A DNA stretch of 64,000 nt from Acorus gramineus (Eukaryota > Streptophyta > Magnoliopsida > Acorales > Acoraceae), in the NCBI GenBank assembly GCA_030737835.1, contig CM060850.1, positions 14,650,068 through 14,714,067 of the forward strand, read 5' to 3'. Made by a program: the position numbers and the translations under genes. Below, piece by piece: positions 1 to 64,000 of this stretch. Below the pieces are notes generated by a model. It was not told the origin of the DNA, did no database searches, and saw only the letters and a program-made list of their open reading frames with translations. Positions within the stretch are counted from its first letter, which is position 1. Each line of letters begins with the position of its first letter.

Positions 1-1199
1 TATTCAATCTAGATATATAATTTATTTTCCACGCTAGTCCATCATCGAGAATTAGTAGAAGCATGTGCATTCAGTGGTGGAAGAAACTGGCATTTTCTCC
101 ATCCAGGAGTGTAGCCCCACTAAAAAACTATTTAATTTTTTTTTTTTTTAGCGTCGAGTGAAATCTTATGTACAAAATTAGTTAAACAGGTGTAATCCTA
201 GGTATTTCTCCTTCTGTGTTTGTAGAACAGAAACAAATGTGTATAAGGGATTGTTTTTTGGGTATGTATGCTATGTTTTGATGCTCTCCTCTTACCTGCA
301 TGTGGTCGCATCATTGCTCTCTTTCTCAGACACACTGCGAGGCGTCTGGATTGAAGTGGGGCCCGTGGACCTTTCTTAGACACTGTCATATTACAATTTA
401 AATTTAACTATCTCTATTCTATAGTGGATTTTTTACTTCTGATTTCTATTCACATCTTAAATGCTATGTTTAGAGTCGAATTTTTCTGTTATTCTATTGA
501 AAATGCTTATTAAGCGATATTTGCTTATTTGGTTAACATATAGCTATCTTTCATCGTTTTGTCTCCTCTTTTTTACACAAGGAGAAGTTCAATATAAGAC
601 ATGCATACCAATATCCAACCTCCTCTCCAGGTTCACACACAACTAGTTCTGCCTCGAATTCAAGTGTGATTGAATGACTGAGTTCCTTTGTTGATGGATT
701 TAGATGGATTGTTGATTACGGGTTATTAGTTTCTTGAGGTTTAATGATGGGATGTCTAGATCATGAGGTTTTTAGGTGTTACATGTGTCATGTCCCCCCA
801 ACTCTCTTAACTTTTCCTCATATCAAAGGGGAAAAAGGCCAACCAAAACACATAATTAACTTTTCAATTTTTAATATGGCAGAGAGCAAATCCTTTTGGC
901 TTCAATTTTTCTACACATTCAATCTTTCATTGTCCATATTTTTGGGAATCATTTTCGTTGGTTGTAACTTGTGTCCCCAGTGGATGTGATGTAAATGATA
1001 CCTGTAATAGTGTGATTTTTTTGTTTATCATTTCACGATTCTCATCTTTTTAAGCATGTTGTTTTTTCATTCCAAGTTCTAGGGTTTTGAGCAGATATTT
1101 TAGTCTTGTTCTACAAGTTCAATGCACTGCAGAAGTTAATTTGTAAAATTTGAGGATTTTTATTTGCTGGATTACTGGTATTAATAAGATTTTTTTACA
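1..1199. other. AT-rich stretch without recognisable gene
   Basis: No coding similarity is visible on either strand; the short open frames are not conserved-looking. Because a hydrolase-like exon with a good 3' splice site begins right after it, this stretch is most simply read as the intron upstream of that decayed gene, with its first exon lying outside the window. Confidence 0.4.
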
Positions 1200-1200
1200 G

Positions 1201-1630
1201 GTATGACCATTCTGGCTATGGACAATCTACTGGAAAGGTAGATTTTTAAATTTTATTAATTTGCTTGCATGAATAGACTTTTCTTACATTTACCTGCCAT
1301 TCAATCCATCAGGATTACTCAACAATGTGACATGTCTACATATTCAGTACTAGACTCTTATTAGTTTGCTTTCAAACAGCCCAGTGAGTATAATACATAT
1401 GCAGACATAGAAGTTGTCTATAAATGTCTCTAATGGAGCTATTTGGAGTCAGAGATGAGGATCTCATCTTATATGGCCAAATAGTGGCAAGTGGTCCTAC
1501 ACTTGATCTGGCCTCTCGTTTGTCAAACTTCAGAGTAGTGGTTTTACATAGCCCAATCCTTTCTGGTATGAGAGTCTTGTGGTAGATGAAAAGCTAATTT
1601 GTATCGAAAAACTGGTTTGACATTTACAAG
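1201..1630 (+). pseudogene. Decayed ABHD17-like alpha/beta hydrolase gene fragment
   Basis: Two exon-like blocks keep the family's spacing. The first, 1201-1237, follows a T-rich tract ending in ACAG and reads YDHSGYGQSTGK. The second starts at 1380 after AACAG and reads PSEYNTYADIEVVYKCL. From 1433 a shifted frame reads on with ILYGQIVASGPTLDLASRL and VVLHSPILSGMRVL, and WFDIYK sits at 1613-1630 just before a GT donor. This is the plant ABHD17 (FAM108) family of serine hydrolases, relatives of animal depalmitoylases. Decay is clear: a two-base shift with an in-frame stop follows codon CTC at 1430; the nucleophile motif GQSVGSG has become GQIVASG, losing the serine; and the segment before WFDIYK is scrambled. 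The upstream exon and the exons with the remaining catalytic residues are not in the window. Confidence 0.85.
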
Positions 1631-1699
1631 GTAACTTCAGTATTTCAGAACTTTCACTAATTTTGTGGTAGATGACAAGCTAATTTGTATCGAAAAACT
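1577..1699. repeat. Near-identical 37-bp direct repeat in the hydrolase relic
   Basis: The segments 1577-1613 and 1663-1699 are the same but for one base. The first copy lies where the coding sequence between RVL and WFDIYK should be; the second lies in the following intron-like sequence. The duplication probably marks the event that disrupted this exon. Confidence 0.8.
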
Positions 1700-2149
1700 T
1701 TAATGTGATTGGCTTTGCAAACTCTGTTCTTATAGCGTAAGTTGATGGGTGACTAATTATCAAAATTTCAAGGTTCAATTCGTCTTGATGAATAAAGATG
1801 GTTTGCTTATGTGGATGGTCTTCTATAGATTTATGGGTGAGATTATATGTAGAGTTGTGGATATATGTAAAAAATGATTTTTCTTGATGTGCTTTGCATA
1901 ATTTGTTTCTCTTTGTTATTTAATGGCTTTCTCATTGTCTTAATTCAATCTAGAAATAGGAAAAAAAATCAACTTTTAACTTCTGTTGTCTAATGATATT
2001 GAACATTGCATATTGAGGGTTTAGAGAGTCTTTTATGGTTGCAATGATAGAACATCACATATATTTTTGTGTATATATTGACTATTTGTATCATCTAGAA
2101 TTTCTGTTTTGTTTCACTCATTTATCAAATAGGTTTGCATTTAAAAATT
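1700..2149. other. AT-rich spacer, nothing recognised
   Basis: No later exon of the hydrolase gene and no other coding block could be recognised here on either strand. Confidence 0.4.
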
Positions 2150-2538
2150 TTAGAGGGAAAGATATTTCAATGAAAATTTGACCTTTTCCTGGGAAATATT
2201 TCACAGGGGAAGGTCTGCATTTTTTTTTTATTAAATTCATACACTTTTAGCTGCGAAATAATTTCGTAGCAAAAGGTTATACTTTTGCTACAACAGAAGA
2301 CCTTTTCCTGCGAATCTCTTGTCGCAGCAAAAGATTATCTTTTGCTGCGCAAAATGGCATTTTACAACGAACATAATTTCGTCGCAAATTGTCACATTTT
2401 GCTACGAAATTAATATTTCGTAGCAAAAGATCTTCTGATACGAGGCAGTTACAACGAAAATAGCGACGAAATGATTTCGTCGAAAAAGACATTTTGCTAT
2501 GAAATATTTCGCATCTAATGTCCTGTTTTTCTTGTAGT
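2150..2538 (-). mobile_element. CACTA (En/Spm-type) transposon end
   Basis: The right border, read on the minus strand from 2538, is CACTACAAGAAAAACAGG, a typical plant CACTA terminus. Inside it lies an array of short subterminal repeats in both orientations, such as ATTTCGTAGCAAAA at 2261-2274 and 2415-2428, and many GCGAAAT/TTTGCTAC variants. One pair forms a near-perfect palindrome at about 2397-2428. Such repeats bind CACTA transposase in known elements. No matching left CACTA terminus was found, so this looks like one end of a truncated or internally deleted copy. It interrupts a Copia gag fragment that resumes at 2539. Confidence 0.75.
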
Positions 2539-2995
2539 GAACGTCATCATGGTCTTCATCACCTTCAAGACATTTGGTGTCGCCGATGACAAACCCTAGA
2601 AGATGATGGCAGCGAAGTATAGGGAGGGCTTGCGCCTTCCAGAGCAAGTAGTTAGTCTCTGATAATTTAGCAACCTCCTGCGGAATGGCCTTCACTATTG
2701 GTAGGGAGGAACGCCCAGCACCAGCAACAGTGGATGGATCCGTCATTTGTACGAACAGGAAGAAGACAGAACAACTTTGAATGGAGATGAGAAAAAAAAA
2801 TTACAGAACCTGAGCTCTGATACCATGAAAGAACAAAGTGGATGGAGGAAAATAAACAATACACGCACTCACAATTGCGTGTCCATAGAGGTTGTATTTA
2901 TGGTGATATACAAAAATATCCAATCCCTTGATCATAGGGATTTACATAACTGATTAAAGGTGTATTAATGAAATATTTTAAAATTCAAAGAACTA
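2539..2995 (-). mobile_element. Copia-type LTR retrotransposon fragment (gag start, PBS, part of LTR)
   Basis: On the minus strand a gag-like stretch with the Copia motif LSETNYLLWKAQ ends against the CACTA border. A primer-binding site complementary to initiator tRNA-Met, TGGTATCAGAGC, lies at 2814-2825 and is followed from 2826 by LTR-like sequence ending in CA. The outer LTR border is uncertain. This is a broken fossil fragment. Confidence 0.7.
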
Positions 2996-3899
2996 GGGTT
3001 GTTGTAGCTTGGCTGGCATCCTAAAGACTTGGGAGGAATGACGCATCCTCTTTTGTAGATGGTAAGTTCTCCGGAGGTAATGCTCACATTAGAAGTGGAT
3101 GTGGCGGGCAGATCAGGGGTCATATAGGACACTTGTTAATAAGACTTTCTAGATAGATACGATCCTCATCCTGTGCATAAGTTAGAAGCTCAAGGTCTTC
3201 TGTTTGCCCTGCTTCTTGCTTTGCAATAGGGGATTCAGCACATACAATCTGAAACTGACTTCAAGTTTGTTGGCATATGGAGTACTAATGGAAAATGTGT
3301 TGGTGAAGATGCTGTGAGAATGACCGAGACTTCAATGAACCCTTACGACAATATTTGCCCCAACCAAAAGTGTGCACAAGATATTGCAAATATGTCTCCA
3401 GAATAACTCAAAGTAATTCCACCAACGATTGCACCAACGATGGCGAGCAGAATACTGTTGAGCAGCCCAAGTGACCCAAGACCCCAGTGCCAACAAAGCA
3501 CCACATTGCGCTAATCGCGCATGCGTGCGTGCAGTGTTTAAGAACCGTGTATATAACATCTTATCATTCATAAAGTAAACAATATTTTACAATCATTACA
3601 CTTTATATACTATACAAGACTTTTCTCTTTTTTTAAAATAGAATTAAAACTCAATGCACAAACTTAGAAACATAAAGCCTAAACTTACTTACAAGGCATA
3701 TAAAAATACATTTTAAAAAACCACTAACCAAATGCAAGTCTTTAGGAAGTGAGGCATAAAATTTTAAAATATAGACTTACCCATCGAAATACATTATCAG
3801 TGGTAGACCCACTGAAAAAATAAAAATAATACAAAAGCATTATTGATAAATGTTGATCTACCTGGAGTTGGTAGCAGATAAGACAAAAGTTAAAGTGAT
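2996..3899 (+). other. Unassigned stretch with a possible RNase H-like remnant
   Basis: Around 3179-3270 the plus strand reads KLEAQGLLFALLLALQ, a stop, then GIQHIQSETDFKFVG. This resembles the middle of the plant RVT_3-type RNase H domain carried by LINEs (ELEAL...A...GI..I..ETD). It is short and interrupted by a stop. The rest of the stretch shows nothing recognisable and becomes very AT-rich after 3580. Confidence 0.35.
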
Positions 3900-3902
3900 T
3901 TA

Positions 3903-4125
3903 GGGCCCGTTTAATAACACGATTGGATGGTGATTCTTTTTTTAATTAAGCAGAAAATTCAAATGTGTTATCCAACGGGTTTCAGAAAGTTGGCTTTATT
4001 AAAAAGTTACAGCTTTTAGCGCAAAATAATTGCTTTTTAAAAAGCGCATAAAATGCGTTTTTCGGGAATCAAAGTCTATTTAAACTACTTTATTCAAAAT
4101 CTTAAACGTGTTTCCAAACTGGCCC
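3903..4125. mobile_element. Tourist-like (PIF/Harbinger) MITE
   Basis: A 223-bp element bounded by TTA duplications (3900-3902 and 4126-4128). Its ends form an imperfect terminal inverted repeat: GGGCCCGTTTAATAACACG on the left and, reading inward on the other strand, GGGCCAGTTTGGAAACACG on the right. TTA target duplication and GGGCC...GTTTGG ends are typical of Tourist MITEs. It has no coding capacity. Confidence 0.75.
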
Positions 4126-4128
4126 TTA

Positions 4129-5285
4129 ATCAGGTCATGAAATAAACAATCAACTATCCATATTGAACATGATCAAGAATACATGGCAAGTACTAAATGA
4201 AAGAATCCACTCAATGATAATTAATTAAAAAAGACGGAAGAAAATAAAGAACAAGAAACAAAAAGTTTTATTTTACCTATCATAAATAATTTTTTTCAAA
4301 TTCTGATATGAGTTATATCTCTCATTAGTCACCCAAATTAAGATGATTTCAATAATTTCAAAACACAAAAAATTACTAAGAACAATTGTCTTAAACATAT
4401 ATAACAAATTAGTATTTTAAAGATACTTATTATAAATGACACAATAGTTTTTTGGTAACTTTTTTTAAAATTGATTTTATTTATCAATTATTTAATAATT
4501 ATTTTTTAGATTTTTTGTTTGGTATTTCGAATAATAATTTCAAGTCTCCTCTAAAAAAAATATTCTGGTCACCCCACTAGTCCACATTGCTAAAAAAAGT
4601 AAAATATACACTAAGATACAGTAATATATTTTTTCTTTAAATTTTTTTAATATTTATATACTATAATATAAAATATATATTATGTTATTATAATGTATAC
4701 TTTACTATCGTTATGTATAGCAGACTAAAAAATTGTTCTTAAGTTGTACGATAGACTACAAATTGGATTAAATGTATCAATGCCATTTCTATTTCCTTGC
4801 GAGAAGACAAACTCAAGTGACTAAATAATCAGCTGAGTTTAATTGACAAGATGTGATGTAAGAAATGTGAACATATGGGTTCCATCCAGATCCTGTGCTT
4901 TGATATTTCTGTTGTAATCATGATATTATTTTAAAAAATGTTAAAATCCAGTCACATTTATTAACCAAAATTCATATCTTAAATATTTTTATTTTTTTTA
5001 AATAGTAAACATAATCTAATAATGTATATATATACTTTGATAAAAAAAATACATATCACTCCATTTCGAATTGAATGAATCCATTTTTTTGTAAGCGTAA
5101 AAAAATATTTAATGTGATTTATATAACATCGAAAGAGGTATATACTTCACTGGATTTCTAACGTAGTATATAAGAATGTGTTTTGGACTGAGAAAAGAAC
5201 TGAGTGTAACAACACTAGTTTGTTTTCCATGGGCCTACCATGTGTCACGTAACACATCCAACGACAAAAATCCATTTTTGTTTGA
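4129..5285. other. AT-rich spacer, no gene seen
   Basis: No conserved coding pattern on either strand; mostly homopolymer-rich AT sequence. It ends with the target site of the hAT element. Confidence 0.5.
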
Positions 5286-5998
5286 GCACTGATTAGAGGT
5301 GTCAAACGGGCCGTGCCGTGCCGGCCCGGCCTGCTAAACAACCGGGCTAACGGGCTAACGGGCCGGCCCGGCCCGGCCCGTTTCATGTAACCGTGCCGTG
5401 CCGGCACGGCACGGTCCGCAGGGGGTCGGCCCAGCACGGCCCTCCGTGTCAGCCCGGCGGGTCACCGTGCCGTGCCGTGCTAGCCCGGCGGGCACGTGCC
5501 GTGCCGTGCTAGCCCGGCGGGCCAACGGGCCGGGCCCATTGACGGGCCAACGGGCCGGCCCATTAAAATGTCCATTTTTTAAAAATTTTTAAGTTTAATA
5601 TTTAATTCCATGTTTAATTTACTAGTTCCTTTAAATTAAAAAAATTAAAAAAATATACATAAGTCATTTATAAAAATTGAAAACTAAAAAGAATTAAGAA
5701 TACAAATATTTATTTTATTGAATATTGAATTTCTTTGAGTACATGAACAATAATTAAATAAATGATAAAATGAATAAAAAATACACAAATAGTACATTGA
5801 TGAATAAAAATAAATTATACAATTCTTAAAAAATACATTGACAAATACAAAAAATTAAAAAGTGAGTAATAATTGCATCACTATAGTTTTTAATACATCC
5901 CAACTAGGTTGGCACCTATTAAAACTATCAATCACTTGCAACTCACCTTTCAAAAAATTAAAAAAATACAACAATGAGAAGATTTATATGTGAAATCT

Positions 5999-8104
5999 TC
6001 ATTGATCATCATCTATGTTGAATTTTGTAAAATCCACCTCAAGACTATCTACAAATTCTTGATTTCTTTCATCAGCATCACTCCAATCCTTCAGACAAAT
6101 AAGAGCTTCCAGTGAACTTGCTGCCAACCTGGTCCTCCTCTCAGATAATATTCTCCCACTTGTACTAAAAGAAGATTCTGAAGCCACTGTAGACACTGGA
6201 GGAGTTAGTAAATCTCTTGCCATTATAGAAAGCACAGGAAATGTCACTTCATGTGCTTTCCACCATTGCAAGAGATCAAAATTTTCCATCTCCTTTTCAG
6301 TTAAAAGAGACTTCCAATCATTTTCTAAATATTTAAACAGTTCATTAAGATGAGAACTACCACTACTAGAATCATGTGAAGTGTGTGAACTTTGTGAAAC
6401 AAAATCAAAGAAATAATCTTTTTTCTTACCTTTGCCTAATAAACTAATAGATGAAGTGGAGGATGATGCTCTAGTTCTATTTGCATATTTATTTTCATAT
6501 TTTTTATACATTTCAGTTAAAGCAAATTCTACATCTTCACCACTTATAACCATTGGAAATCTAACATTATCACTTATTCTTGAAATTATAGTTTTAACAG
6601 TATCTAATTTAATAGTAATATCCATTACAGCAGCTAAACAAAAAAGCATAGGAATATCTTCAAAATATTTTTTAAATTTTTGTTCCATCAAGAAAATAGA
6701 TTCTTGAAGTATACTATAATCTCTATATTCTTTAAATGCACAAGAAATATTAAATAATTGTCTAAGTATAAGATTTGATGTAGGATAATAAACACCTGAA
6801 CAAGCAATAGAAGCATCATAAAAAATACTTAAAAATTGCACAAAAACTTTTGAAATTTGCCAATCAATAGGAGAAATTTCAACACGATTGTTAAACATTT
6901 CATTAAATTCAATAATCAAATTTTCATAACCCTCACAACTTTGCAACATTATATATGTAGAATTCCAACGAACATGCATATCAAGAGGAAATTTTCTAGG
7001 GGGAATATTGCGTGTCGCACAAAAATCACCAAATGCTTGTACTCTAGAAGGTGTACAAGTAATAAATTTTAATGCTAATCTAATATTTACTAATGATTCT
7101 TCAATATGAGTTAATCCATCTTGCACAATTAAATTAATAATATGACATACACATTTACAATCATAAAATTCAAAATCATAAGGTAAACCCAAAGAAGATT
7201 TAAATTTTAAAATAGCACTAACATTATTACTAGCATTATCAAAAGTTATGGATAAAATTTTTTCAGTTATATTATATTCTCTAAAAATATCCATTATTGC
7301 TTGATAAATTACTGTGCCGGTGTGTGGAAATGTAAGTGGACGAAAAGCTAACATTCTTTTATTTAACATCCAATGAGAATCAATATAATGTGAAGTAACA
7401 CAAATATAGGCTAAATCATTCTTACCGGACCATAAATCAGATGTGCATGAAATTTTTTGAATGTTCATGAATGATTGAATTAAATGATTTTTCATTTCAT
7501 TGTAAACTCTAATTATATCTGATCTAATAGTATTTCTAGAAACAGCTCTATATTGTGGATTAACGTACCTTTTTTGAAAACGTTCAAATCTTTTACTTTC
7601 AGCAAATGTAAATGGTTGTTCATCAGATGCTATATATACAGATAAACCTTCTCTCATACTAGATTGATTATAAGAGAATGTAGACATTGTACCTTCAGTA
7701 CTACCTGTTTGACCGAAACTCCCAATCTGAGACTGCGTACCGGGATTCAGTTGTTGTTGATGCCTTTTCAGACATGATTCAGCATGTCTCTTGAGATGTC
7801 CGGTACCACCCGCGCTTGCACAACTAAAATTTTTGTTACAATATTTACAAACAGCTCTATCTTCCATTCTACCTTGGTATTTAATATTCTGTATTGTGTA
7901 GTGCTCCCAAACTTCAGACTTCCTACTTCTTTTAGAGGGTTTTTTTTGTTTTCCAGTTGGGGGGTGACTAGATGATGCACCAACATCACCTCCAACTGAT
8001 TCATGGGGGGTTTGGGATTGGTCTTGGGGTAAATCATGTAGTAGGTTATCTATATTGTCAAATTCATCATCAGTGTGTGAATATTCTATGTTTGGGTTGG
8101 CCAT
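5999..8104 (-). CDS. hAT transposase with BED zinc finger, 701 aa
   Basis: The protein should cut and move the hAT element around it; related plant proteins are called RICESLEEPER or Ac-like. The first 60 residues are acidic then basic and probably disordered. A BED zinc finger follows (about 63-115) with C86 and C89 of CKYC and histidines at 103 and 107. The RNase H-like catalytic core shows the first Asp in TSDLWS (D223) and the second in ITFDNASNN (D289). The last catalytic Glu is expected in VASESSFS (about residue 643), at the start of the C-terminal dimerisation block that runs through GRILSERRTRL and ALICLKDW. The frame is uninterrupted and close to usual hAT length, and no motif is visibly lost. 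The start is the first Met of the frame, with a stop-free acidic N terminus after it. Function is inferred from motifs. Confidence 0.95.
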   Translation of the reverse strand: MANPNIEYSHTDDEFDNIDNLLHDLPQDQSQTPHESVGGDVGASSSHPPTGKQKKPSKRSRKSEVWEHYTIQNIKYQGRMEDRAVCKYCNKNFSCASAGGTGHLKRHAESCLKRHQQQLNPGTQSQIGSFGQTGSTEGTMSTFSYNQSSMREGLSVYIASDEQPFTFAESKRFERFQKRYVNPQYRAVSRNTIRSDIIRVYNEMKNHLIQSFMNIQKISCTSDLWSGKNDLAYICVTSHYIDSHWMLNKRMLAFRPLTFPHTGTVIYQAIMDIFREYNITEKILSITFDNASNNVSAILKFKSSLGLPYDFEFYDCKCVCHIINLIVQDGLTHIEESLVNIRLALKFITCTPSRVQAFGDFCATRNIPPRKFPLDMHVRWNSTYIMLQSCEGYENLIIEFNEMFNNRVEISPIDWQISKVFVQFLSIFYDASIACSGVYYPTSNLILRQLFNISCAFKEYRDYSILQESIFLMEQKFKKYFEDIPMLFCLAAVMDITIKLDTVKTIISRISDNVRFPMVISGEDVEFALTEMYKKYENKYANRTRASSSTSSISLLGKGKKKDYFFDFVSQSSHTSHDSSSGSSHLNELFKYLENDWKSLLTEKEMENFDLLQWWKAHEVTFPVLSIMARDLLTPPVSTVASESSFSTSGRILSERRTRLAASSLEALICLKDWSDADERNQEFVDSLEVDFTKFNIDDDQ

Positions 8105-8664
8105 TTGAAATTTATAAAGTACAAATTTGAAATTTGAATTTAAAATTTAAAATTTGAATTTAAAATTCTTCTATTTGAATAGTTAAAATTTAAAATATTA
8201 AAAATTTGAAATTTAAAATACACTTTGGTTTTGAAATATGGAATTAATTTGAATTTAAAACTTGAAATACACTTTGTAAAACTTGAAATTTCAAATGTGT
8301 AGAGAGTAGAGACTAGAGATGAAGAGTGTGAGACTAGTAGAGATTAGAGACTAGAGAGAGAGAGAGAGCTTCCCCTAATCTCCTTAGGCTTGGAGAGTTG
8401 GAGCCTTGAACCTTCCCACCCTTTGGAGAGAACTTCCCTTGGAAAGAGCCTTGAAGAAATGGAGATTGGAGACAGAGAGAGCTTTCACCACCACTTCAAT
8501 TTGATTGAAGTTTTCACTTGAAAAGAAAGAGAGCACTTGAACACTAGAACACTTGGAATTCCAACACAAAACTAGAAAATTTTAGAGGAAGAAGAGAGTG
8601 TAGTAGTGGAGGAGTAGAGAGATTTGTGATTGAATTGATGAAGAAATGGGTGGATGGGGTGGGG

Positions 8665-8673
8665 TATTTATAG
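8665..8673 (-). promoter_or_regulatory. Putative TATA box of the hAT transposase gene
   Basis: On the minus strand CTATAAATA lies about 560 bp upstream of the transposase ATG, inside the element and just inside its GC-rich subterminal repeats. The sequence between is AG-rich and would be a 5' leader of about 530 nt. Function is inferred from position. Confidence 0.5.
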
Positions 8674-8959
8674 GTGAAGAATTTTGAGTTCGGGCGGGCC
8701 AACGGGCCGTGCCAACGGCTAGTTGGACTAGCCGTTGGTGGGGTGGGGCCCACGGCACAAAACGTGCCGCGGGCCTAGCGGGCCGTACCAAAAAACGGCC
8801 CGCGGGCCGGGGGTCAGGCCCAGCCCGCGTCGCCACCCAAACGGGCCGGCCCACGGCACGGCCCGTGCCGTGCCGTGCCGTGCCGGCACGGGCCCTTAAC
8901 GGGCCATGCCACGGGCCGGGCCGGCCCGCCCGTTTGACACCTCTAGCACTGATACACAC

Positions 8960-9165
8960 AGCCCTGTTTGGAGTCTGATACGCTATAATAGCGCAGTATA
9001 TACTTCGCTATCAAAGTGTATAGCTCTTATCATAGTGTATGACATGATTTTTTTTTATTTTTTTAACTCAAAAAATAATATACTATTGTATCTCAGTATA
9101 TATATCATTTTTATAACAACATAAACTTCAAAGGGAGAGTATATATGAATTTAAAAAAAAAAAAA
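8960..9165. repeat. AT-rich dispersed repeat shared with the right chitinase promoter
   Basis: This stretch matches 59612-59815 along its length, including CCTGTTTG, GATAGCGCAGTATATACT-like sequence, TATGACATGATTTTTTTT and AACTTCAAAG-GAGAGT. A partial chitinase promoter copy near 54.5 kb lacks it, so it is probably a mobile element rather than conserved promoter. No clear terminal repeats were identified. Confidence 0.55.
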
Positions 9166-9204
9166 GGGTATGGACTGCAATTGGAGATGCAATGGAGGTT
9201 GAGT

Positions 9205-9345
9205 ATATCTTTTTTCCTTTTTGTTTATACGGTGGACCACACTTTTTTTTTCTCTAGTTGCACACAAGCACACCCTATATGGCACAACCCTGCTATTTTT
9301 CTCTCTCAATCCATACAAGTCTTTCTATTTGCTTTTTATATTGGT
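9205..9345. repeat. Left arm of a local inverted repeat
   Basis: TTTTTGTTTATACGGTGGACC at the left of this arm and CTCAATCCATACAAGTCTTT at its right recur inverted at about 10310-10435. The arms are imperfect and about 1 kb apart. Confidence 0.55.
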
Positions 9346-10309
9346 GGCAATAGCCAATTCTTGATGTATCATGCATGCATATCCAGTAACTATTTTTTAC
9401 CCATTTCAACTTATATGTTTATGGATATCTTATTGGTCACTAAACATATTTGATAGTACAATCACAGAGAAGTGACATGTTCAATCCATAATCGTGGGTG
9501 TCCTATGCAGATCCCTAATATAATAATTTTCAATTATTACTTCAATAGAACTCAACACATCAACATAGAAATTTGATATTAAGACTCACAAGTCTCGAAT
9601 AGCACAACTATTGAAGATATATAGACAAAGAATCTCAAAACAAATGTTCAAGTAAACTTTACCATGAGGTGTCCTTTTACCTTATTGTATTGTTTAAGAA
9701 TTTCTTCATCTATATTTCTATTCAAATATTTTATTTTTTGTATTGCGGTGACTATTATGGTGACTAATTTATGTATTATGTTATGTATTTGTTCTGACTT
9801 AAAATGTGCAGTTGAATTTTCATAAGTACTACAAATGATATGTAACCCGGTTGTTTCAATTGAAACATATATAGGCAAAACATAAAAAAAAAGTAACCAA
9901 TTTCTGTTCCAAAATTTTAACTATGTGAAGACATAAAAAAATATTTTGTTACACAATCATTTTTAAAGCCTTAAATGCAGTCTCATATACTTCGTTAGCC
10001 ATTCAGTGAAGTAATATCTTTAAGTTAAGTATATACTTTATTATTTTTTAAAAAAATTGCTCAAAATTAATCAATCCATTAAATTTGAAATGAACGATAT
10101 ATATTTTTTTTATTAAAATATATACTTCTTTAAATAATATTTAATATTTTTAAAAAATTAAAACATCATATATTTTGTGGGACTGCATTTAATTTAACGA
10201 TGTACCTAATACTATCCCTATGAAAAAAATCACATTTAAAGTTCATTGTATCTCCAGCGAGGGCTAAATGAAACAAATAAAACAAAAAATAAATATCCAC
10301 ATATGCATG
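9346..10309. other. AT-rich spacer between inverted arms, no gene seen
   Basis: Short open frames exist, but none shows a recognisable domain or coding bias. Confidence 0.45.
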
Positions 10310-10435
10310 TGAATGAAAAAAAAAAAAAAAAAAACTTGTATGGATTGAAAGAAGAAAAAAAATAGTAGCGCTATTCTGGGTCGTGTTTGTAAAAAGAAAA
10401 TGGTGGGGTCCACCGTATAACAAAAATGATTTCAT
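10310..10435. repeat. Right arm of the local inverted repeat
   Basis: The reverse complement of this segment matches 9205-9345, including GTTATACGGTGGACC and TTTCAATCCATACAAG. It also carries a long poly(A) run. Confidence 0.55.
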
Positions 10436-10529
10436 GATTGGATGTCTTATATGAAACGTGGCATACCTATAAAAAAAACAAAAACTCTATTGAAACAGAA
10501 ATATGACGACAGAGGATCCGGGCCCTCCA

Positions 10530-10690
10530 TTTTACGGGAACAATTTTTGAAAGGATAGAAATGGAATCAAAGTGCACTTTATTATTTTAATTATACCCAG
10601 TACTGGTAGTTGTAGGCATTAAGAAATAAGAAGAAACAAAATATATTTAATGCGAAAAAGGGAAAATATCAAAATGGTGCTAGGTTTGTA
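10530..10690 (+). repeat. Dispersed repeat, copy 1 of 4
   Basis: Related copies lie at about 40150-40330 (minus), 44215-44370 (minus) and 48060-48240 (plus). Shared blocks include a TTTTTGAAA start, a GGCATTAAG-like centre and a conserved A-rich run. Identity is unknown. Confidence 0.5.
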
Positions 10691-10999
10691 TCTGACATTT
10701 CCATCGTTGAATCAGGAAGAATTACAGTAGTGGAGTTTTGCTGGGTCGAATTTAGTTTATCCTATGATTGAAAACGTCGGCCTTGCAAGGGTTTAAGAGG
10801 GAGAGTGAGATTCATTATAGTCTCATCACATAAATTATTGTTAGATTATGTGTTATGTTATTATATATGTAGCGTATTACACGTGTAACTTCTATGTACT
10901 TGTATATAAAAAAATTAAATCCTAAATATAATATAAGAATTCTCATTATTTCATTATCTATTTCTAACATGGTATCAGAACAACTATTTCAAAAACCCT

Positions 11000-11990
11000 A
11001 ATTTTTCTTTTTCCTTTTTTTGGAATCCTTCATCGCTGTCGTCGTCACCCACCGTCAACGCTGCTGTCCGTCGTCGCCGTCACCGCCGCCATCGTCGTGC
11101 TTTTGCCTCTCTGCACGCCACCCCTGCCCTGCCGCGCAGCGCCACCTTGCCGCGCCACCATGTTGCGCCCCTCAACCCTACTCAGCCGCACCGCGCCGTG
11201 CACAACCCCCTGCCACCCGTCTTTACCGAGCGCCCTACCCTACCGCCCGTTGCCCTGCCGCGCGTCCCTGCCTCGCCGAGCGCCCTGCCCTGCCACATGT
11301 CGCCCTGCCGCATGTCGCCTTGCCGCACGTTGCCCTGCCGCGCAAAGCACTGCCGCGCCCTACAGAGCGCCCTGCCCTGCCGTGCGTCCTTGCCCTGCAA
11401 CGCACCCCACCCTGGAGCGCGCCCCACCCTACCATGCGTCCTTGCCCTGCAACGCACCCCGCCCTGGAGCGCGCCCCACACTACCGAGCATCCTTGCCCT
11501 GCCGCGTGCCGCCCTGCCCTGCCACGCATCTCCCTACCCTGTTGCGCGTCACGAACAGATAGTGCGCGTTGTCGAGACGCGCAAACGCGTCCGAGTTTCC
11601 ATGCGCCCTGTCCCTACCAGCTCGGGCAGATCCGCGTGATCCCAAGATTCTCAGGATCCTATGCGCTCGTCCTGCCCGTCGACAGCATTCACGCACATTC
11701 ACCGGCGCGTCCAGGAATCCCGCGCGACTATTTGCGCGCTGTCCAGACGCTCAAACACGTCCGAGTTTCTCGGTGCCATGTGCCTGCAAGCTCGTGCAAA
11801 TTGTTGTGCGATCACGGCGCTCATATCCTGCACGCGTTCTGGGATTTTTGGGATATGTCCCTTGGGTGTTCCAGCGACTGTGTGCCAGCGCCCGTGGCCA
11901 GTGCCTGCGTGCAACCACCGCGGTCCGCCGCCGTCCTGTCGCCTACCGCCTCCGCCGCCGCACTCTGCCACCTCCAATAGCCCTCCGTCA
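11000..11990 (+). repeat. GC-rich low-complexity leader inside the Copia element
   Basis: Immediately after the primer-binding site comes about 1 kb made largely of CCCTGCC/CGCGC-type units, open in several frames at once because of its composition. A minus-strand Copia fragment (29.4-31.4 kb) has a similar GC-rich block in the same place, so it is a property of the element family. No host gene is inferred. Confidence 0.7.
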
Positions 11991-11999
11991 GCCGTGAAT

Positions 12000-12574
12000 G
12001 GATGAGGAGTTTCAAGGTACTCGACTGCCTCTCGATAAGATCGGGGCTCACAATGGGCATGTATAGCGGTGAGATAGGCCTGGAACTCTGAAGAATAGGT
12101 ACTCACGGATGCAAAGCCAAATTGGTCAGGTGGTCCAGAGTCAAAATTGAAGCGGGCAGGTGGATGACGCTCACGCTGGGGGTAGCGAGTCGAAGGACGA
12201 GGATCCACATCAGAGGGAGGTGCGTTAGCCGTGGAAGACGAAGTACCACTAGAGTCATCTGCAGGAGGAGACACAATAGGAGGAGAAAAAGGAGGACCAT
12301 GGGAGTTGACGGTAGGAGTGCTAAGAGGAGAAGAAGAACTGGTGAAGTTAGTGTAGGAGTGCCAATGGGAGACTTAGATAGAGTAGAACTAGGAGTGTGC
12401 TCAAGCACAATAGACGGCACGAGAAGAGGTAGAGACTCAATAGAAGAGGCATGAACAAGAGAAGGCACAGGAGGAGAAGAGGCAGTGGGTGTAGAAGAAA
12501 AATAGGGAACATCCTCGACAAATGACAAATCGTAGCAGCGATATCCCTTTTGTTCAAAACTAATCCCCAAGATT
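12000..12574 (-). mobile_element. Copia pol-derived piece (minus strand)
   Basis: The minus strand shows the Copia signatures KGYRCYD with a following hydrophilic spacer and YPQRERHPPARF, typical of the segment between integrase and reverse transcriptase. It ends against the solo LTR beginning at 12575. Fossil; broken. Confidence 0.75.
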
Positions 12575-15500
12575 TGTCACGCCTTAGGACGGCCGTCTCT
12601 GAGACGTGGCAATATATATAATATCATCTATTAATACCTGAGGTCAATAGGGACTCCAACAACAACACACAAGGTGTCAAGGCAAAGATAAATGATAGCT
12701 AACTGAAAAGCGGAAGCATAAAATATCAACAATGTCTGTAAACCAAAAATATTATTACAAACTCGAATACACAACCAGTGTCATGTGAGAGCCAAGTCTA
12801 GTCCAAATAAAATACAACCAGTCTATTACAAATACAAGACTCTAGGACTGCTGACAACCTCGCACTCGTCATTCGCCAGACGGGACACTCCCACGCACGC
12901 AAGACCATGCCACAGGGAAGCTCCAGCTCCACGCCCAACCCGCCCTTGTAGAAGAAACAGTACGCGAGGGGTGAGCTACAAGCTCAGTGAGTGGTAAGAA
13001 GCCAAGCACCATAACAACAATTCAATACTAAGTCAATTTCCTTTCAAGGAAAACATGGGTGGGAACCCAATGGATAACGAGGTCACGTGGCGGCGTGACC
13101 AACCTCACCCTCGCCCTCACTCCCGGAGGGAGGCTCTTGGGACACTCGGGGAGGAACAATTGTTAACCATAACACGTGGTGTTACTGGATAACAAAATAC
13201 AACGAGTCCATCCGCTACGAGGTAGAGATAAACTTCGATACCTCACGCGTTAGGAGTATCATACCTAGAGTATACTCGATGGGTATAAGACTTACGTGAC
13301 GACGTGACTCAACTTACCCTCGCCCTCACCACCGCAGGGGTGATCCTAGTGACTTTTGGGATAAAACTGCTTGCTCTACACCCTTCATCATCCGGTAACC
13401 CTCTCCTGAGTAGCCTCTACTCGGTATACCCCCATGATCAGTACATCTTACTGCATGCATCGATAGTGCTTACAGGTGGGGGCCTTCTGTCACGACAGCC
13501 ACAACGCTGGGCAGCATCGACATAGATTCGACGAAGGGGAGAACAACTCCACGCTCGCAATATCATTCGTTAGCCCTCTCTCGGGTAGCCTCTACCTGGT
13601 ATACCCCCATGATCATCACATCTTGCCGCATGCATCGATAGTACCTACAGGTGGGGGCCCTCTGTCAGGACAGCTACAACCCGGGCCGCTTCAACACAGA
13701 CGATATTGGGAGGAAACACTCCATCTTTGCAAAGCGAACCCAATGGAAAAGTCAACTACTCTTGATAATCACATACCGATGATATCGAATACTCGTGAAC
13801 TCCCACACAGATTCATCGCTCTGACGCGAGAAGTTACCTCTGCTCTCGCGCAAAAATAAGCCAAAAGCATATAACCCAAAAGGCGGTTCATACACGCACC
13901 TGGCACGGGTAGGCCTAGCTTAATGCCATGGCCACCGGTTTAACAAAAACGATACCATAATGAATTCTCTTGAATTCCATATGAGTGCATCACACGGATG
14001 CAAGGGCGATTACATCGCTTGCGCTCTAACTAATAAGGTACAACACGACTAAGGGTCATACCCACACCTAGCACGGGTAGGCACAATTAATTAGTCTAAC
14101 ATGCGTATGACATAGGAATTCTATTGTAGTTATGTACATAAACCACATGCATGAAAACATAATAATTAATCATGGGGGTACTCTCTAACATGGATAAATG
14201 CATAAACAACATATCATGCATACATGGTATGGCCTAATTAAACATGCATACAAGGCCATTAGTCATACAAGCATACAAGTATACCCTAACATACGTTGGA
14301 TATCACCAACTTAAAAGGGAAGGGTCAAGCGTGATCTCGCGCATAAACAAGTGCATGCCAATATTCTCAAACGAACCTGAGTCAAGTAGGAACTACATCT
14401 ACTTACTCAGTTCGCACAAAGAGAGAGGGCGAGAGAGATCTCATCATCTCTAGAAGTTGGTCATAGCTTTGCCCCATTAGCATGGGCGCAACAACTACAT
14501 CACACCCTCAAGTCTTATTGCAAGGAAATATTAGGCATGTGCCTGTTTATTAACCTAGGCTTAATCATGCTGGATATTATGAATAATAGGGTAGTATCAC
14601 TAGAAGTGATTACCTAAGTAATGCCATATTCTATACACCCATATAAACACACAAGATACATGCAACCATGATCATTCACACATAAATACTATACATAGGC
14701 CAGTATAAGGTAGAATAAGAGGGTTCTACGCAATATACGAGCTATAATAACCTAGCATGCAAATAGCTAGCATATTATGGGTTAGACATGACCACACTAC
14801 TTATCTGATTAAGTAGTATAGTTAGGGTTCCCAACGAATGCGCAACGCCCGGCTACGTGCATCCAACGCTTCCTGAAGGATTGGATCGAACCACTCACCG
14901 ATACCCAGGTCGTCGCACATCCAACCAACAAGATCTGCAAGGCAAGGGCATCAAAAGGGATGAGTACCTCAAACAAAGACTGCCTAACTCCTGATAGTTT
15001 CCACAACATCCATAACAACTCCTTGACACAATCAAGTAAAACTGATAAATCTGCTGCAACCAGCCCTACAATTTGATCTCCACAGCACCAAATACACATC
15101 CAACAATTATGAAATAAATCATACACGTTCACTGACATGTTGGGATCATAATCCATGCAGACATCATAATCTGATTTAATCTCTAAATGCCCGAAATAAA
15201 ATATTTCCAAACACTAATCAATTCCTACACGAATCTGGACAGTCCATGCAAAACAGATCATAACTTACGCCACAGATATCATATTGACACCAAATTTCAT
15301 ATATAACATCTAGACACATAAATGATCATATTACATGGGGACACAAGCCTCAAAATATGCCTCTACGTACCCGATTCACAAGATCTTCACAAGACAGAAA
15401 TCTACCTTACTACAACACAAAGCCACCACCATTCATGCATAAACACAAACATCTCATGTGCAGCAATTACACATAATAATAATACTCCCCCAATAGCACC

Positions 15501-16508
15501 CCATTCATGCCCTCTACAACAACCTAGTAAGCATAAAAGAAGGGGAAGAAGATTACCAAAAGAGGGGGAGGAGAAGGGAAGGTGTCGGGGCTCACAATGA
15601 CACCACACACACACCACCACCACTTCACCACCATCACCACCATCTCCTTTGCTTCTCTTCTTCAAGGCTGAATTAAAATGGGTGGGGAAAATAGGGGATT
15701 CATGAGGGGGAGCTAGAGGAGGAAGGGAAAGAAGAGGCAACAACACAAACATACACACAAACCCACCTTCACTTGATCTCCCTTCATGCACTATTCATCT
15801 TCTCCTTCACTCCTAATTCAACCAAGCAAAAGGGAAATGAAAAGAACAACTCCGCCCAAAGAGGGCTCGGATGCACTCTTGTGCGGGGAGAGAGAGACAC
15901 ACAAAAGGGGGCATTTAATAGCCAAAAGTGGGGTTCAAAGGACCAAATCGTCTCTGACCAGAAATTCTGGACAGGCTTCACTAGAACAACCACAACTTCC
16001 ACAATATAGCTCTGCATTGCCCAATTCAAAATCCTTTGAAAAGCCAAGAAGATTATCTACAACTTTCATGTTTATTCTCAAATCAAATAACCCCTCCAGT
16101 TATTCCAACATGTGAGCCAAACAGCAAACAGGGCTGCTGCTAGGATTTTCTCATCCCCGGGTATAATTGGAAAAATACACATAACGTTTGCTACATGAAT
16201 CCAGTTGATCTAATTCCACTTTTGTATGAAATCTAACTCAAAACTGAACATCTCATGATAAAATCATATTTAAACTACTCCATCTTGGGCATTAACAAAA
16301 TTAAATTCGAGTATCAATAGGCATTGCATAACTTCTAAAAAGACGTCAGAATGTGATGAAAATTTACAAGTAGGCCAATGCGAGTACCAGGAGAACAATT
16401 ATGCAGTCAGATTTTTAATCAGAGCACCCTAACTCCCGCAGGGGCTAAAAGCCAAAATTCCAACAACTCTAATAAAAAAATAAGGCCCCAAATGACACTA
16501 GCATAACA
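12575..16508 (+). mobile_element. Solo LTR (about 3.9 kb) of a TGTCACGCC family
   Basis: It begins TGTCACGCCTTAGG and ends ATAACA, and matches the minus-strand solo LTR at 49503-53215 through much of its length. No internal coding region or second LTR is seen. It lies within Copia pol sequence. A target duplication is not obvious here (AGATT on the left versus CACTT on the right), unlike its relatives. Superfamily cannot be told from an LTR alone. Confidence 0.75.
13290..13690. repeat. Two tandem units inside the solo LTR
   Basis: Two diverged units share TAGCCTCTAC-TGGTATACCCCCATGATCA, GCATGCATCGATAGT and ACAGGTGGGGGCC-TCTGTCA. Equivalent units, in higher number, occur in the related minus-strand LTR at 51560-52700. 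Confidence 0.7.
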
Positions 16509-16509
16509 C

Positions 16510-16800
16510 ACTTGACTGACCGAGCGGTCAACTTGGTGCGTTGATGAGGAGAGAGAAGCATGAAATAAGTACATCCAAAAGTGCGAAGTCTACTATAATT
16601 AGATTTGGAGGAGTAACGGCACTCATGAGGGGTCATACTAGAGAGGACAGAAGAGGGAGTGATATTGATAAGATGAATAGATAAAAGAGCAGCCTCAGCC
16701 CAGAATGTGCTGGGGACGGAAGAAGAAAGTAAGAGGTAACGAGCGGTCTCAAGAATATGGCGATGTTTTCTTTCAGCAACACCATTCTGGTCATGGGTAT
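16510..16800 (-). mobile_element. Copia integrase-derived piece (minus strand)
   Basis: The minus strand carries the Copia integrase signature HDQNGVAERKHRHI followed by ARYLLL and WAEA. It lies directly beside the 12575-16508 LTR. Fossil; broken. Confidence 0.8.
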
Positions 16801-17221
16801 AAGAGCAGGATTTCTTGGAGATTCCATCATTTCTTGGGGCAGCAAGAAATATGAGACTGTTTCACTATCCAGCACTGAGGCTGAGTATCGAGCCATGGCC
16901 ATCACCACCAAGGAGATTGTTCATCTTAGACGTCTCTTGGTGGATCTATGAGTTACTATGACTGGTCCTACTCCTCTTCATTGTGATAACTGGTCTGCTA
17001 TTCAGATTGCCAACAATCCAGTTTTTCACGAGAGGACCAAACATATTGAAATCGATTGTCACTTCGTTCATCAGCACTTTCTTGCAGAGATACTATCTCT
17101 TTCGCATATTTCCTCTACTGAACAACTTGCTGATTTCTTCACGAAGTCACATCCAGTTCCTCAATTTCAGTTCTCGTTCGCAATCTCCCTTTGTATGATC
17201 CACCGTGAGTTTGAGGGGAGC
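16800..17221 (+). mobile_element. Copia RNase H-derived piece (plus strand)
   Basis: SSTEAEYRAMA at about 16870 and [12 protein letters not shown], then LADFFTK, are the standard end of a Copia polyprotein. The following sequence runs into the right LTR at 17222. Fossil; broken. Confidence 0.85.
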
Positions 17222-17270
17222 TGTTAGATTATGTGTTATGTCATTATATGTGTAGCGTATTACACGTGTA

Positions 17271-20200
17271 TGTAGATACCCAATTTTGACAGTTCAAAGA
17301 GATGAAAATACTTCAAGTAATATTTAGAAATGACCACATTTGGACATCTAATAGAAAACTTCCTAAGAAACAAATCCAGAAAAAGCCCTAGTCTTGAAGC
17401 CTTAGGAATTTCTAGGGCTAGACAGGGGCAGCTACTTTCAACTAGCTGCCCCATTAAGGGCGGCTAGTTTCAACTAGCCGCCCCCGTGACCGACCCCAAC
17501 CGCTTCCCTTGGATGGGACATAAAGTAGCATTTAATGCTGATGATTGCGGCGGTTTGTTCTGTTTAGCCGCCCCATTTAAGCCGGTTTAACCCTAATAGC
17601 CGACCCAATCCATAGCTTGTCAGAGATGGTACATTTGACAAATCATCATTGGGGTGGCAACTTGAGAGTAGCCACCCCTCACTGGCGGCTAGTTTCCTCC
17701 TGGACAATGTCAGAAGAACAAAGATCTAATGGAGGTCAAATCAAGCACCTTATTTTTCATTTTGATCTATTGTCCATTGGATATTCCTCTGCCTCTTTTT
17801 TACTATAAATAGAGGGGGTCAAAGGCATTTCTACAACATCATGAATTGACAATTCACAACAATCCACCATTCAAATCAACACAATCCCACGCCTACCACT
17901 TGAAACCTTAGAGAGAGAGAGAAAGAGAGTTCTATTTGTGAGTAGAAAACACATTCCATACACAAATTCAATCTCCAAATCCACTTTCCAAAACCCAGGT
18001 TAAACCTAGTTTAACCTCAATCGAACCCTAACCCATTTTCTACCCAAGTTCTGCCCAAATTGAACCAAAGCTCAGGCGGCTAATCCCAACCACCAAGAAG
18101 CTATTTTTGTAACGCCCCGAATCCACGACTCCATTTTGAAGCGTGAAACCCGGTTGCATTAAATTAATTCCTGAAATCCTAGAGTACTAGTATTCTTTTA
18201 TTCTAAAGAACATAAGAAAAACATCACCATATTTATACATTAATTGTCAAGGCTAAAATCCAATACAATTTCAATATACATCGGGAAAAACTGAATTTAT
18301 ATATATCCACACTATCAAACATATGGGTCCTCTACATGCCAAAGAAATGACCAACACCTTCTACACAAGTCTAGTGCTCCGGAAATCATTATCTTGATCG
18401 CTACTACATGAGATCCATCAATCTAAGTCTTTAACCTGATAGGGGAAATAATGAGGGGTGAGCAACCACACGCTCAGTGAATAGACTATCATTATTCCGT
18501 TAGTATAGTTGTATTCAAAATATCATAATCATAATATGCCCACACATGCATGCTCAGTGAATAGACTATCATTATCCCATTATTATAGTTGTATTCAAAA
18601 TATCATAATCATAATATGCCCACACAGGCATGCAATATATCAAAAGAGTAAATATACAAAAGGCCACAAAGACATGCAATAATATATATATACAATCCTA
18701 TCCAACATGATGCATGCAACACCATGAACATGCATGTTCGTCTTCACAGCACCTAGCTCACGGGGCCTTTCACAGGCATAGCCACGTAGACATAGCCACA
18801 AATACTTGGGTCCTACGTTCTCGGACTGGCCACGTAGACGTACGCCCACCTAGACGTTGGCCACCAAGACCGAGCCACCTAGACGGAATGTCTGCATTTG
18901 CTAATTTACCACATCTTCAAACCATAAAAAGACAAAGAATGTATGATCTCAAAATACAATCCATAATAATGCATATACCACCAAAAGCATGCTCATATTT
19001 TTATATCGAAACTAGCAGTCATATTCCATAAAATAAGTTGGTCCTAGCATGAATACATAATATATTATTTGAAATCTACAATACAAACCGATGCATGTGC
19101 ATGAACACCACACACTCGCACATGGAAAACCTAGCGTAATAATTATGCAATAATAAATCAGAAATCATTCAATCATGACCCAAACAACTGACAAGCAACT
19201 TACAACAACACTAGGCCCATTAATCCTAATAGAGTTGAGTGGACTCACCTTATAGACCTAATAGACCTACGATCTGCAACTCACCTTAAAGGCCTAACAA
19301 AAATCCCAACTCCAAATAAATATTAAAGTGTTCATATCTCTCACAATAATCTGATAATCAATATCATAAGGCTCAAATAATCGATCAATCCTCGAATAAA
19401 TATTTAGTCAAATAATCCACTACAACTCCAATGATCCAAATAACTCAATCCAATCAATTTACATCCAAATAATAATAATATCCAAATAATATTACTTGAT
19501 CACACTAAACCAAATTATCGATTTAAGATCAACATTATCAATTTGAGTCACCGAGATCAACAAAATCATCAAAACCCATAAATCAAATTATACTCACTAA
19601 ACATCCATTTGGGATCTCTTAAATCTCTCGAATTCATCAAACTTGGTCATGAAGCTAAATATTTGAATTCTAATAAACTGCACAAAAATCTTTGAAAAAT
19701 CATAACTTTCTACCCGTAACTCCGAATTGGACGATTCATAATTTGTTGGAAAGATATTTTCAAAACCTATTTCTTTTTGTGAAATACATGTTTCCCAGAA
19801 ACGACTCTATCATAGGCAAAAACACGATTTAACGTCCAAGATTATAGTCAATCCGAAAATAACCTTTTAATCCCAAAACCAATAAATCTAATTTGATCTT
19901 AAGAAATCCTTCGAGATCCATTGAAATCTAATCAAATAATCATCTAATTAAAATCAATCAAACCCTAACCATAATCCATCAACCTTCTTCCCCAAATAAT
20001 CGATTGACACAATCATCTCCTAACTAAAAATAAATTGAAACATTGAACAAAAATCAATAGAGAAAGATTTCTCACCTTGTGGTACTCGATGGGTAGGATT
20101 AGGTCATCACCACCCTTCATGCCTCATGAGAAATCTGATGCAAACCCTAAACCAAAATGTGCTATATTAAAGGGGTTTTTACCAAAATTACAGAACGACC

Positions 20201-20930
20201 CCTCAAGTATTCCAGGTTACAACTAGATTCTTATCCGATTTACAAAAAGATCCCTGTACGATTTACAGACAGATCCCTGAAGGCTATAAAAAGGTATTCT
20301 GGATTCGCTACCAAATCCTTGGGCCCAATAACTTGACACAAAATCCTAAAAACCTAATTTCCCAAACTCTGAATCTCACCAAATTTCACCCAAAGACTTT
20401 TTGAGATGGTAAAGATCTCCAGAAAAATATAAAATAAATATTTCAACATTAATTTATAATTATTGTAATTATAAATCAAATTGTACCCATTTGGGCCCAC
20501 CACCAAAACTGAAAAAAAATAATAACTTAATTTCAATTAAAATTTTCATTATATATTCAAAACAATATATAATGTTGAAAAATAGAGAAACATTACAATT
20601 TTTCACTAGCCGGCCCTGACCTACACCCCCCTGACTTCCAAACCCCCTTTGTCAAGTTGTCGAGGCAGAAAACGATTCCTGTTTTTCACCTTTGTGTGCG
20701 GCAAACCGATATCTCAGAGCGGAGACTCCACAAACTCTCCCCGAAGGCGATCAAATCCAACCCCAACTTTTCCTGCTTTTTGAGAAAGCAAGTGGTGATC
20801 ATAAACAAATCCCGTCTTTTTGAGAAACTATCGGGCGGCTCAGAAATGACTCTCCGGGCGGTGATCTAATCAGTTGTGAGACGAACCAGGACCAAGTTCG
20901 CAGAACCCCACACGAATTTACATACCGATA
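17271..20930 (+). mobile_element. Solo LTR (about 1.17 kb without its insertion) of a TGTAGATACCC family
   Basis: It begins TGTAGATACCC and ends ATACCGATA, with a perfect target duplication GTGTA on both sides (17266-17270, 20931-20935), placing it inside the right LTR of the Copia element. Its two halves, 17271-18107 and 20603-20930, match the single-piece solo LTR at 55519-56694. A different LTR (18108-20597) is inserted in it. GC-rich hairpins of the form GGCGGCTAGT-loop-ACTAGCCGCC occur at 17425-17452 and 17458-17484. Confidence 0.9.
18108..20597 (+). mobile_element. LTR-like element, 2.49 kb, nested in a solo LTR
   Basis: It runs from TGTAACGCCCCG to ACATTACA and has a perfect target duplication ATTTT (18103-18107, 20598-20602). 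No coding capacity or internal LTR pair is seen, so a solo LTR is the simplest reading. It contains two tandem copies of an about 80-bp unit at about 18470-18635 (CTCAGTGAATAGACTATCAT...CCCACACA). This is the third nesting level counted from the Copia element. Confidence 0.85.
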
Positions 20931-21017
20931 GTGTAACTCCTATGTACTTGTATATAAAGGGATTAAACCCTAAGTATAATACAAGGATTTCTATTATTTC
21001 ATTCTTTATTTCTAACA

Positions 21018-22333
21018 ATTATATTTCATAAATTAATAAATATTTTCTCCTCCCTCTCGGTGAACATAGACAACATTTGTCTAACCATGTATATAATTTT
21101 TTTTGTAGTTGTGTATTTCATTTTTCAAATACATTCGATTCGCGATATGATATTTTTCCAACAAATGGAACCAACCATGTGTTATACATATTTTTCTTGA
21201 TATAAATGTGCATGACTTGAAATAGATCCATCACGATGATCTACTGCACATTGCCTACATTGTTAATTAAAAAGTCCAAATTAACTGATAAAATAAAACA
21301 AATAATGGGGGGCCGCGCACTGAGAATTCTCTCTCTTACTCTCTTTATGATGCAACGACATCAACCATTGACAAAGACAGAAAATAAAGAGATTTTTATT
21401 AAATGTTGATGCAGCGACACCCGTAGGATTTCACCTTATGATGAATATTAAAAAAAATCAAGAAAACAAAATATCACATAAAATAAGACACAAATTAGCG
21501 TGGTTCAACATAATATGTCTACGTCTACGAAAGAGAGCAGAAAACAATTCATTATAACAAACAATAGGAGTACAAAAGGGTGTCAATCTCTCTCATCCAC
21601 CACTGTCCATTTCTGTGAGAGAAACAACCCTAGAACACTATCTCTCATAGAAAATAAAGTCTCTTGATTAACCGTAACAAGGAAAAGAATAAATATAACA
21701 TGATATATTGAATCAAATATTACAACAATGAGCCTTTAAAAAATTCAAATCTAGGCGTTGCCTCCGAACGCCCATGTGATATCGGTGCATGACATGTTCC
21801 CTCATGTTAGGTCTTCACGAATAGGCCTTTCATGCTAGAATACAAGACATCTTGCAATATTATCTAAGACTATAAAAATACTTGTTTAAATATAGCTAGA
21901 AGCTTTTCAATTTAATTAGAGGTTGTTTGCAAATCCATTCCTATTTGAAAATCCATTCGAACACGCTTTTGTTTTTACCTGAACATGTTTTCAACTCGTT
22001 GCTCTTTTAATGGTTTGTACATGTTATACATTTTGATTTCATTTAGTCATGTAGCAATCATTTACAAGGGGGAAAAATGGGTCTTTCCATAAAAAGTCTA
22101 GTTAGGAATGATGGCCTTCCGATTAAGTAATTATTAGTTTTTTGAACGGTGAGGAAACAACTTGTCTCTATGTAAACCCATCCATTCTAGTAGAAGAAAT
22201 AAAACTTAATGATGTATTCTTGAGACTTTAGTTGGTTCGAGATCCTTGACATGCATGAATACTTTATGGATAATTGATATGTTGATGTTTGAGGGTATAT
22301 CGGACAAGATAGGTTTTTGTTCTGAACATAATT
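21018..22333. repeat. Left inverted-repeat arm, first part
   Basis: The reverse complement of about 37470-38800 matches this stretch at roughly 85 percent by eye over more than 1 kb, including TTTGTCTAACCATGTATATA, CCAACCATGTGTTA and TTGATGTTTGAGGGTATATC. The arm is interrupted at 22334 by an LTR element and resumes at 29244. It contains GCGTGGTTCAACATAATATG, a motif style seen in some plant LTRs, so the arms may be two old copies of an unrecognised element. Confidence 0.8.
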
Positions 22334-22710
22334 TGTTACGCCCCGGAGCGGCCATCCCCGGATCGTAGCAATATATATAAATATCAAGTGATCAATACAA
22401 GAGGTCAATAATGACTCTAAGGGATACATCAATGATCCAACATATAACATATCTGATTTAATAAAGCAATAATAATAGATAGCTTATCAAAAAGTGCGGA
22501 AGTATAAAATGACATAAATCTGAAATCCAAAGTAATATTACAGATCCAATTAACACAATTACTGTCCTATGAGAGCCAAGTCTAGTCAAAATCAACTAAA
22601 AATAACGACATGTGCCTCAAGCACGAATACCATAACATACAGGTAAGAGGAATGCTAACAGCCTCACGCTCGCAGAATCAAAAGACCGGACGTTGCAACA
22701 ACTACAGGAC

Positions 22711-23988
22711 TGTAGATACCCCAATTTTGACTATCCAAAAGGACAAAAATACTTCAAGTAATGCTTAATAATGACCACATTTGGATATCCAGATAGAAAA
22801 CTCCCTTAGAAACCAAAACCGGAAACCCTAGTCCAAACACTTAGAAAAATCTAGGACCTGGACATGGGCGGCTACTTGAGAGTAGCCGCCCCATACCAGG
22901 CGGCTAGTTGCAACTAGCCGCCCCCCAACCGACCCCAAACCGCCTTCCTGGATGGGACATAAATCAAGCATGATTGCTGCGGATTGTCCCTTTTATCCGC
23001 CCCATCTCAGCCCGTTCAACTTTAGTAACCGACCCAAGCCACCGCTTGTCAGAGATGGGACGTTTGGCAGGTTATGATGGGGACGGCTACTTGCGGTAGC
23101 CGCCCCTTACTGGGTGGCTAGTTTCAACTAGCCGCCCCTCACCTGGACAATGTCAGGCCACAAAGATCTAATGGAAGGTCAAATCAAGCACCTTATTACC
23201 CATTTTGATCTATTGTCCAGTGGACACTCCCCTACACCCTTTTTACTATAAATAGGGGGGTCACCAAGCACTTCATCATCACCCACAATCATATCATCCA
23301 CAACAATACACATTCCCAAGCCATACTCACAAGCCCATACCCCCTCCCCCTACTTGAAATCCTAGAGAGAAAGAGAGAGAGAGAAGACCCATTTCCAAGC
23401 CAAATCTACTCTTCATAAACCCTCTCCAAAACCTAGGTTAAACCTAGCTTAACCATGCCAAACCCTAACCCATTCTCTACCCAGGTTCTACCCAAATAGA
23501 GCCAGATCCCAGGCGGCTACTCAAAACCAGTAGCCCCCCACCAGGCGGCTAAATCCGACTAGCCGACCCTTCCCCTAGCCCACCTAAGTCACAATTCTCC
23601 TTTAGTCAAGTTCTCGAAGCAGAAGAGGATCCATGTCTTCACCTCTATGTACGGCATGCCCGTGTCCCAGAGCGGAGACCCACCAACTCCCCCACGAAGG
23701 CGATCAAATCCACCCCAAATTTTCTTGCTTTTTGAGAAAAGCAGGTGGCGATCACAACCCCCCCCCCCCTGAATCCTCCTGAGGACCCGTCGGCCACCTC
23801 AGTAAGGAATGAACAAAAACCCCCCACCACCCCTTCCGAGAGATGACCTGACCGAGCCTGGCAAGGCGTGCACCGGATCCGAGCCTCTGAAGAACCCCCA
23901 CACACGCGGCACTACAGCGCCACCCCAAATCGGAAGGAAAGAGAGGAGGCCCTTTTCGGACCCCCTCCCCCAAAATCTGATACCGACA
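22711..23988 (+). mobile_element. Solo LTR, 1.28 kb, TGTAGATACCC family
   Basis: It begins TGTAGATACCCC and ends ATACCGACA. The 5-bp flanks AGGAC and ATGAC differ by one base. It matches the copies at 17271-20930 and 55519-56694. It has four hairpin-forming GC-rich palindromes at 22866-22892, 22899-22922, 23079-23106 and 23112-23137, each of the GGCGGCTA...TAGCCGCC type, and a TATAAATAG box-like motif near 23248. Confidence 0.88.
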
Positions 23989-26018
23989 ATGACGTGCCCT
24001 CACTATGCCCTCACAAAGCCCTCACTCTTGGCCATAGGGATGACTAGACTTTTGGGAGAAATCAATATTCTAACGCCCTACATCATCCGGTAGCCCTCTT
24101 CCAGGTAGCCCTCTTCCTGGCGGACATCAAACATCATGGCGACACCACACGGGAAAGCTTTGATGCTGGACAGCTTCAACGCAAGATGATTTGTAAAAGA
24201 AACACTCTAAACTCACAATATAACCTTATAAATCCTCCACTATCGGTTAGCCATTACTGATACGCTATCGAATTCACATGAATTCCCATAAAGTTGCATC
24301 CCTCAATTCTGGGAAGATTAACTATATTCACAACTGAATAATGTCCTAGCATGACCCCAAAGGCGAGTCTTACACACGCCTATAACTGATAGACAAGGTT
24401 TAATATTCAAGTATTTAGTATTAACAGTCCATAATATGTCAAAGCTAAGTATGGAACTATACAAACTTAATGATAAATAGCATACCACATATTTAACTAA
24501 TCATGGAGCAAATTCGACACACGAACCACCTGTGGCATACCATATTCTATGATACTAGATACATAAGATACAATATCATGCTAGCAATAGTTGTATAAAA
24601 ATACGGTTATTTATGCATGTATTATGGTGTACAAACAAGTAGTGGGTACGATATAAGTTGTCTATGCAAAATACAAATTATAAATATATGTATGCATTAT
24701 CTAATATGGTAAGTTATAATCTTAATAATACGTCCATTTATATGAATACTACATAACTACAGCGCTCTTAGAATACACGGAGCATGGCTACATGTATTAC
24801 GGGCTTCCTAAGTTGGTGGATCGAACCACTCACCGTTATCTGGATCGTCGCGAGTTCTGTCAATGAAAGCTGTAAAACACAACCAATGATGCTCAATTAA
24901 AATATGAAGTCTCCCGACACACATGCAAGCCAACTTCATGAAGACACTAACTCTTGATGGTTCTCACATAATGCATAATAGCTCTTTGACACACAATCAT
25001 GTAAAACTGATACATCTACTACAACCAGCCCTAACCTTTAATCGCCACAGCACCAAATACACATCCAATAATTCTCAAATAAATCATACACGCTCTTTGA
25101 CATGTTAGGATCATAATACGTGAAGACATCATAATCTGATTTGGCCTCTACATGGCCGAAATAAAATATTTTCAGAAATTGGTCATTTCCTATGCGAATC
25201 TGAATAGTCCATGCAAATCAGGTTCTAACTTACAACACAGATAATATTATGATACCAAATTTCATATATAGAATCTTGACATATGGATGATCATATCATA
25301 TGAGACACAATCCTAAAAATATGTCTCTAAGTACTAGTTTTACAAGGATTGTTATGGGAGAGAAATCTGCCTTACTACAACACAAAACTCCCAACAACAA
25401 GAAAAGGGGAAAACACATACAATAGCACCTATGCATCCTTGCTGACCACCCAAAGTACTAGATAACAACACTCATACTTCATTGAAGCATAAACACAAAC
25501 ACCTACATGACACAAAGGGGAAACAAACATACCATGAGAAGAAGAGGGGAAAAGGATGTACACATGGGATTACACCACCACTACCACAAGCAATCAAGTC
25601 ATCACACATGCATTGCCATAACCACCACTAAATCAGCACCCTCATATTAGCCAAAACAACAATGATGTCAAAAGAATGTCATGGAGAAGAAGAGGGAGTT
25701 GGGGGAAATACAAGGTTCACACACACTCACCATCCTTTTCACTCTTTCTTCATTTCCTTCTCTTCATCTTCATTTGCACCACCAAAATCACACACAAAAA
25801 GGGGGCTGACCTAGAGAGAATGAGAGGGAGGGGGGGGGGAGAGAGAGAGAGAGAGATTAAACTCAATTTAGGGTTTTGAGAGTGTGAGATGGGGGCAAAA
25901 GAGGTACAAATGAGCTTGGTGTGATGAGGTAATGAGAGAGTATACTTAGACTTACACTCACCTCTAATAGAGACATTAAGAACCAAGAGTTGGAGAATGG
26001 GGTGATACTTGCCTAGAG
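23989..26018. other. Middle part of the TGTTACGCC-family LTR
   Basis: Non-coding LTR sequence between two nested insertions. It resembles parts of the solo LTR at 12575-16508, for example the GATCGAACCACTCACC and GTCGTCGC motifs near 24820-24850 and the alcohol-like AT-rich 24.9-25.4 kb stretch matching 15.0-15.4 kb. A GAGAGA run lies at about 25840. Confidence 0.7.
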
Positions 26019-26539
26019 TGTCACGCCCCGGGCGTCCCCGGTACGCGGCAAGTGTATATAAAATATCAGAATCTACACAGGAGGTCAATAATATATCATA
26101 CACAAGCAACCAGAATGACACACAGACAACAAAAGCAGGGCTGACATGATATATACACCAAATGCGGATAACTAAAGACTGAATCTGTAATCAAAACACA
26201 CTACAGACTCCATACATAATCACATGTCCTGTGAGAGCCAATATACATATAAAGACATCCAAATACAACCAAACGCGTGCCCAAGCACGGAAAATAATAC
26301 ATACTGGCACAAGGGATGCTGATAGTCTCAGAAACTCGCGGGACGTGGCGCTACTCCGCTACTGATGAAGTCCCTCGGGGAGCTCCTCCTCTGGATCCGA
26401 CTCAGATGACACTGAAGAGAAAATATTATGCGAGGGGTGAGCCACACGCTCAGTGAACGGCACAACCCATGCATCACAGACAATATTGACCACAACCAGA
26501 TAATCTTAATCCACCATCTCATACTCAAGCCACAATTGA

Positions 26540-26890
26540 TAACAAGAACACAAACCGTGGGTTGCTCAATCGCCAACCCACTACACCCTCACCCTCACCC
26601 TTCAATGGGTGACATAGGATTTTGGGACTGATCAATATCTAATCACAATCCAGTGGGTCGCTCACCGCCAACCCACTACACCCTCACCCTCACCCTACCA
26701 TGGGTGACATAGGATTTTGGGACTGGCTACACAAAACCAGCGGGTCGCTTCCGCCAACCCGCCACACCCTCACCCTCACCCCTCAAGGGGTGACCAAGGA
26801 TATTGGGACTTACAATCCAGTGGGTCGCCACATCGCCGGCCCACCATACCCTCACCCTCACCCTCAACAGGTGACCTAGGCTCTTGGGAC
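26540..26890. repeat. Tandem array of about four 100-bp units
   Basis: Each unit contains GTGGGTCGC-like sequence, CCAACCCACTACACCCTCAC, CCTCACC and GGGTGACATAGGATTTTGGG. Units are diverged. The CCCTCA runs are not plant telomere repeats. Confidence 0.8.
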
Positions 26891-27779
26891 TGACTAGGCT
26901 GTTGGTCGCCCTTGGTCCACCGGTAGTCTCTCCTCACTCCGTAGGTCGTTTGGCCACTCCCATGTTCAGCACAGTCCTTCTACCAAATCAGGAGGCGCCT
27001 ACTACTGGGAGCCCCTGCACGGGACAACCTGTCTAACGCTGAGGTAGTCTCTACACGGATCCAACGAAGGGAACAGAACAGCCTATCCATCGCATATGAT
27101 CCACTCGGATCCGCAGACAACACATCATAACAACACTAATGTTCTGAATTCCTCAGAACCCACCAGGGCGCATAACTACGATGCGGGGAACATGCATAAG
27201 GTTATAACAAGGGTGGAATATCATTGGGGGAAAGAAACTCGGGAGGGCAGCGTGAGTTCCCGTTATAGGACACCCCGACAACCAAACAAGGAACACGGTG
27301 TACCCTAACCCGGGTCTCACCGCTGTCCTCGCAAGGCCCCTCCCCTATAATATTCACTATAACATGCAATTTAACAAATACTAGCATTTAATTTAATAAA
27401 TAAACTAGTAGGGCACATTCATCGGTCGGGCTTCCTAACATGGAAACAGGGGACATGGTGCATGGCTCATACCCATATCCTAAGGGTGCAAGTCCCTAAC
27501 ATGCAAAGTCTAGGGTAACATGCATTCTACAATTAAATCATGCTCGCATGATATACATATTACAACAGGTCAATATCCCTCCATGGTGCCCCAGGAGAGG
27601 TCGGTATACGCCCAAGTGCGTATAACGCCTCTCTACTGGGTTGGATTGTCCCACTCACCGGAATCCGGGTCGTCGCGCGACCGCTCGCCAAGATCTGCAA
27701 GACAGGTATTTATACGGTGAGTAAAATCCACAAATACCCCAAAATCCACAATTAAATACTCTAAAAATACCCAACACTC

Positions 27780-28260
27780 GGACAAACGTACATACGGCCC
27801 GTACGCACGCGTATCCGAGCATCCCGACTCACTCCCGAACCCACCGGGCAGCCGCACGCACGGCCACCCGCCCCGGGCGCACAGCCGAGCCCCGGCCCGC
27901 GCGCCAAGGCGCACTGCCGAGCCCAGCCCGCACACCCGGACACCACCGGCGCACTGTCGCACGCCTGCCCGCGCGCCCCGACGCACCGCCGCACGCACGT
28001 GCACGCTCGCGCGCGCCCGCGCGCACCGCGCATCCAGCCCAGCGCCCCCCCGCGCGCACTGCACGCACGCCCCAGCACGCGCACGCACTGGTCCCCAGCA
28101 CCCAACGCCCAACGCCCGCGCCCAGTGCCCAGCACCCAGCGCCCAGCGCCACCCGCGCGCGCGCACGCCCGCGCGCACGCGCGCGCGCCCCTGCCAGCTG
28201 CTGCGCCTGTGCTGCCTGTGCTGCTGCCTGTGCTGCTGCCTGTGCTGCTGCCAGCCCGAG
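27780..28260. repeat. GC-rich, CpG-dense low-complexity block in an LTR
   Basis: About 480 bp of GCGCGC, GCACGC and CCCGCGCGC runs in an otherwise AT-rich region, ending in repeated TGCTGCCTGTGC. It starts shortly after an ATCTGCAAG motif. A related block in the opposite orientation occupies about 50440-50990 of another LTR. Long open frames on both strands come from composition. Confidence 0.75.
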
Positions 28261-29243
28261 CTCCCCTACCACCCACCTCCGGCCACCAATGGCCTCCGAC
28301 CACCACCCCACAGCCCTCCGACGGCCACCCACCGCCGCCGACCACCACCCAACCCCAAATCCATCCCCCTAGCATACATCTATGCAAGAAAAGAGAGGAA
28401 AAGAGGCTTACCAAGGGGAGGAAGCGAAGTCCGGTTGCTCTCCACGCACCGAAACCTCCCTCAAAAGGCTTCTAACGCCCGGATCTACCTCCACCACCGA
28501 AATGGCTCAAATCAGGGAAGAAGAGAGGGGGGACGGAGGGGCAAATCTCGCCGGAATTCGAATTTGAAAGCACCGGGGTGTAGATCGGGACCCGATCTAC
28601 ACTTCCTATGCTTTAGGTTTTAAGCTTTGAGGGCTCTAGGGGGGTCAAAAGTGAGAAAAAGAGAGAGGGGAGAGAGAAAAACTCATTTGGTAGGGATGAT
28701 GAACAGTAACTCGGGAATTAGATCCCACTCTTATATAGTGTGCGACTTAAAAACCCGGATACGCCCCGGAACTGCGAAATTTCAGAAACGTTACCGGAAT
28801 TCGACGAAATTTTCGTGAGAGGCCTAAAATGGCACCAGGACACCAAATATGCAGTTAGATTTTCAATCGGAGTCCTCTAACTCAGGACGATAGCTAACAG
28901 TCCAAAAATTAGCGGTTCCGATCGAAAAACTGAAAAAAATGAAAAACTGCCAGAACGCTCCAACGGTTACCAGCAGGCTAAAAGTGACACATATATAACA
29001 TAGAGTCACCACCCACCCAATCAAAGAACCAACCAAAACCCAATAACAGCTAAACACATATACCATTTGGAACTGTATAATTTTTAAAACGATGTCAGAA
29101 TACGATGAAAATTTACAGCTAAATCAAAGCAGATATTAAGATCACCAATATGCGGTTATATTTTTAAATTGAGCGCCTAAACTTTTAAAAATAAATAAAA
29201 CATGATATTAATCACTTAAAAGTGACACAAATATAACATAATT

Positions 29244-29440
29244 GCAGCAAATAAATAATCTTTTTAGTTTAGTAGGATATCATGAGAAATTGACCTGAAT
29301 GAACTGCTGGGTAAGCTAGTTTTGTTGATTAATGATACGAAGATCATTAGTGCCGTTGTGGAGTCTAATAAAAAAATTCATCGAAAGGACATTCTATCAT
29401 TTAGATCATGAATTCAGTGACCACACAGTAGCTGTGCTAG
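29244..29440. repeat. Left inverted-repeat arm, second part
   Basis: It matches the reverse complement of about 37225-37460, including GTTTAGTAGGATATCATGAG, TTTGTTGATTAATGATAC and TGACCACACAGTAGCTG. It directly continues the arm interrupted at 22333. Confidence 0.8.
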
Positions 29441-29444
29441 AAGA

Positions 29445-31412
29445 CGTAGTGTTAATAGCGATAGCAACAGAAACATAGGGCGCAATAGAGCGACGCTGTC
29501 CTTTTCCTTTTGATCCATAACGCTTTTCGGGATGAAGCTTCCAACAGTCGACGATCGATCGAGTGTCCAGGTTTCTTGCAATTATCACGGATGGCCTCTT
29601 TTAGGAAGAGCTTGAGAAGAAGCATGAGTAGTAGCTGCCAAGACGCCCTCATAGTGGAAGATGGAGTGGACTTGTGCAAAGCAATAGTGCGAAGATGAGG
29701 CTCTTCAGAAAGAATCTTAGCGACAGGTGATTCTAATCACTGCAGCGGATCATGATGAATAAGTTGACCAACGAGAGCGGCAAACTCTGGATGAAGATCC
29801 ATCAGGTATTGATACAACTCACAATGATCATAGGATGCTTCTCGCTCTGCCGAAGTGGCCATTGGTTCAAGCTCAAGTGCATAAAGTTCCCTCAAGTTTG
29901 CTCTCATGCGTCCATATAGATCTTGAGCAGATAGATAACCATGGGTAGCCGTTTGTGTCTCGATCAGAAATTGATATTCATGAGCACCGCTTTTCTCCAC
30001 AAGGTGATCTCGAAGATGAGTCAACAACTCTGCTGATCACGTGAATGGAGCGATCAACAGAGTTGACCACATATAAGAAGACGCTTCAGTCCTGCTTGCT
30101 CCAAGCAACGTAGGTTGGATCTTTTGAAGAAGGTTGCACAATAGAACCATAAATGTGACCAACAAGATCACACCGATCAAGAGTTCTTTGCACTGTAACA
30201 ATCCAAAATTACCAGTCTTCTAAAGAATTAAGAGGAAAGTCTATCAATTTCGGAAGAGTGCCTCGAAGAGTCTCAAAACACGCCACCTGAGAGAGGGTAG
30301 CCACCTGAGAGGGATTGGTCACCGTCACAGATGGTGGAGAAAGAGTACGGCTGTCTTTGATTTCTGACATCGTTCAGAACCACCCAGATGAGAATCAGAA
30401 ACAGATGAGGACGTGGAGAATGAAAAATCAAGCGAAATGGACTCTTGGAACACATTAATCGGACTTCCGAAGAGGAATTTAGGACCGATTTAGTGATCTG
30501 AATTCCCAACGAGGTCACCGGAGGGGGCGGATGGCTGCAAGGGTCGTCAGAGGATGGCCGAAGGGCTGTCGAAGGTGTTGGAAGATGGTCAGAGGTGTCA
30601 GAGGCAACCAGAGGCGGCCGGAGGATGGCCGGAGGCGGAGAACAAAGGTCGGCAATGATGGCCGGAGGCGGAGGCGACAGCCGGTGGTGGCGTGCGCTAT
30701 CGGGTGGTGGCATGCAAAGGATGCTGAGGTGCATGGGGGCTCGAGTAGGGTGGCTCTGGGATGTGTAGGGACGTGTTGGGGTGCACTGGGGAGGTGTTCC
30801 AAACAGGATTTCGAGAGATCCAGGAGCGCGTCAAGGAAAACGAGTGGGCGAGCTGGCATGCGTGCTAGCCAAACACGTGCGGGCAGTCCAGCATGATCTC
30901 AGGAATCATAGTCCGCATGCGCGTGCGTTGACGAAAGCGCATGGACGCACTAGCGGGCGAGCAGGATCCCAAAAAATGTGGGATCACGGGTGTAGCGAGC
31001 AGGGGCGCTCAGACGCTGGCTCGGCGGGCAAGGGCGTGGCAGGAGCACAGTGCGGCAGGGCAGGGGCACAGCGCGGTGGGACAGGGCAGCGCAGGACAGG
31101 TGCACGGTGGCATGGGGAGGTGCCGGTCGGAGGTGTGCATGAGAGAGCAAAGTTGCACGAAGGGCGCAAGAGGACTGTTAGTGCCGTAGAGAGATGTGCA
31201 GAGGTGTGCGAAACTGCGAGGAGACTCACAGAGATGAAGGATTCAAAAAAAAAAAATTAGGTTTTTGAGGTGAAGGCTCTGATACCATGTTATAATAAGA
31301 GAATGAGAATCCTTGTATTTCACTTAGGGTTTAATCCCTTTATATACAAGTACATATGAATTACATATGTAGCACACTACACATATTATGATATAACATA
31401 TATAATCTAACA
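29445..31412 (-). mobile_element. Copia LTR retrotransposon fragment, minus strand
   Basis: The 5' LTR is 31288-31412 (125 bp, TGTTAGATTATA...TTATAACA) and is related to the LTRs of the 10.8-21.0 kb Copia element. A primer-binding site TGGTATCAGAGC follows at 31276-31287. A GC-rich leader lies at about 30500-31240, and gag-like sequence at 29737-30027 contains YDHCELYQYLMDLHPEF. No 3' LTR was found. Fossil; truncated and broken. Confidence 0.85.
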
Positions 31413-31620
31413 ACTTTAATAACAATTTCAGTGGAAGACTGCAACCATACATCCTTCTTATCTTCTTATTTATGTTAATGAATAAAAATATCTTTTTCAC
31501 ATGTACCATTTTTTCAAAAAAAAAAAATATACACACACTCCCATCCAATATTGGCACACACTAAACAAGGACATAAGTTGGACGTACGTCTGCAGGCTCA
31601 TCATAGGAAAAAAAACTATA
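31413..31620. other. AT-rich spacer
   Basis: Nothing recognised between the Copia LTR and the RNase H remnant. Confidence 0.4.
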
Positions 31621-31624
31621 TGAG

Positions 31625-31942
31625 GATCTGATTTCTGACCCCTCAAAGAAGAAACTGGGAGAGGATTGGGGCATCACAATCCTTCAAAAGCAAATCACTG
31701 CCAGAGTTATTAGGTGGACTCCCCCGGATCCAGGATGTAAAAAATCAAATTCTGATGGGTCCCTCTCGACTAACAGAGCGGGTTATGGGGCACTAGTACG
31801 TAATGACCTTGGAGCTTTTCTTGTTGGTGTTGCAGTTCAGTCCCCCAAGGCATCCAACAACTCGCTAGAACTCAAAGAAATCCTGGCTAGGATCACCCAT
31901 GCATGCACAACAACTGAAAGCGCCAAAACTCACTTAGATTAA
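31625..31942 (+). mobile_element. RNase H (RVT_3-type) remnant, probably LINE-derived
   Basis: An open stretch without a start codon reads through RWTPPDPGCKKSNSDGSLS, AGYGALVRNDLGAFLVGV and SLELKEILARI, then stops. The pattern W.PP..G..K.N.DGS followed by AG.G...R...G and EL.E is the plant RNase H domain carried by LINEs and some host-like copies. The DGS Asp and the ELKE Glu are catalytic-type residues; the C-terminal part is missing. It lies just downstream of the left chitinase and points towards it. Confidence 0.7.
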
Positions 31943-32207
31943 TGAAAAGGGCTCTCCTTAGGTTGTTCTTCTGTAGGATGAGATTTCAACATGGTGAGGA
32001 TGCAATGTAGCTAGTTCTACGTTTCCCTCTTATCCATGTTTAACTTCCTTCTATGGAAGTCAAATCTTTTTGTAAAGTTCCTTTACTTTGCTTCATAGTA
32101 GTACAAAATTTACATTTACCCTATAAAAAAAAATTACCAAACCAACTCTTGATTATTATATATTATTATACAACACCGACCTGGCCGACTTTATTATACG
32201 TACATAC

Positions 32208-32213
32208 TTTATT
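32208..32213 (-). terminator. Putative polyadenylation signal of the left chitinase gene
   Basis: AATAAA on the minus strand, about 90 nt past the stop codon. A second AATAAA lies at 32189-32194. Confidence 0.45.
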
Positions 32214-32301
32214 ACACATACATTATTCAACAATGGCCCAAGCAAGGTAACCAATGTTTTCCAGAGTCAGCCACAAACAGAGACCTCCCCACAAGCAAAA
32301 T

Positions 32302-34626
32302 TCATTTCATGTCCTGAACAGCCTTGGATGTGAAAGAGTAAGGCTTGGCTTTTTGGCAATCCAAATTGTCACCGTAGCTCACACCGAGCATGTCGCAGTA
32401 CCTCTTGTAGTATCCAATGCGGTCCTCTGCATTCGCATTAGGTCCTTGCCCGCACTCAGCAACACCATTGATGATGTTTGTGGTCGCTCCGAACCCCGCC
32501 AACCGCCCGGCCTCCTCATCCTCCTCCGACGGCGTCCAACCCCCTGTGATGGCGTCGTGGCACGACGGCATAGGTGGATTAGGCGTCATCCAGTACCAGA
32601 AGGCCGTGTCGAATGATATTTTCCCTTTCTTCGCGACCAACTCCGGGTGGTTGAGGAGGTCGACTCCTAAGGCCTCCCCCGCCTTACCGTACACGATGTT
32701 GCTGATCAAAATAGAGAAATTATTTTAGTATATCAGATTTTTATCGATTTTTGTCAGTACTCAAAGGTCTATTTAAGAAAAAAATTAAAAATTAATTAGT
32801 TGCTGATCAAAATCGAGAAATTAATTAGTATATTAGATTCTTATCAGTTTTTATCGGTACTTGACGAGAAACTAATAAAGGTCTATTTAAGAAAAAATTT
32901 AGCAATCTGCCCCGCCTGACCATACATGTAGGTTTTTTTTTTTTTAAATGATAGTTGAACCTTATGGTCAAGCTCGTAGGCTATCTCTATCTGTTTGTCT
33001 AAGTCCCACATAAAATTCTTTTAAATTTTGTCAAACAAAAAACGTGATTTTTAACACAGCGTTAAGACTCAAGTCCAAGACCTACCTTTAACACAAATAG
33101 ATCATAAACCATACACGTAGTTACTGATCAAAATTGAGAAATTAATTAGTATATCAGATTTTCATCAATTTTTATCAGTACTCAATGAGAAACTGATAAA
33201 AGTCTATTTAAGAGAAATTTTAGACATTTGTGTAACTTGTTTGTTTGGGTGTGATGAATTGAATTAAGTTGAATGATTTAATTATTGACACCCACTATTT
33301 GATTTTCATGGGTCCTCGGCCATAGTATTGCTTATTGGGTGCGCAGGGATATTCATCACTCGGTTCGCATTCATAGGCGTTGCTTCGTTCTTCCTTCTTA
33401 CAGTAACCCCACGTGTAAGGTTCTTCTCGCCATCCACCTGTGCATAATATATATATAAATAAACCATTCATCAAAAACATGTAAAACAAAACAACAACAA
33501 TAACAATATATATATATATATATATATATGAAAAAAATAAGATAAACCAAACTGATAATGGTGAATCGTGTTCTGAGGATCAGTTCAGCATTTATTTTAT
33601 TTTCATTTTGCTATAACATCTAGAAAAATTGTTTTTGAAATCCTTCGATTCCAATCCTCATTCATTTTTAGATATATATTTAAACTAATTTTTTTTATTT
33701 CATAGAATCTACTAGAACCAGATTCTTGTGAAAGAAGAATTCACCTTCTTAATTGGCCAGATTTATCAAACTGGCATTAAGAGTCAATTTAACATTAATT
33801 CTCATTCACGTTCTACTAAAACACTTTGGAAAATTATGTTTACAATTATTTATTCATGTGCTAATTGCTGGATATTTAGGAAGAATGTAACAAAAAATAA
33901 AGGTTATAAAAAAAAACAATTTTTTGAGGTGTTATGTAGAAGAAGGACAATGAAAATGAACGTCAAACTCGCATGATTAATTAACAACCTCATACATATA
34001 TGTATTAGGAATAAAGAGTTTGATTGGGTTAATGCAATAAGATTTGATGTAGTTAACAAATTCTGGTGAGATTTAAATCTTTCTGTTTATGAAAAAATAA
34101 TATTAAGAAATGTAGTCTCTTGTGTATTTACATTTCTCTCCGTTCTCTTTTCTTCTCTCCATTGTATTATCTTTTATTTTAGATTTTAAATTTTCAACAA
34201 GACCTACTTACCAGTGGTTTGATGTGATGTCTGAGCAAGAAAAGCCGCGATCTCCCTCTTTCGCGTATCCTCATCACCGGTCGTCGAGAACCCTTCGAAC
34301 GAGTTCCCGGAGACCAGGAAATCATCGTATTTGTAAAAGCCCCTGGCGGGGCAAATCGGGTCGTCACGGTGCTTCAACATTTCGTTGAACAATGACAGGT
34401 TCACGAGTGATCCGACTGCGCCGAAGCACGGGCCGCTCTGGCAGCCCGGACCGCAGTAAGCGTCATTGGTGCCGCAGAAACCCCATTGACTGCAGCAGAG
34501 GATATGAGAAGGGCAGAGTGCACCATTGGCTTCTCTTCCACATACGGGTGGTTCAGAGGAAACCAATATTGTGGTTGTTGTTAAGAAGAGAAAGATAGTG
34601 AGACTTATCAGTGTGTGAGATTTCAT
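32302..34626 (-). CDS. Class I-like GH19 chitinase paralogue with a likely dead active site, 318 aa
   Basis: Exons are 34212-34626, 33296-33437 and 32302-32701, joined by GTAAGT...CAG and GTGGGT...CAG introns. Both introns match those of the right paralogue in site and phase. Residues 1-24 are a signal peptide; I start at 34626, as an upstream Met overlaps the TATA box. A hevein domain spans about 25-69 with eight cysteines and the chitin-binding set S46, W48, F50, Y57. The GH19 domain follows. The first catalytic Glu (HETTG) is Gln136 (SHQTTG, codon CAA), while the second is kept as E155 by ungapped alignment. Cleft residues also differ: [14 protein letters not shown] replaces the usual GRGPIQIS.NYNYG, giving K183, K185 and V189 for Gln, Ser and Asn. 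The C terminus resembles a vacuolar sorting tail. I infer a secreted or vacuolar chitin-binding protein with little or no hydrolysis. Confidence 0.93.
32702..33235 (-). repeat. Three decayed copies of the intron 2 / exon 3 junction inside intron 2
   Basis: A roughly 100-bp unit occurs at about 32701-32797, 32801-32903 and 33120-33232. On the gene's strand each unit ends ATTTTGATCAG. The true copy continues CAACATCGTGTACGG (exon 3). The copy at 33120 continues TAACTACGTGTATGG. Near 32905-32937 a further scrap reads CTACATGTATGGTCAGGCGG, close to the exon 3 start of both paralogues. The extra copies keep splice-acceptor-like ends but do not encode a full exon. Confidence 0.75.
33438..34211 (-). 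other. Intron 1 of the left chitinase gene
   Basis: AT-rich, with a (TA)n run at about 33508-33528. The plus-strand open frame inside it shows no domain. Confidence 0.85.
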
Positions 34627-34669
34627 TGTTTTCAGTTTATGCAGTAAGGTATGGTGTGGTTGGTGGATC

Positions 34670-34680
34670 ATTTTATAGAG
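34670..34680 (-). promoter_or_regulatory. TATA box of the left chitinase gene
   Basis: CTCTATAAAAT on the minus strand lies 44-54 nt upstream of the chosen ATG, giving a short leader of about 15-25 nt. Its position argues against the more upstream in-frame Met at 34671. Confidence 0.75.
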
Positions 34681-34689
34681 GGGATTTGT

Positions 34690-35684
34690 GGCAACTGTTT
34701 TGCACGTTTATTTCAAGAAATGTATTTGAATTGCGAATGTTTTATGGCCATCTCCTTCTGGTCGCCACTTTTTTGTAATAAAAGATTGTACTTTATTAAT
34801 AGAATATATATATATATATTTTTTTTAAATGATTAAAACATGTCCTATCATTTAAATTAAATGAGACCACAAATTACTAATGAAAATAGATATATATTTT
34901 TCTTTTTCTTTCTCTCTCCCCCATAGAATGCATTTTGTGTTTTTTTTTTTAATTCTTTGGGAAAACTGATTTCAATTTTTTTTTAATCAGATACTTTTAT
35001 TGTACTTAAATTTTTTTAGTAAATAAAAACAACCCCACATTATAGTTCTTTTTTATAGGGTTTTCCGTTCAATGATGTTAGTATATGTGCATGTTAGTTA
35101 ACAATATAATGTATGTAAGTTGAATTATTAACAATGTACATACATAACAATGTATATGGTTGACATAACAATATATCAAAAGATTGATAACAATATATAT
35201 GGAATACCAAATAATTAACACTATACTTATATGGTTGATATGACAATGTAAAATGGATGAATATAATATACAATATACAAGTTAAAAATGTACACATATA
35301 GTGCATAACTATGTAAAAATTGTATTTCATAGGGCAGGAAACCGTAAAGAAGACAAAAAAAAAACTAAAAAAAACATATAACCTCTAATTTAGGAGTGGT
35401 TTCATGTGGTAAAAAAAAAAACCGAAGGGTTTAAAAGAAAAGAAAATGATATGTCCTTTCAACCACATCTACAGGTTACACAGGTTTTCTTTTTAAAATA
35501 ATATACACTCATTTAACTACACAATGTTATTAAAAGTGAAGTATATACTGTTATTAAAAGTGAAGTATATACTGAGATATACTATTATAATTTTTTCTTT
35601 AAATAAATAAAAAAAATTAACTTTCATACACTGCGATAGTATAATACCACTATGTCACAGTGTATTACGTACGTCGCAGTGTAT
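34690..35684. other. AT-rich sequence upstream of the left chitinase, no gene seen
   Basis: Repetitive TATA- and GTATAT-type sequence. The stretch 35515-35680 contains GCGATAGTATAATACCAC-like sequence reminiscent of the AT-rich repeat at 8960-9165. Confidence 0.4.
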
Positions 35685-35693
35685 AAAAATTAA

Positions 35694-36516
35694 GGGTTGA
35701 AGGCATCTAAGTCCCTATAAATACTTATAAACCCATATAAATACTTAATTGTAAACTTAGGGTAGGACATACATATCCCTGCAAACATAAAAAGTGTCAT
35801 ATAAATCCCTACAATTAACTATTATTAACTCACCTAGGGTTAGAAGTAACTATGGTATACTTTGACTATTATACCCTCTAAAAATTTAAAAATCTCTCTA
35901 TTGTGATGTTGAAGCTTTTGATTTTCGACACCTATGGTTAGAATTTTTTTTTTTTTTTTTTTTTTGCAAAGTCGTTGGAATGACTTTGTTTCTTGGTAAA
36001 GTAATCTGATGCATGTTTGGTTTGGGAATCAACAATGAATGATATGTTTTTCCTTTTGCGGGATTTGAAATTCAAATAATATATTATTGCTTTTCGAGAT
36101 TTAGAATTCAGAATATATTATTGAAGGTTCTATGAGCACCATTGGGATGTTTCATCCCTTCAATGGAGTTATGGGTTCATGACATTGTTAAAAGAGATGA
36201 GAAGAGGTTGAAGAAATGGAGAGGATTTAAAGAGAGGAAGGTTAAAAGAGAAGAAAAGTGAAAATGGGCTCAAGGACAAATTGGTTATCTAAAATGACCT
36301 ATATGTCTTTTTCAATGTTTTCGGGGATTTATATGGGTGTTTAATTTCATATGGATGAAATATTCTGATAATATTCTATTAGATCGGATGAAAACTTAAC
36401 TAAATGACTAAATTGACTAACCATAATAATTTAAAGGATGTGTATCTCCTACTATAAGTTTGCAAGGACTTATATGGGTTTTTGCATGTTTACAGGGTAT
36501 TAAATATCTTTAACCC
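35694..36516. mobile_element. MULE-type (Mutator-like) MITE, 823 bp
   Basis: A perfect 9-bp target duplication AAAAATTAA flanks it (35685-35693, 36517-36525). The ends are long imperfect inverted repeats of about 85 bp: GGGTTGAAGGCATCTAAG on the left and GGGTTAAAGATATTTAA inverted on the right, both continuing through AAACCCATATAA and AAACTTA..GTAGGA. Long TIRs with 9-bp duplications are the mark of Mutator-like elements. It has no coding capacity. Confidence 0.9.
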
Positions 36517-36652
36517 AAAAATTAATTTTTTTTTCATATATTGTGATAATGTCGTATACATGTTGCGATGGTGCAATATCTGTAGGTGACTGAGGACAGC
36601 CTTTGAACATAAGACAAGGTAATAAAATGAATTGAGTCTATCATCACTCTAA

Positions 36653-37160
36653 CCCCCGTTTGGGGTGGAACATAAGCAAGGAATAGGGAAGAATACAGGA
36701 GAATAACAAAAAAAAATTTGTATGTTTTAATGAACATTCATAGTTATCTCTGAATAAGTTAAGATAGCACCTAATAACTATTCTCATAAAGGACTGGAAT
36801 TGTTTATCAGGGCTTATCTATGTCAATGGATAAAAATATCATTCTCTGTCAATTTAAAATATTTATCTCACCTAACACTATGTGCACACATTCTAAAAAC
36901 TGTCACACCTATCATATTAAGCACACATCTCTCTTATTTCTAAACACAAATAATTTACGTAGGGGTACAATTGTCATTTAAAAAATCATAATTTTTTATT
37001 CATCTCTTATCTATCACTTATCTTTATTTTATCCAATGTGAACTAAACAACAAAAAGATCACTTTTACGTTTTCCAATGAAAATAACAGAAAGGGCAACC
37101 AAATAAAAATTTACCTATTCAGCATGTATTGTTATATATCTCAGTATAGTTATTCAAAAT
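36653..37160 (-). repeat. PIF-type MITE family member, one end clear
   Basis: It begins after TAA with CCCCCGTTTGGGGTGG and matches in the opposite orientation the element at 63420-63889, including TTTCATTGGAAAACGTAA-like sequence. A third related copy lies at about 41745-42240. The right terminus was not found. Confidence 0.6.
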
Positions 37161-37214
37161 AAATAATCTTACGTATAAGGGTAAAAGAAACACATGCAAT
37201 TAATTTGGCCTATT

Positions 37215-38800
37215 TTTCATACCAACATCTACTGTATGAGATGAAAATGACAGCTACTGTGTGGTCACGGAACTCACGATCGAAATGATAAAATGTCCTT
37301 TCGATGAAATTTTTTTTAGACTCCACGACGGCATTGATGATATTATCATGATCTTGGTATCATTAATCAACAAAACTAGTTTAACCAGCAGTCTATTCAA
37401 GTCAATTTCTCATGATATCCTACTAAACTGAAAAGATTATTTATTTGCTGCAATTATGTTCAGGACAAAAACCTAGCTATCATGTTTGATATACCCTCAA
37501 ACATCAACATATTAATTATCCATAAAATATTCCTACTTAACAAGGATCGTGAACCAACTAAAGACTCCACAATACATCAGAAATTTTATATCTTCAACTA
37601 GAATGAATGGCTACAGCTAGCTATTCCGGCCTTCTCCCCTACCTGTAGAATCATTTATTTTAATTGCTCAAAAAAAAAACTAGAATGAGTGGGTTTACAT
37701 ATAGACAAGTTGTTTCCTCACCGTTCAAAAAATTAATAATTACTGAAATGAAAGGCCATTACTAAAATGAAATCAAAATGTATAAGCATGTACAAACCAT
37801 TAAAAGGGCAAATTAAAAGTCGAAAACACATTTGTTTTTTTAGATCAGGTAAAAAAAAAGAGTGTTCGAATGGATTTGCAAACAGCCTCTAATTAAATTA
37901 AAAAGCTTGTAGCTGTATTTAAACGTATATTTTTATGGAGTTGGATAATGTTGCTAGATATCTTGTATTCTAATATGAAAGGTCTGCTTGTGAAGGCTCG
38001 ACATGAGGGAACAGACCATGCACCGATATCACATGGGGTCCAAGGACAACGCCTTGATCTAAATTTTTTAAAAACATATTTTTGTAATTTTTTATTCAAT
38101 GTATCATATTTTATTTATTTTTTTTCTTATTATGGTTAATCGGGAGACTTTAATTTTTTGGTGTTTTAGGATTGTTTCTCTCATATAAATGTACAGTGGT
38201 GGACGAGAGAGATTGACATATTTTTGTACTCCGATTATTTTATTACAGTGAATTGTTTTCTACGTAGACATATTATATTGAACCACGTTAACCGGTGTCT
38301 TATTTTACGTGATATTTTTTGTTTTCTTGATTTTTTTTAAAATATTCATCGTAAGATCAAATCGTATGAGTTTCGCTGCATCAACATTTAATAAAAATCA
38401 CTTTCTTTTCTGTCTCTGTCAATGGTCGATGTCTTTGTCAATGGTCGACGTCATTGCATCATAAAGAGAGGAAGGGAGAGAATACTCAGTGCGCAGGCCC
38501 CCATTATTTGCTTTATTTTATCAATTAATTTGGACTTTTTAAATTAACGGTGTAGGCAATGTGCGGTAGATTATCGTGAGGGACTGTTTCAAGTGACGCA
38601 TATCTATATCAAGAAAACATGTGTAACACATGGTTGGTCCCATTTGTTGAAAAAATATCCTGCCGCGAATCTAATGTATTTGAAAATTGAAATACACAAC
38701 TACAAAAAAAGATATATACATGGTTAGACAAATATTGTGTATGTTCACCGAGTGGGAGGTGAAAATATTTATTAATTTATGAAAATATGTATGTGGTTAG
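37215..38800. repeat. Right inverted-repeat arm
   Basis: The reverse complement matches 21018-22333 plus 29244-29440 with no insertion between, which fixes the borders of the 22334-29238 element. Together with the left arm it encloses the left chitinase gene. Confidence 0.8.
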
Positions 38801-38855
38801 ACAAAATTTAAATTTTTTTTATGTGCCAAACGCACCCTTATCTAATCTAGACACA

Positions 38856-39846
38856 CTGGGGCGGACCCAGGATTTAGAACAAGGGGGGCTACAGACCAAA
38901 CAATATACTTGAAATAAAAAAAATTATAACAAAATATAAATGTAAAGATGATAATTTAAGACAAAAAAAAAATTAAAATTCAAGTAATTCATTATAAGTC
39001 AATGCGCCGATGAAGATTTCATAAATTATTTTAATCATCGTCACAAAAATAAAGAAAAAATTATATATCTTCTACTTTAATTGCACCCGACGATTTTTCA
39101 CTGCACCTACAATCATGTCATTGTTAAACTTTTCAGCTATTTCACTTTTAATATATAAAATCAAATAATTTGCAAAAAATTCATCCTCCATCTTATTATG
39201 AAGTCTTGTTTTAACAAGGTTCATAGCTGGAAATGATCGTCCGGTAGTTGCTGTTGAAATTGAAAGAGTCAAAACAAGACGAATCCATCTATCAATGAGA
39301 TAAAATGTCTTCGTCGTCTATAGGATGAAAATTAGGGCTAAAAATAAATACACAAATATTACTCATACAAAAATTTGAAGAATTGAAGATGAATATAATA
39401 TTTTCAAATCTCATAATACAATCAACAAAAATAAGTTAAATTCATTAACAAAAAATAAACACAGATCAAATATATATATAAAAAAAAATAAAAACCCCAT
39501 ATTCAAAATATGCTCCATTAAAAAAAAATATTAAACATACAACAAGAAAGACCGCAGAGGACTGAAGATGCTTTCGATGGGGTCTGAGATGGCACGAGAG
39601 CTGTCAAAATGGCACACAAATTTTTTATTTTTTTTTAGCTGTACGTGTGGGATTGGGGACGTTAGACGCATGGGGTAGTGTTATTATTTTTTTTGGACTA
39701 ATGGGTTGAGAATTGATTGATTTCATTTACTACTATATGAATATGAGGTAATGCATGGGCTATCATGAAGATATGCAAGGGGTGTTCGACTTTTTAAATT
39801 CTCTGGAGGCCTGGCCCCAGCTTGCCCCCACCTAGGTTTGTCCGTG
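38856..39846 (-). mobile_element. Decayed hAT element with a transposase C-terminal remnant
   Basis: The ends CTGGGGCGGACCCAGG and, inverted, CACGGACAAACCTAGG resemble the common plant hAT terminus CAGGGGCGGAGCCAGG. The 8-bp flanks TAGACACA and CAGACACA differ by one base. On the minus strand 39072-39272 encodes ATTGRSFPAMNLVKTRLHNK and IAEKFNNDMI..NRRVQL, the hAT C-terminal dimerisation region of the TTF-finger type. The rest of the transposase is missing. Confidence 0.75.
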
Positions 39847-39849
39847 CAG

Positions 39850-40445
39850 ACACAACTATCAGAATTTATTCAAAAAAAATAAATAGTAAATAAAAGCTAT
39901 TTATCAATATTCATATATATTCTCCATTAATTCTCCCATACAAATTAGAGGGTTAAAATTTAAAAAGTTATTACCTGATTATATTGATTTTTTATAAAAA
40001 AAAAAAAAACCAAAAAAACAAAAAAGGGTTGGTGCGAATAGCTTTGGCCCTGTTTTGTGTTTTTATGAGTTTTGGACGCTGTGAATGAATGGTAAGGGGA
40101 CTCATCGTACATAGAGGGATCTGTTTCAAGTTTTGCACTTTTATGGAAGAAAATCTCATTCTGATGATGTGAGTGATCACTTATCAACAAAACATGACCC
40201 ACACATTTTCTTTTTTCCACGTAAAATAATGCCAATAAGTACTAAATATGATAAGATGTCCTTTGGCTTTCATTTGTGTCATTTCAAAAACTTTTCCCCA
40301 CCCATATGTTCCATTTCTTATATATATATATGTACTGGAATTTGTCTTCTGCTAAGGAAATGGATTAAATTCAACAAATCATTGTCGACACTCTCGTATA
40401 AACCGACGAACCTTCTGTTATGTTAGTGAAAAAGACTTCGACCAG
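39850..40445. repeat. Local duplication, copy A
   Basis: From about 40060 the sequence matches 44110-44500, including AGAGGGATCTGTTTCAA, GAGTGATCACTTATCAACAA, CCCCACCCATATGTTCCATT and TGTCTTCTGCTAAGGAAATGG. The repeat at 40150-40330 is inside it (minus orientation). Confidence 0.75.
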
Positions 40446-41084
40446 ATCTTCTTAAACTGAATAATGATATTAATGAACTAGTTTTTTATAATATTAGATT
40501 GTGAGTAAAATTAGTAGGCAGTTAAGAATAACTTTGCCTTTTGCTAGTTTTATGTTAGGTAGGGGTTCGGTCCATTTCAAATCCCTCATCATCTTTTTGT
40601 TTTGCATAATAAATAACAATATGACTTGATAAAGCTCAATTACCAAAAAACCATTGTCATGTTAATATAAATTCTAATACTCTTGTCCAATGGAATAACA
40701 CAAGCCCTACCATTGTTTGGATACATAATTACTAGTGAAATAAACATGTATTAGTTGGAATAAGGGTTTAATTTTTGGTTGTTTGGATTGATTGAATAAA
40801 CAAGGATATATAACAAACCCATAATAAACTGGTATAAACCTGTATTGGAATTCCGCATGTGGCCTGAAATTGAGCTATCCAGGTTTATTCAATGCATGTG
40901 AACATGTGGGCCCCACATGTCATTTCAAAAAATTAACCCAACTGTACCCTGTCGATGTTATGTTGTGTGCTGGGTGAGATTTCATGTTAGGCGGTGAACA
41001 TAAGGGGAAGATATGGGGGGAAGGAGAGAGAATGAATCATACGGGAGTAACCACACTCACTCACACACACACATATACACCCAG
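40446..41084. other. No gene seen; MITE-like AT-rich sequence
   Basis: The stretch contains GTTTGGATACATAATTACTAG-like and CATGTGGGCCCCACATG motifs common near plant MITEs, but no clear element borders. Confidence 0.35.
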
Positions 41085-41255
41085 TAATGAATAACTCGGA
41101 TACGCCCCCGAACCACATAAAATTCCAAAACAACGTTCGGATGCGAGGAAAAATTTTAGGAACGTCAAAACGATAATAATAATAATGACAAAAATTCAAT
41201 TAAATTATAAAATTGAGCGTCCGAACGCCTAAAATGACACAAGCATAATATTCTA
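41085..41255 (+). mobile_element. 3' scrap of a TGTCACGCC-type LTR
   Basis: GGATACGCCCCCGAACCACA and the end TAAAATGACACAAGCATAA match the 3' parts of the LTRs at 28750-29000 and 16340-16508. Only the tail is present. Confidence 0.55.
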
Positions 41256-42240
41256 GAATGTTTTTTCATTCTTAACAACATGTTTTTTTTTTATTATTTG
41301 AGCATAAATTAATGACAAACAATGTATAGGACACCAAAATTAATATAATACATATCAAGGGTACTTTTATCATTTTAAAAAGAATAAATATCCATTAACT
41401 TATTTGTACATCTTAGTCGAACATTATTCATTATGTACCAAATAACAAACAATTTGTTATTATGTTTTCCAGTAAGAAAAATTGAAAACATAACCAAATG
41501 TTGTTCCACTGGTATAACTAATTATGCTGGTATATTGTTTATCCCTTAATAACTCATATTCTTCATCCAAGCACCCGGATGACTAGAATTGCATAGCCAC
41601 CTTATCTATGTTAATGAATTTAAATAATCATTCAAATATCATTTTCCAAAGATGTCTCATGGAACGCTCTCACATATTCCACACATTTTCAAATACAAAC
41701 AATAACATAAAGGTAACTACCTAGAACAGTGAGCCACCTCTTATTTTTATACATAAGTCGAGAATAGAGAAGAATACAGGAGAATAACCATAAAAAAAAA
41801 AATTATTTTGTAAAAATAAACCTTGATAGCTATACCTAGATAAGTTAGGACAAGATCTAATAACTATTATTAGAAAATGCTAGAATTGTTTATCATGATT
41901 TATCTATGCAAATGGAAAATACACTTCTCTGTCATTTTAAAAAATTTATCTCACCTAACAATCTTTGTTCACATTCTAAAAATTATCACATCTATCATAT
42001 CATACACACATCTCTCACTTTTATTCCCAAACACAAAAATTTATGCAAGGGTTAAAAAGTCATAATTAAACTTTTATCTATCTCTTATCTATCACTTATT
42101 CTTACTTTATCCATTGTAAACCAAACGACAAAAAAAATCATTTTTACGTTTTTCAATGAGAATAACAGAAAAAACAACAAAACAAAAATTTACTTATTCA
42201 GCATAGATTGTTATACATCTACCCCAATATAGCTATCAGG
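41256..42240. repeat. AT-rich sequence containing a second PIF-type MITE relative
   Basis: The interval 41745-42240 matches 36653-37160 closely (GAATACAGGAGAATAACC, TATCTATCTCTTATCTATCAC, TTACTTATTCAGCAT). The part before it has no recognised feature. Confidence 0.6.
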
Positions 42241-42384
42241 GACGAAAAACCATATGTCACATGATGGGGGGTACATTCATTACTTATATCCTTATCACCG
42301 GTCATCGCAAATGTTGTCGAACAATTACTGGTTTATGAGCAACGAACTGTTCCATCTATCAAACCCAGTTAAATCCAAATCCAT

Positions 42385-42560
42385 ATACTCAACTGCAAAA
42401 AATTTTAAAACGATGTCAGAACGCGATGAAAATTTTCAGATATGTCAAAGCATATATCAGGATAACAGAAATGCAGTCAGATTTTTGAGTTGAGCTCCCC
42501 AACTCCTGTAATTAACAAAAATGTGGTATTTAACCGCCTAAAAGTGACACAAACATAACA
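42385..42560 (+). mobile_element. 3' scrap of a second TGTCACGCC-type LTR
   Basis: AAACGATGTCAGAACGCGATG, TGCAGTCAGATTTTTGAG and the end AAAAGTGACACAAACATAACA match the terminal region of 12575-16508 and 22334-29238. Only the tail is present. Confidence 0.65.
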
Positions 42561-42704
42561 AAATGTATAAATTTCCTTTTCTTTTCCCCCATCAAATGCA
42601 TTTAATTTTGTTTGTTTTTCTTCATATTCCACAGAAAAAATGATTCCAAGTTTTATTTAAATTGTAATTTTTAATTTTAAGGGGCACTGTTACACATAGT
42701 CTTA

Positions 42705-44037
42705 GGTATAGTTTGACAACTTGTCTAAAAGTACTTCTACAAGAAATTCCTTCTCGAAGAAGTTACTTCTAAAGAAGGAACTTCTTGTATTTAGAGTAGA
42801 AGCTGTTTGGGAACACATATTGATGAATGTTTTTAAAAAGTACTTTTGTAATAGAAATCAAATTAATTACCTAAAATACCCTTGATCCTATTTTATACAA
42901 TTATTGTAATAGATCAATATAAATAAATAAATATAATCAATTATATAGTCAAATGACCAAAACACACATATAACAACAATAGTATTCGCCTACAACACAT
43001 TAATAATAAAATTAAATAAAAAAATATTATTAAAATAATAATAATCTTATTAAATAAAGACATTGTTCTTAAGATTTATTCCTACCAAAAATACCAAAGA
43101 TAAAATTCCTTCATATACCTAATTTTAAAGAAACATGGATCAAAATCAATATAGCATGATCAATTTAAAAGGGGATACAATATAACATTATCAATTTTTA
43201 ATTTTAAAATGAAAACCCATAATTAAAATCTTATAAAATGATTGAGATAAAAATTGCACCTTGTTTATATGTTGCTCTATATATCTCTTGAAATCCCCCT
43301 AAAGCTTGTTATGGGTTTATCTAACAAATTTATATTTAATTTTATATTCGTTTATATAAACAGATGTCGTTTGTTATATATTCGTGTGTGTGTGTGTGTG
43401 GTTTGTTATGGTTTTGTTATACATAGTTTGATATTATGTATAATTTGTTATGCTGCATTTGTTTTGTATTTGTTATATATATATATATATATAGTACATA
43501 CTTTTAGGTTATATATACACACACACACACGCACACACTATTTGTTACACATAGTTTGTTATATATATATAAATATAAGAGGAGAAAAATTTTGGGTGAG
43601 CTTGCTATATATAGTACATCACATATTTGTTATACATAGTTTGTTATATATATATAAATATAAGATGAGAAAATTTTTGGGTGAGCTTGCTATATATAGT
43701 ACATCACATATTTGTTATACATATAGTTTGTTATATATATATAAAAATAAGAGGGGAAAATTTTTGGGTGAGTTTGTTATATATAGTACATCTCGATCTA
43801 TGTCACATGGAGAGGTGAGAGAAAATTTATTTTTTACAGTATTTAAATGGTTTTTTAAAAATTTATAAAATTTTATAAGGATATTTTTATCAAAATATCA
43901 ATTTTTTTTAATTTCTGTAAAAATAAAAAAAACTTTTTTTATAAGAAGAATTTTTTCTACTTCTGAAAAGAGAAATTTTTCTCCTTCTATTGAAGGAGAA
44001 GTCATCCAAAAGTGTTTGAGCAATCGCCAAACACTAC
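42705..44037. mobile_element. Possible non-autonomous DNA transposon, 1.3 kb
   Basis: TTA triplets flank it (42702-42704, 44038-44040) and the ends are imperfectly inverted: GGTATAGTTTGACAACTTG on the left and GTAGTGTTTGGCGATTG inverted on the right, followed on both sides by GAAG/CTTC-rich sequence. This suggests a PIF/Harbinger-type element. The inside is AT-rich with a tandem array and no coding capacity. Confidence 0.45.
43556..43792. repeat. Three tandem 84-86-bp units
   Basis: Units start TTTGTTATATATATATAAA and contain GGGTGAGCTTGCTATATATAG, beginning at about 43556, 43640 and 43726; the last is partial. A 204-codon open frame across it is an effect of the repeat. Confidence 0.85.
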
Positions 44038-44094
44038 TTAAGTCCTAGATGCAGTACTATATACATCTTCAACAATCCAAATAGTCATTCAAAA

Positions 44095-44500
44095 CGAGTT
44101 ATATGCATTTGATAAAAAAATATGTTTTTCTATGTTTTGGATGTTGTGAATGAATGGAGTAGGCATCTATAGTAGGAGGAATCATTATACAAAGAGGGAT
44201 CTGTTTCAAAGTTTTGCACTTTTATGTGAAAGTCTCTGATGATGCGAGTGATCACTTATCAACAAAATATGACCCATTTTTCCACGTAAAATGATACCAA
44301 CAAGTACCAAATATGATAAAATGTCCTTTGGATTCCATTTCCGTCATTTCAAAAACTTTTCCCCACCCATATGTTCCATTTCTTATACATGTCACTGGAA
44401 TTTGTCTTCCGCTAAGGAAATGGATTACATTCAACAAGTTCTTGTCCTCACTCTCATAAGAATCGACAAACCTTCTTTTATTAGTGAAAAAGATTTTGAC
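44095..44500. repeat. Local duplication, copy B, interrupted by an LTR element
   Basis: It matches copy A at 40060-40445 and the match resumes after 46393 (GGATCC-ATTAAACTGGATAATG against AGATCTTCTTAAACTGAATAATG). The element 44501-46393 therefore inserted into this copy after the duplication. Confidence 0.75.
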
Positions 44501-46393
44501 GGTTGGGAAGATTATCGCAAAAATCAATAATAAATACAAGATCAAATACAAAAATAAAATATCACAACACACGAAGAACATAAAATATATGTGGTTCGAT
44601 CTAAACTTAAATCCGCCAGACAAAAAATAGAGAATCCGCGATACATTAAGAGACTCACAAACTCTCTAGTAGAGTTACCCTCTCTTAGAATCCTCTCAAC
44701 CTTTCCTTAGAATCTCTACATGGTATACATTGCTTAGTCTTGCCATGAAACCCTAGAAGATATTTATAGAGATAAATAACTTCCTTCCCAAGTAATCTCC
44801 TAATTAACAAATAAATATTGTTCCCATTAATTAGGAGATATTCGCTCTGCTAATTAACAAACAAATATTGTTTCCTATTTTAGGAGATTTACTTTAAACA
44901 TTAATTAAGATCAAATCTTAAATAATATTAAACTCATTAGGTGTCCAACCTAATATGGTTTCATCATAGCCATCCAATGCGATACACTGGATCGAGATAT
45001 AATCCCAACAAATCTCCACCTTGGCTCATATCCGATAAGCTCGGACTTCCTCAAACTTCTTAGAAGATTTCTGTTGATGTCTCCACCTTGCTCCATGTCG
45101 TCCCTGAAGCACGACCGTGCGAGCAACCATGCACCTCCACCTGCAATTAGGTGGTCTTTGACTTCCTTGAGCCTCACCAGCCTTCAAGTCGGTATCACGA
45201 GTCTTTTTGTGCACTAGACCCGCTCCGCAGAACTCCACTTTGAATGGATTTTAGGAACTTCTTCCTCCGGACGTCTACACCGCCCAATTTTGTTGGATCC
45301 ATAAGCCTGCGCTCGCCTTATCATGGATCAACCCTTGAGTCGGACTCAGTAATCACACATCCTCAAGTCAATGCCATGACTTGATTTTACATTCATCTAT
45401 TCCACGCTCCTCGTGGATCTCCGAAGAAGATCTGGATCTTACCTCCACCTTGAACATGCCACACACGTGCTCCCGAGATGGCTAGACCGTGTTGCACTAT
45501 TCCATCTTCTTCTTTACGAACTCCGCACCCACGCTTCAAATGATTCGCCCACGTGCCTCCACGTGTCACTGCAAAGTTTGCACCCTGAGCGTCTCTGCAC
45601 GTCTGCGTCTCGGTGGATCTTGGACCCGCAACAAATTGGTATCATCATTGCACACCTGAATAGATATTTCTCTTCCACCACCGAAAGCTCCACGCAACCT
45701 TGCATGATTTTTTTTTTCTTCTTCTTCGCATGAAACCATGTACGACACACCTTTGTTGGAGTTTCCAACAATACATCCGTCGATGGTATGGATTCATCGA
45801 CTTGTGTCGTCATTGATCCTCCTTCTTCAAATCTCGTTCTCCTAGGTCAGAACATGGAGCTCTGATACCACTGTTGGGAAGGCTATCACCGAAGCCAACA
45901 ATAAACACGAGATCAAACATAAGAACGAAACATCACAACACACGAAGAACACAAGATATACGTGGTTCGGCCTAGGCCTACATCCACGGGGCAAAAAACA
46001 GATAATCCACTTTGATAGTTGAGATACATTAAGAGACTCACAAACTCTCTCATAGAGTTACCCTCTCTTAGAACCCTCTCAACCTTCCCTTACGATCTCT
46101 ACATTGTATACATTGCCTAGTCTTGCCATGAAACCCTATAAGATATTTATAGAGATAAATAACTTCCTCCCCAAGTAATCTCCCAATTAACAAACAAATA
46201 TTATTTCCATTAATTAGGAGATATTCACTCTCCTAATTAACAAACAAATATTGTTTCCTATTTTAGGAGATTCACTTTAAATATTAATTAAGATTAAATC
46301 TTAAATAATATTCAACTCATTAGGTGTCCAACCTAATATGGTTTCATCATGGCCATCCGATGCGATACACCGGATCGAGACATAATCCCAACA
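44501..46393 (-). mobile_element. Short non-autonomous LTR retrotransposon (TRIM-like) with both LTRs
   Basis: LTRs are 44501-45010 and 45872-46393 (TGTTGGGA...TCCCAACA), flanked by a perfect target duplication TTGAC (44496-44500, 46394-46398). On the minus strand a primer-binding site TGGTATCAGAGC lies beside the 45872 LTR and a purine-rich AAGGTGGAGATT beside the other. The 861-bp interior has no recognisable gag or pol. The LTRs differ at about one position in ten by eye, so it is old. It is structurally complete but could only have moved with borrowed proteins. Confidence 0.9.
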
Positions 46394-46398
46394 TTGAC

Positions 46399-47349
46399 TG
46401 GATCCTATTAAACTGGATAATGGAACATGGCATGCACTGAGTGTTCACAACAGAGTGCTAACTCAATTTTTTTTTATGGGGCATCTGAATATGGGTTTGA
46501 GAAGATTATGGATTTACAAGAATCTGATTCCGAACATTAAAAAAAAAAAAAAAAACAAACTGTAGCTTAATTTAAAGATGCAAATACATTTTTTTTATAA
46601 ATAAGTGCCCAAAGTTAGTTTTTTTATAATTTATGGAGAGACAACTTCCTGTAAATTTAATTTTAAATTCAAATTTTGAAAAAAAACCAATTCTCAAACT
46701 CACATCCAAACGCGCAAGCAGTCCTCTATATACATTCTATGTATACTCTATATACATCCAAGCGCGCAAACCCAGTTATTACATTGTACATATTGTGATG
46801 GTGCGGTTATGTTCTATTAGGCCCATTGGGTTCGTGTCATTTTATAAGTGTATATATATATATAACTTTTATTAAGAGTAGTTTAGATATTTAAATCAAA
46901 TTCATTTATCATTCATCATGTGTAAATCAAATACTAAAAAATGATTCTTCGTAGAAATCCACTAATGAACCAAGCAGAATGATAGAATTTAGATTTCTTG
47001 TAAATGATTGATAGTAGAATGATTTATGATAAAACTAAATTCTTTTATCTAATAATACATACCAAATGGACCTTAATATAATATATAAAAATATAAAACA
47101 AAAATTATTGTTTTAAAAATATGTCATTTTTTATTAGTGTATTTCAATAGATAAAAAGAGTACATAAACAATATTCTGACTGTACGTGAAGATATTATCT
47201 CAATATTATGTCGGAGGATATTATAATAAGAACAAGAGACTGTTTGTGACTCGACGAGTCGGTTTCGTTTCCTTGCGAGAAGCAGACAAAATCATTGGGA
47301 AAGCGACAGATACCCTGCCAGAGTTGTACATGATGTGATATGAGCATCA
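46399..47349. other. AT-rich spacer, no gene seen
   Basis: After the end of duplication copy B nothing is recognised on either strand. Confidence 0.4.
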
Positions 47350-47746
47350 GAGCATATCCAATATATATGTTAGTTAAACAAGATCTTAAAATATCATGTC
47401 AGTATTTTATATCTCACCTACATATTCATTTACTAAATGTCTATTTAATTGATTGTTGTTGCTCCAGTAGACTAGCTAAATAAACTAGTCAAACCAATAG
47501 TGAACCCCACCTCTCTACCCAATCAACCTCTCAAATATATTTTTTATTAATTTTTTAAAGAGAACTATCACGTAGGATCCATATTTGACTAGCTAAAACA
47601 CTAGCTACAGTTAGCATGAAAGATAACACCTGACACGTAAGGCCCACATTTAGGTCCCTCTTAACATCTCCATTGGAGCAACATTTTTACATGTTATGTA
47701 AAATATGACACTAACATATTAATTAACATATCCATTGGAGATGCTC
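47350..47746. mobile_element. MITE with GAGCATCTCCAA-type ends, about 400 bp
   Basis: The left end GAGCATATCCAATATATATG and the inverted right end GAGCATCTCCAATGGATATG form an extended inverted repeat continuing through TTAGTTAA/TTAATTAA. Such ends are widespread in plant MITEs. A clean target duplication was not found. Confidence 0.7.
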
Positions 47747-49497
47747 TTATACACTCATTTTGTTAGTTTAGTCTATTTGACGATTCGTTTTACAGCATTA
47801 CATACTATATGATAACATAGTATATATTATATTATTATTATATATGATGTAAAAAAATTTAGTTATTTTTAATGTAAAAATATTTTCATTATATATTTCA
47901 ATTTGTATAACTGTATGTACTCTAATATAACAATGTATGATTTAAAAAAAAAAAAATTAATGTTCACTGTAATTGAAACCGGACTGGAGATGGACATACC
48001 ATTTTCTACGTGATGGGTATGAGAAATGGAATATATGATATATATGAGAAATATAATTTATTTGTGGATTCATTCTAGGGGGAAAGTTTTTGAAATGATA
48101 GTAAAGTAAGCCAAGGACACTTTATGTCATTTTAATCATATCCGGTACTTGTTGGCATTAAGAAATAAAAACAAATGCATTGCATTTTATGCGGAAAAAA
48201 AAAAATGTGGTCCCGTTTTGTTGATTAAGTGATCACCGAAGGTGGCGGATTTATATTTTATTTTTTTAATTATCAAATCATAATTACAGTAACAAAGTTT
48301 TTCATTATTAAGTATAATTTATTTTTATGATTGAAAACGTAGATTATAAGTTAGATTTGTAACTTAATTACACAAGATCTGTAATTCAAAATTTTAATAA
48401 ATATATAAATCTACAGTACGATTTTTTTTTTTTTTAACAAATGAAACCAACCATTTGTTAAATATATTTCTCAGACATATATTTTCAAAACTTCTCGACA
48501 TATATCTATGTAGGAGGACCTACCAAGCATGCCTGCTCCGTTCATTCACAACCTCCAAAACTTAAAAAAACAAATAATGAGGGGTCACACAGTGAATTGT
48601 TTCTCTTACACAAATGTCACGTTCAGTCTCTTTTTCAGTCTAATTCCAGCTTTTTAATTTTTTTTTAAATAATATATTTTATTTAATAAGTTACATGTTT
48701 TTATAAAAAATAAAGCATATGTTTCAATAAATTGCATGAATACATTTATAGAAAATATAAAAAATTCCTATAGATGCATACACCTCATTAATGTAAGTAA
48801 ATGCTTCGGTGATTTTCTATCGATGTATATGAGAATAAAATTGGGGCTAAAAAAATATGTAATAGCAATCATTAATTTATGGTACATTTGTGTATTTTCA
48901 ATAGTAACAAACAAGAATAGAATACTTGTATGCTTGTGAAATTACAAAATCTTGAATTAATACGTCTTTAGTTGGTTCACAGACTTCATAATAAAAAAAA
49001 ATGAATATAATTTTAAATATTCTTAACGGTAAGAGTCTTAAAAAAATTAACATAATTTTTTACGCTTACATGGCATTCTCTTATTTTTAATGTTACAGGG
49101 ATTTCTTATGTTTTTGACACAAGAAATCTTATCTGAATATTTTGAGTTTTGCAGAATATCAAAAATGAATTTTTATGTTTAAGGAACTGGAAACTTTCCT
49201 TTTTAGTGATCGATCAATCCCTTCTTCATAGTTTTTTTGATGTCCCCAACTTCAAATACTATTTCGTGTTTAGTCCATCAATCAAATGTCCATCTATTTA
49301 GATTGACAGATAGTTGAAATTCCTAAATTACCCATTGAAAAAAATTTCAGTCGCTGTAAACTATGATATTAGTGATTGATCTCTTCATTTTTCATATTTC
49401 ATTTTAAGTCTCAACTTCAAATATTTTTTCATTATTAATCCTTGCACAAAACGTCTATTTATTTGGGGATAATGGATGGTTAAAATTCTGAAACTAC
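47747..49497. other. AT-rich spacer with dispersed repeat copy 4
   Basis: The interval 48060-48240 matches the repeat at 10530-10690. The segment 48430-48620 weakly resembles the inverted-repeat arms (CAAATGAAACCAACCATTTG, AACAAATAATGAGGGG). No gene is seen. Confidence 0.45.
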
Positions 49498-50239
49498 TAA
49501 TTTGTTGTGCTTGTGTCATCTGGAGCGCTCTGATTGAAAATTTGGCTACATAATTTTTTTTCCTAGAAGTTATGTATTCCCGATTTGGTATTTGGATTTG
49601 ATTTTGTTAAAATCCAAGATGAAGAGGTTTAAATATGATTTTATTATGAGATGTCCAGTTTTGAGTTAGCTTTCGTACAAAAGTGAAATTAGATCAAATG
49701 GATTCTTGTAGTAAAATTTATGGGTATTTTACCAAGTATACCCCGGGGATGAAAATTCTAGCAGCAGCCCTGTTCAATGTTTAGCTCTAATTTCGGAATA
49801 GCTGGAGAGATTATTTGATCTTGGCATAACCATAAAAGTTGTAGATAATCATCTTAGTATTCCAACGGAATTAGAATTGTTCAATTCGGAGCTATATTGA
49901 GGATGTTATGGCTGTTCTAGTGAAGCATGTACAGAATTTCAAGACAAAGAATGATTTGGTCATTTCCATCCCTCTTTAGATATTTATGTGCAAATAAATA
50001 TATATCTCTCTCTCTCATCCCCTCCCAATCCCCACGTCAACTTCTTGGTTCTCCTTCTCTCTTTCAAACCCCCCCCCCCCAAGTGTTTGTAAAAATTCCT
50101 CAAAGAGAAGGAGGAGGTGAAGGAAGAAGAGAAGGTTTGTGCATATGTGTTGTTGTTGATCTTCTCTTCTCTCAAGCTCCCTCTCATGATCCTCCCCCCC
50201 TGATTTTCAGCCAAGGAGGAGGCTGAGGAGAGGCTGAAG

Positions 50240-50276
50240 AGGTGGTGGTGGTGGTGGTGGTGGTGGTTGAGGTGGT
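50240..50276. repeat. (GGT)n microsatellite
   Basis: About eight to nine GGT/GTG units within the solo LTR, followed by degenerate units. Confidence 0.85.
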
Positions 50277-50439
50277 TGTGGGTGCGTCGAAGGCCTCTGA
50301 ACCGCCCCCTTCCTTTTCCCTTCCCAAGATGAGCCCTTCCTCTTCTTTTCTTGGTTTTCATGGCATAGGGGGCTGTTGGGATGGTTAGGGAGGTCATGCA
50401 TGCTAGGTAGATGGGTTAGAGCGTGTGTGAGAGGTTGGG

Positions 50440-50990
50440 GAGGGTTAAAAAGGGGTTAGGGAAGAGTGGGCGAGCGTTGGGGGGGCTGTCTGCGCGCAGG
50501 CGGGCGCTGGCGGGCGCGCAGACGAGCGCTGGCGGACGTGCAGACGCGCGCGGGCGCGTGTGCTCGAGTGCGCGGGTGCACGCGGCCCGCGCACACGCGC
50601 CCGCGGAGTGGGCGTGCGGGTGCGCGCGAGCGGGGGTGTGGGCGGGAGTGTGCGCGAGCGTGCGCGCGCGCGGAGCAGTGCGCCTGGGCATGCGCCTGGG
50701 CGAGGGGCACTGGCGTGCGCGCAGGGTGCTGCGCGGGGGCGCAGTGCGCGCGGGTACGCACTGGGCTAGACGCTCGGTGCGCGCGAGCGTGAGCGCGCGC
50801 GTGGCAGCGCGTTTGGGTGCGCGGGCAGGGGCGCGGCAGTGCGCCAGGGGTGCTGGGGTGCGTGCGTGCGTATGCATGCGTGCACGTGCGGGGGGCATGC
50901 GTGTGGCTGCCCGAGGGTTCGGGTAGGTGTCGGGGCACTCGGACTCGCGTGCGTACGTGCGTGCTTGCATGCGTGCGAGTCCTTATGCAT
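50440..50990. repeat. GC-rich, CpG-dense block in the minus-strand LTR
   Basis: About 550 bp of GCGCGCG, GGGCGCGC and GTGCGTGCG runs. On the LTR's own strand it follows an ATCTGCAAGG motif and ACTCGGACAAG-like sequence, as the block at 27780-28260 does. Long open frames in all directions come from composition. Confidence 0.75.
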
Positions 50991-51559
50991 GCTTGTCCGA
51001 GTATTGGGTATTTTTAATGATTTCTATGTGTAAATTGTGTTGTTACTCACCAAATTGGATGCCCCTACCTTGCAGATCTCATCGGATGGGATGCGCGAGG
51101 TCCCGGGTCGTATGGTGAGTGGTTCGATTCCAATCCCCCCCCCCCCCTCTCTAGGGATGCGCTCGACCCGCGTAGACGCGCGTCGCGCATCGATGGGGCC
51201 CCCTAGCTATAATATGTAGATACTATGTAATGCATGTTTTAATATGATGTAACCATGCCATATTAGACCTTGTATGCTAGGGATATACATTCATATATCA
51301 TGTATAGAGGTCCATACATGCCTAGACACCATGTCCCATGCTAGGAAAGCCTTGACCTACGCATGATTCCCATTTAATTTAATTTATTTAAATCAAATGT
51401 GAATATATTGTTATAAGCATGCCTTAGAGAATATTATAACCTTGTTGTTATAAAATATGTTTCCCCGCATCTTAGTTATGCGCCCTGGAGGAATTCTTGA
51501 GAATTCATGACATTAGTAGTGTTATAAATCGTAGTCGACGGATCCAAGAGGATCATATC

Positions 51560-52700
51560 CGCGTGAGTAGGCTGTCTTCTCCTTTTGGTTGGATCCGAGT
51601 AGGGACTCCCCGGTGTTGGAAAGCTGACCTGACAGAGGGCTCCCATCTGTAGGTACCTCCGATGCATTCGGACAGTGCTGATCGTGGGAGTATACCAGGT
51701 AGAGGCTACGGAGTGTGGGAGAGGCCACCGAGTGGACCAGGGGTGGAGAGCGGTCTAGTCTACCCCAAAAGGCCCATGTCACCCCCTTAAAGGGTGAGGG
51801 TGGGGTGGGTCGGCGATGTTACGACCCACTAACTTGTGTAGTTACTCCCGTATAGGGACTATGACTATTTTAAGGTTAATATGAGTGTGTTGAGTATTGT
51901 TATGCCTGTGTTTTGATATCTCGATAAGTGAGTATCGAGAGTAGTTATTTTCCATTGGGTTCGCTTTGCGAACATGGGATCGTTCTCCCCCTCGTTGGAT
52001 CCGATGTAGGAACTTCTCGGGTTTAGTTGTCCTGACAGAGGGCTCCCATCCGTAGGTACCACCGATGCATTCGGAAGAGTACTGATCGTGGGAGTATACC
52101 AGGTAGAGGCTACCCGGGGAAAGGGGTACTGGCGGACCAAGGGTGTAGAGTGGTGAGTTGAGGAGATCGGGTTGTAGATACTACCCAGGAGAGGGTTAAC
52201 GAATGATGTTACGGGCATGGGAATCGTTCTCCCTTTTGGTTGGATCCGAGTAGGGACTCCCCGGCGTTGGAAAGCTGACCTGACAGAGGGCTCCCATCTG
52301 TAGGTACCTCCGATGTGTCAGACTGTGCTGATCGTGGGAGTATACCAGGTAGAGGCTACGGAGTGTGGGAGAGGCTACTGGGTGGACCAGGGGTGTAGAG
52401 CAGTCTAAATCTCTTCCAAAAGTCCCAAGAGTCTCCCTCCAGGAGTGAGGGTAAGGATGAGGTGAAGAATATCGCCGCGTGACCCATTCGTTGTTCAACC
52501 GTTCCCATAGTTGTTGGGTCTGGTCTTGAATCGATGTTTAAAGGCATCGTTTGAGCAATTATCTAGATGTAGATGATCCAGTAGTGTTGTGTAGACCAGT
52601 AAATCCGGGTCTCTTCGACCGACGGTATGGTCTCTCCCCAAAAGTCCCAAAAGACTCCCTCCGGGAGTGAGGGTGGGGGTGAGGTTGGTCGCGCCGCCGC
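51560..52700. repeat. Tandem array of about four diverged units in the minus-strand LTR
   Basis: Recurring blocks are GGATCCGAGTAGGGACTCCC, CTGACAGAGGGCTCCCATC, GTAGGTACC.CCGATG, GATCGTGGGAGTATACCAGG and AGAGGCTAC. Units begin near 51560, 51960, 52200 and, in partial form, 52600. It corresponds to the two-unit array at 13290-13690. Confidence 0.75.
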
Positions 52701-53220
52701 GTGACCCAGTTATCCATGGGTTTCCACCCATGTTTTCCTTGAAAGGGAATTGATTATGTATTGAACTGTAGTATGGTGATTGGTTTCCAGCCACTCACTG
52801 AGCTTGTAGCTCACCCCTCGCATACTGTTTCTTTTCAGGGGCGGTGTTGCGTGTGGGGCTAGAGCTTTCCTGTGGCGTGGTCTTATGGGCGTGGAGCCTT
52901 TTGCCAGCGGGTGGCGAGTGCGAGGCTGTCAGCATTCCTAGAGTCATTTTATGCTTTGTAAATCGTGCATGTGGCACAGGTTGTATTTTCTTTGGTCTAG
53001 ACTTGGCTCTCACAGGACAGTGATTATGTATTCGAGTCTGTAATAATGTTTTTGATTTACAGACATTGTTTATATATTATGCTTCCGCTTTTCAGTCAGT
53101 TATCATTATATTGCTTTGCCGCCTTGTGTATTGTTGTTGGAGTCTTTATTGACATCAGGTATTGATAGCTGATATTTTATTATTGCCACGTCTCGGGGAC
53201 GCCTAGGGCGTGACATAATT

Positions 53221-54289
53221 AATCCCCTAAATAAAAGAAACATGCCCCAATGAAACCATTTTCAACATTTTTATAATCAAGATATGGATTCTCTGGTTGA
53301 GTCTATCTTCAACTTCTATCATTTGATATTTCAAATCAATGATAGTGTGAAGTGGCGTAGCCAAGATTCTATAACAATGCGAAAAAATCTTGGATCCTTC
53401 ATAAATGATATTTTAAGTGTGAAAAAATAAATAAAAACTAAAATATCAGTAGCTTAAATGTAAATATATATATATATATATATGTTAGATTATCATAAAA
53501 TCACTAAATCTTAAAATAAATAAAATTTTGGAACCATGCAAAATAATTTTTCATTGACCGCATAAAAATTTTTTAATGGCATTTAATTTGATATTTCACA
53601 ATTTTCAATCAAAATAAATCATTTAAATCAAAATTCAATAATAAAAAAAATCTTCAAATTTGCTTGTATAATCATTATTCTTCTTCTTGTTATATAATCA
53701 ATCTTAATTAGACAGCTAAGACTATAAGAGGATGCAATCATAGATTGTGTGGGCATATGCAGTGTTGAATAACACTAAAATTATCACTGAACACCTCACA
53801 ATACAATGTAGTTTTGTTTTAGATATTTGATCAAACATTTTGTATATAAGGTCCAAATATCAAAATACTTACAAAATCTTACACACATTTTGTCCAGGAA
53901 CTAATAAGAAAATGACATTTGAAATTGGAAACTTAAAATAAAATATGGAGAAAGAAAATATTGATTCCTAAATAACATAGTTTATAGCGATTTAAAAATA
54001 AAAATCACATTTCACAAGCTAAAGTATATCAAACACATGGAGTAATTAATAATTAAATATACATTTGAAGTTGGAGACTTATAAAAAAAAATTGAGGGAT
54101 TGAATTCCTAAATAACATATTTTACAGAAGACTTAAAAATAAAAATATGCTTAAAATAGTTTCTTTGAGTAAAATTCAAATTTTATCAACATCAATTATA
54201 AATATCTTCAGTACTCTTATCTCAGCAACTGACAAAGATATTTACAAGCAAGAGATTATAAATTAGATTTTCAGCTTTTACCTACCCAC

Positions 54290-54291
<2 letters not shown>
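53221..54291. other. AT-rich spacer, possible hAT scrap
   Basis: AGTGGCGTAGCCAAGATTCT at about 53352-53371 resembles the plant hAT terminus, but no partner end was found. The rest is AT-rich without a recognised feature. Confidence 0.35.

Positions 54292-54320
<29 letters not shown>
54292..54320. repeat. (CA)n microsatellite
   Basis: About 14 CA units, uninterrupted. Confidence 0.95.
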
Positions 54321-54324
<4 letters not shown>

Positions 54325-54334
54325 GGACACACTA

Positions 54335-54645
54335 TCAATTCAATCGTACGTGATCAACAGCACAGACTAATATAATTAATCTCACATAACATTATAAACA
54401 CCTGTTGGTAATTAAAAAAAGTTGGTGACTCAGTGCATGAGGATCACCAAACATTTGTTAAGTATTTTTCAATGACATAACATGCAAAGCAATGCCACAG
54501 ATCCCCTCTACATGAGACGACCTTCCCCTCTAATCCACTCACCGCGTCCCAGTAGTATTACACTACTACTACTAGAAAAAAAACAATGAAAGATTACACA
54601 GTGATCTTCCACTTCTTGACATGCATTAACAGTCACATTAATTGT
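54335..54645 (+). pseudogene. Truncated chitinase gene copy: promoter and signal-peptide start only
   Basis: The stretch matches the promoter and start of the right chitinase gene. Shared blocks include GACATAA.CATGCAAA.CAATG, TCCCAGTAGTA and, at the ATG (54586), MKDYTVIFHFLT against [12 protein letters not shown]. The TATA box TATATAAG of the intact gene has become TACATGAG. Similarity stops after about 20 codons, at about 54645, so no hevein or GH19 sequence remains. Further upstream, GATCAACAGC...CACAGACT also matches about 59125. The two insert-like blocks present between these regions in the intact gene (59215-59560, 59612-59815) are absent here. Confidence 0.8.
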
Positions 54646-54734
54646 TTGCATTTTATATTGAGTATATTTTGTAATCAGTAAGTGGTTAAGTATATTTTGT
54701 AGTCCTTAATACATTATCATAGGATGTCTGTTTG

Positions 54735-54958
54735 GAAATACATATAAAAAATAAGATTTTAAATAAAGTGACTTAAATAAACTTGATTCTTGAAAAATAG
54801 ATTTTTTTTTCTTTTAAAAATCAACATTTTTGAACTAAAAACTGAAAGTAACTTTTTAATTAAGCCAGCTTTTTAGAATGCGTTTGACAACACTTTTTAG
54901 CTTTCTGCTTAATTAAAAGCAGAATCGCCCATTTTAAATGTTTCCAAAAGGGCAAAAA
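54735..54958. mobile_element. MITE-like block present only in duplication copy A
   Basis: It begins CTGTTTGGAAATACAT and ends ATGTTTCCAAAAGGG, an imperfect inverted repeat. Copy B lacks it and runs straight from AGGATGTCTGTTTTTT to TTTAGATTTCAAATC. It also contains GCTTAATTAAAAGCAGAA, related to the MITE at 3903-4125. Confidence 0.55.
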
Positions 54959-55518
54959 GATTTAGATTTCAAATCAGCTCATGCAGCAGCAGTGCATGCC
55001 ATTGAACACGCATAGAATTCGATTAATTTCATCCCTGAACTATCACTTCATGCATCTACCCCCTATATGGGTAGAGGATTAGTGGGGAACATATATGATG
55101 AAATATTGAAGAATAAGCACAAATAATATTGTTTGTGATTGCAACAAATAAGTTGATATTGCTGTATCATAATAAAACCAAGTCTCCCACTGGAATTGTA
55201 TTATTTATCTCAATTTATTCCCTCAATCTATTCTACTTGTATACGGGGTTCACATGTCAAATCATTTGTTATCATCTCTTATAAATCAGGGGACCCACAT
55301 ATCAAATCATTTCTAACTTTAATAAATTCTTATCTACATCTTATTCAACTTTTATCTACAACTTATACATGATCAAATCTTTCGATCTTCTTCTAAGCCT
55401 AAATTCTCCGTTGTTTGGCAGATCATGCAAGCCACCTCCTTCCTGTTAAAATCACGTGATGATCCAGATTCCCCCCTTGCTCCTAAATGCCAGAGTCTAT
55501 TTTAGGAGGTCTCCTGTA

Positions 55519-56694
55519 TGTAGATACCCCAATTTTGACCGTCTAAAAGAATGAAAATTACCTCAAATAGTATTTAAAACAAAACACTTTTGGACATGTA
55601 AGAAATTATCTTAGGGGAATTAGAGGGAGAAAAGAAGAAAGAAGATCTGGCCTAACACTTAGAAAAATAAAAGGGTCAGAACCCAGGCGGGTACTTCAAG
55701 ATAGTTGTCCCTCCCAGGCGGCTAACTTCAACAATCCGTCCCCTAACCGCTTCCCAGATATAGGACATAAAGTTAGCATTTAATGCTTATCATTTCCACG
55801 ATTTGTTTAGTTTAGCCACCCCTCTCTAACGATTCAGTCCAAGTAGCCGCCCCATTCCACCAACTGTCATAGATGGGACATATGGCAGGCTATGATGCAA
55901 TGCGGGTTCTTAAACACAGCCGTTGGACCACCGACGACTCAAACCAAGTAGCCGCCCCCTCTTCTCGAGAAAAATTCAGAACACAAAGATCTAATAGGGA
56001 GTTAAATCAACCACCATATTATCCAATTTGATCTATTGTCCAGATGTAACTCCCTTGTATCTTTTTACTATAAATGGGGGGGGGGGGTTCAAAACTTTTT
56101 ACAACATCAAGCATCCTTCATTTCCACTACCATATTCACTTGATCATTCCACCACTTGAAAACCCGAGAGAGAGAGAGAGAGAGCCTATTTGAGAGAGAA
56201 GGAAACTCACTTTCCACCAACTTCTACTCTCCATAAACCCTCTCTAGATCCCTGGTCAACCCTTGTTTAGCCCTAGCCAAGACAAACCACTTTCATACCT
56301 AGGTTCTGCACAATTTTAGAAAACCAAAGAACCAGGTACCATGCAGCTAGTCCAAACCAGCCATCGGACCCAGGTGGTTCGGTTAAAGTAGCCGGTGCCC
56401 TCCCACTTTTTAGCAACCTCATTTTCAAGTTTTTATCAAGTAGAAAGGATTTTTCATTTTCACCTCTGTGTGCGGCCGACCGTAGCTCAGAGAGAACTCA
56501 CCCAATTTCCCAACGAGGAGATCAACAGAAACACCAACTTTTCCTGCTTTTTGAGAAAGCAGGTGACAATCACATTTTAGTCATTCTAAGAGGTTGTTGA
56601 GCCATTCGGAAGCGACTCTCTCTGGGCGGTGATATAATTAGTCGCAAGGTGAACCAGGCCCATGTTCGAAAAACCCCAAATTTCAATACCGACA
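55519..56694 (+). mobile_element. Solo LTR, 1176 bp, TGTAGATACCC family
   Basis: It begins TGTAGATACCCC and ends ATACCGACA. The 5-bp flanks CTGTA and CTATT are diverged. The uninterrupted copy B sequence TCTCCTATCATGAAAAAG confirms the empty site. It is a single-piece reference for the copies at 17271 and 22711. Confidence 0.88.
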
Positions 56695-56696
56695 CT

Positions 56697-57400
56697 ATTG
56701 TGAAAAAGAAGTAGATTCAAAGTGGATCTCTTGGTTTCCTCCTCCTTAGAGTTGGTTGAAAGACAATTCAGACGGTTCACTTGTAGAAGATCGATATGGA
56801 TTTGGTGCACTTATTTAGAATCACAATGGTGATTGTCTTCGATCCCATTCAGCCAGGATTTTTTGCATTCTCGATTAACATTTTAGAGCTCAAAGGGGTC
56901 CTTGCTGGACTTCAACTATCTAGCTAGTGAAGCCAGTGTTACACATGTTTGGAGTGAATTGATTCCACCACGGTAATGGCTTGGTCCCACGATCGCGGCC
57001 TTATCCCTTGGACGATTATTCGAGACATCTGTTCTCTCCATCGAACTACTTCTTCTTTCACTTCTTGGAAGATATCTCATATCTATCAGGAGGGTAAGCG
57101 TGCCACTGATCTCCTAGCAGCTCATCAATCAGCCATTAATCAATCCTACTTCACCTCACCCATGTTGTGGGACACACTGAATTCTCTTATTAAAGAAGAT
57201 AAGGAGGATTTCAAGCTTCTTCGAAAGGATGATACCTCATCGGTGATTAATCAATTTGTATTAGCTTCCCTTTCAATCTACTCTCTCTTTCGTAATGGAG
57301 GCTGACTAAACCAATCATCTCTTTCCCTCCTCTTCTCATGTACATTTTTCTTCCTTATAGCAATACATATCTACTTACCAAGCCCAAAAAAAAAAGAATA
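56697..57400 (+). mobile_element. LINE 3' tail (RNase H and poly(A)), copy A
   Basis: DNSDGSLVEDRYGFGAL marks an RNase H start, and 56976-57305 is open and contains ISHIYQEGKRATDLLAAHQ, the usual plant LINE RNase H end with its Asp. It has in-frame stops before the open part. A poly(A) run at 57386-57395 ends the unit. The 5' part of the LINE is absent or unrecognised. Confidence 0.7.
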
Positions 57401-57488
57401 ATACATGATCAATCAAGCAACAAAAATTGTATTATTATGTTTTTCAACTAACTAATTAAACACAACCAAACAAAAAATAATTTATTTT

Positions 57489-58850
57489 TGTAGTCCTTAA
57501 TACATTATCACAGGATGTCTGTTTTTTTTTTTAAAAAAAAAAAAAAATATTTAGATTTCAAATCAACTCATGCAGCATGCAACTAGTGCATGCCACTGAA
57601 CAGACATAGAATTCGATGAATTTCTTCCCTGAATTGTCACTTCATAATGATTAGTGGGGAATAGATATGATGAAACATTGAAGAATAACTCAAATAAAAT
57701 TGTTTGTAATTGCAACAAATAAGTTGATATAGCTGTCATGATAAAACTGGTTTTCCACTGGAATTGTGTTATTTAATTCAATTTATTCTCTCAATTTATT
57801 CTACTTATATTTGAGGTTCACACATCAAATCATTTGTCATCACCTCTTATAAATCATGGAACTCACAGGTCAAATCATTTTTAACTTTATAAATTTTTAT
57901 CCACATCTTATTCTACTTTTATCTACAACTTTTATATGATCGAATCTTCCGATCTTCTTCGAAGCCTAAAATTCTCTGTTATTCGGTAAATCATGCAAGC
58001 CACTTCCTTCCGGTTCGAATCATTCACCTTTGATGATCCAGATTCCCCCCTTTCCCCCTTGCTCCTAAATTCCAGAGTCTATTTCAGATCTCCTATCATG
58101 AAAAAGAAGTCTTCTCGAAGTGGATCTCTTGGTTGAAAGTCAATTCAGATGGTTCGCTTGCAGAAGATTGATATGGATTTGGTGCATTTATTCAGAATCA
58201 CAATGGTTTCAATCCCATTCAGCCAGGATTCGTGCATGCTCGATTAACATTTTAGAGATCAGAGGGGTCCTTGCGGAAGTTCAACTAGCTAGCAAAGCCA
58301 GCGCTTCACATGTTTGGAGTGAGACTAATTCCACCACGGTAGTGGTTTGGTCCCATGGCTATGGCCTTATTCCTTGGATAGTTATTCGGGACATCTGTTC
58401 TCTCCATCGAATTACTTATTCTTTCACTTCTCGGAAGATACCTCATGTCTATCGGGAGGGTAACCATGCCACTGATGTCCTAGCAGCTCATCAATTAGCC
58501 ATTGGTCAATCCTACTTCAACTCATCCATGTTGTGGGATACACTGAATTCTCTTTCTCAGGAAGATAAGGAGGGTTTCAAACTTCTTCGAAAGGATGATG
58601 CATCATCGGTGATTATTATTAGCCTCCCTTTCAATCTACCCTCTCTTTTGTAATGGAGGTTGACTAAGCCAACCATCTCTTTCCCTTCTCTTCTCATATA
58701 CATTTTATCTTTCTTATAGCAATACATATCTACTAATTACCAAGTCTAAAAAAAAAAAGATAATACATGGTCAATCAAACAACAAAAATTTTATTATTAT
58801 ATTTTTTAATTAACTTTAAAACACAACTAAACAAAAAATAATTTATTTTT
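57489..58850 (+). repeat. Tandem duplication, copy B
   Basis: It matches copy A from TTTGTAGTCCTTAATACATT to AAAACACAAC.AAACAAAAAATAATTTATTTTT, without the MITE-like block and solo LTR. Confidence 0.8.
58085..58760 (+). mobile_element. LINE 3' tail (RNase H and poly(A)), copy B
   Basis: It is homologous to 56697-57400. The open frame 58120-58653 contains VYREGNHATDVLAAHQ and ends with KLLRKDDASSV, as in copy A. The DGS start of the domain lies in another frame, so the domain is shifted. A poly(A) run lies at 58748-58758. Confidence 0.7.
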
Positions 58851-59214
58851 ATCCATACGAATAGTTATCTATCTCCAAAAGTAGTTTATTTCACTACCCA
58901 AATTGATCAACTTACCCTATAATTAATTCTATTGTAACTGTTTTGGCATGTTATACATAAGCATGTACTGTGGTTCTGCTTCTGATCAGTTGCATGCAAT
59001 TTGGGTCTATCAGTTAAAAGTCTAGTTAATAAAGGCTTTTATATCATCAGCAGTGACTACTATTATAGATAGAGCACTCTAATAAAATATTATCCAAAGG
59101 GCACTTTCATTTCAATCACGATCAACAGCTAGCACAGACTGTAATTACACATAATATTAGTAAGAAAATCAAAGTTGGAGACTCGGCACGTGAGAAAGTG
59201 ATATTTGTGCATGA
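58851..59214. other. Far-upstream sequence of the right chitinase gene
   Basis: AT-rich, no gene seen. From about 59115 it matches the region upstream of the chitinase relic at 54335. Confidence 0.5.
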
Positions 59215-59560
59215 TGAAAAGTAAAGAAAAGTGAGAGAAAGTAAAAATAATTTTTTTTATTATTCAAAAAGTTAGTATTTGTATCAAACAAAGAAAATAA
59301 AAAATTATTCATCACTTTTTTTCTTATTTTGTCTTATTAAAAAAATGGAAAAAAAACTTTTATTTTCCCATGGGTGAGAATATGAGAAAAAGTAATAGAA
59401 AATTTTTCAACCATATGCACAAACACTATGAAAATTGATCAAAGGGAAAATGGGAGAAGGGAAAATCTTTTGTTTTCCCCCATTTTTCCTTTGATCCAAA
59501 TTCCCTCACTTTTTTTCATTTACCATTCAAATTTGTACACAAACACACCTCAAACATGTG
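59215..59560. mobile_element. MITE-like insert in the chitinase upstream region
   Basis: Ends are partly inverted: TTTGTGCATGATGAAAAGTAAAG with AAAAGTGAGAGAA on the left, and inverted TTTGTGTACAAATTTGAATGG with AAAAGTGAGGGAA on the right. The interior is also palindromic in style (GGGAAAATGGGAGAAGGGAA with TTTTCCCCCATTTTTCC). The relic promoter near 54.45 kb lacks it. Confidence 0.5.
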
Positions 59561-59611
59561 TTGCACAGACATTTATCATTATGAGCGCTGATGCATGAAG
59601 CCCGTTTACAG

Positions 59612-59815
59612 TCCTGTTTGCAGCCCCTTGCATATACTATGATAGCGCAGTATATACTACGTTATCATAGTATATGACATGATTTTTTTTTATTTTTTAA
59701 CTCGAAAAAAAATACACTATTATTATATATCAATATATACATCATTTCGTATAACAGCATACACTTCAAAGAGAGAGTGAATGATTTTTTAAGAAAAAAA
59801 AAAAACGATGTGGAG
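59612..59815. repeat. AT-rich dispersed repeat in the chitinase promoter
   Basis: It matches 8960-9165 and is absent from the relic promoter. It ends only about 55 bp before the TATA box of the right chitinase gene. Confidence 0.6.
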
Positions 59816-59870
59816 TATCATCTTCCTTATCATGACATAAGCATGCAAAACAATGGCACAAGTCCCCCTC

Positions 59871-59878
59871 TATATAAG
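59871..59878 (+). promoter_or_regulatory. TATA box of the right chitinase gene
   Basis: TATATAAG lies 72-79 nt upstream of the ATG, giving a leader of about 45-50 nt. The equivalent site in the 54.5-kb relic is TACATGAG. Confidence 0.8.
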
Positions 59879-59949
59879 ACAACCCACTCGACTAATCCAT
59901 TCACCACGTCCCAGTAGTACTCCTACTGAATTCACAAAAAAAAAAAAAA

Positions 59950-62643
59950 ATGAAGGGTTACACAGTGATCCTCCTCTTCTTGACAATAACAACCACATCA
60001 ATGGTTGTCTCTGGGCAACCAATATGTGGAAAACAAGCCAACAATGCACTCTGCCCCAACGACCTCTGCTGCAGCGCGAGCGGTTACTGCGGCATCTCTG
60101 TTTACCACTGCAAAGATGGCTGTCAAAGCCAATGCGACGGCGCAGACCCGGAACCCCCTGAAGAAGGCGTTGGCCCCGTCGGATCGCTCGTCAGCCAGTC
60201 TTTGTTTGAGGAGATGTTGAAGCACCGCAACGACGAGGTTTGCCCCGCCAGAAAGTTCTTCCATTACCACGATTTCATGGTTTCAGGGAACTCGTTCGAG
60301 GGGTTCGCCTCGACCGGTGATGAGAATACGCGTAAGAGGGAGATGGCCGCTTTTCTTGCCCACACTTCCCATGAAACCACTGGTACGTACATACTTTTGA
60401 TGAAGGAAGGAAATGAAAGAGAATAAGAGAGAAAATAATAATTTCAAATTCTTTGATAATTCTGAATAATCCAACACACAGTGTTTAAATAACAAAACTA
60501 CTGGTACGCGATGACCGGTGATGAAGTAGTCAAATGTCCTTTTGATGTAGGACAGACAGAGAAGAGATAATAATTGTTCATATTCTTTAATAATCCACTA
60601 AATGGTATACATGTACATGTTTAAATAATAAAGCAAATCACATCTTAATCAAGTAAAACTACTCTAGTCTTCCTATAAAATTATGTAGTATCCTAATCAT
60701 CCACATCATCAGTTGTCCGATTGCTTTTTGAGTAATGTTTTAAAACCCTACCCGATCTGGTCGGTTGAGCCGATTAAACCTTTACTTTGTCTGCTTTGAA
60801 TTCTTGTTCGATTTACTCTTAAAACCCAATGACATAAATTAAAAATCGATAAAACTCAATCAACTTACTGGTTGAAATGATGGTTTTTGTGAACCTACAC
60901 GGGCTAATTAAACCAATCGATTTTTTTATTAATAGAAATTGTGATTAATTACTTGATAAAATATAAAACATTTCATAACTTTTATTTAGTGTTGATAATT
61001 AATATATTAATTATATTATAATTATGTAACGGTTCAAATTCAGTTGGCCTGACAATTGAACTAGTCACCTTTAATCCGTTTTTTTATTTTTTTTTGTCAG
61101 TGGACGATTTGATTTGCTTTTGAGTAAATATTTGTATTTATTGATTAATTATATATATATATATACACACACTGCACATAGGTGGATGGCCGGGTGGACC
61201 AGAACCCTACACGTGGGGTTACTGTTACAAGGAAACTCCAAGTCCCGCGTATTTTTGCGAAGGACCATGTGAAGAAAAATATCCATGCGCAGACGGCAAG
61301 CACTACTACGGCCGAGGACCCATGCATATCACCACGTGAGTGTCTTTTTGTTGTATAATAAAATGTGCGATTTGTATAAATAACCTCAATCCCATTTCTT
61401 GAATATTTGTAAAAAAATATATTATTTGATCCAGTCAACGCTGCAAAGATTAACTATTTAAAAAGAAGACGTGATATATATATCATACCTAATATGACAG
61501 CGCTAGTTGGGTCAAAAGTTAGTTTTTGTTGGTATTCATTAAATTGAGTTTATTTATGCAAATTGCATTAGTAAAATGCAAAATTTACATAAATAACTTT
61601 ATTTTTGTAATATTAGCATGAATAATCTCGCTCTTAAGACATTTCATTTATAAAAATTAACATTTGATACAATTGGCACTGTAAAAATTAAACATTTAAA
61701 AAAAAGACGTGATATATGTATCACATCTGACCTGACAACGCTGATTAGATATTGAGTTTATTTTTGTTAATATTTAAAAAAGTGAGTTCATTTATGCAAT
61801 TAAATCGCCTTAATAAAATCATTCTGATTCGATTCATGATGTCTCTAATACTATTATTTTGATTAGAAACTGCATGTACAAATAATCTCATTTCTTGAAT
61901 ATATATAAAAAATTAAAATTTGATCAAGCAAGCCCTGCAAAAATTAACTACTTCTCAGTGAGATGCATGTATCACGCCTGACATAACAGTGCGCTGAGAA
62001 GTTATTTTTTTGTTAATATTCAAGAAAACAAAATTCATTAATACAAATCACCCAAATAAAATGATTCAATTTTATTCATGACCATTTCTGTTTCCGATAC
62101 TTTTTTTTTTTTTGAAAAATTTGTAGTTCATTTATATCAAAAAAAAAAAAAAAAAATTATGATTACAAATGAGTCAAATGAGGAGAGAACAGAAGGCATA
62201 AAAGAGTTTCTCATACTAATATATTGATTTTGATCAGCAACTGCATGTACGGCGAGGCGGGAGAATACCTCGGCATCGACCTCCTGAACAACCCAGAGTT
62301 GGTAGCGACCAACGGAACCATATCATTCGAGACGGCCTTCTTGTTGTGGATGACGGCTCACCCGCCCAAGCCGTCGTGCCACGACGTCATGACGGGGAAA
62401 TGGAGGCCATCGGAGAACGATTTGGAGAATGGGCGTCGACGGGGGTTCGGAGAGACCATAAACATCATCAATGGAGCCGAAGAGTGCGGCGGGAACGACA
62501 TAAGCAAGCGGGCGGAAGACCGCATCGGGTTCTATAAGAGGTACTGCGACATGCTCGGTGTGAGCTATGGTCACCACCTCGACTGCAAGAACGCCCAGCC
62601 TTACTCTCTGATATCGGAGGTCGTCGCTCGGGGCATGAAATGA
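59950..62643 (+). CDS. Class I-like GH19 chitinase paralogue with a divergent chitin-binding module, 330 aa
   Basis: Exons are 59950-60382, 61182-61335 and 62238-62643, with GTACGT...TAG and GTGAGT...CAG introns in the same positions and phases as the left paralogue. Residues 1-22 are a signal peptide. The hevein domain (about 23-64) keeps all eight cysteines, but the first aromatic is Ser (SASGYC, S44) and the late Tyr position is His53. A Pro/Glu-rich linker (65-76) precedes the GH19 domain. The first catalytic Glu is kept (SHETTG, E142). The second Glu lies one residue early by ungapped alignment (CYKET: E162, then T163). The cleft reads [14 protein letters not shown], with His193, Thr195 and Met199 for the usual Gln, Ser/Thr and Asn. 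C174 and C198 are extra cysteines. [11 protein letters not shown]-type C-terminal motifs (about [11 protein letters not shown]) are normal. The product should be secreted or vacuolar; activity on chitin is uncertain. Confidence 0.95.
60383..61181 (+). other. Intron 1 of the right chitinase gene
   Basis: AT-rich. Near 60498-60530 a scrap reads ACTACTGGTACGCGATGACCGGTGATGA, which echoes the exon 1 end ACCACTGGTACG and the exon 1 block GACCGGTGATGAGAA, suggesting a small duplication from the exon. A (TA)n run precedes the 3' splice site. Confidence 0.8.
61370..62230 (+). repeat. Three diverged tandem units in intron 2, one with an exon 3-like start
   Basis: Units of about 215-290 bp begin near 61376, 61590 and 61877 and share TAAATAA..TC, AACTATTTAAAAAGAAGACG-like sequence, GACGTGATATAT and TTTTTGTTAATATT. 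Between units two and three, TTTTGATTAG (ending 61866) is followed by AAACTGCATGTAC, nearly the same as the true junction TTTTGATCAG / CAACTGCATGTAC at 62238. Used as an acceptor it would meet a stop codon two codons later. Confidence 0.75.
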
Positions 62644-62751
62644 TGATGATCATTTGCTCTGTGTGTGTGGTGTGTGTGGGAGAGATTCGGGTATAACATT
62701 GGTACCTTCACTTTGGGGGGGGTGGCCATTGTTGGATAGTGTATGAAATGT

Positions 62752-62757
62752 AATAAA
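62752..62757 (+). terminator. Putative polyadenylation signal of the right chitinase gene
   Basis: AATAAA lies about 110 nt past the stop codon, after a G-rich run. Confidence 0.6.
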
Positions 62758-62759
62758 GT

Positions 62760-63419
62760 CCCGATCGGTTGTCTTAGTGTACGTGGTATGTCTGTATCCA
62801 GCTATCTTATCTATGTGAGAGTTGTGGTTTGGTGTGTTCTAGACCTTCATATTAACTGTTTGTTTTTCAAATTTCCTTTGACTTTTTAAAATAAAAATCC
62901 AATGATAATATCCCTGAAAATAAAAAAACTGTCCTTTCACTTCACTGTAAAAAAAAAACACAATAAAAAATAAACAAAAAAATAAAAGGGGACTGCACCT
63001 GCCTGCTGAAGAAATAACACTCTTGTTTGCTTTTTTATAGTTGTGTTGTATTTATATCGATCAGACAATATTAAACTTGTTAAATGAAATAAATATATCT
63101 ATCACATATGGATTTATTCATAGTTTGAAGCATTTAGAATCTTTTGATTTTAACAATGATAATATGACAATCCCACAATAAAAATAAAACATGATATAAG
63201 CATTAAAAAAATAAACAAAAAATCTAACCCTCTCACTCACTCACTATGCCTGCTACTAATACAAAACAAGCGGTAATCCTTCAAGTGGTAACTGCTACTA
63301 CTCATATGTGCCTACTTCTAATGCAAATCATGTTGGGTATCCCTTTGATATCTCTTAGTGTTTTTCAAAACACCACTCTCATCATATGACCCAAAAGAAA
63401 AATCACACTCAAACTTTAA
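62760..63419. other. AT-rich downstream sequence, no gene seen
   Basis: No recognised feature between the chitinase 3' end and the following MITE. Confidence 0.45.
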
Positions 63420-63889
63420 CCCCCGTTTAGATTGAGAAATTGAGTTATTCTGGATAGATAACTATACCAGTATAGATAACAATTCTACAGGAATAAGAGA
63501 TTTTCTGTTTGGTTGTGTTTTTTATTATTCTCATTGGAAAACGTAAGAATAAAGGTTGAGTTGTTTGGTTGATAAAGAATAAAATATAAATAAAGTGTAA
63601 AAAAATTGATTTAACATGTGGGCCCTTTAATGTATAAGAGGTGTTGATAGGTGATTTGATGTGATAAGGTGTAAAAAGTTGATTTGATTTGTGGGCTCAT
63701 GAGAATAGATAAACTGAGTATAGCTTATCCTAGGGGTTACTTAGAATTATTATACTCTCTTATACTCCTTTAAACTGACTTAGTAATACCAAGTTATACT
63801 CTACAAACAAACAACTATTTTCTCTATCCATTCTTTTACCACACTTATACCACCTTTATCCGAACTTAACCCATTACCCAAACGGGAGC
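63420..63889. mobile_element. PIF/Harbinger-type MITE, 470 bp
   Basis: TAA triplets flank it (63417-63419, 63890-63892). The ends are CCCCCGTTTAGATTGAG and, inverted, GCTCCCGTTTGGGTAAT. It is related to the segments at 36653-37160 and 41745-42240. It has no coding capacity. Confidence 0.75.
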
Positions 63890-64000
63890 TAAAGGACTTG
63901 TTATTTTTATTGATTTGCTTGAATTAAAAATTACACGACGACTCATTCACATCTTTTATAGGGTGTTGTGAGAAAGATAAAAAATCTAAAAAATTCAAAT

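What the first reader, a model, noticed from the sequence alone, without database searches (positions are those of the whole stretch)
32302..34626. Chitinase paralogue with Gln in place of the first catalytic Glu, but intact chitin-binding residues
The GH19 signature HETTG reads HQTTG (Q136, codon CAA, one base from GAA). The usual Gln, Ser/Thr and Asn of the GRGPIQ.S.NYN block are Lys183, Lys185 and Val189. In barley GH19 chitinase the equivalent first Glu is the general acid and its loss abolishes activity. Yet the frame is open across three exons, all eight hevein cysteines and the S/W/F/Y binding set are kept, and TATA box and signal peptide look normal. This fits a gene selected as a chitin-binding or decoy protein rather than an enzyme.
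Basis: partly seen in the sequence, partly recalled or inferred. Interest (0 to 1): 0.75.

Follow-up and report, generated by a model that had tools for sequence, protein, structure and literature searches.

The report
Disarmed chitinase kept under selection
This plant gene encodes a chitin-cutting defence enzyme whose cutting residues have been replaced while its chitin-gripping domain and overall fold look preserved, so it probably now works by binding rather than cutting; similar disarmed chitinases are already known from other plants.

Summary
The gene (exons 34626-34212, 33437-33296, 32701-32302, minus strand, 318 aa) reads HQTTG with K183, K185 and V189. A second copy 173 kb away and another pair of paralogues in the same tandem array also read HQTTG, so a base-calling error is very unlikely. 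The change is larger than reported: 8 of 14 invariant sugar-cleft positions differ, against 12 of 96 other invariant positions (Fisher P 0.0005), while eight catalytic-domain cysteines, hevein S/W/F/Y, splice sites and TATA box are kept. Codon models show cleft turnover (P 0.0012 against background) beside a constrained scaffold (omega 0.28, P 2e-5 against 1; active paralogue 0.29). The other GH19 gene in the window (59950-62643) kept the first Glu but lost or displaced the second, and its cleft is also dismantled. Best reading: a secreted, catalytically dead class I chitinase-like protein that binds chitin through hevein. A decoy role is untested. Evidence dated after the last duplication is weak (6 nonsynonymous, 6 synonymous differences; not below the intron rate). 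Precedents exist: PDB 4mst reads HATTG, nettle-type lectins have Ala, class VII mostly Lys. New variant of a known kind.

The parts
34212..34626 (-). Exon 1: signal peptide (by eye), hevein domain, short hinge, first part of GH19 domain up to HQTTG
   Evidence: donor GTAAGT
33296..33437 (-). Exon 2: GH19 segment with second catalytic Glu kept (KKEER) and GPMKIK
   Evidence: PF00182 2.6e-11
32302..32701 (-). Exon 3: rest of GH19 domain (NIVYG onward), C-terminal extension and stop
   Evidence: PF00182 5.4e-51
34426..34542 (-). Hevein (chitin-binding) domain, 8 Cys, S/W/F/Y sugar-binding set kept
   Evidence: (PF00187 residues 29-67), alignment; hevein site residues from PMC5374622 (passages)
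34219..34221 (-). Codon CAA, Q136, in place of the first catalytic Glu (barley Glu67)
33304..33306 (-). Codon AAA, K183, in place of Gln118 (barley numbering)
   Evidence: role of Gln118 from PMC2976769 (passages)
33298..33300 (-). Codon AAA, K185, in place of Ser120 that positions the catalytic water
   Evidence: PMC2976769 (passages)
32692..32694 (-). Codon GTG, V189, in place of Asn124 (Met in the second copy and in the neighbour gene)
34670..34677 (-). TATA box, identical in the second copy
   Evidence: promoter alignment
59950..60382 (+). Neighbour GH19 gene L011, exon 1: HETTG kept; hevein W21>S and Y30>H
61182..61335 (+). Neighbour gene L011, exon 2: Thr at the second catalytic Glu (a Glu stands one place before), GPMHIT
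62238..62643 (+). Neighbour gene L011, exon 3 with stop

Best explanation
The gene encodes a secreted (possibly vacuolar) class I chitinase-like protein that no longer hydrolyses chitin. SHOWN in sequence: general acid Glu>Gln, water-positioning Ser>Lys, Gln>Lys, Asn>Val and further sugar contacts replaced; hevein domain, shared cysteines, frame and splice sites retained; cleft turned over while the scaffold stayed constrained over the lineage. INFERRED: it acts as a one-site hevein-type lectin that holds fungal or insect chitin through the N-terminal domain, with the GH19 fold kept as a stable carrier whose old cleft is idle or binds something else. It belongs to a tandem array in which catalytic residues were replaced in three gene types, at different positions, beside a paralogue with a canonical active site (L014/L015).
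For: Residues. Cleft 8 of 14 vs other 12 of 96 invariant columns changed, Fisher P 0.0005. Codon model: cleft foreground vs background P 0.0012; rest omega 0.277, P 2e-5 against 1 and not different from background (P 0.59); interval about 0.17-0.48 (nearly the same columns). Hevein omega 0.10, P 0.036 against 1. The canonical paralogue L014 keeps its cleft (omega 0.002) and has scaffold omega 0.29; the neighbour L011 shows the same pattern as this gene (cleft P 0.0033, scaffold 0.264). Two copies plus L012/L013 share CAA. Splice sites and proximal promoter kept. A neutral frame of this length stayed open in 0 of 400 runs at 0.35 substitutions per site (substitutions only). Roles of Glu67, Glu89, Ser120, Gln118, Asn124: PMC2976769 (passages). 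A Gln mutant of the second catalytic Glu of a class I chitinase was completely inactive: PMC12667207 (passages).
Against: No transcript, protein or activity data. Differences between the two copies are 6 synonymous and 6 nonsynonymous (omega 0.30, P 0.042), but nonsynonymous divergence is not below intron divergence (Fisher P 0.39), so constraint after the last duplication is weakly supported. Part of the scaffold constraint may predate inactivation. Chitin binding by hevein is inferred from residues only. The second catalytic Glu and the residues coordinating the general acid (Glu203, Arg215) are still present, so trace activity is not formally excluded. Over 60 likelihood-ratio tests were run; the scaffold result survives correction for all of them, the cleft contrast only a correction for the four lineages compared.
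Confidence: 0.7

Rival explanations
1. Recent pseudogene: catalysis was lost late and the frame is open only because decay has not had time to show.
For: Pair divergence is small (dS 0.03); a neutral frame stayed open by substitutions alone in 60% of 400 runs at 0.013 and 26% at 0.03 substitutions per site. Nonsynonymous divergence equals intron divergence within error. The array holds true relics (L024, L025).
Against: Cleft-wide turnover beside a constrained scaffold on a long branch, with the same pattern in the surviving sister gene L011. Both copies keep frame, splice sites and proximal promoter. If cleft loss began before the L011 split (Met at the Asn124 site in L009 and L011), the frames have stayed open over a pairwise dS of about 0.7.
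Confidence: 0.15
2. Neofunctionalised cleft: replacement by Lys and other residues created a site for another ligand (anionic glycan, microbial effector or chitinase inhibitor), with hevein as targeting domain.
For: Cleft foreground omega at the upper bound (about 20) against 0.11 background (P 0.0012); three new Lys in the cleft (F164, Q196, S198 in Drosera numbering).
Against: Cleft omega is not significantly above 1 (P 0.146), so plain relaxation suffices. No ligand known. L011 turned over with mostly different residues.
Confidence: 0.2
3. Decoy that absorbs microbial proteases or inhibitors aimed at active chitinases.
For: Coexists in one array with a gene of canonical active site (L014/L015). 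Fungal proteases that cut the polyglycine linker of a plant chitinase are documented (abstract start in search listing, PMC9912923).
Against: The cleft surface is changed, and the Gly/Asp-rich hinge seen in L014 is reduced to a few residues. No direct evidence.
Confidence: 0.07
4. Active enzyme with altered chemistry or weak activity using the remaining second Glu.
For: Second Glu, His of HETTG, and Glu203 and Arg215, said to coordinate the general acid, are kept (PMC4100196 passages).
Against: General acid, water-positioning Ser, Gln and Asn are all replaced, plus further cleft contacts.
Confidence: 0.04
5. About origin, not function: the Gln codons in the two array lineages (this gene/L009 and L012/L013) reflect one mutation spread by gene conversion rather than two mutations.
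For: The last 88 nt of exon 1 prefer grouping the Gln genes by 3.05 lnL.
Against: That preference is not significant (AU P 0.10 for the main tree). Run tests for conversion give P 0.08-0.10 and their best segment lies elsewhere (signal-peptide columns 11-14). The whole gene rejects the grouping (AU P 5e-5).
Confidence: 0.3

Closest known systems
GH19 class I chitinase-like protein of solved chain 4mst (hevein domain 4mpi); that these are the Hevea brasiliensis proteins of Martinez-Caballero et al. 2014 is recalled; the paper itself was seen only as a citation in PMC12355970
   Same: First catalytic Glu replaced while the GH19 fold is kept: 4mst reads HATTG (alignment). 4mpi matches the hevein part.
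   Different: Ala, not Gln; in the printed 4mst chain the GPIQLSWNYN block is intact, whereas here it reads GPMKIKYNIV.
CHIT 4 / class VI, Urtica dioica agglutinin type (PMC8547705, section 12)
   Same: Inactive GH19 with chitin-binding domain, characterised as lectins.
   Different: Glu replaced by Ala in all members; the classical definition has two chitin-binding modules (15 of 31 members fit); here Gln and one hevein domain.
CHIT 3 / class VII chitinase-like proteins, CTL1 type (PMC8547705 section 12; PMC10960159 abstract start in listing)
   Same: GH19 fold without the first catalytic Glu.
   Different: Glu deleted or mostly Lys. L021 and L022 of this genome look like that type (SKTSC; label recalled). 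The finding groups with class I genes.
Drosera adelae class I chitinase laboratory mutant E167Q (PMC12667207, passages and section 24)
   Same: Glu>Gln at a catalytic Glu gives a folded, inactive protein.
   Different: That mutant concerns the second Glu; here the first is replaced.
Paralogues L012/L013 in the same array
   Same: HQTTG, CAA codon.
   Different: Cleft nearly intact (2 of 14 invariant cleft columns changed) and hevein reduced to six Cys (alignment).

Membership tests
GH19 fold (PF00182) | Match over curated cut-off | tested here: met
   All three exons over cut-off
Hevein / CBM18 (PF00187) | 8 Cys and S19/W21/W(aromatic)23/Y30 | tested here: met
   (E 5.3e-13); residues alignment; site definition PMC5374622 (passages)
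Active class I chitinase | First catalytic Glu (general acid) | tested here: not met
   Gln136
Active class I chitinase | Second catalytic Glu | tested here: met
   KKEER, aligned Glu
Active class I chitinase | Water-positioning Ser/Thr120, Gln118, Asn124 | tested here: not met
   Lys, Lys, Val
Active class I chitinase | Chitin hydrolysis | not testable with these tools
   needs purified protein
Class I chitinase-like protein (4mst type) | Hevein plus GH19 domain with first Glu lost, closest to class I | tested here: met
   a tree with the 4mst protein itself was not made
Class I chitinase-like protein (4mst type) | Chitin binding without hydrolysis | not testable with these tools
   biochemical
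CHIT 4 / class VI (UDA type) | Glu>Ala; classically two chitin-binding modules | tested here: not met
   Gln and one hevein domain
CHIT 3 / class VII (CTL1 type) | Glu deleted or mostly Lys | tested here: not met
   Gln
Pseudogene | Frame or splice damage | tested here: not met
Pseudogene | Neutral rate across the frame | tested here: inconclusive
   Not neutral over the lineage; undecided for the time after the last duplication

The most novel reading that the evidence does not exclude
One tandem array has disarmed its chitinases repeatedly and in different ways: Glu67>Gln with a dismantled cleft and intact hevein (this gene and its copy); Glu67>Gln with a nearly intact cleft and six-Cys hevein (L012/L013, a natural counterpart of substrate-trapping laboratory mutants, as recalled); and Glu89>Thr with a dismantled cleft and weakened hevein (L011); beside an enzyme with a canonical active site. 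If these are expressed, the plant may deploy a graded set of chitin holders and chitin cutters from one locus, with the cleft of the clade of this gene and L011 reshaped for a new ligand.
Probability: 0.25. Interest if true: 0.65.

Novelty: new variant of a known kind. Interest (0 to 1): 0.42.

Why it matters
It gives a natural series in one locus (canonical enzyme; Gln with near-intact cleft; Gln plus dismantled cleft; second-Glu change plus dismantled cleft) in which the consequences of losing catalysis in plant chitinases can be tested by expressing the seven complete array genes. It suggests that the cleft and the scaffold of a GH19 protein can come under separate selection, and warns that genes annotated as chitinases may not be enzymes.

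Tried and rejected
Base-calling error: very unlikely, four loci of the assembly carry CAA. Wrong gene model: rejected, GT-AG introns and open frames in all seven complete array genes. Gene conversion as source of Gln: neither shown nor excluded. Single origin of Gln by descent: rejected for the whole gene (AU P 5e-5). Class VII or class VI membership: residues do not fit. 'HQTTG' in print: 1 paper of 5.39 million holds the string, a Phytophthora effector paper seen only in the listing; this does not show that the motif is unreported, since papers rarely print it and most subscription papers are not held. The search for HETTG gave 516 papers; the 30 listed are unrelated by title (mostly toxicology; perhaps part of a surname). 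Species identity: not established; no plant collection is on hand, so orthologues in other plants could not be compared.

Selection tests used 9 of the 20 GH19 gene models that I made. Dropped before the count: class IV-like genes (L019a, b, c, L020), CTL1-like genes (L021, L022), relics (L017a, L017b, L023, L024, L025). L018 is partial and its model has a frameshift step before the aligned part. The models of dropped genes are crude (class I query). Likelihood-ratio tests number 63 over, many repeating one hypothesis, uncorrected; hevein (P 0.036) and pair (P 0.042) would not survive correction. Tests without effect: the two-ratio model for this lineage over the whole gene is not better than one ratio (0.42 vs 0.28, P 0.12); hevein omega does not differ from background (P 0.33). 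Script slips: one search left Y174 out of the cleft set; searches took the first instead of the second Asn of NIIN for N277; one search used wrong exon boundaries. Searches (cleft; exons) are the corrected runs; the Fisher counts did not change, the P values moved slightly. The cleft estimate for L012 is unstable (0.40, upper bound, neither significant). The binomial test (P 0.029) is superseded by the intron comparison.

Full report
WHAT IS THERE. The window is C4:14650068-14714067 of a 398.6-Mb genome in 137 contigs; gene content and introns point to a flowering plant (inference), species unknown. At 32302-34626 on the minus strand lies a three-exon gene for 318 aa with GT-AG introns. Pfam places a hevein domain (residues 29-67, E 5.3e-13) and a GH19 domain across all three exons. 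A hydrophobic N-terminal stretch reads as a signal peptide (by eye). A C-terminal extension ([11 protein letters not shown]) is shared with the array paralogues (alignment); such extensions serve as vacuolar sorting signals in some GH19 chitinases (PMC4100196, abstract passage), which is only an analogy here.

ARRAY. PF00182 gave 50 exon-level matches in the genome (a lower bound), from which I made 20 gene models. First-Glu position: Glu in 8 (L011, L014, L015, L016, L018, L019a, L019c, L020), Gln in 4 (this gene, L009, L012, L013), Lys in 2 (L021, L022), unclear in 1 (L019b), motif missing in 5 relics (L017a, L017b, L023, L024, L025). The gene sits in a tandem array at C4:14.44-14.71 Mb that is itself an imperfect segmental duplication (aligned blocks of 1.5 kb or more, 87-98% identical in the same orientation; part of the region was not available): relics L024/L025, HQTTG genes L013/L012, HETTG genes L015/L014, and L009/this gene. 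For L011 (window 59950-62643) one search found no second copy. Whether the duplication is real or two haplotypes placed in tandem cannot be settled here. All 9 hevein-domain matches found in the genome lie at GH19 loci, 4 of them at HQTTG genes.

ACTIVE SITE. GH19 roles: Glu67 general acid, Glu89 general base, Ser120 water positioning, Gln118 accessory, Asn124 key for activity (PMC2976769, passages). Here these read Q, E, K, K, V; in L012 Q, E, S, Q, N; in L011 E, T, T, H, M; in L014 E, E, S, Q, N. In L011 a Glu stands one place before the Thr, so displacement rather than loss is possible. Glu203 and Arg215 are kept in all nine genes aligned. Taking the 17 cleft residues named from docking for Drosera adelae chitinase (PMC12667207, section 24; its C-terminal Ser left out) plus Gln118, and six reference catalytic domains (3cql, 7v91, the designed Anc5, L014, L016, L018), 110 columns are invariant, 14 of them in the cleft. 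The window gene differs at 8 of 14 cleft and 12 of 96 other columns (Fisher P 0.0005); L009 the same; L011 8 of 14 and 14 of 96 (P 0.001); L012 2 of 14 and 7 of 96 (P 0.32). Eight cysteine columns of the catalytic domain are kept in the window gene, L009, L012, L011 and L014. The hevein site S19/W21/W23/Y30 (PMC5374622, passages) reads S/W/F/Y here and S/S/Y/H in L011. L012/L013 lack the last two hevein Cys, like six-Cys hevein peptides described in that paper. The Gly/Asp-rich hinge of L014 is reduced to a few residues here.

TREE. Nucleotide and protein trees join this gene and L009 with L011, apart from L012-L016 and L018 (support 99.7/100 and 99.3/100). Grouping the two Gln lineages is rejected for the whole gene (AU P 5e-5) and separately for exon 1 (0.015) and exons 2+3 (0.006); only the last 88 nt of exon 1 lean the other way, not significantly; run tests give no significant conversion tract (P 0.08-0.10), and their best segment is not at this place. 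So Glu>Gln (CAA against GAA both times) arose twice or was copied once by a short conversion. Met stands at the Asn124 site in both L009 and L011, which suggests, but does not prove, that cleft loss began before those lineages split.

SELECTION. Stem rates of this gene and L014 do not differ (P 0.51), and giving this lineage its own whole-gene rate does not improve the fit (P 0.12). Splitting the GH19 domain: cleft 18 codons, foreground at the upper bound (about 20) against 0.11 background (P 0.0012; against 1 P 0.146); rest 0.277 (P 2e-5 against 1; interval about 0.17-0.48). L011: cleft P 0.0033 against background, rest 0.264. L012: cleft not different from background (P 0.12, unstable estimate), rest 0.39. 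L014: cleft 0.002, rest 0.293. Thus the cleft was released or reshaped while the scaffold was not. Hevein omega on this lineage is 0.10 (P 0.036 against 1; not different from background, P 0.33). Against this: between the two copies there are 6 synonymous and 6 nonsynonymous differences; omega 0.30 (P 0.042), yet the nonsynonymous rate is not below the intron rate of 17 in 1359 (counts; Fisher P 0.39). Selection after the last duplication is therefore unproven.

MECHANISM. Most likely the protein is a binder: hevein holds chitin, the GH19 fold persists as a carrier, and hydrolysis is gone. Loss of hydrolysis follows from established roles of the replaced residues; chitin binding follows from the hevein residues; the biological role (fungal wall or insect chitin) is inference. 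A changed cleft with three new lysines could serve a new ligand, but plain relaxation explains the data equally well.

KNOWN. Inactive GH19 proteins are established: class VII with Glu deleted or mostly Lys, and nettle-type lectins with Ala (PMC8547705, section 12). A solved class I chain, 4mst, reads HATTG; I recall it as a Hevea chitinase-like protein, whose 2014 paper I saw only as a citation. The word glutamine does not occur in the main text of PMC8547705, and I noticed no natural Gln case in the titles and abstract starts listed; that does not show that none is in print. The finding is a new variant of a known kind; its extra interest is the repeated, differently built disarming within one array.

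Noticed in passing
59950-62643 (+), L011: Second GH19 gene in the window: HETTG kept, but Thr at the second catalytic Glu, cleft dismantled (8 of 14) and hevein W21>S, Y30>H; complementary loss to the finding.
   Followed up: yes
L012 and L013 (C4:14.62 and 14.46 Mb): HQTTG genes with a nearly intact cleft and a hevein domain lacking the last two Cys.
   Followed up: partly
C4:14.44-14.69 Mb: Array lies in an imperfect tandem segmental duplication (blocks 87-98% identical) with interruptions that differ between the two units; could also be two haplotypes placed in tandem.
   Followed up: partly
whole genome: All 9 hevein-domain (PF00187) matches found lie at GH19 loci; no separate hevein lectin was seen (lower bound).
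   Followed up: no
5999-8146 (-): Long open frame (715 aa) of a hAT transposase with BED finger, RNase-H-like and dimerisation domains.
   Followed up: no
16469-16861 (-) and 58102-58653 (+): Retroelement fragments: retroviral polymerase SH3-like domain (PF25597) and a reverse-transcriptase-like match just under cut-off (PF13456).
   Followed up: no
27633-28623 and 50416-51013: Two stretches open in several frames on both strands with similar Ala/Arg/Pro-rich translations (by eye), perhaps copies of one repeat.
   Followed up: no
L024, L025 (C4:14.438 and 14.616 Mb): Paired GH19 relics with only exon 2 and 3 remnants recognised, duplicated with the array.
   Followed up: partly
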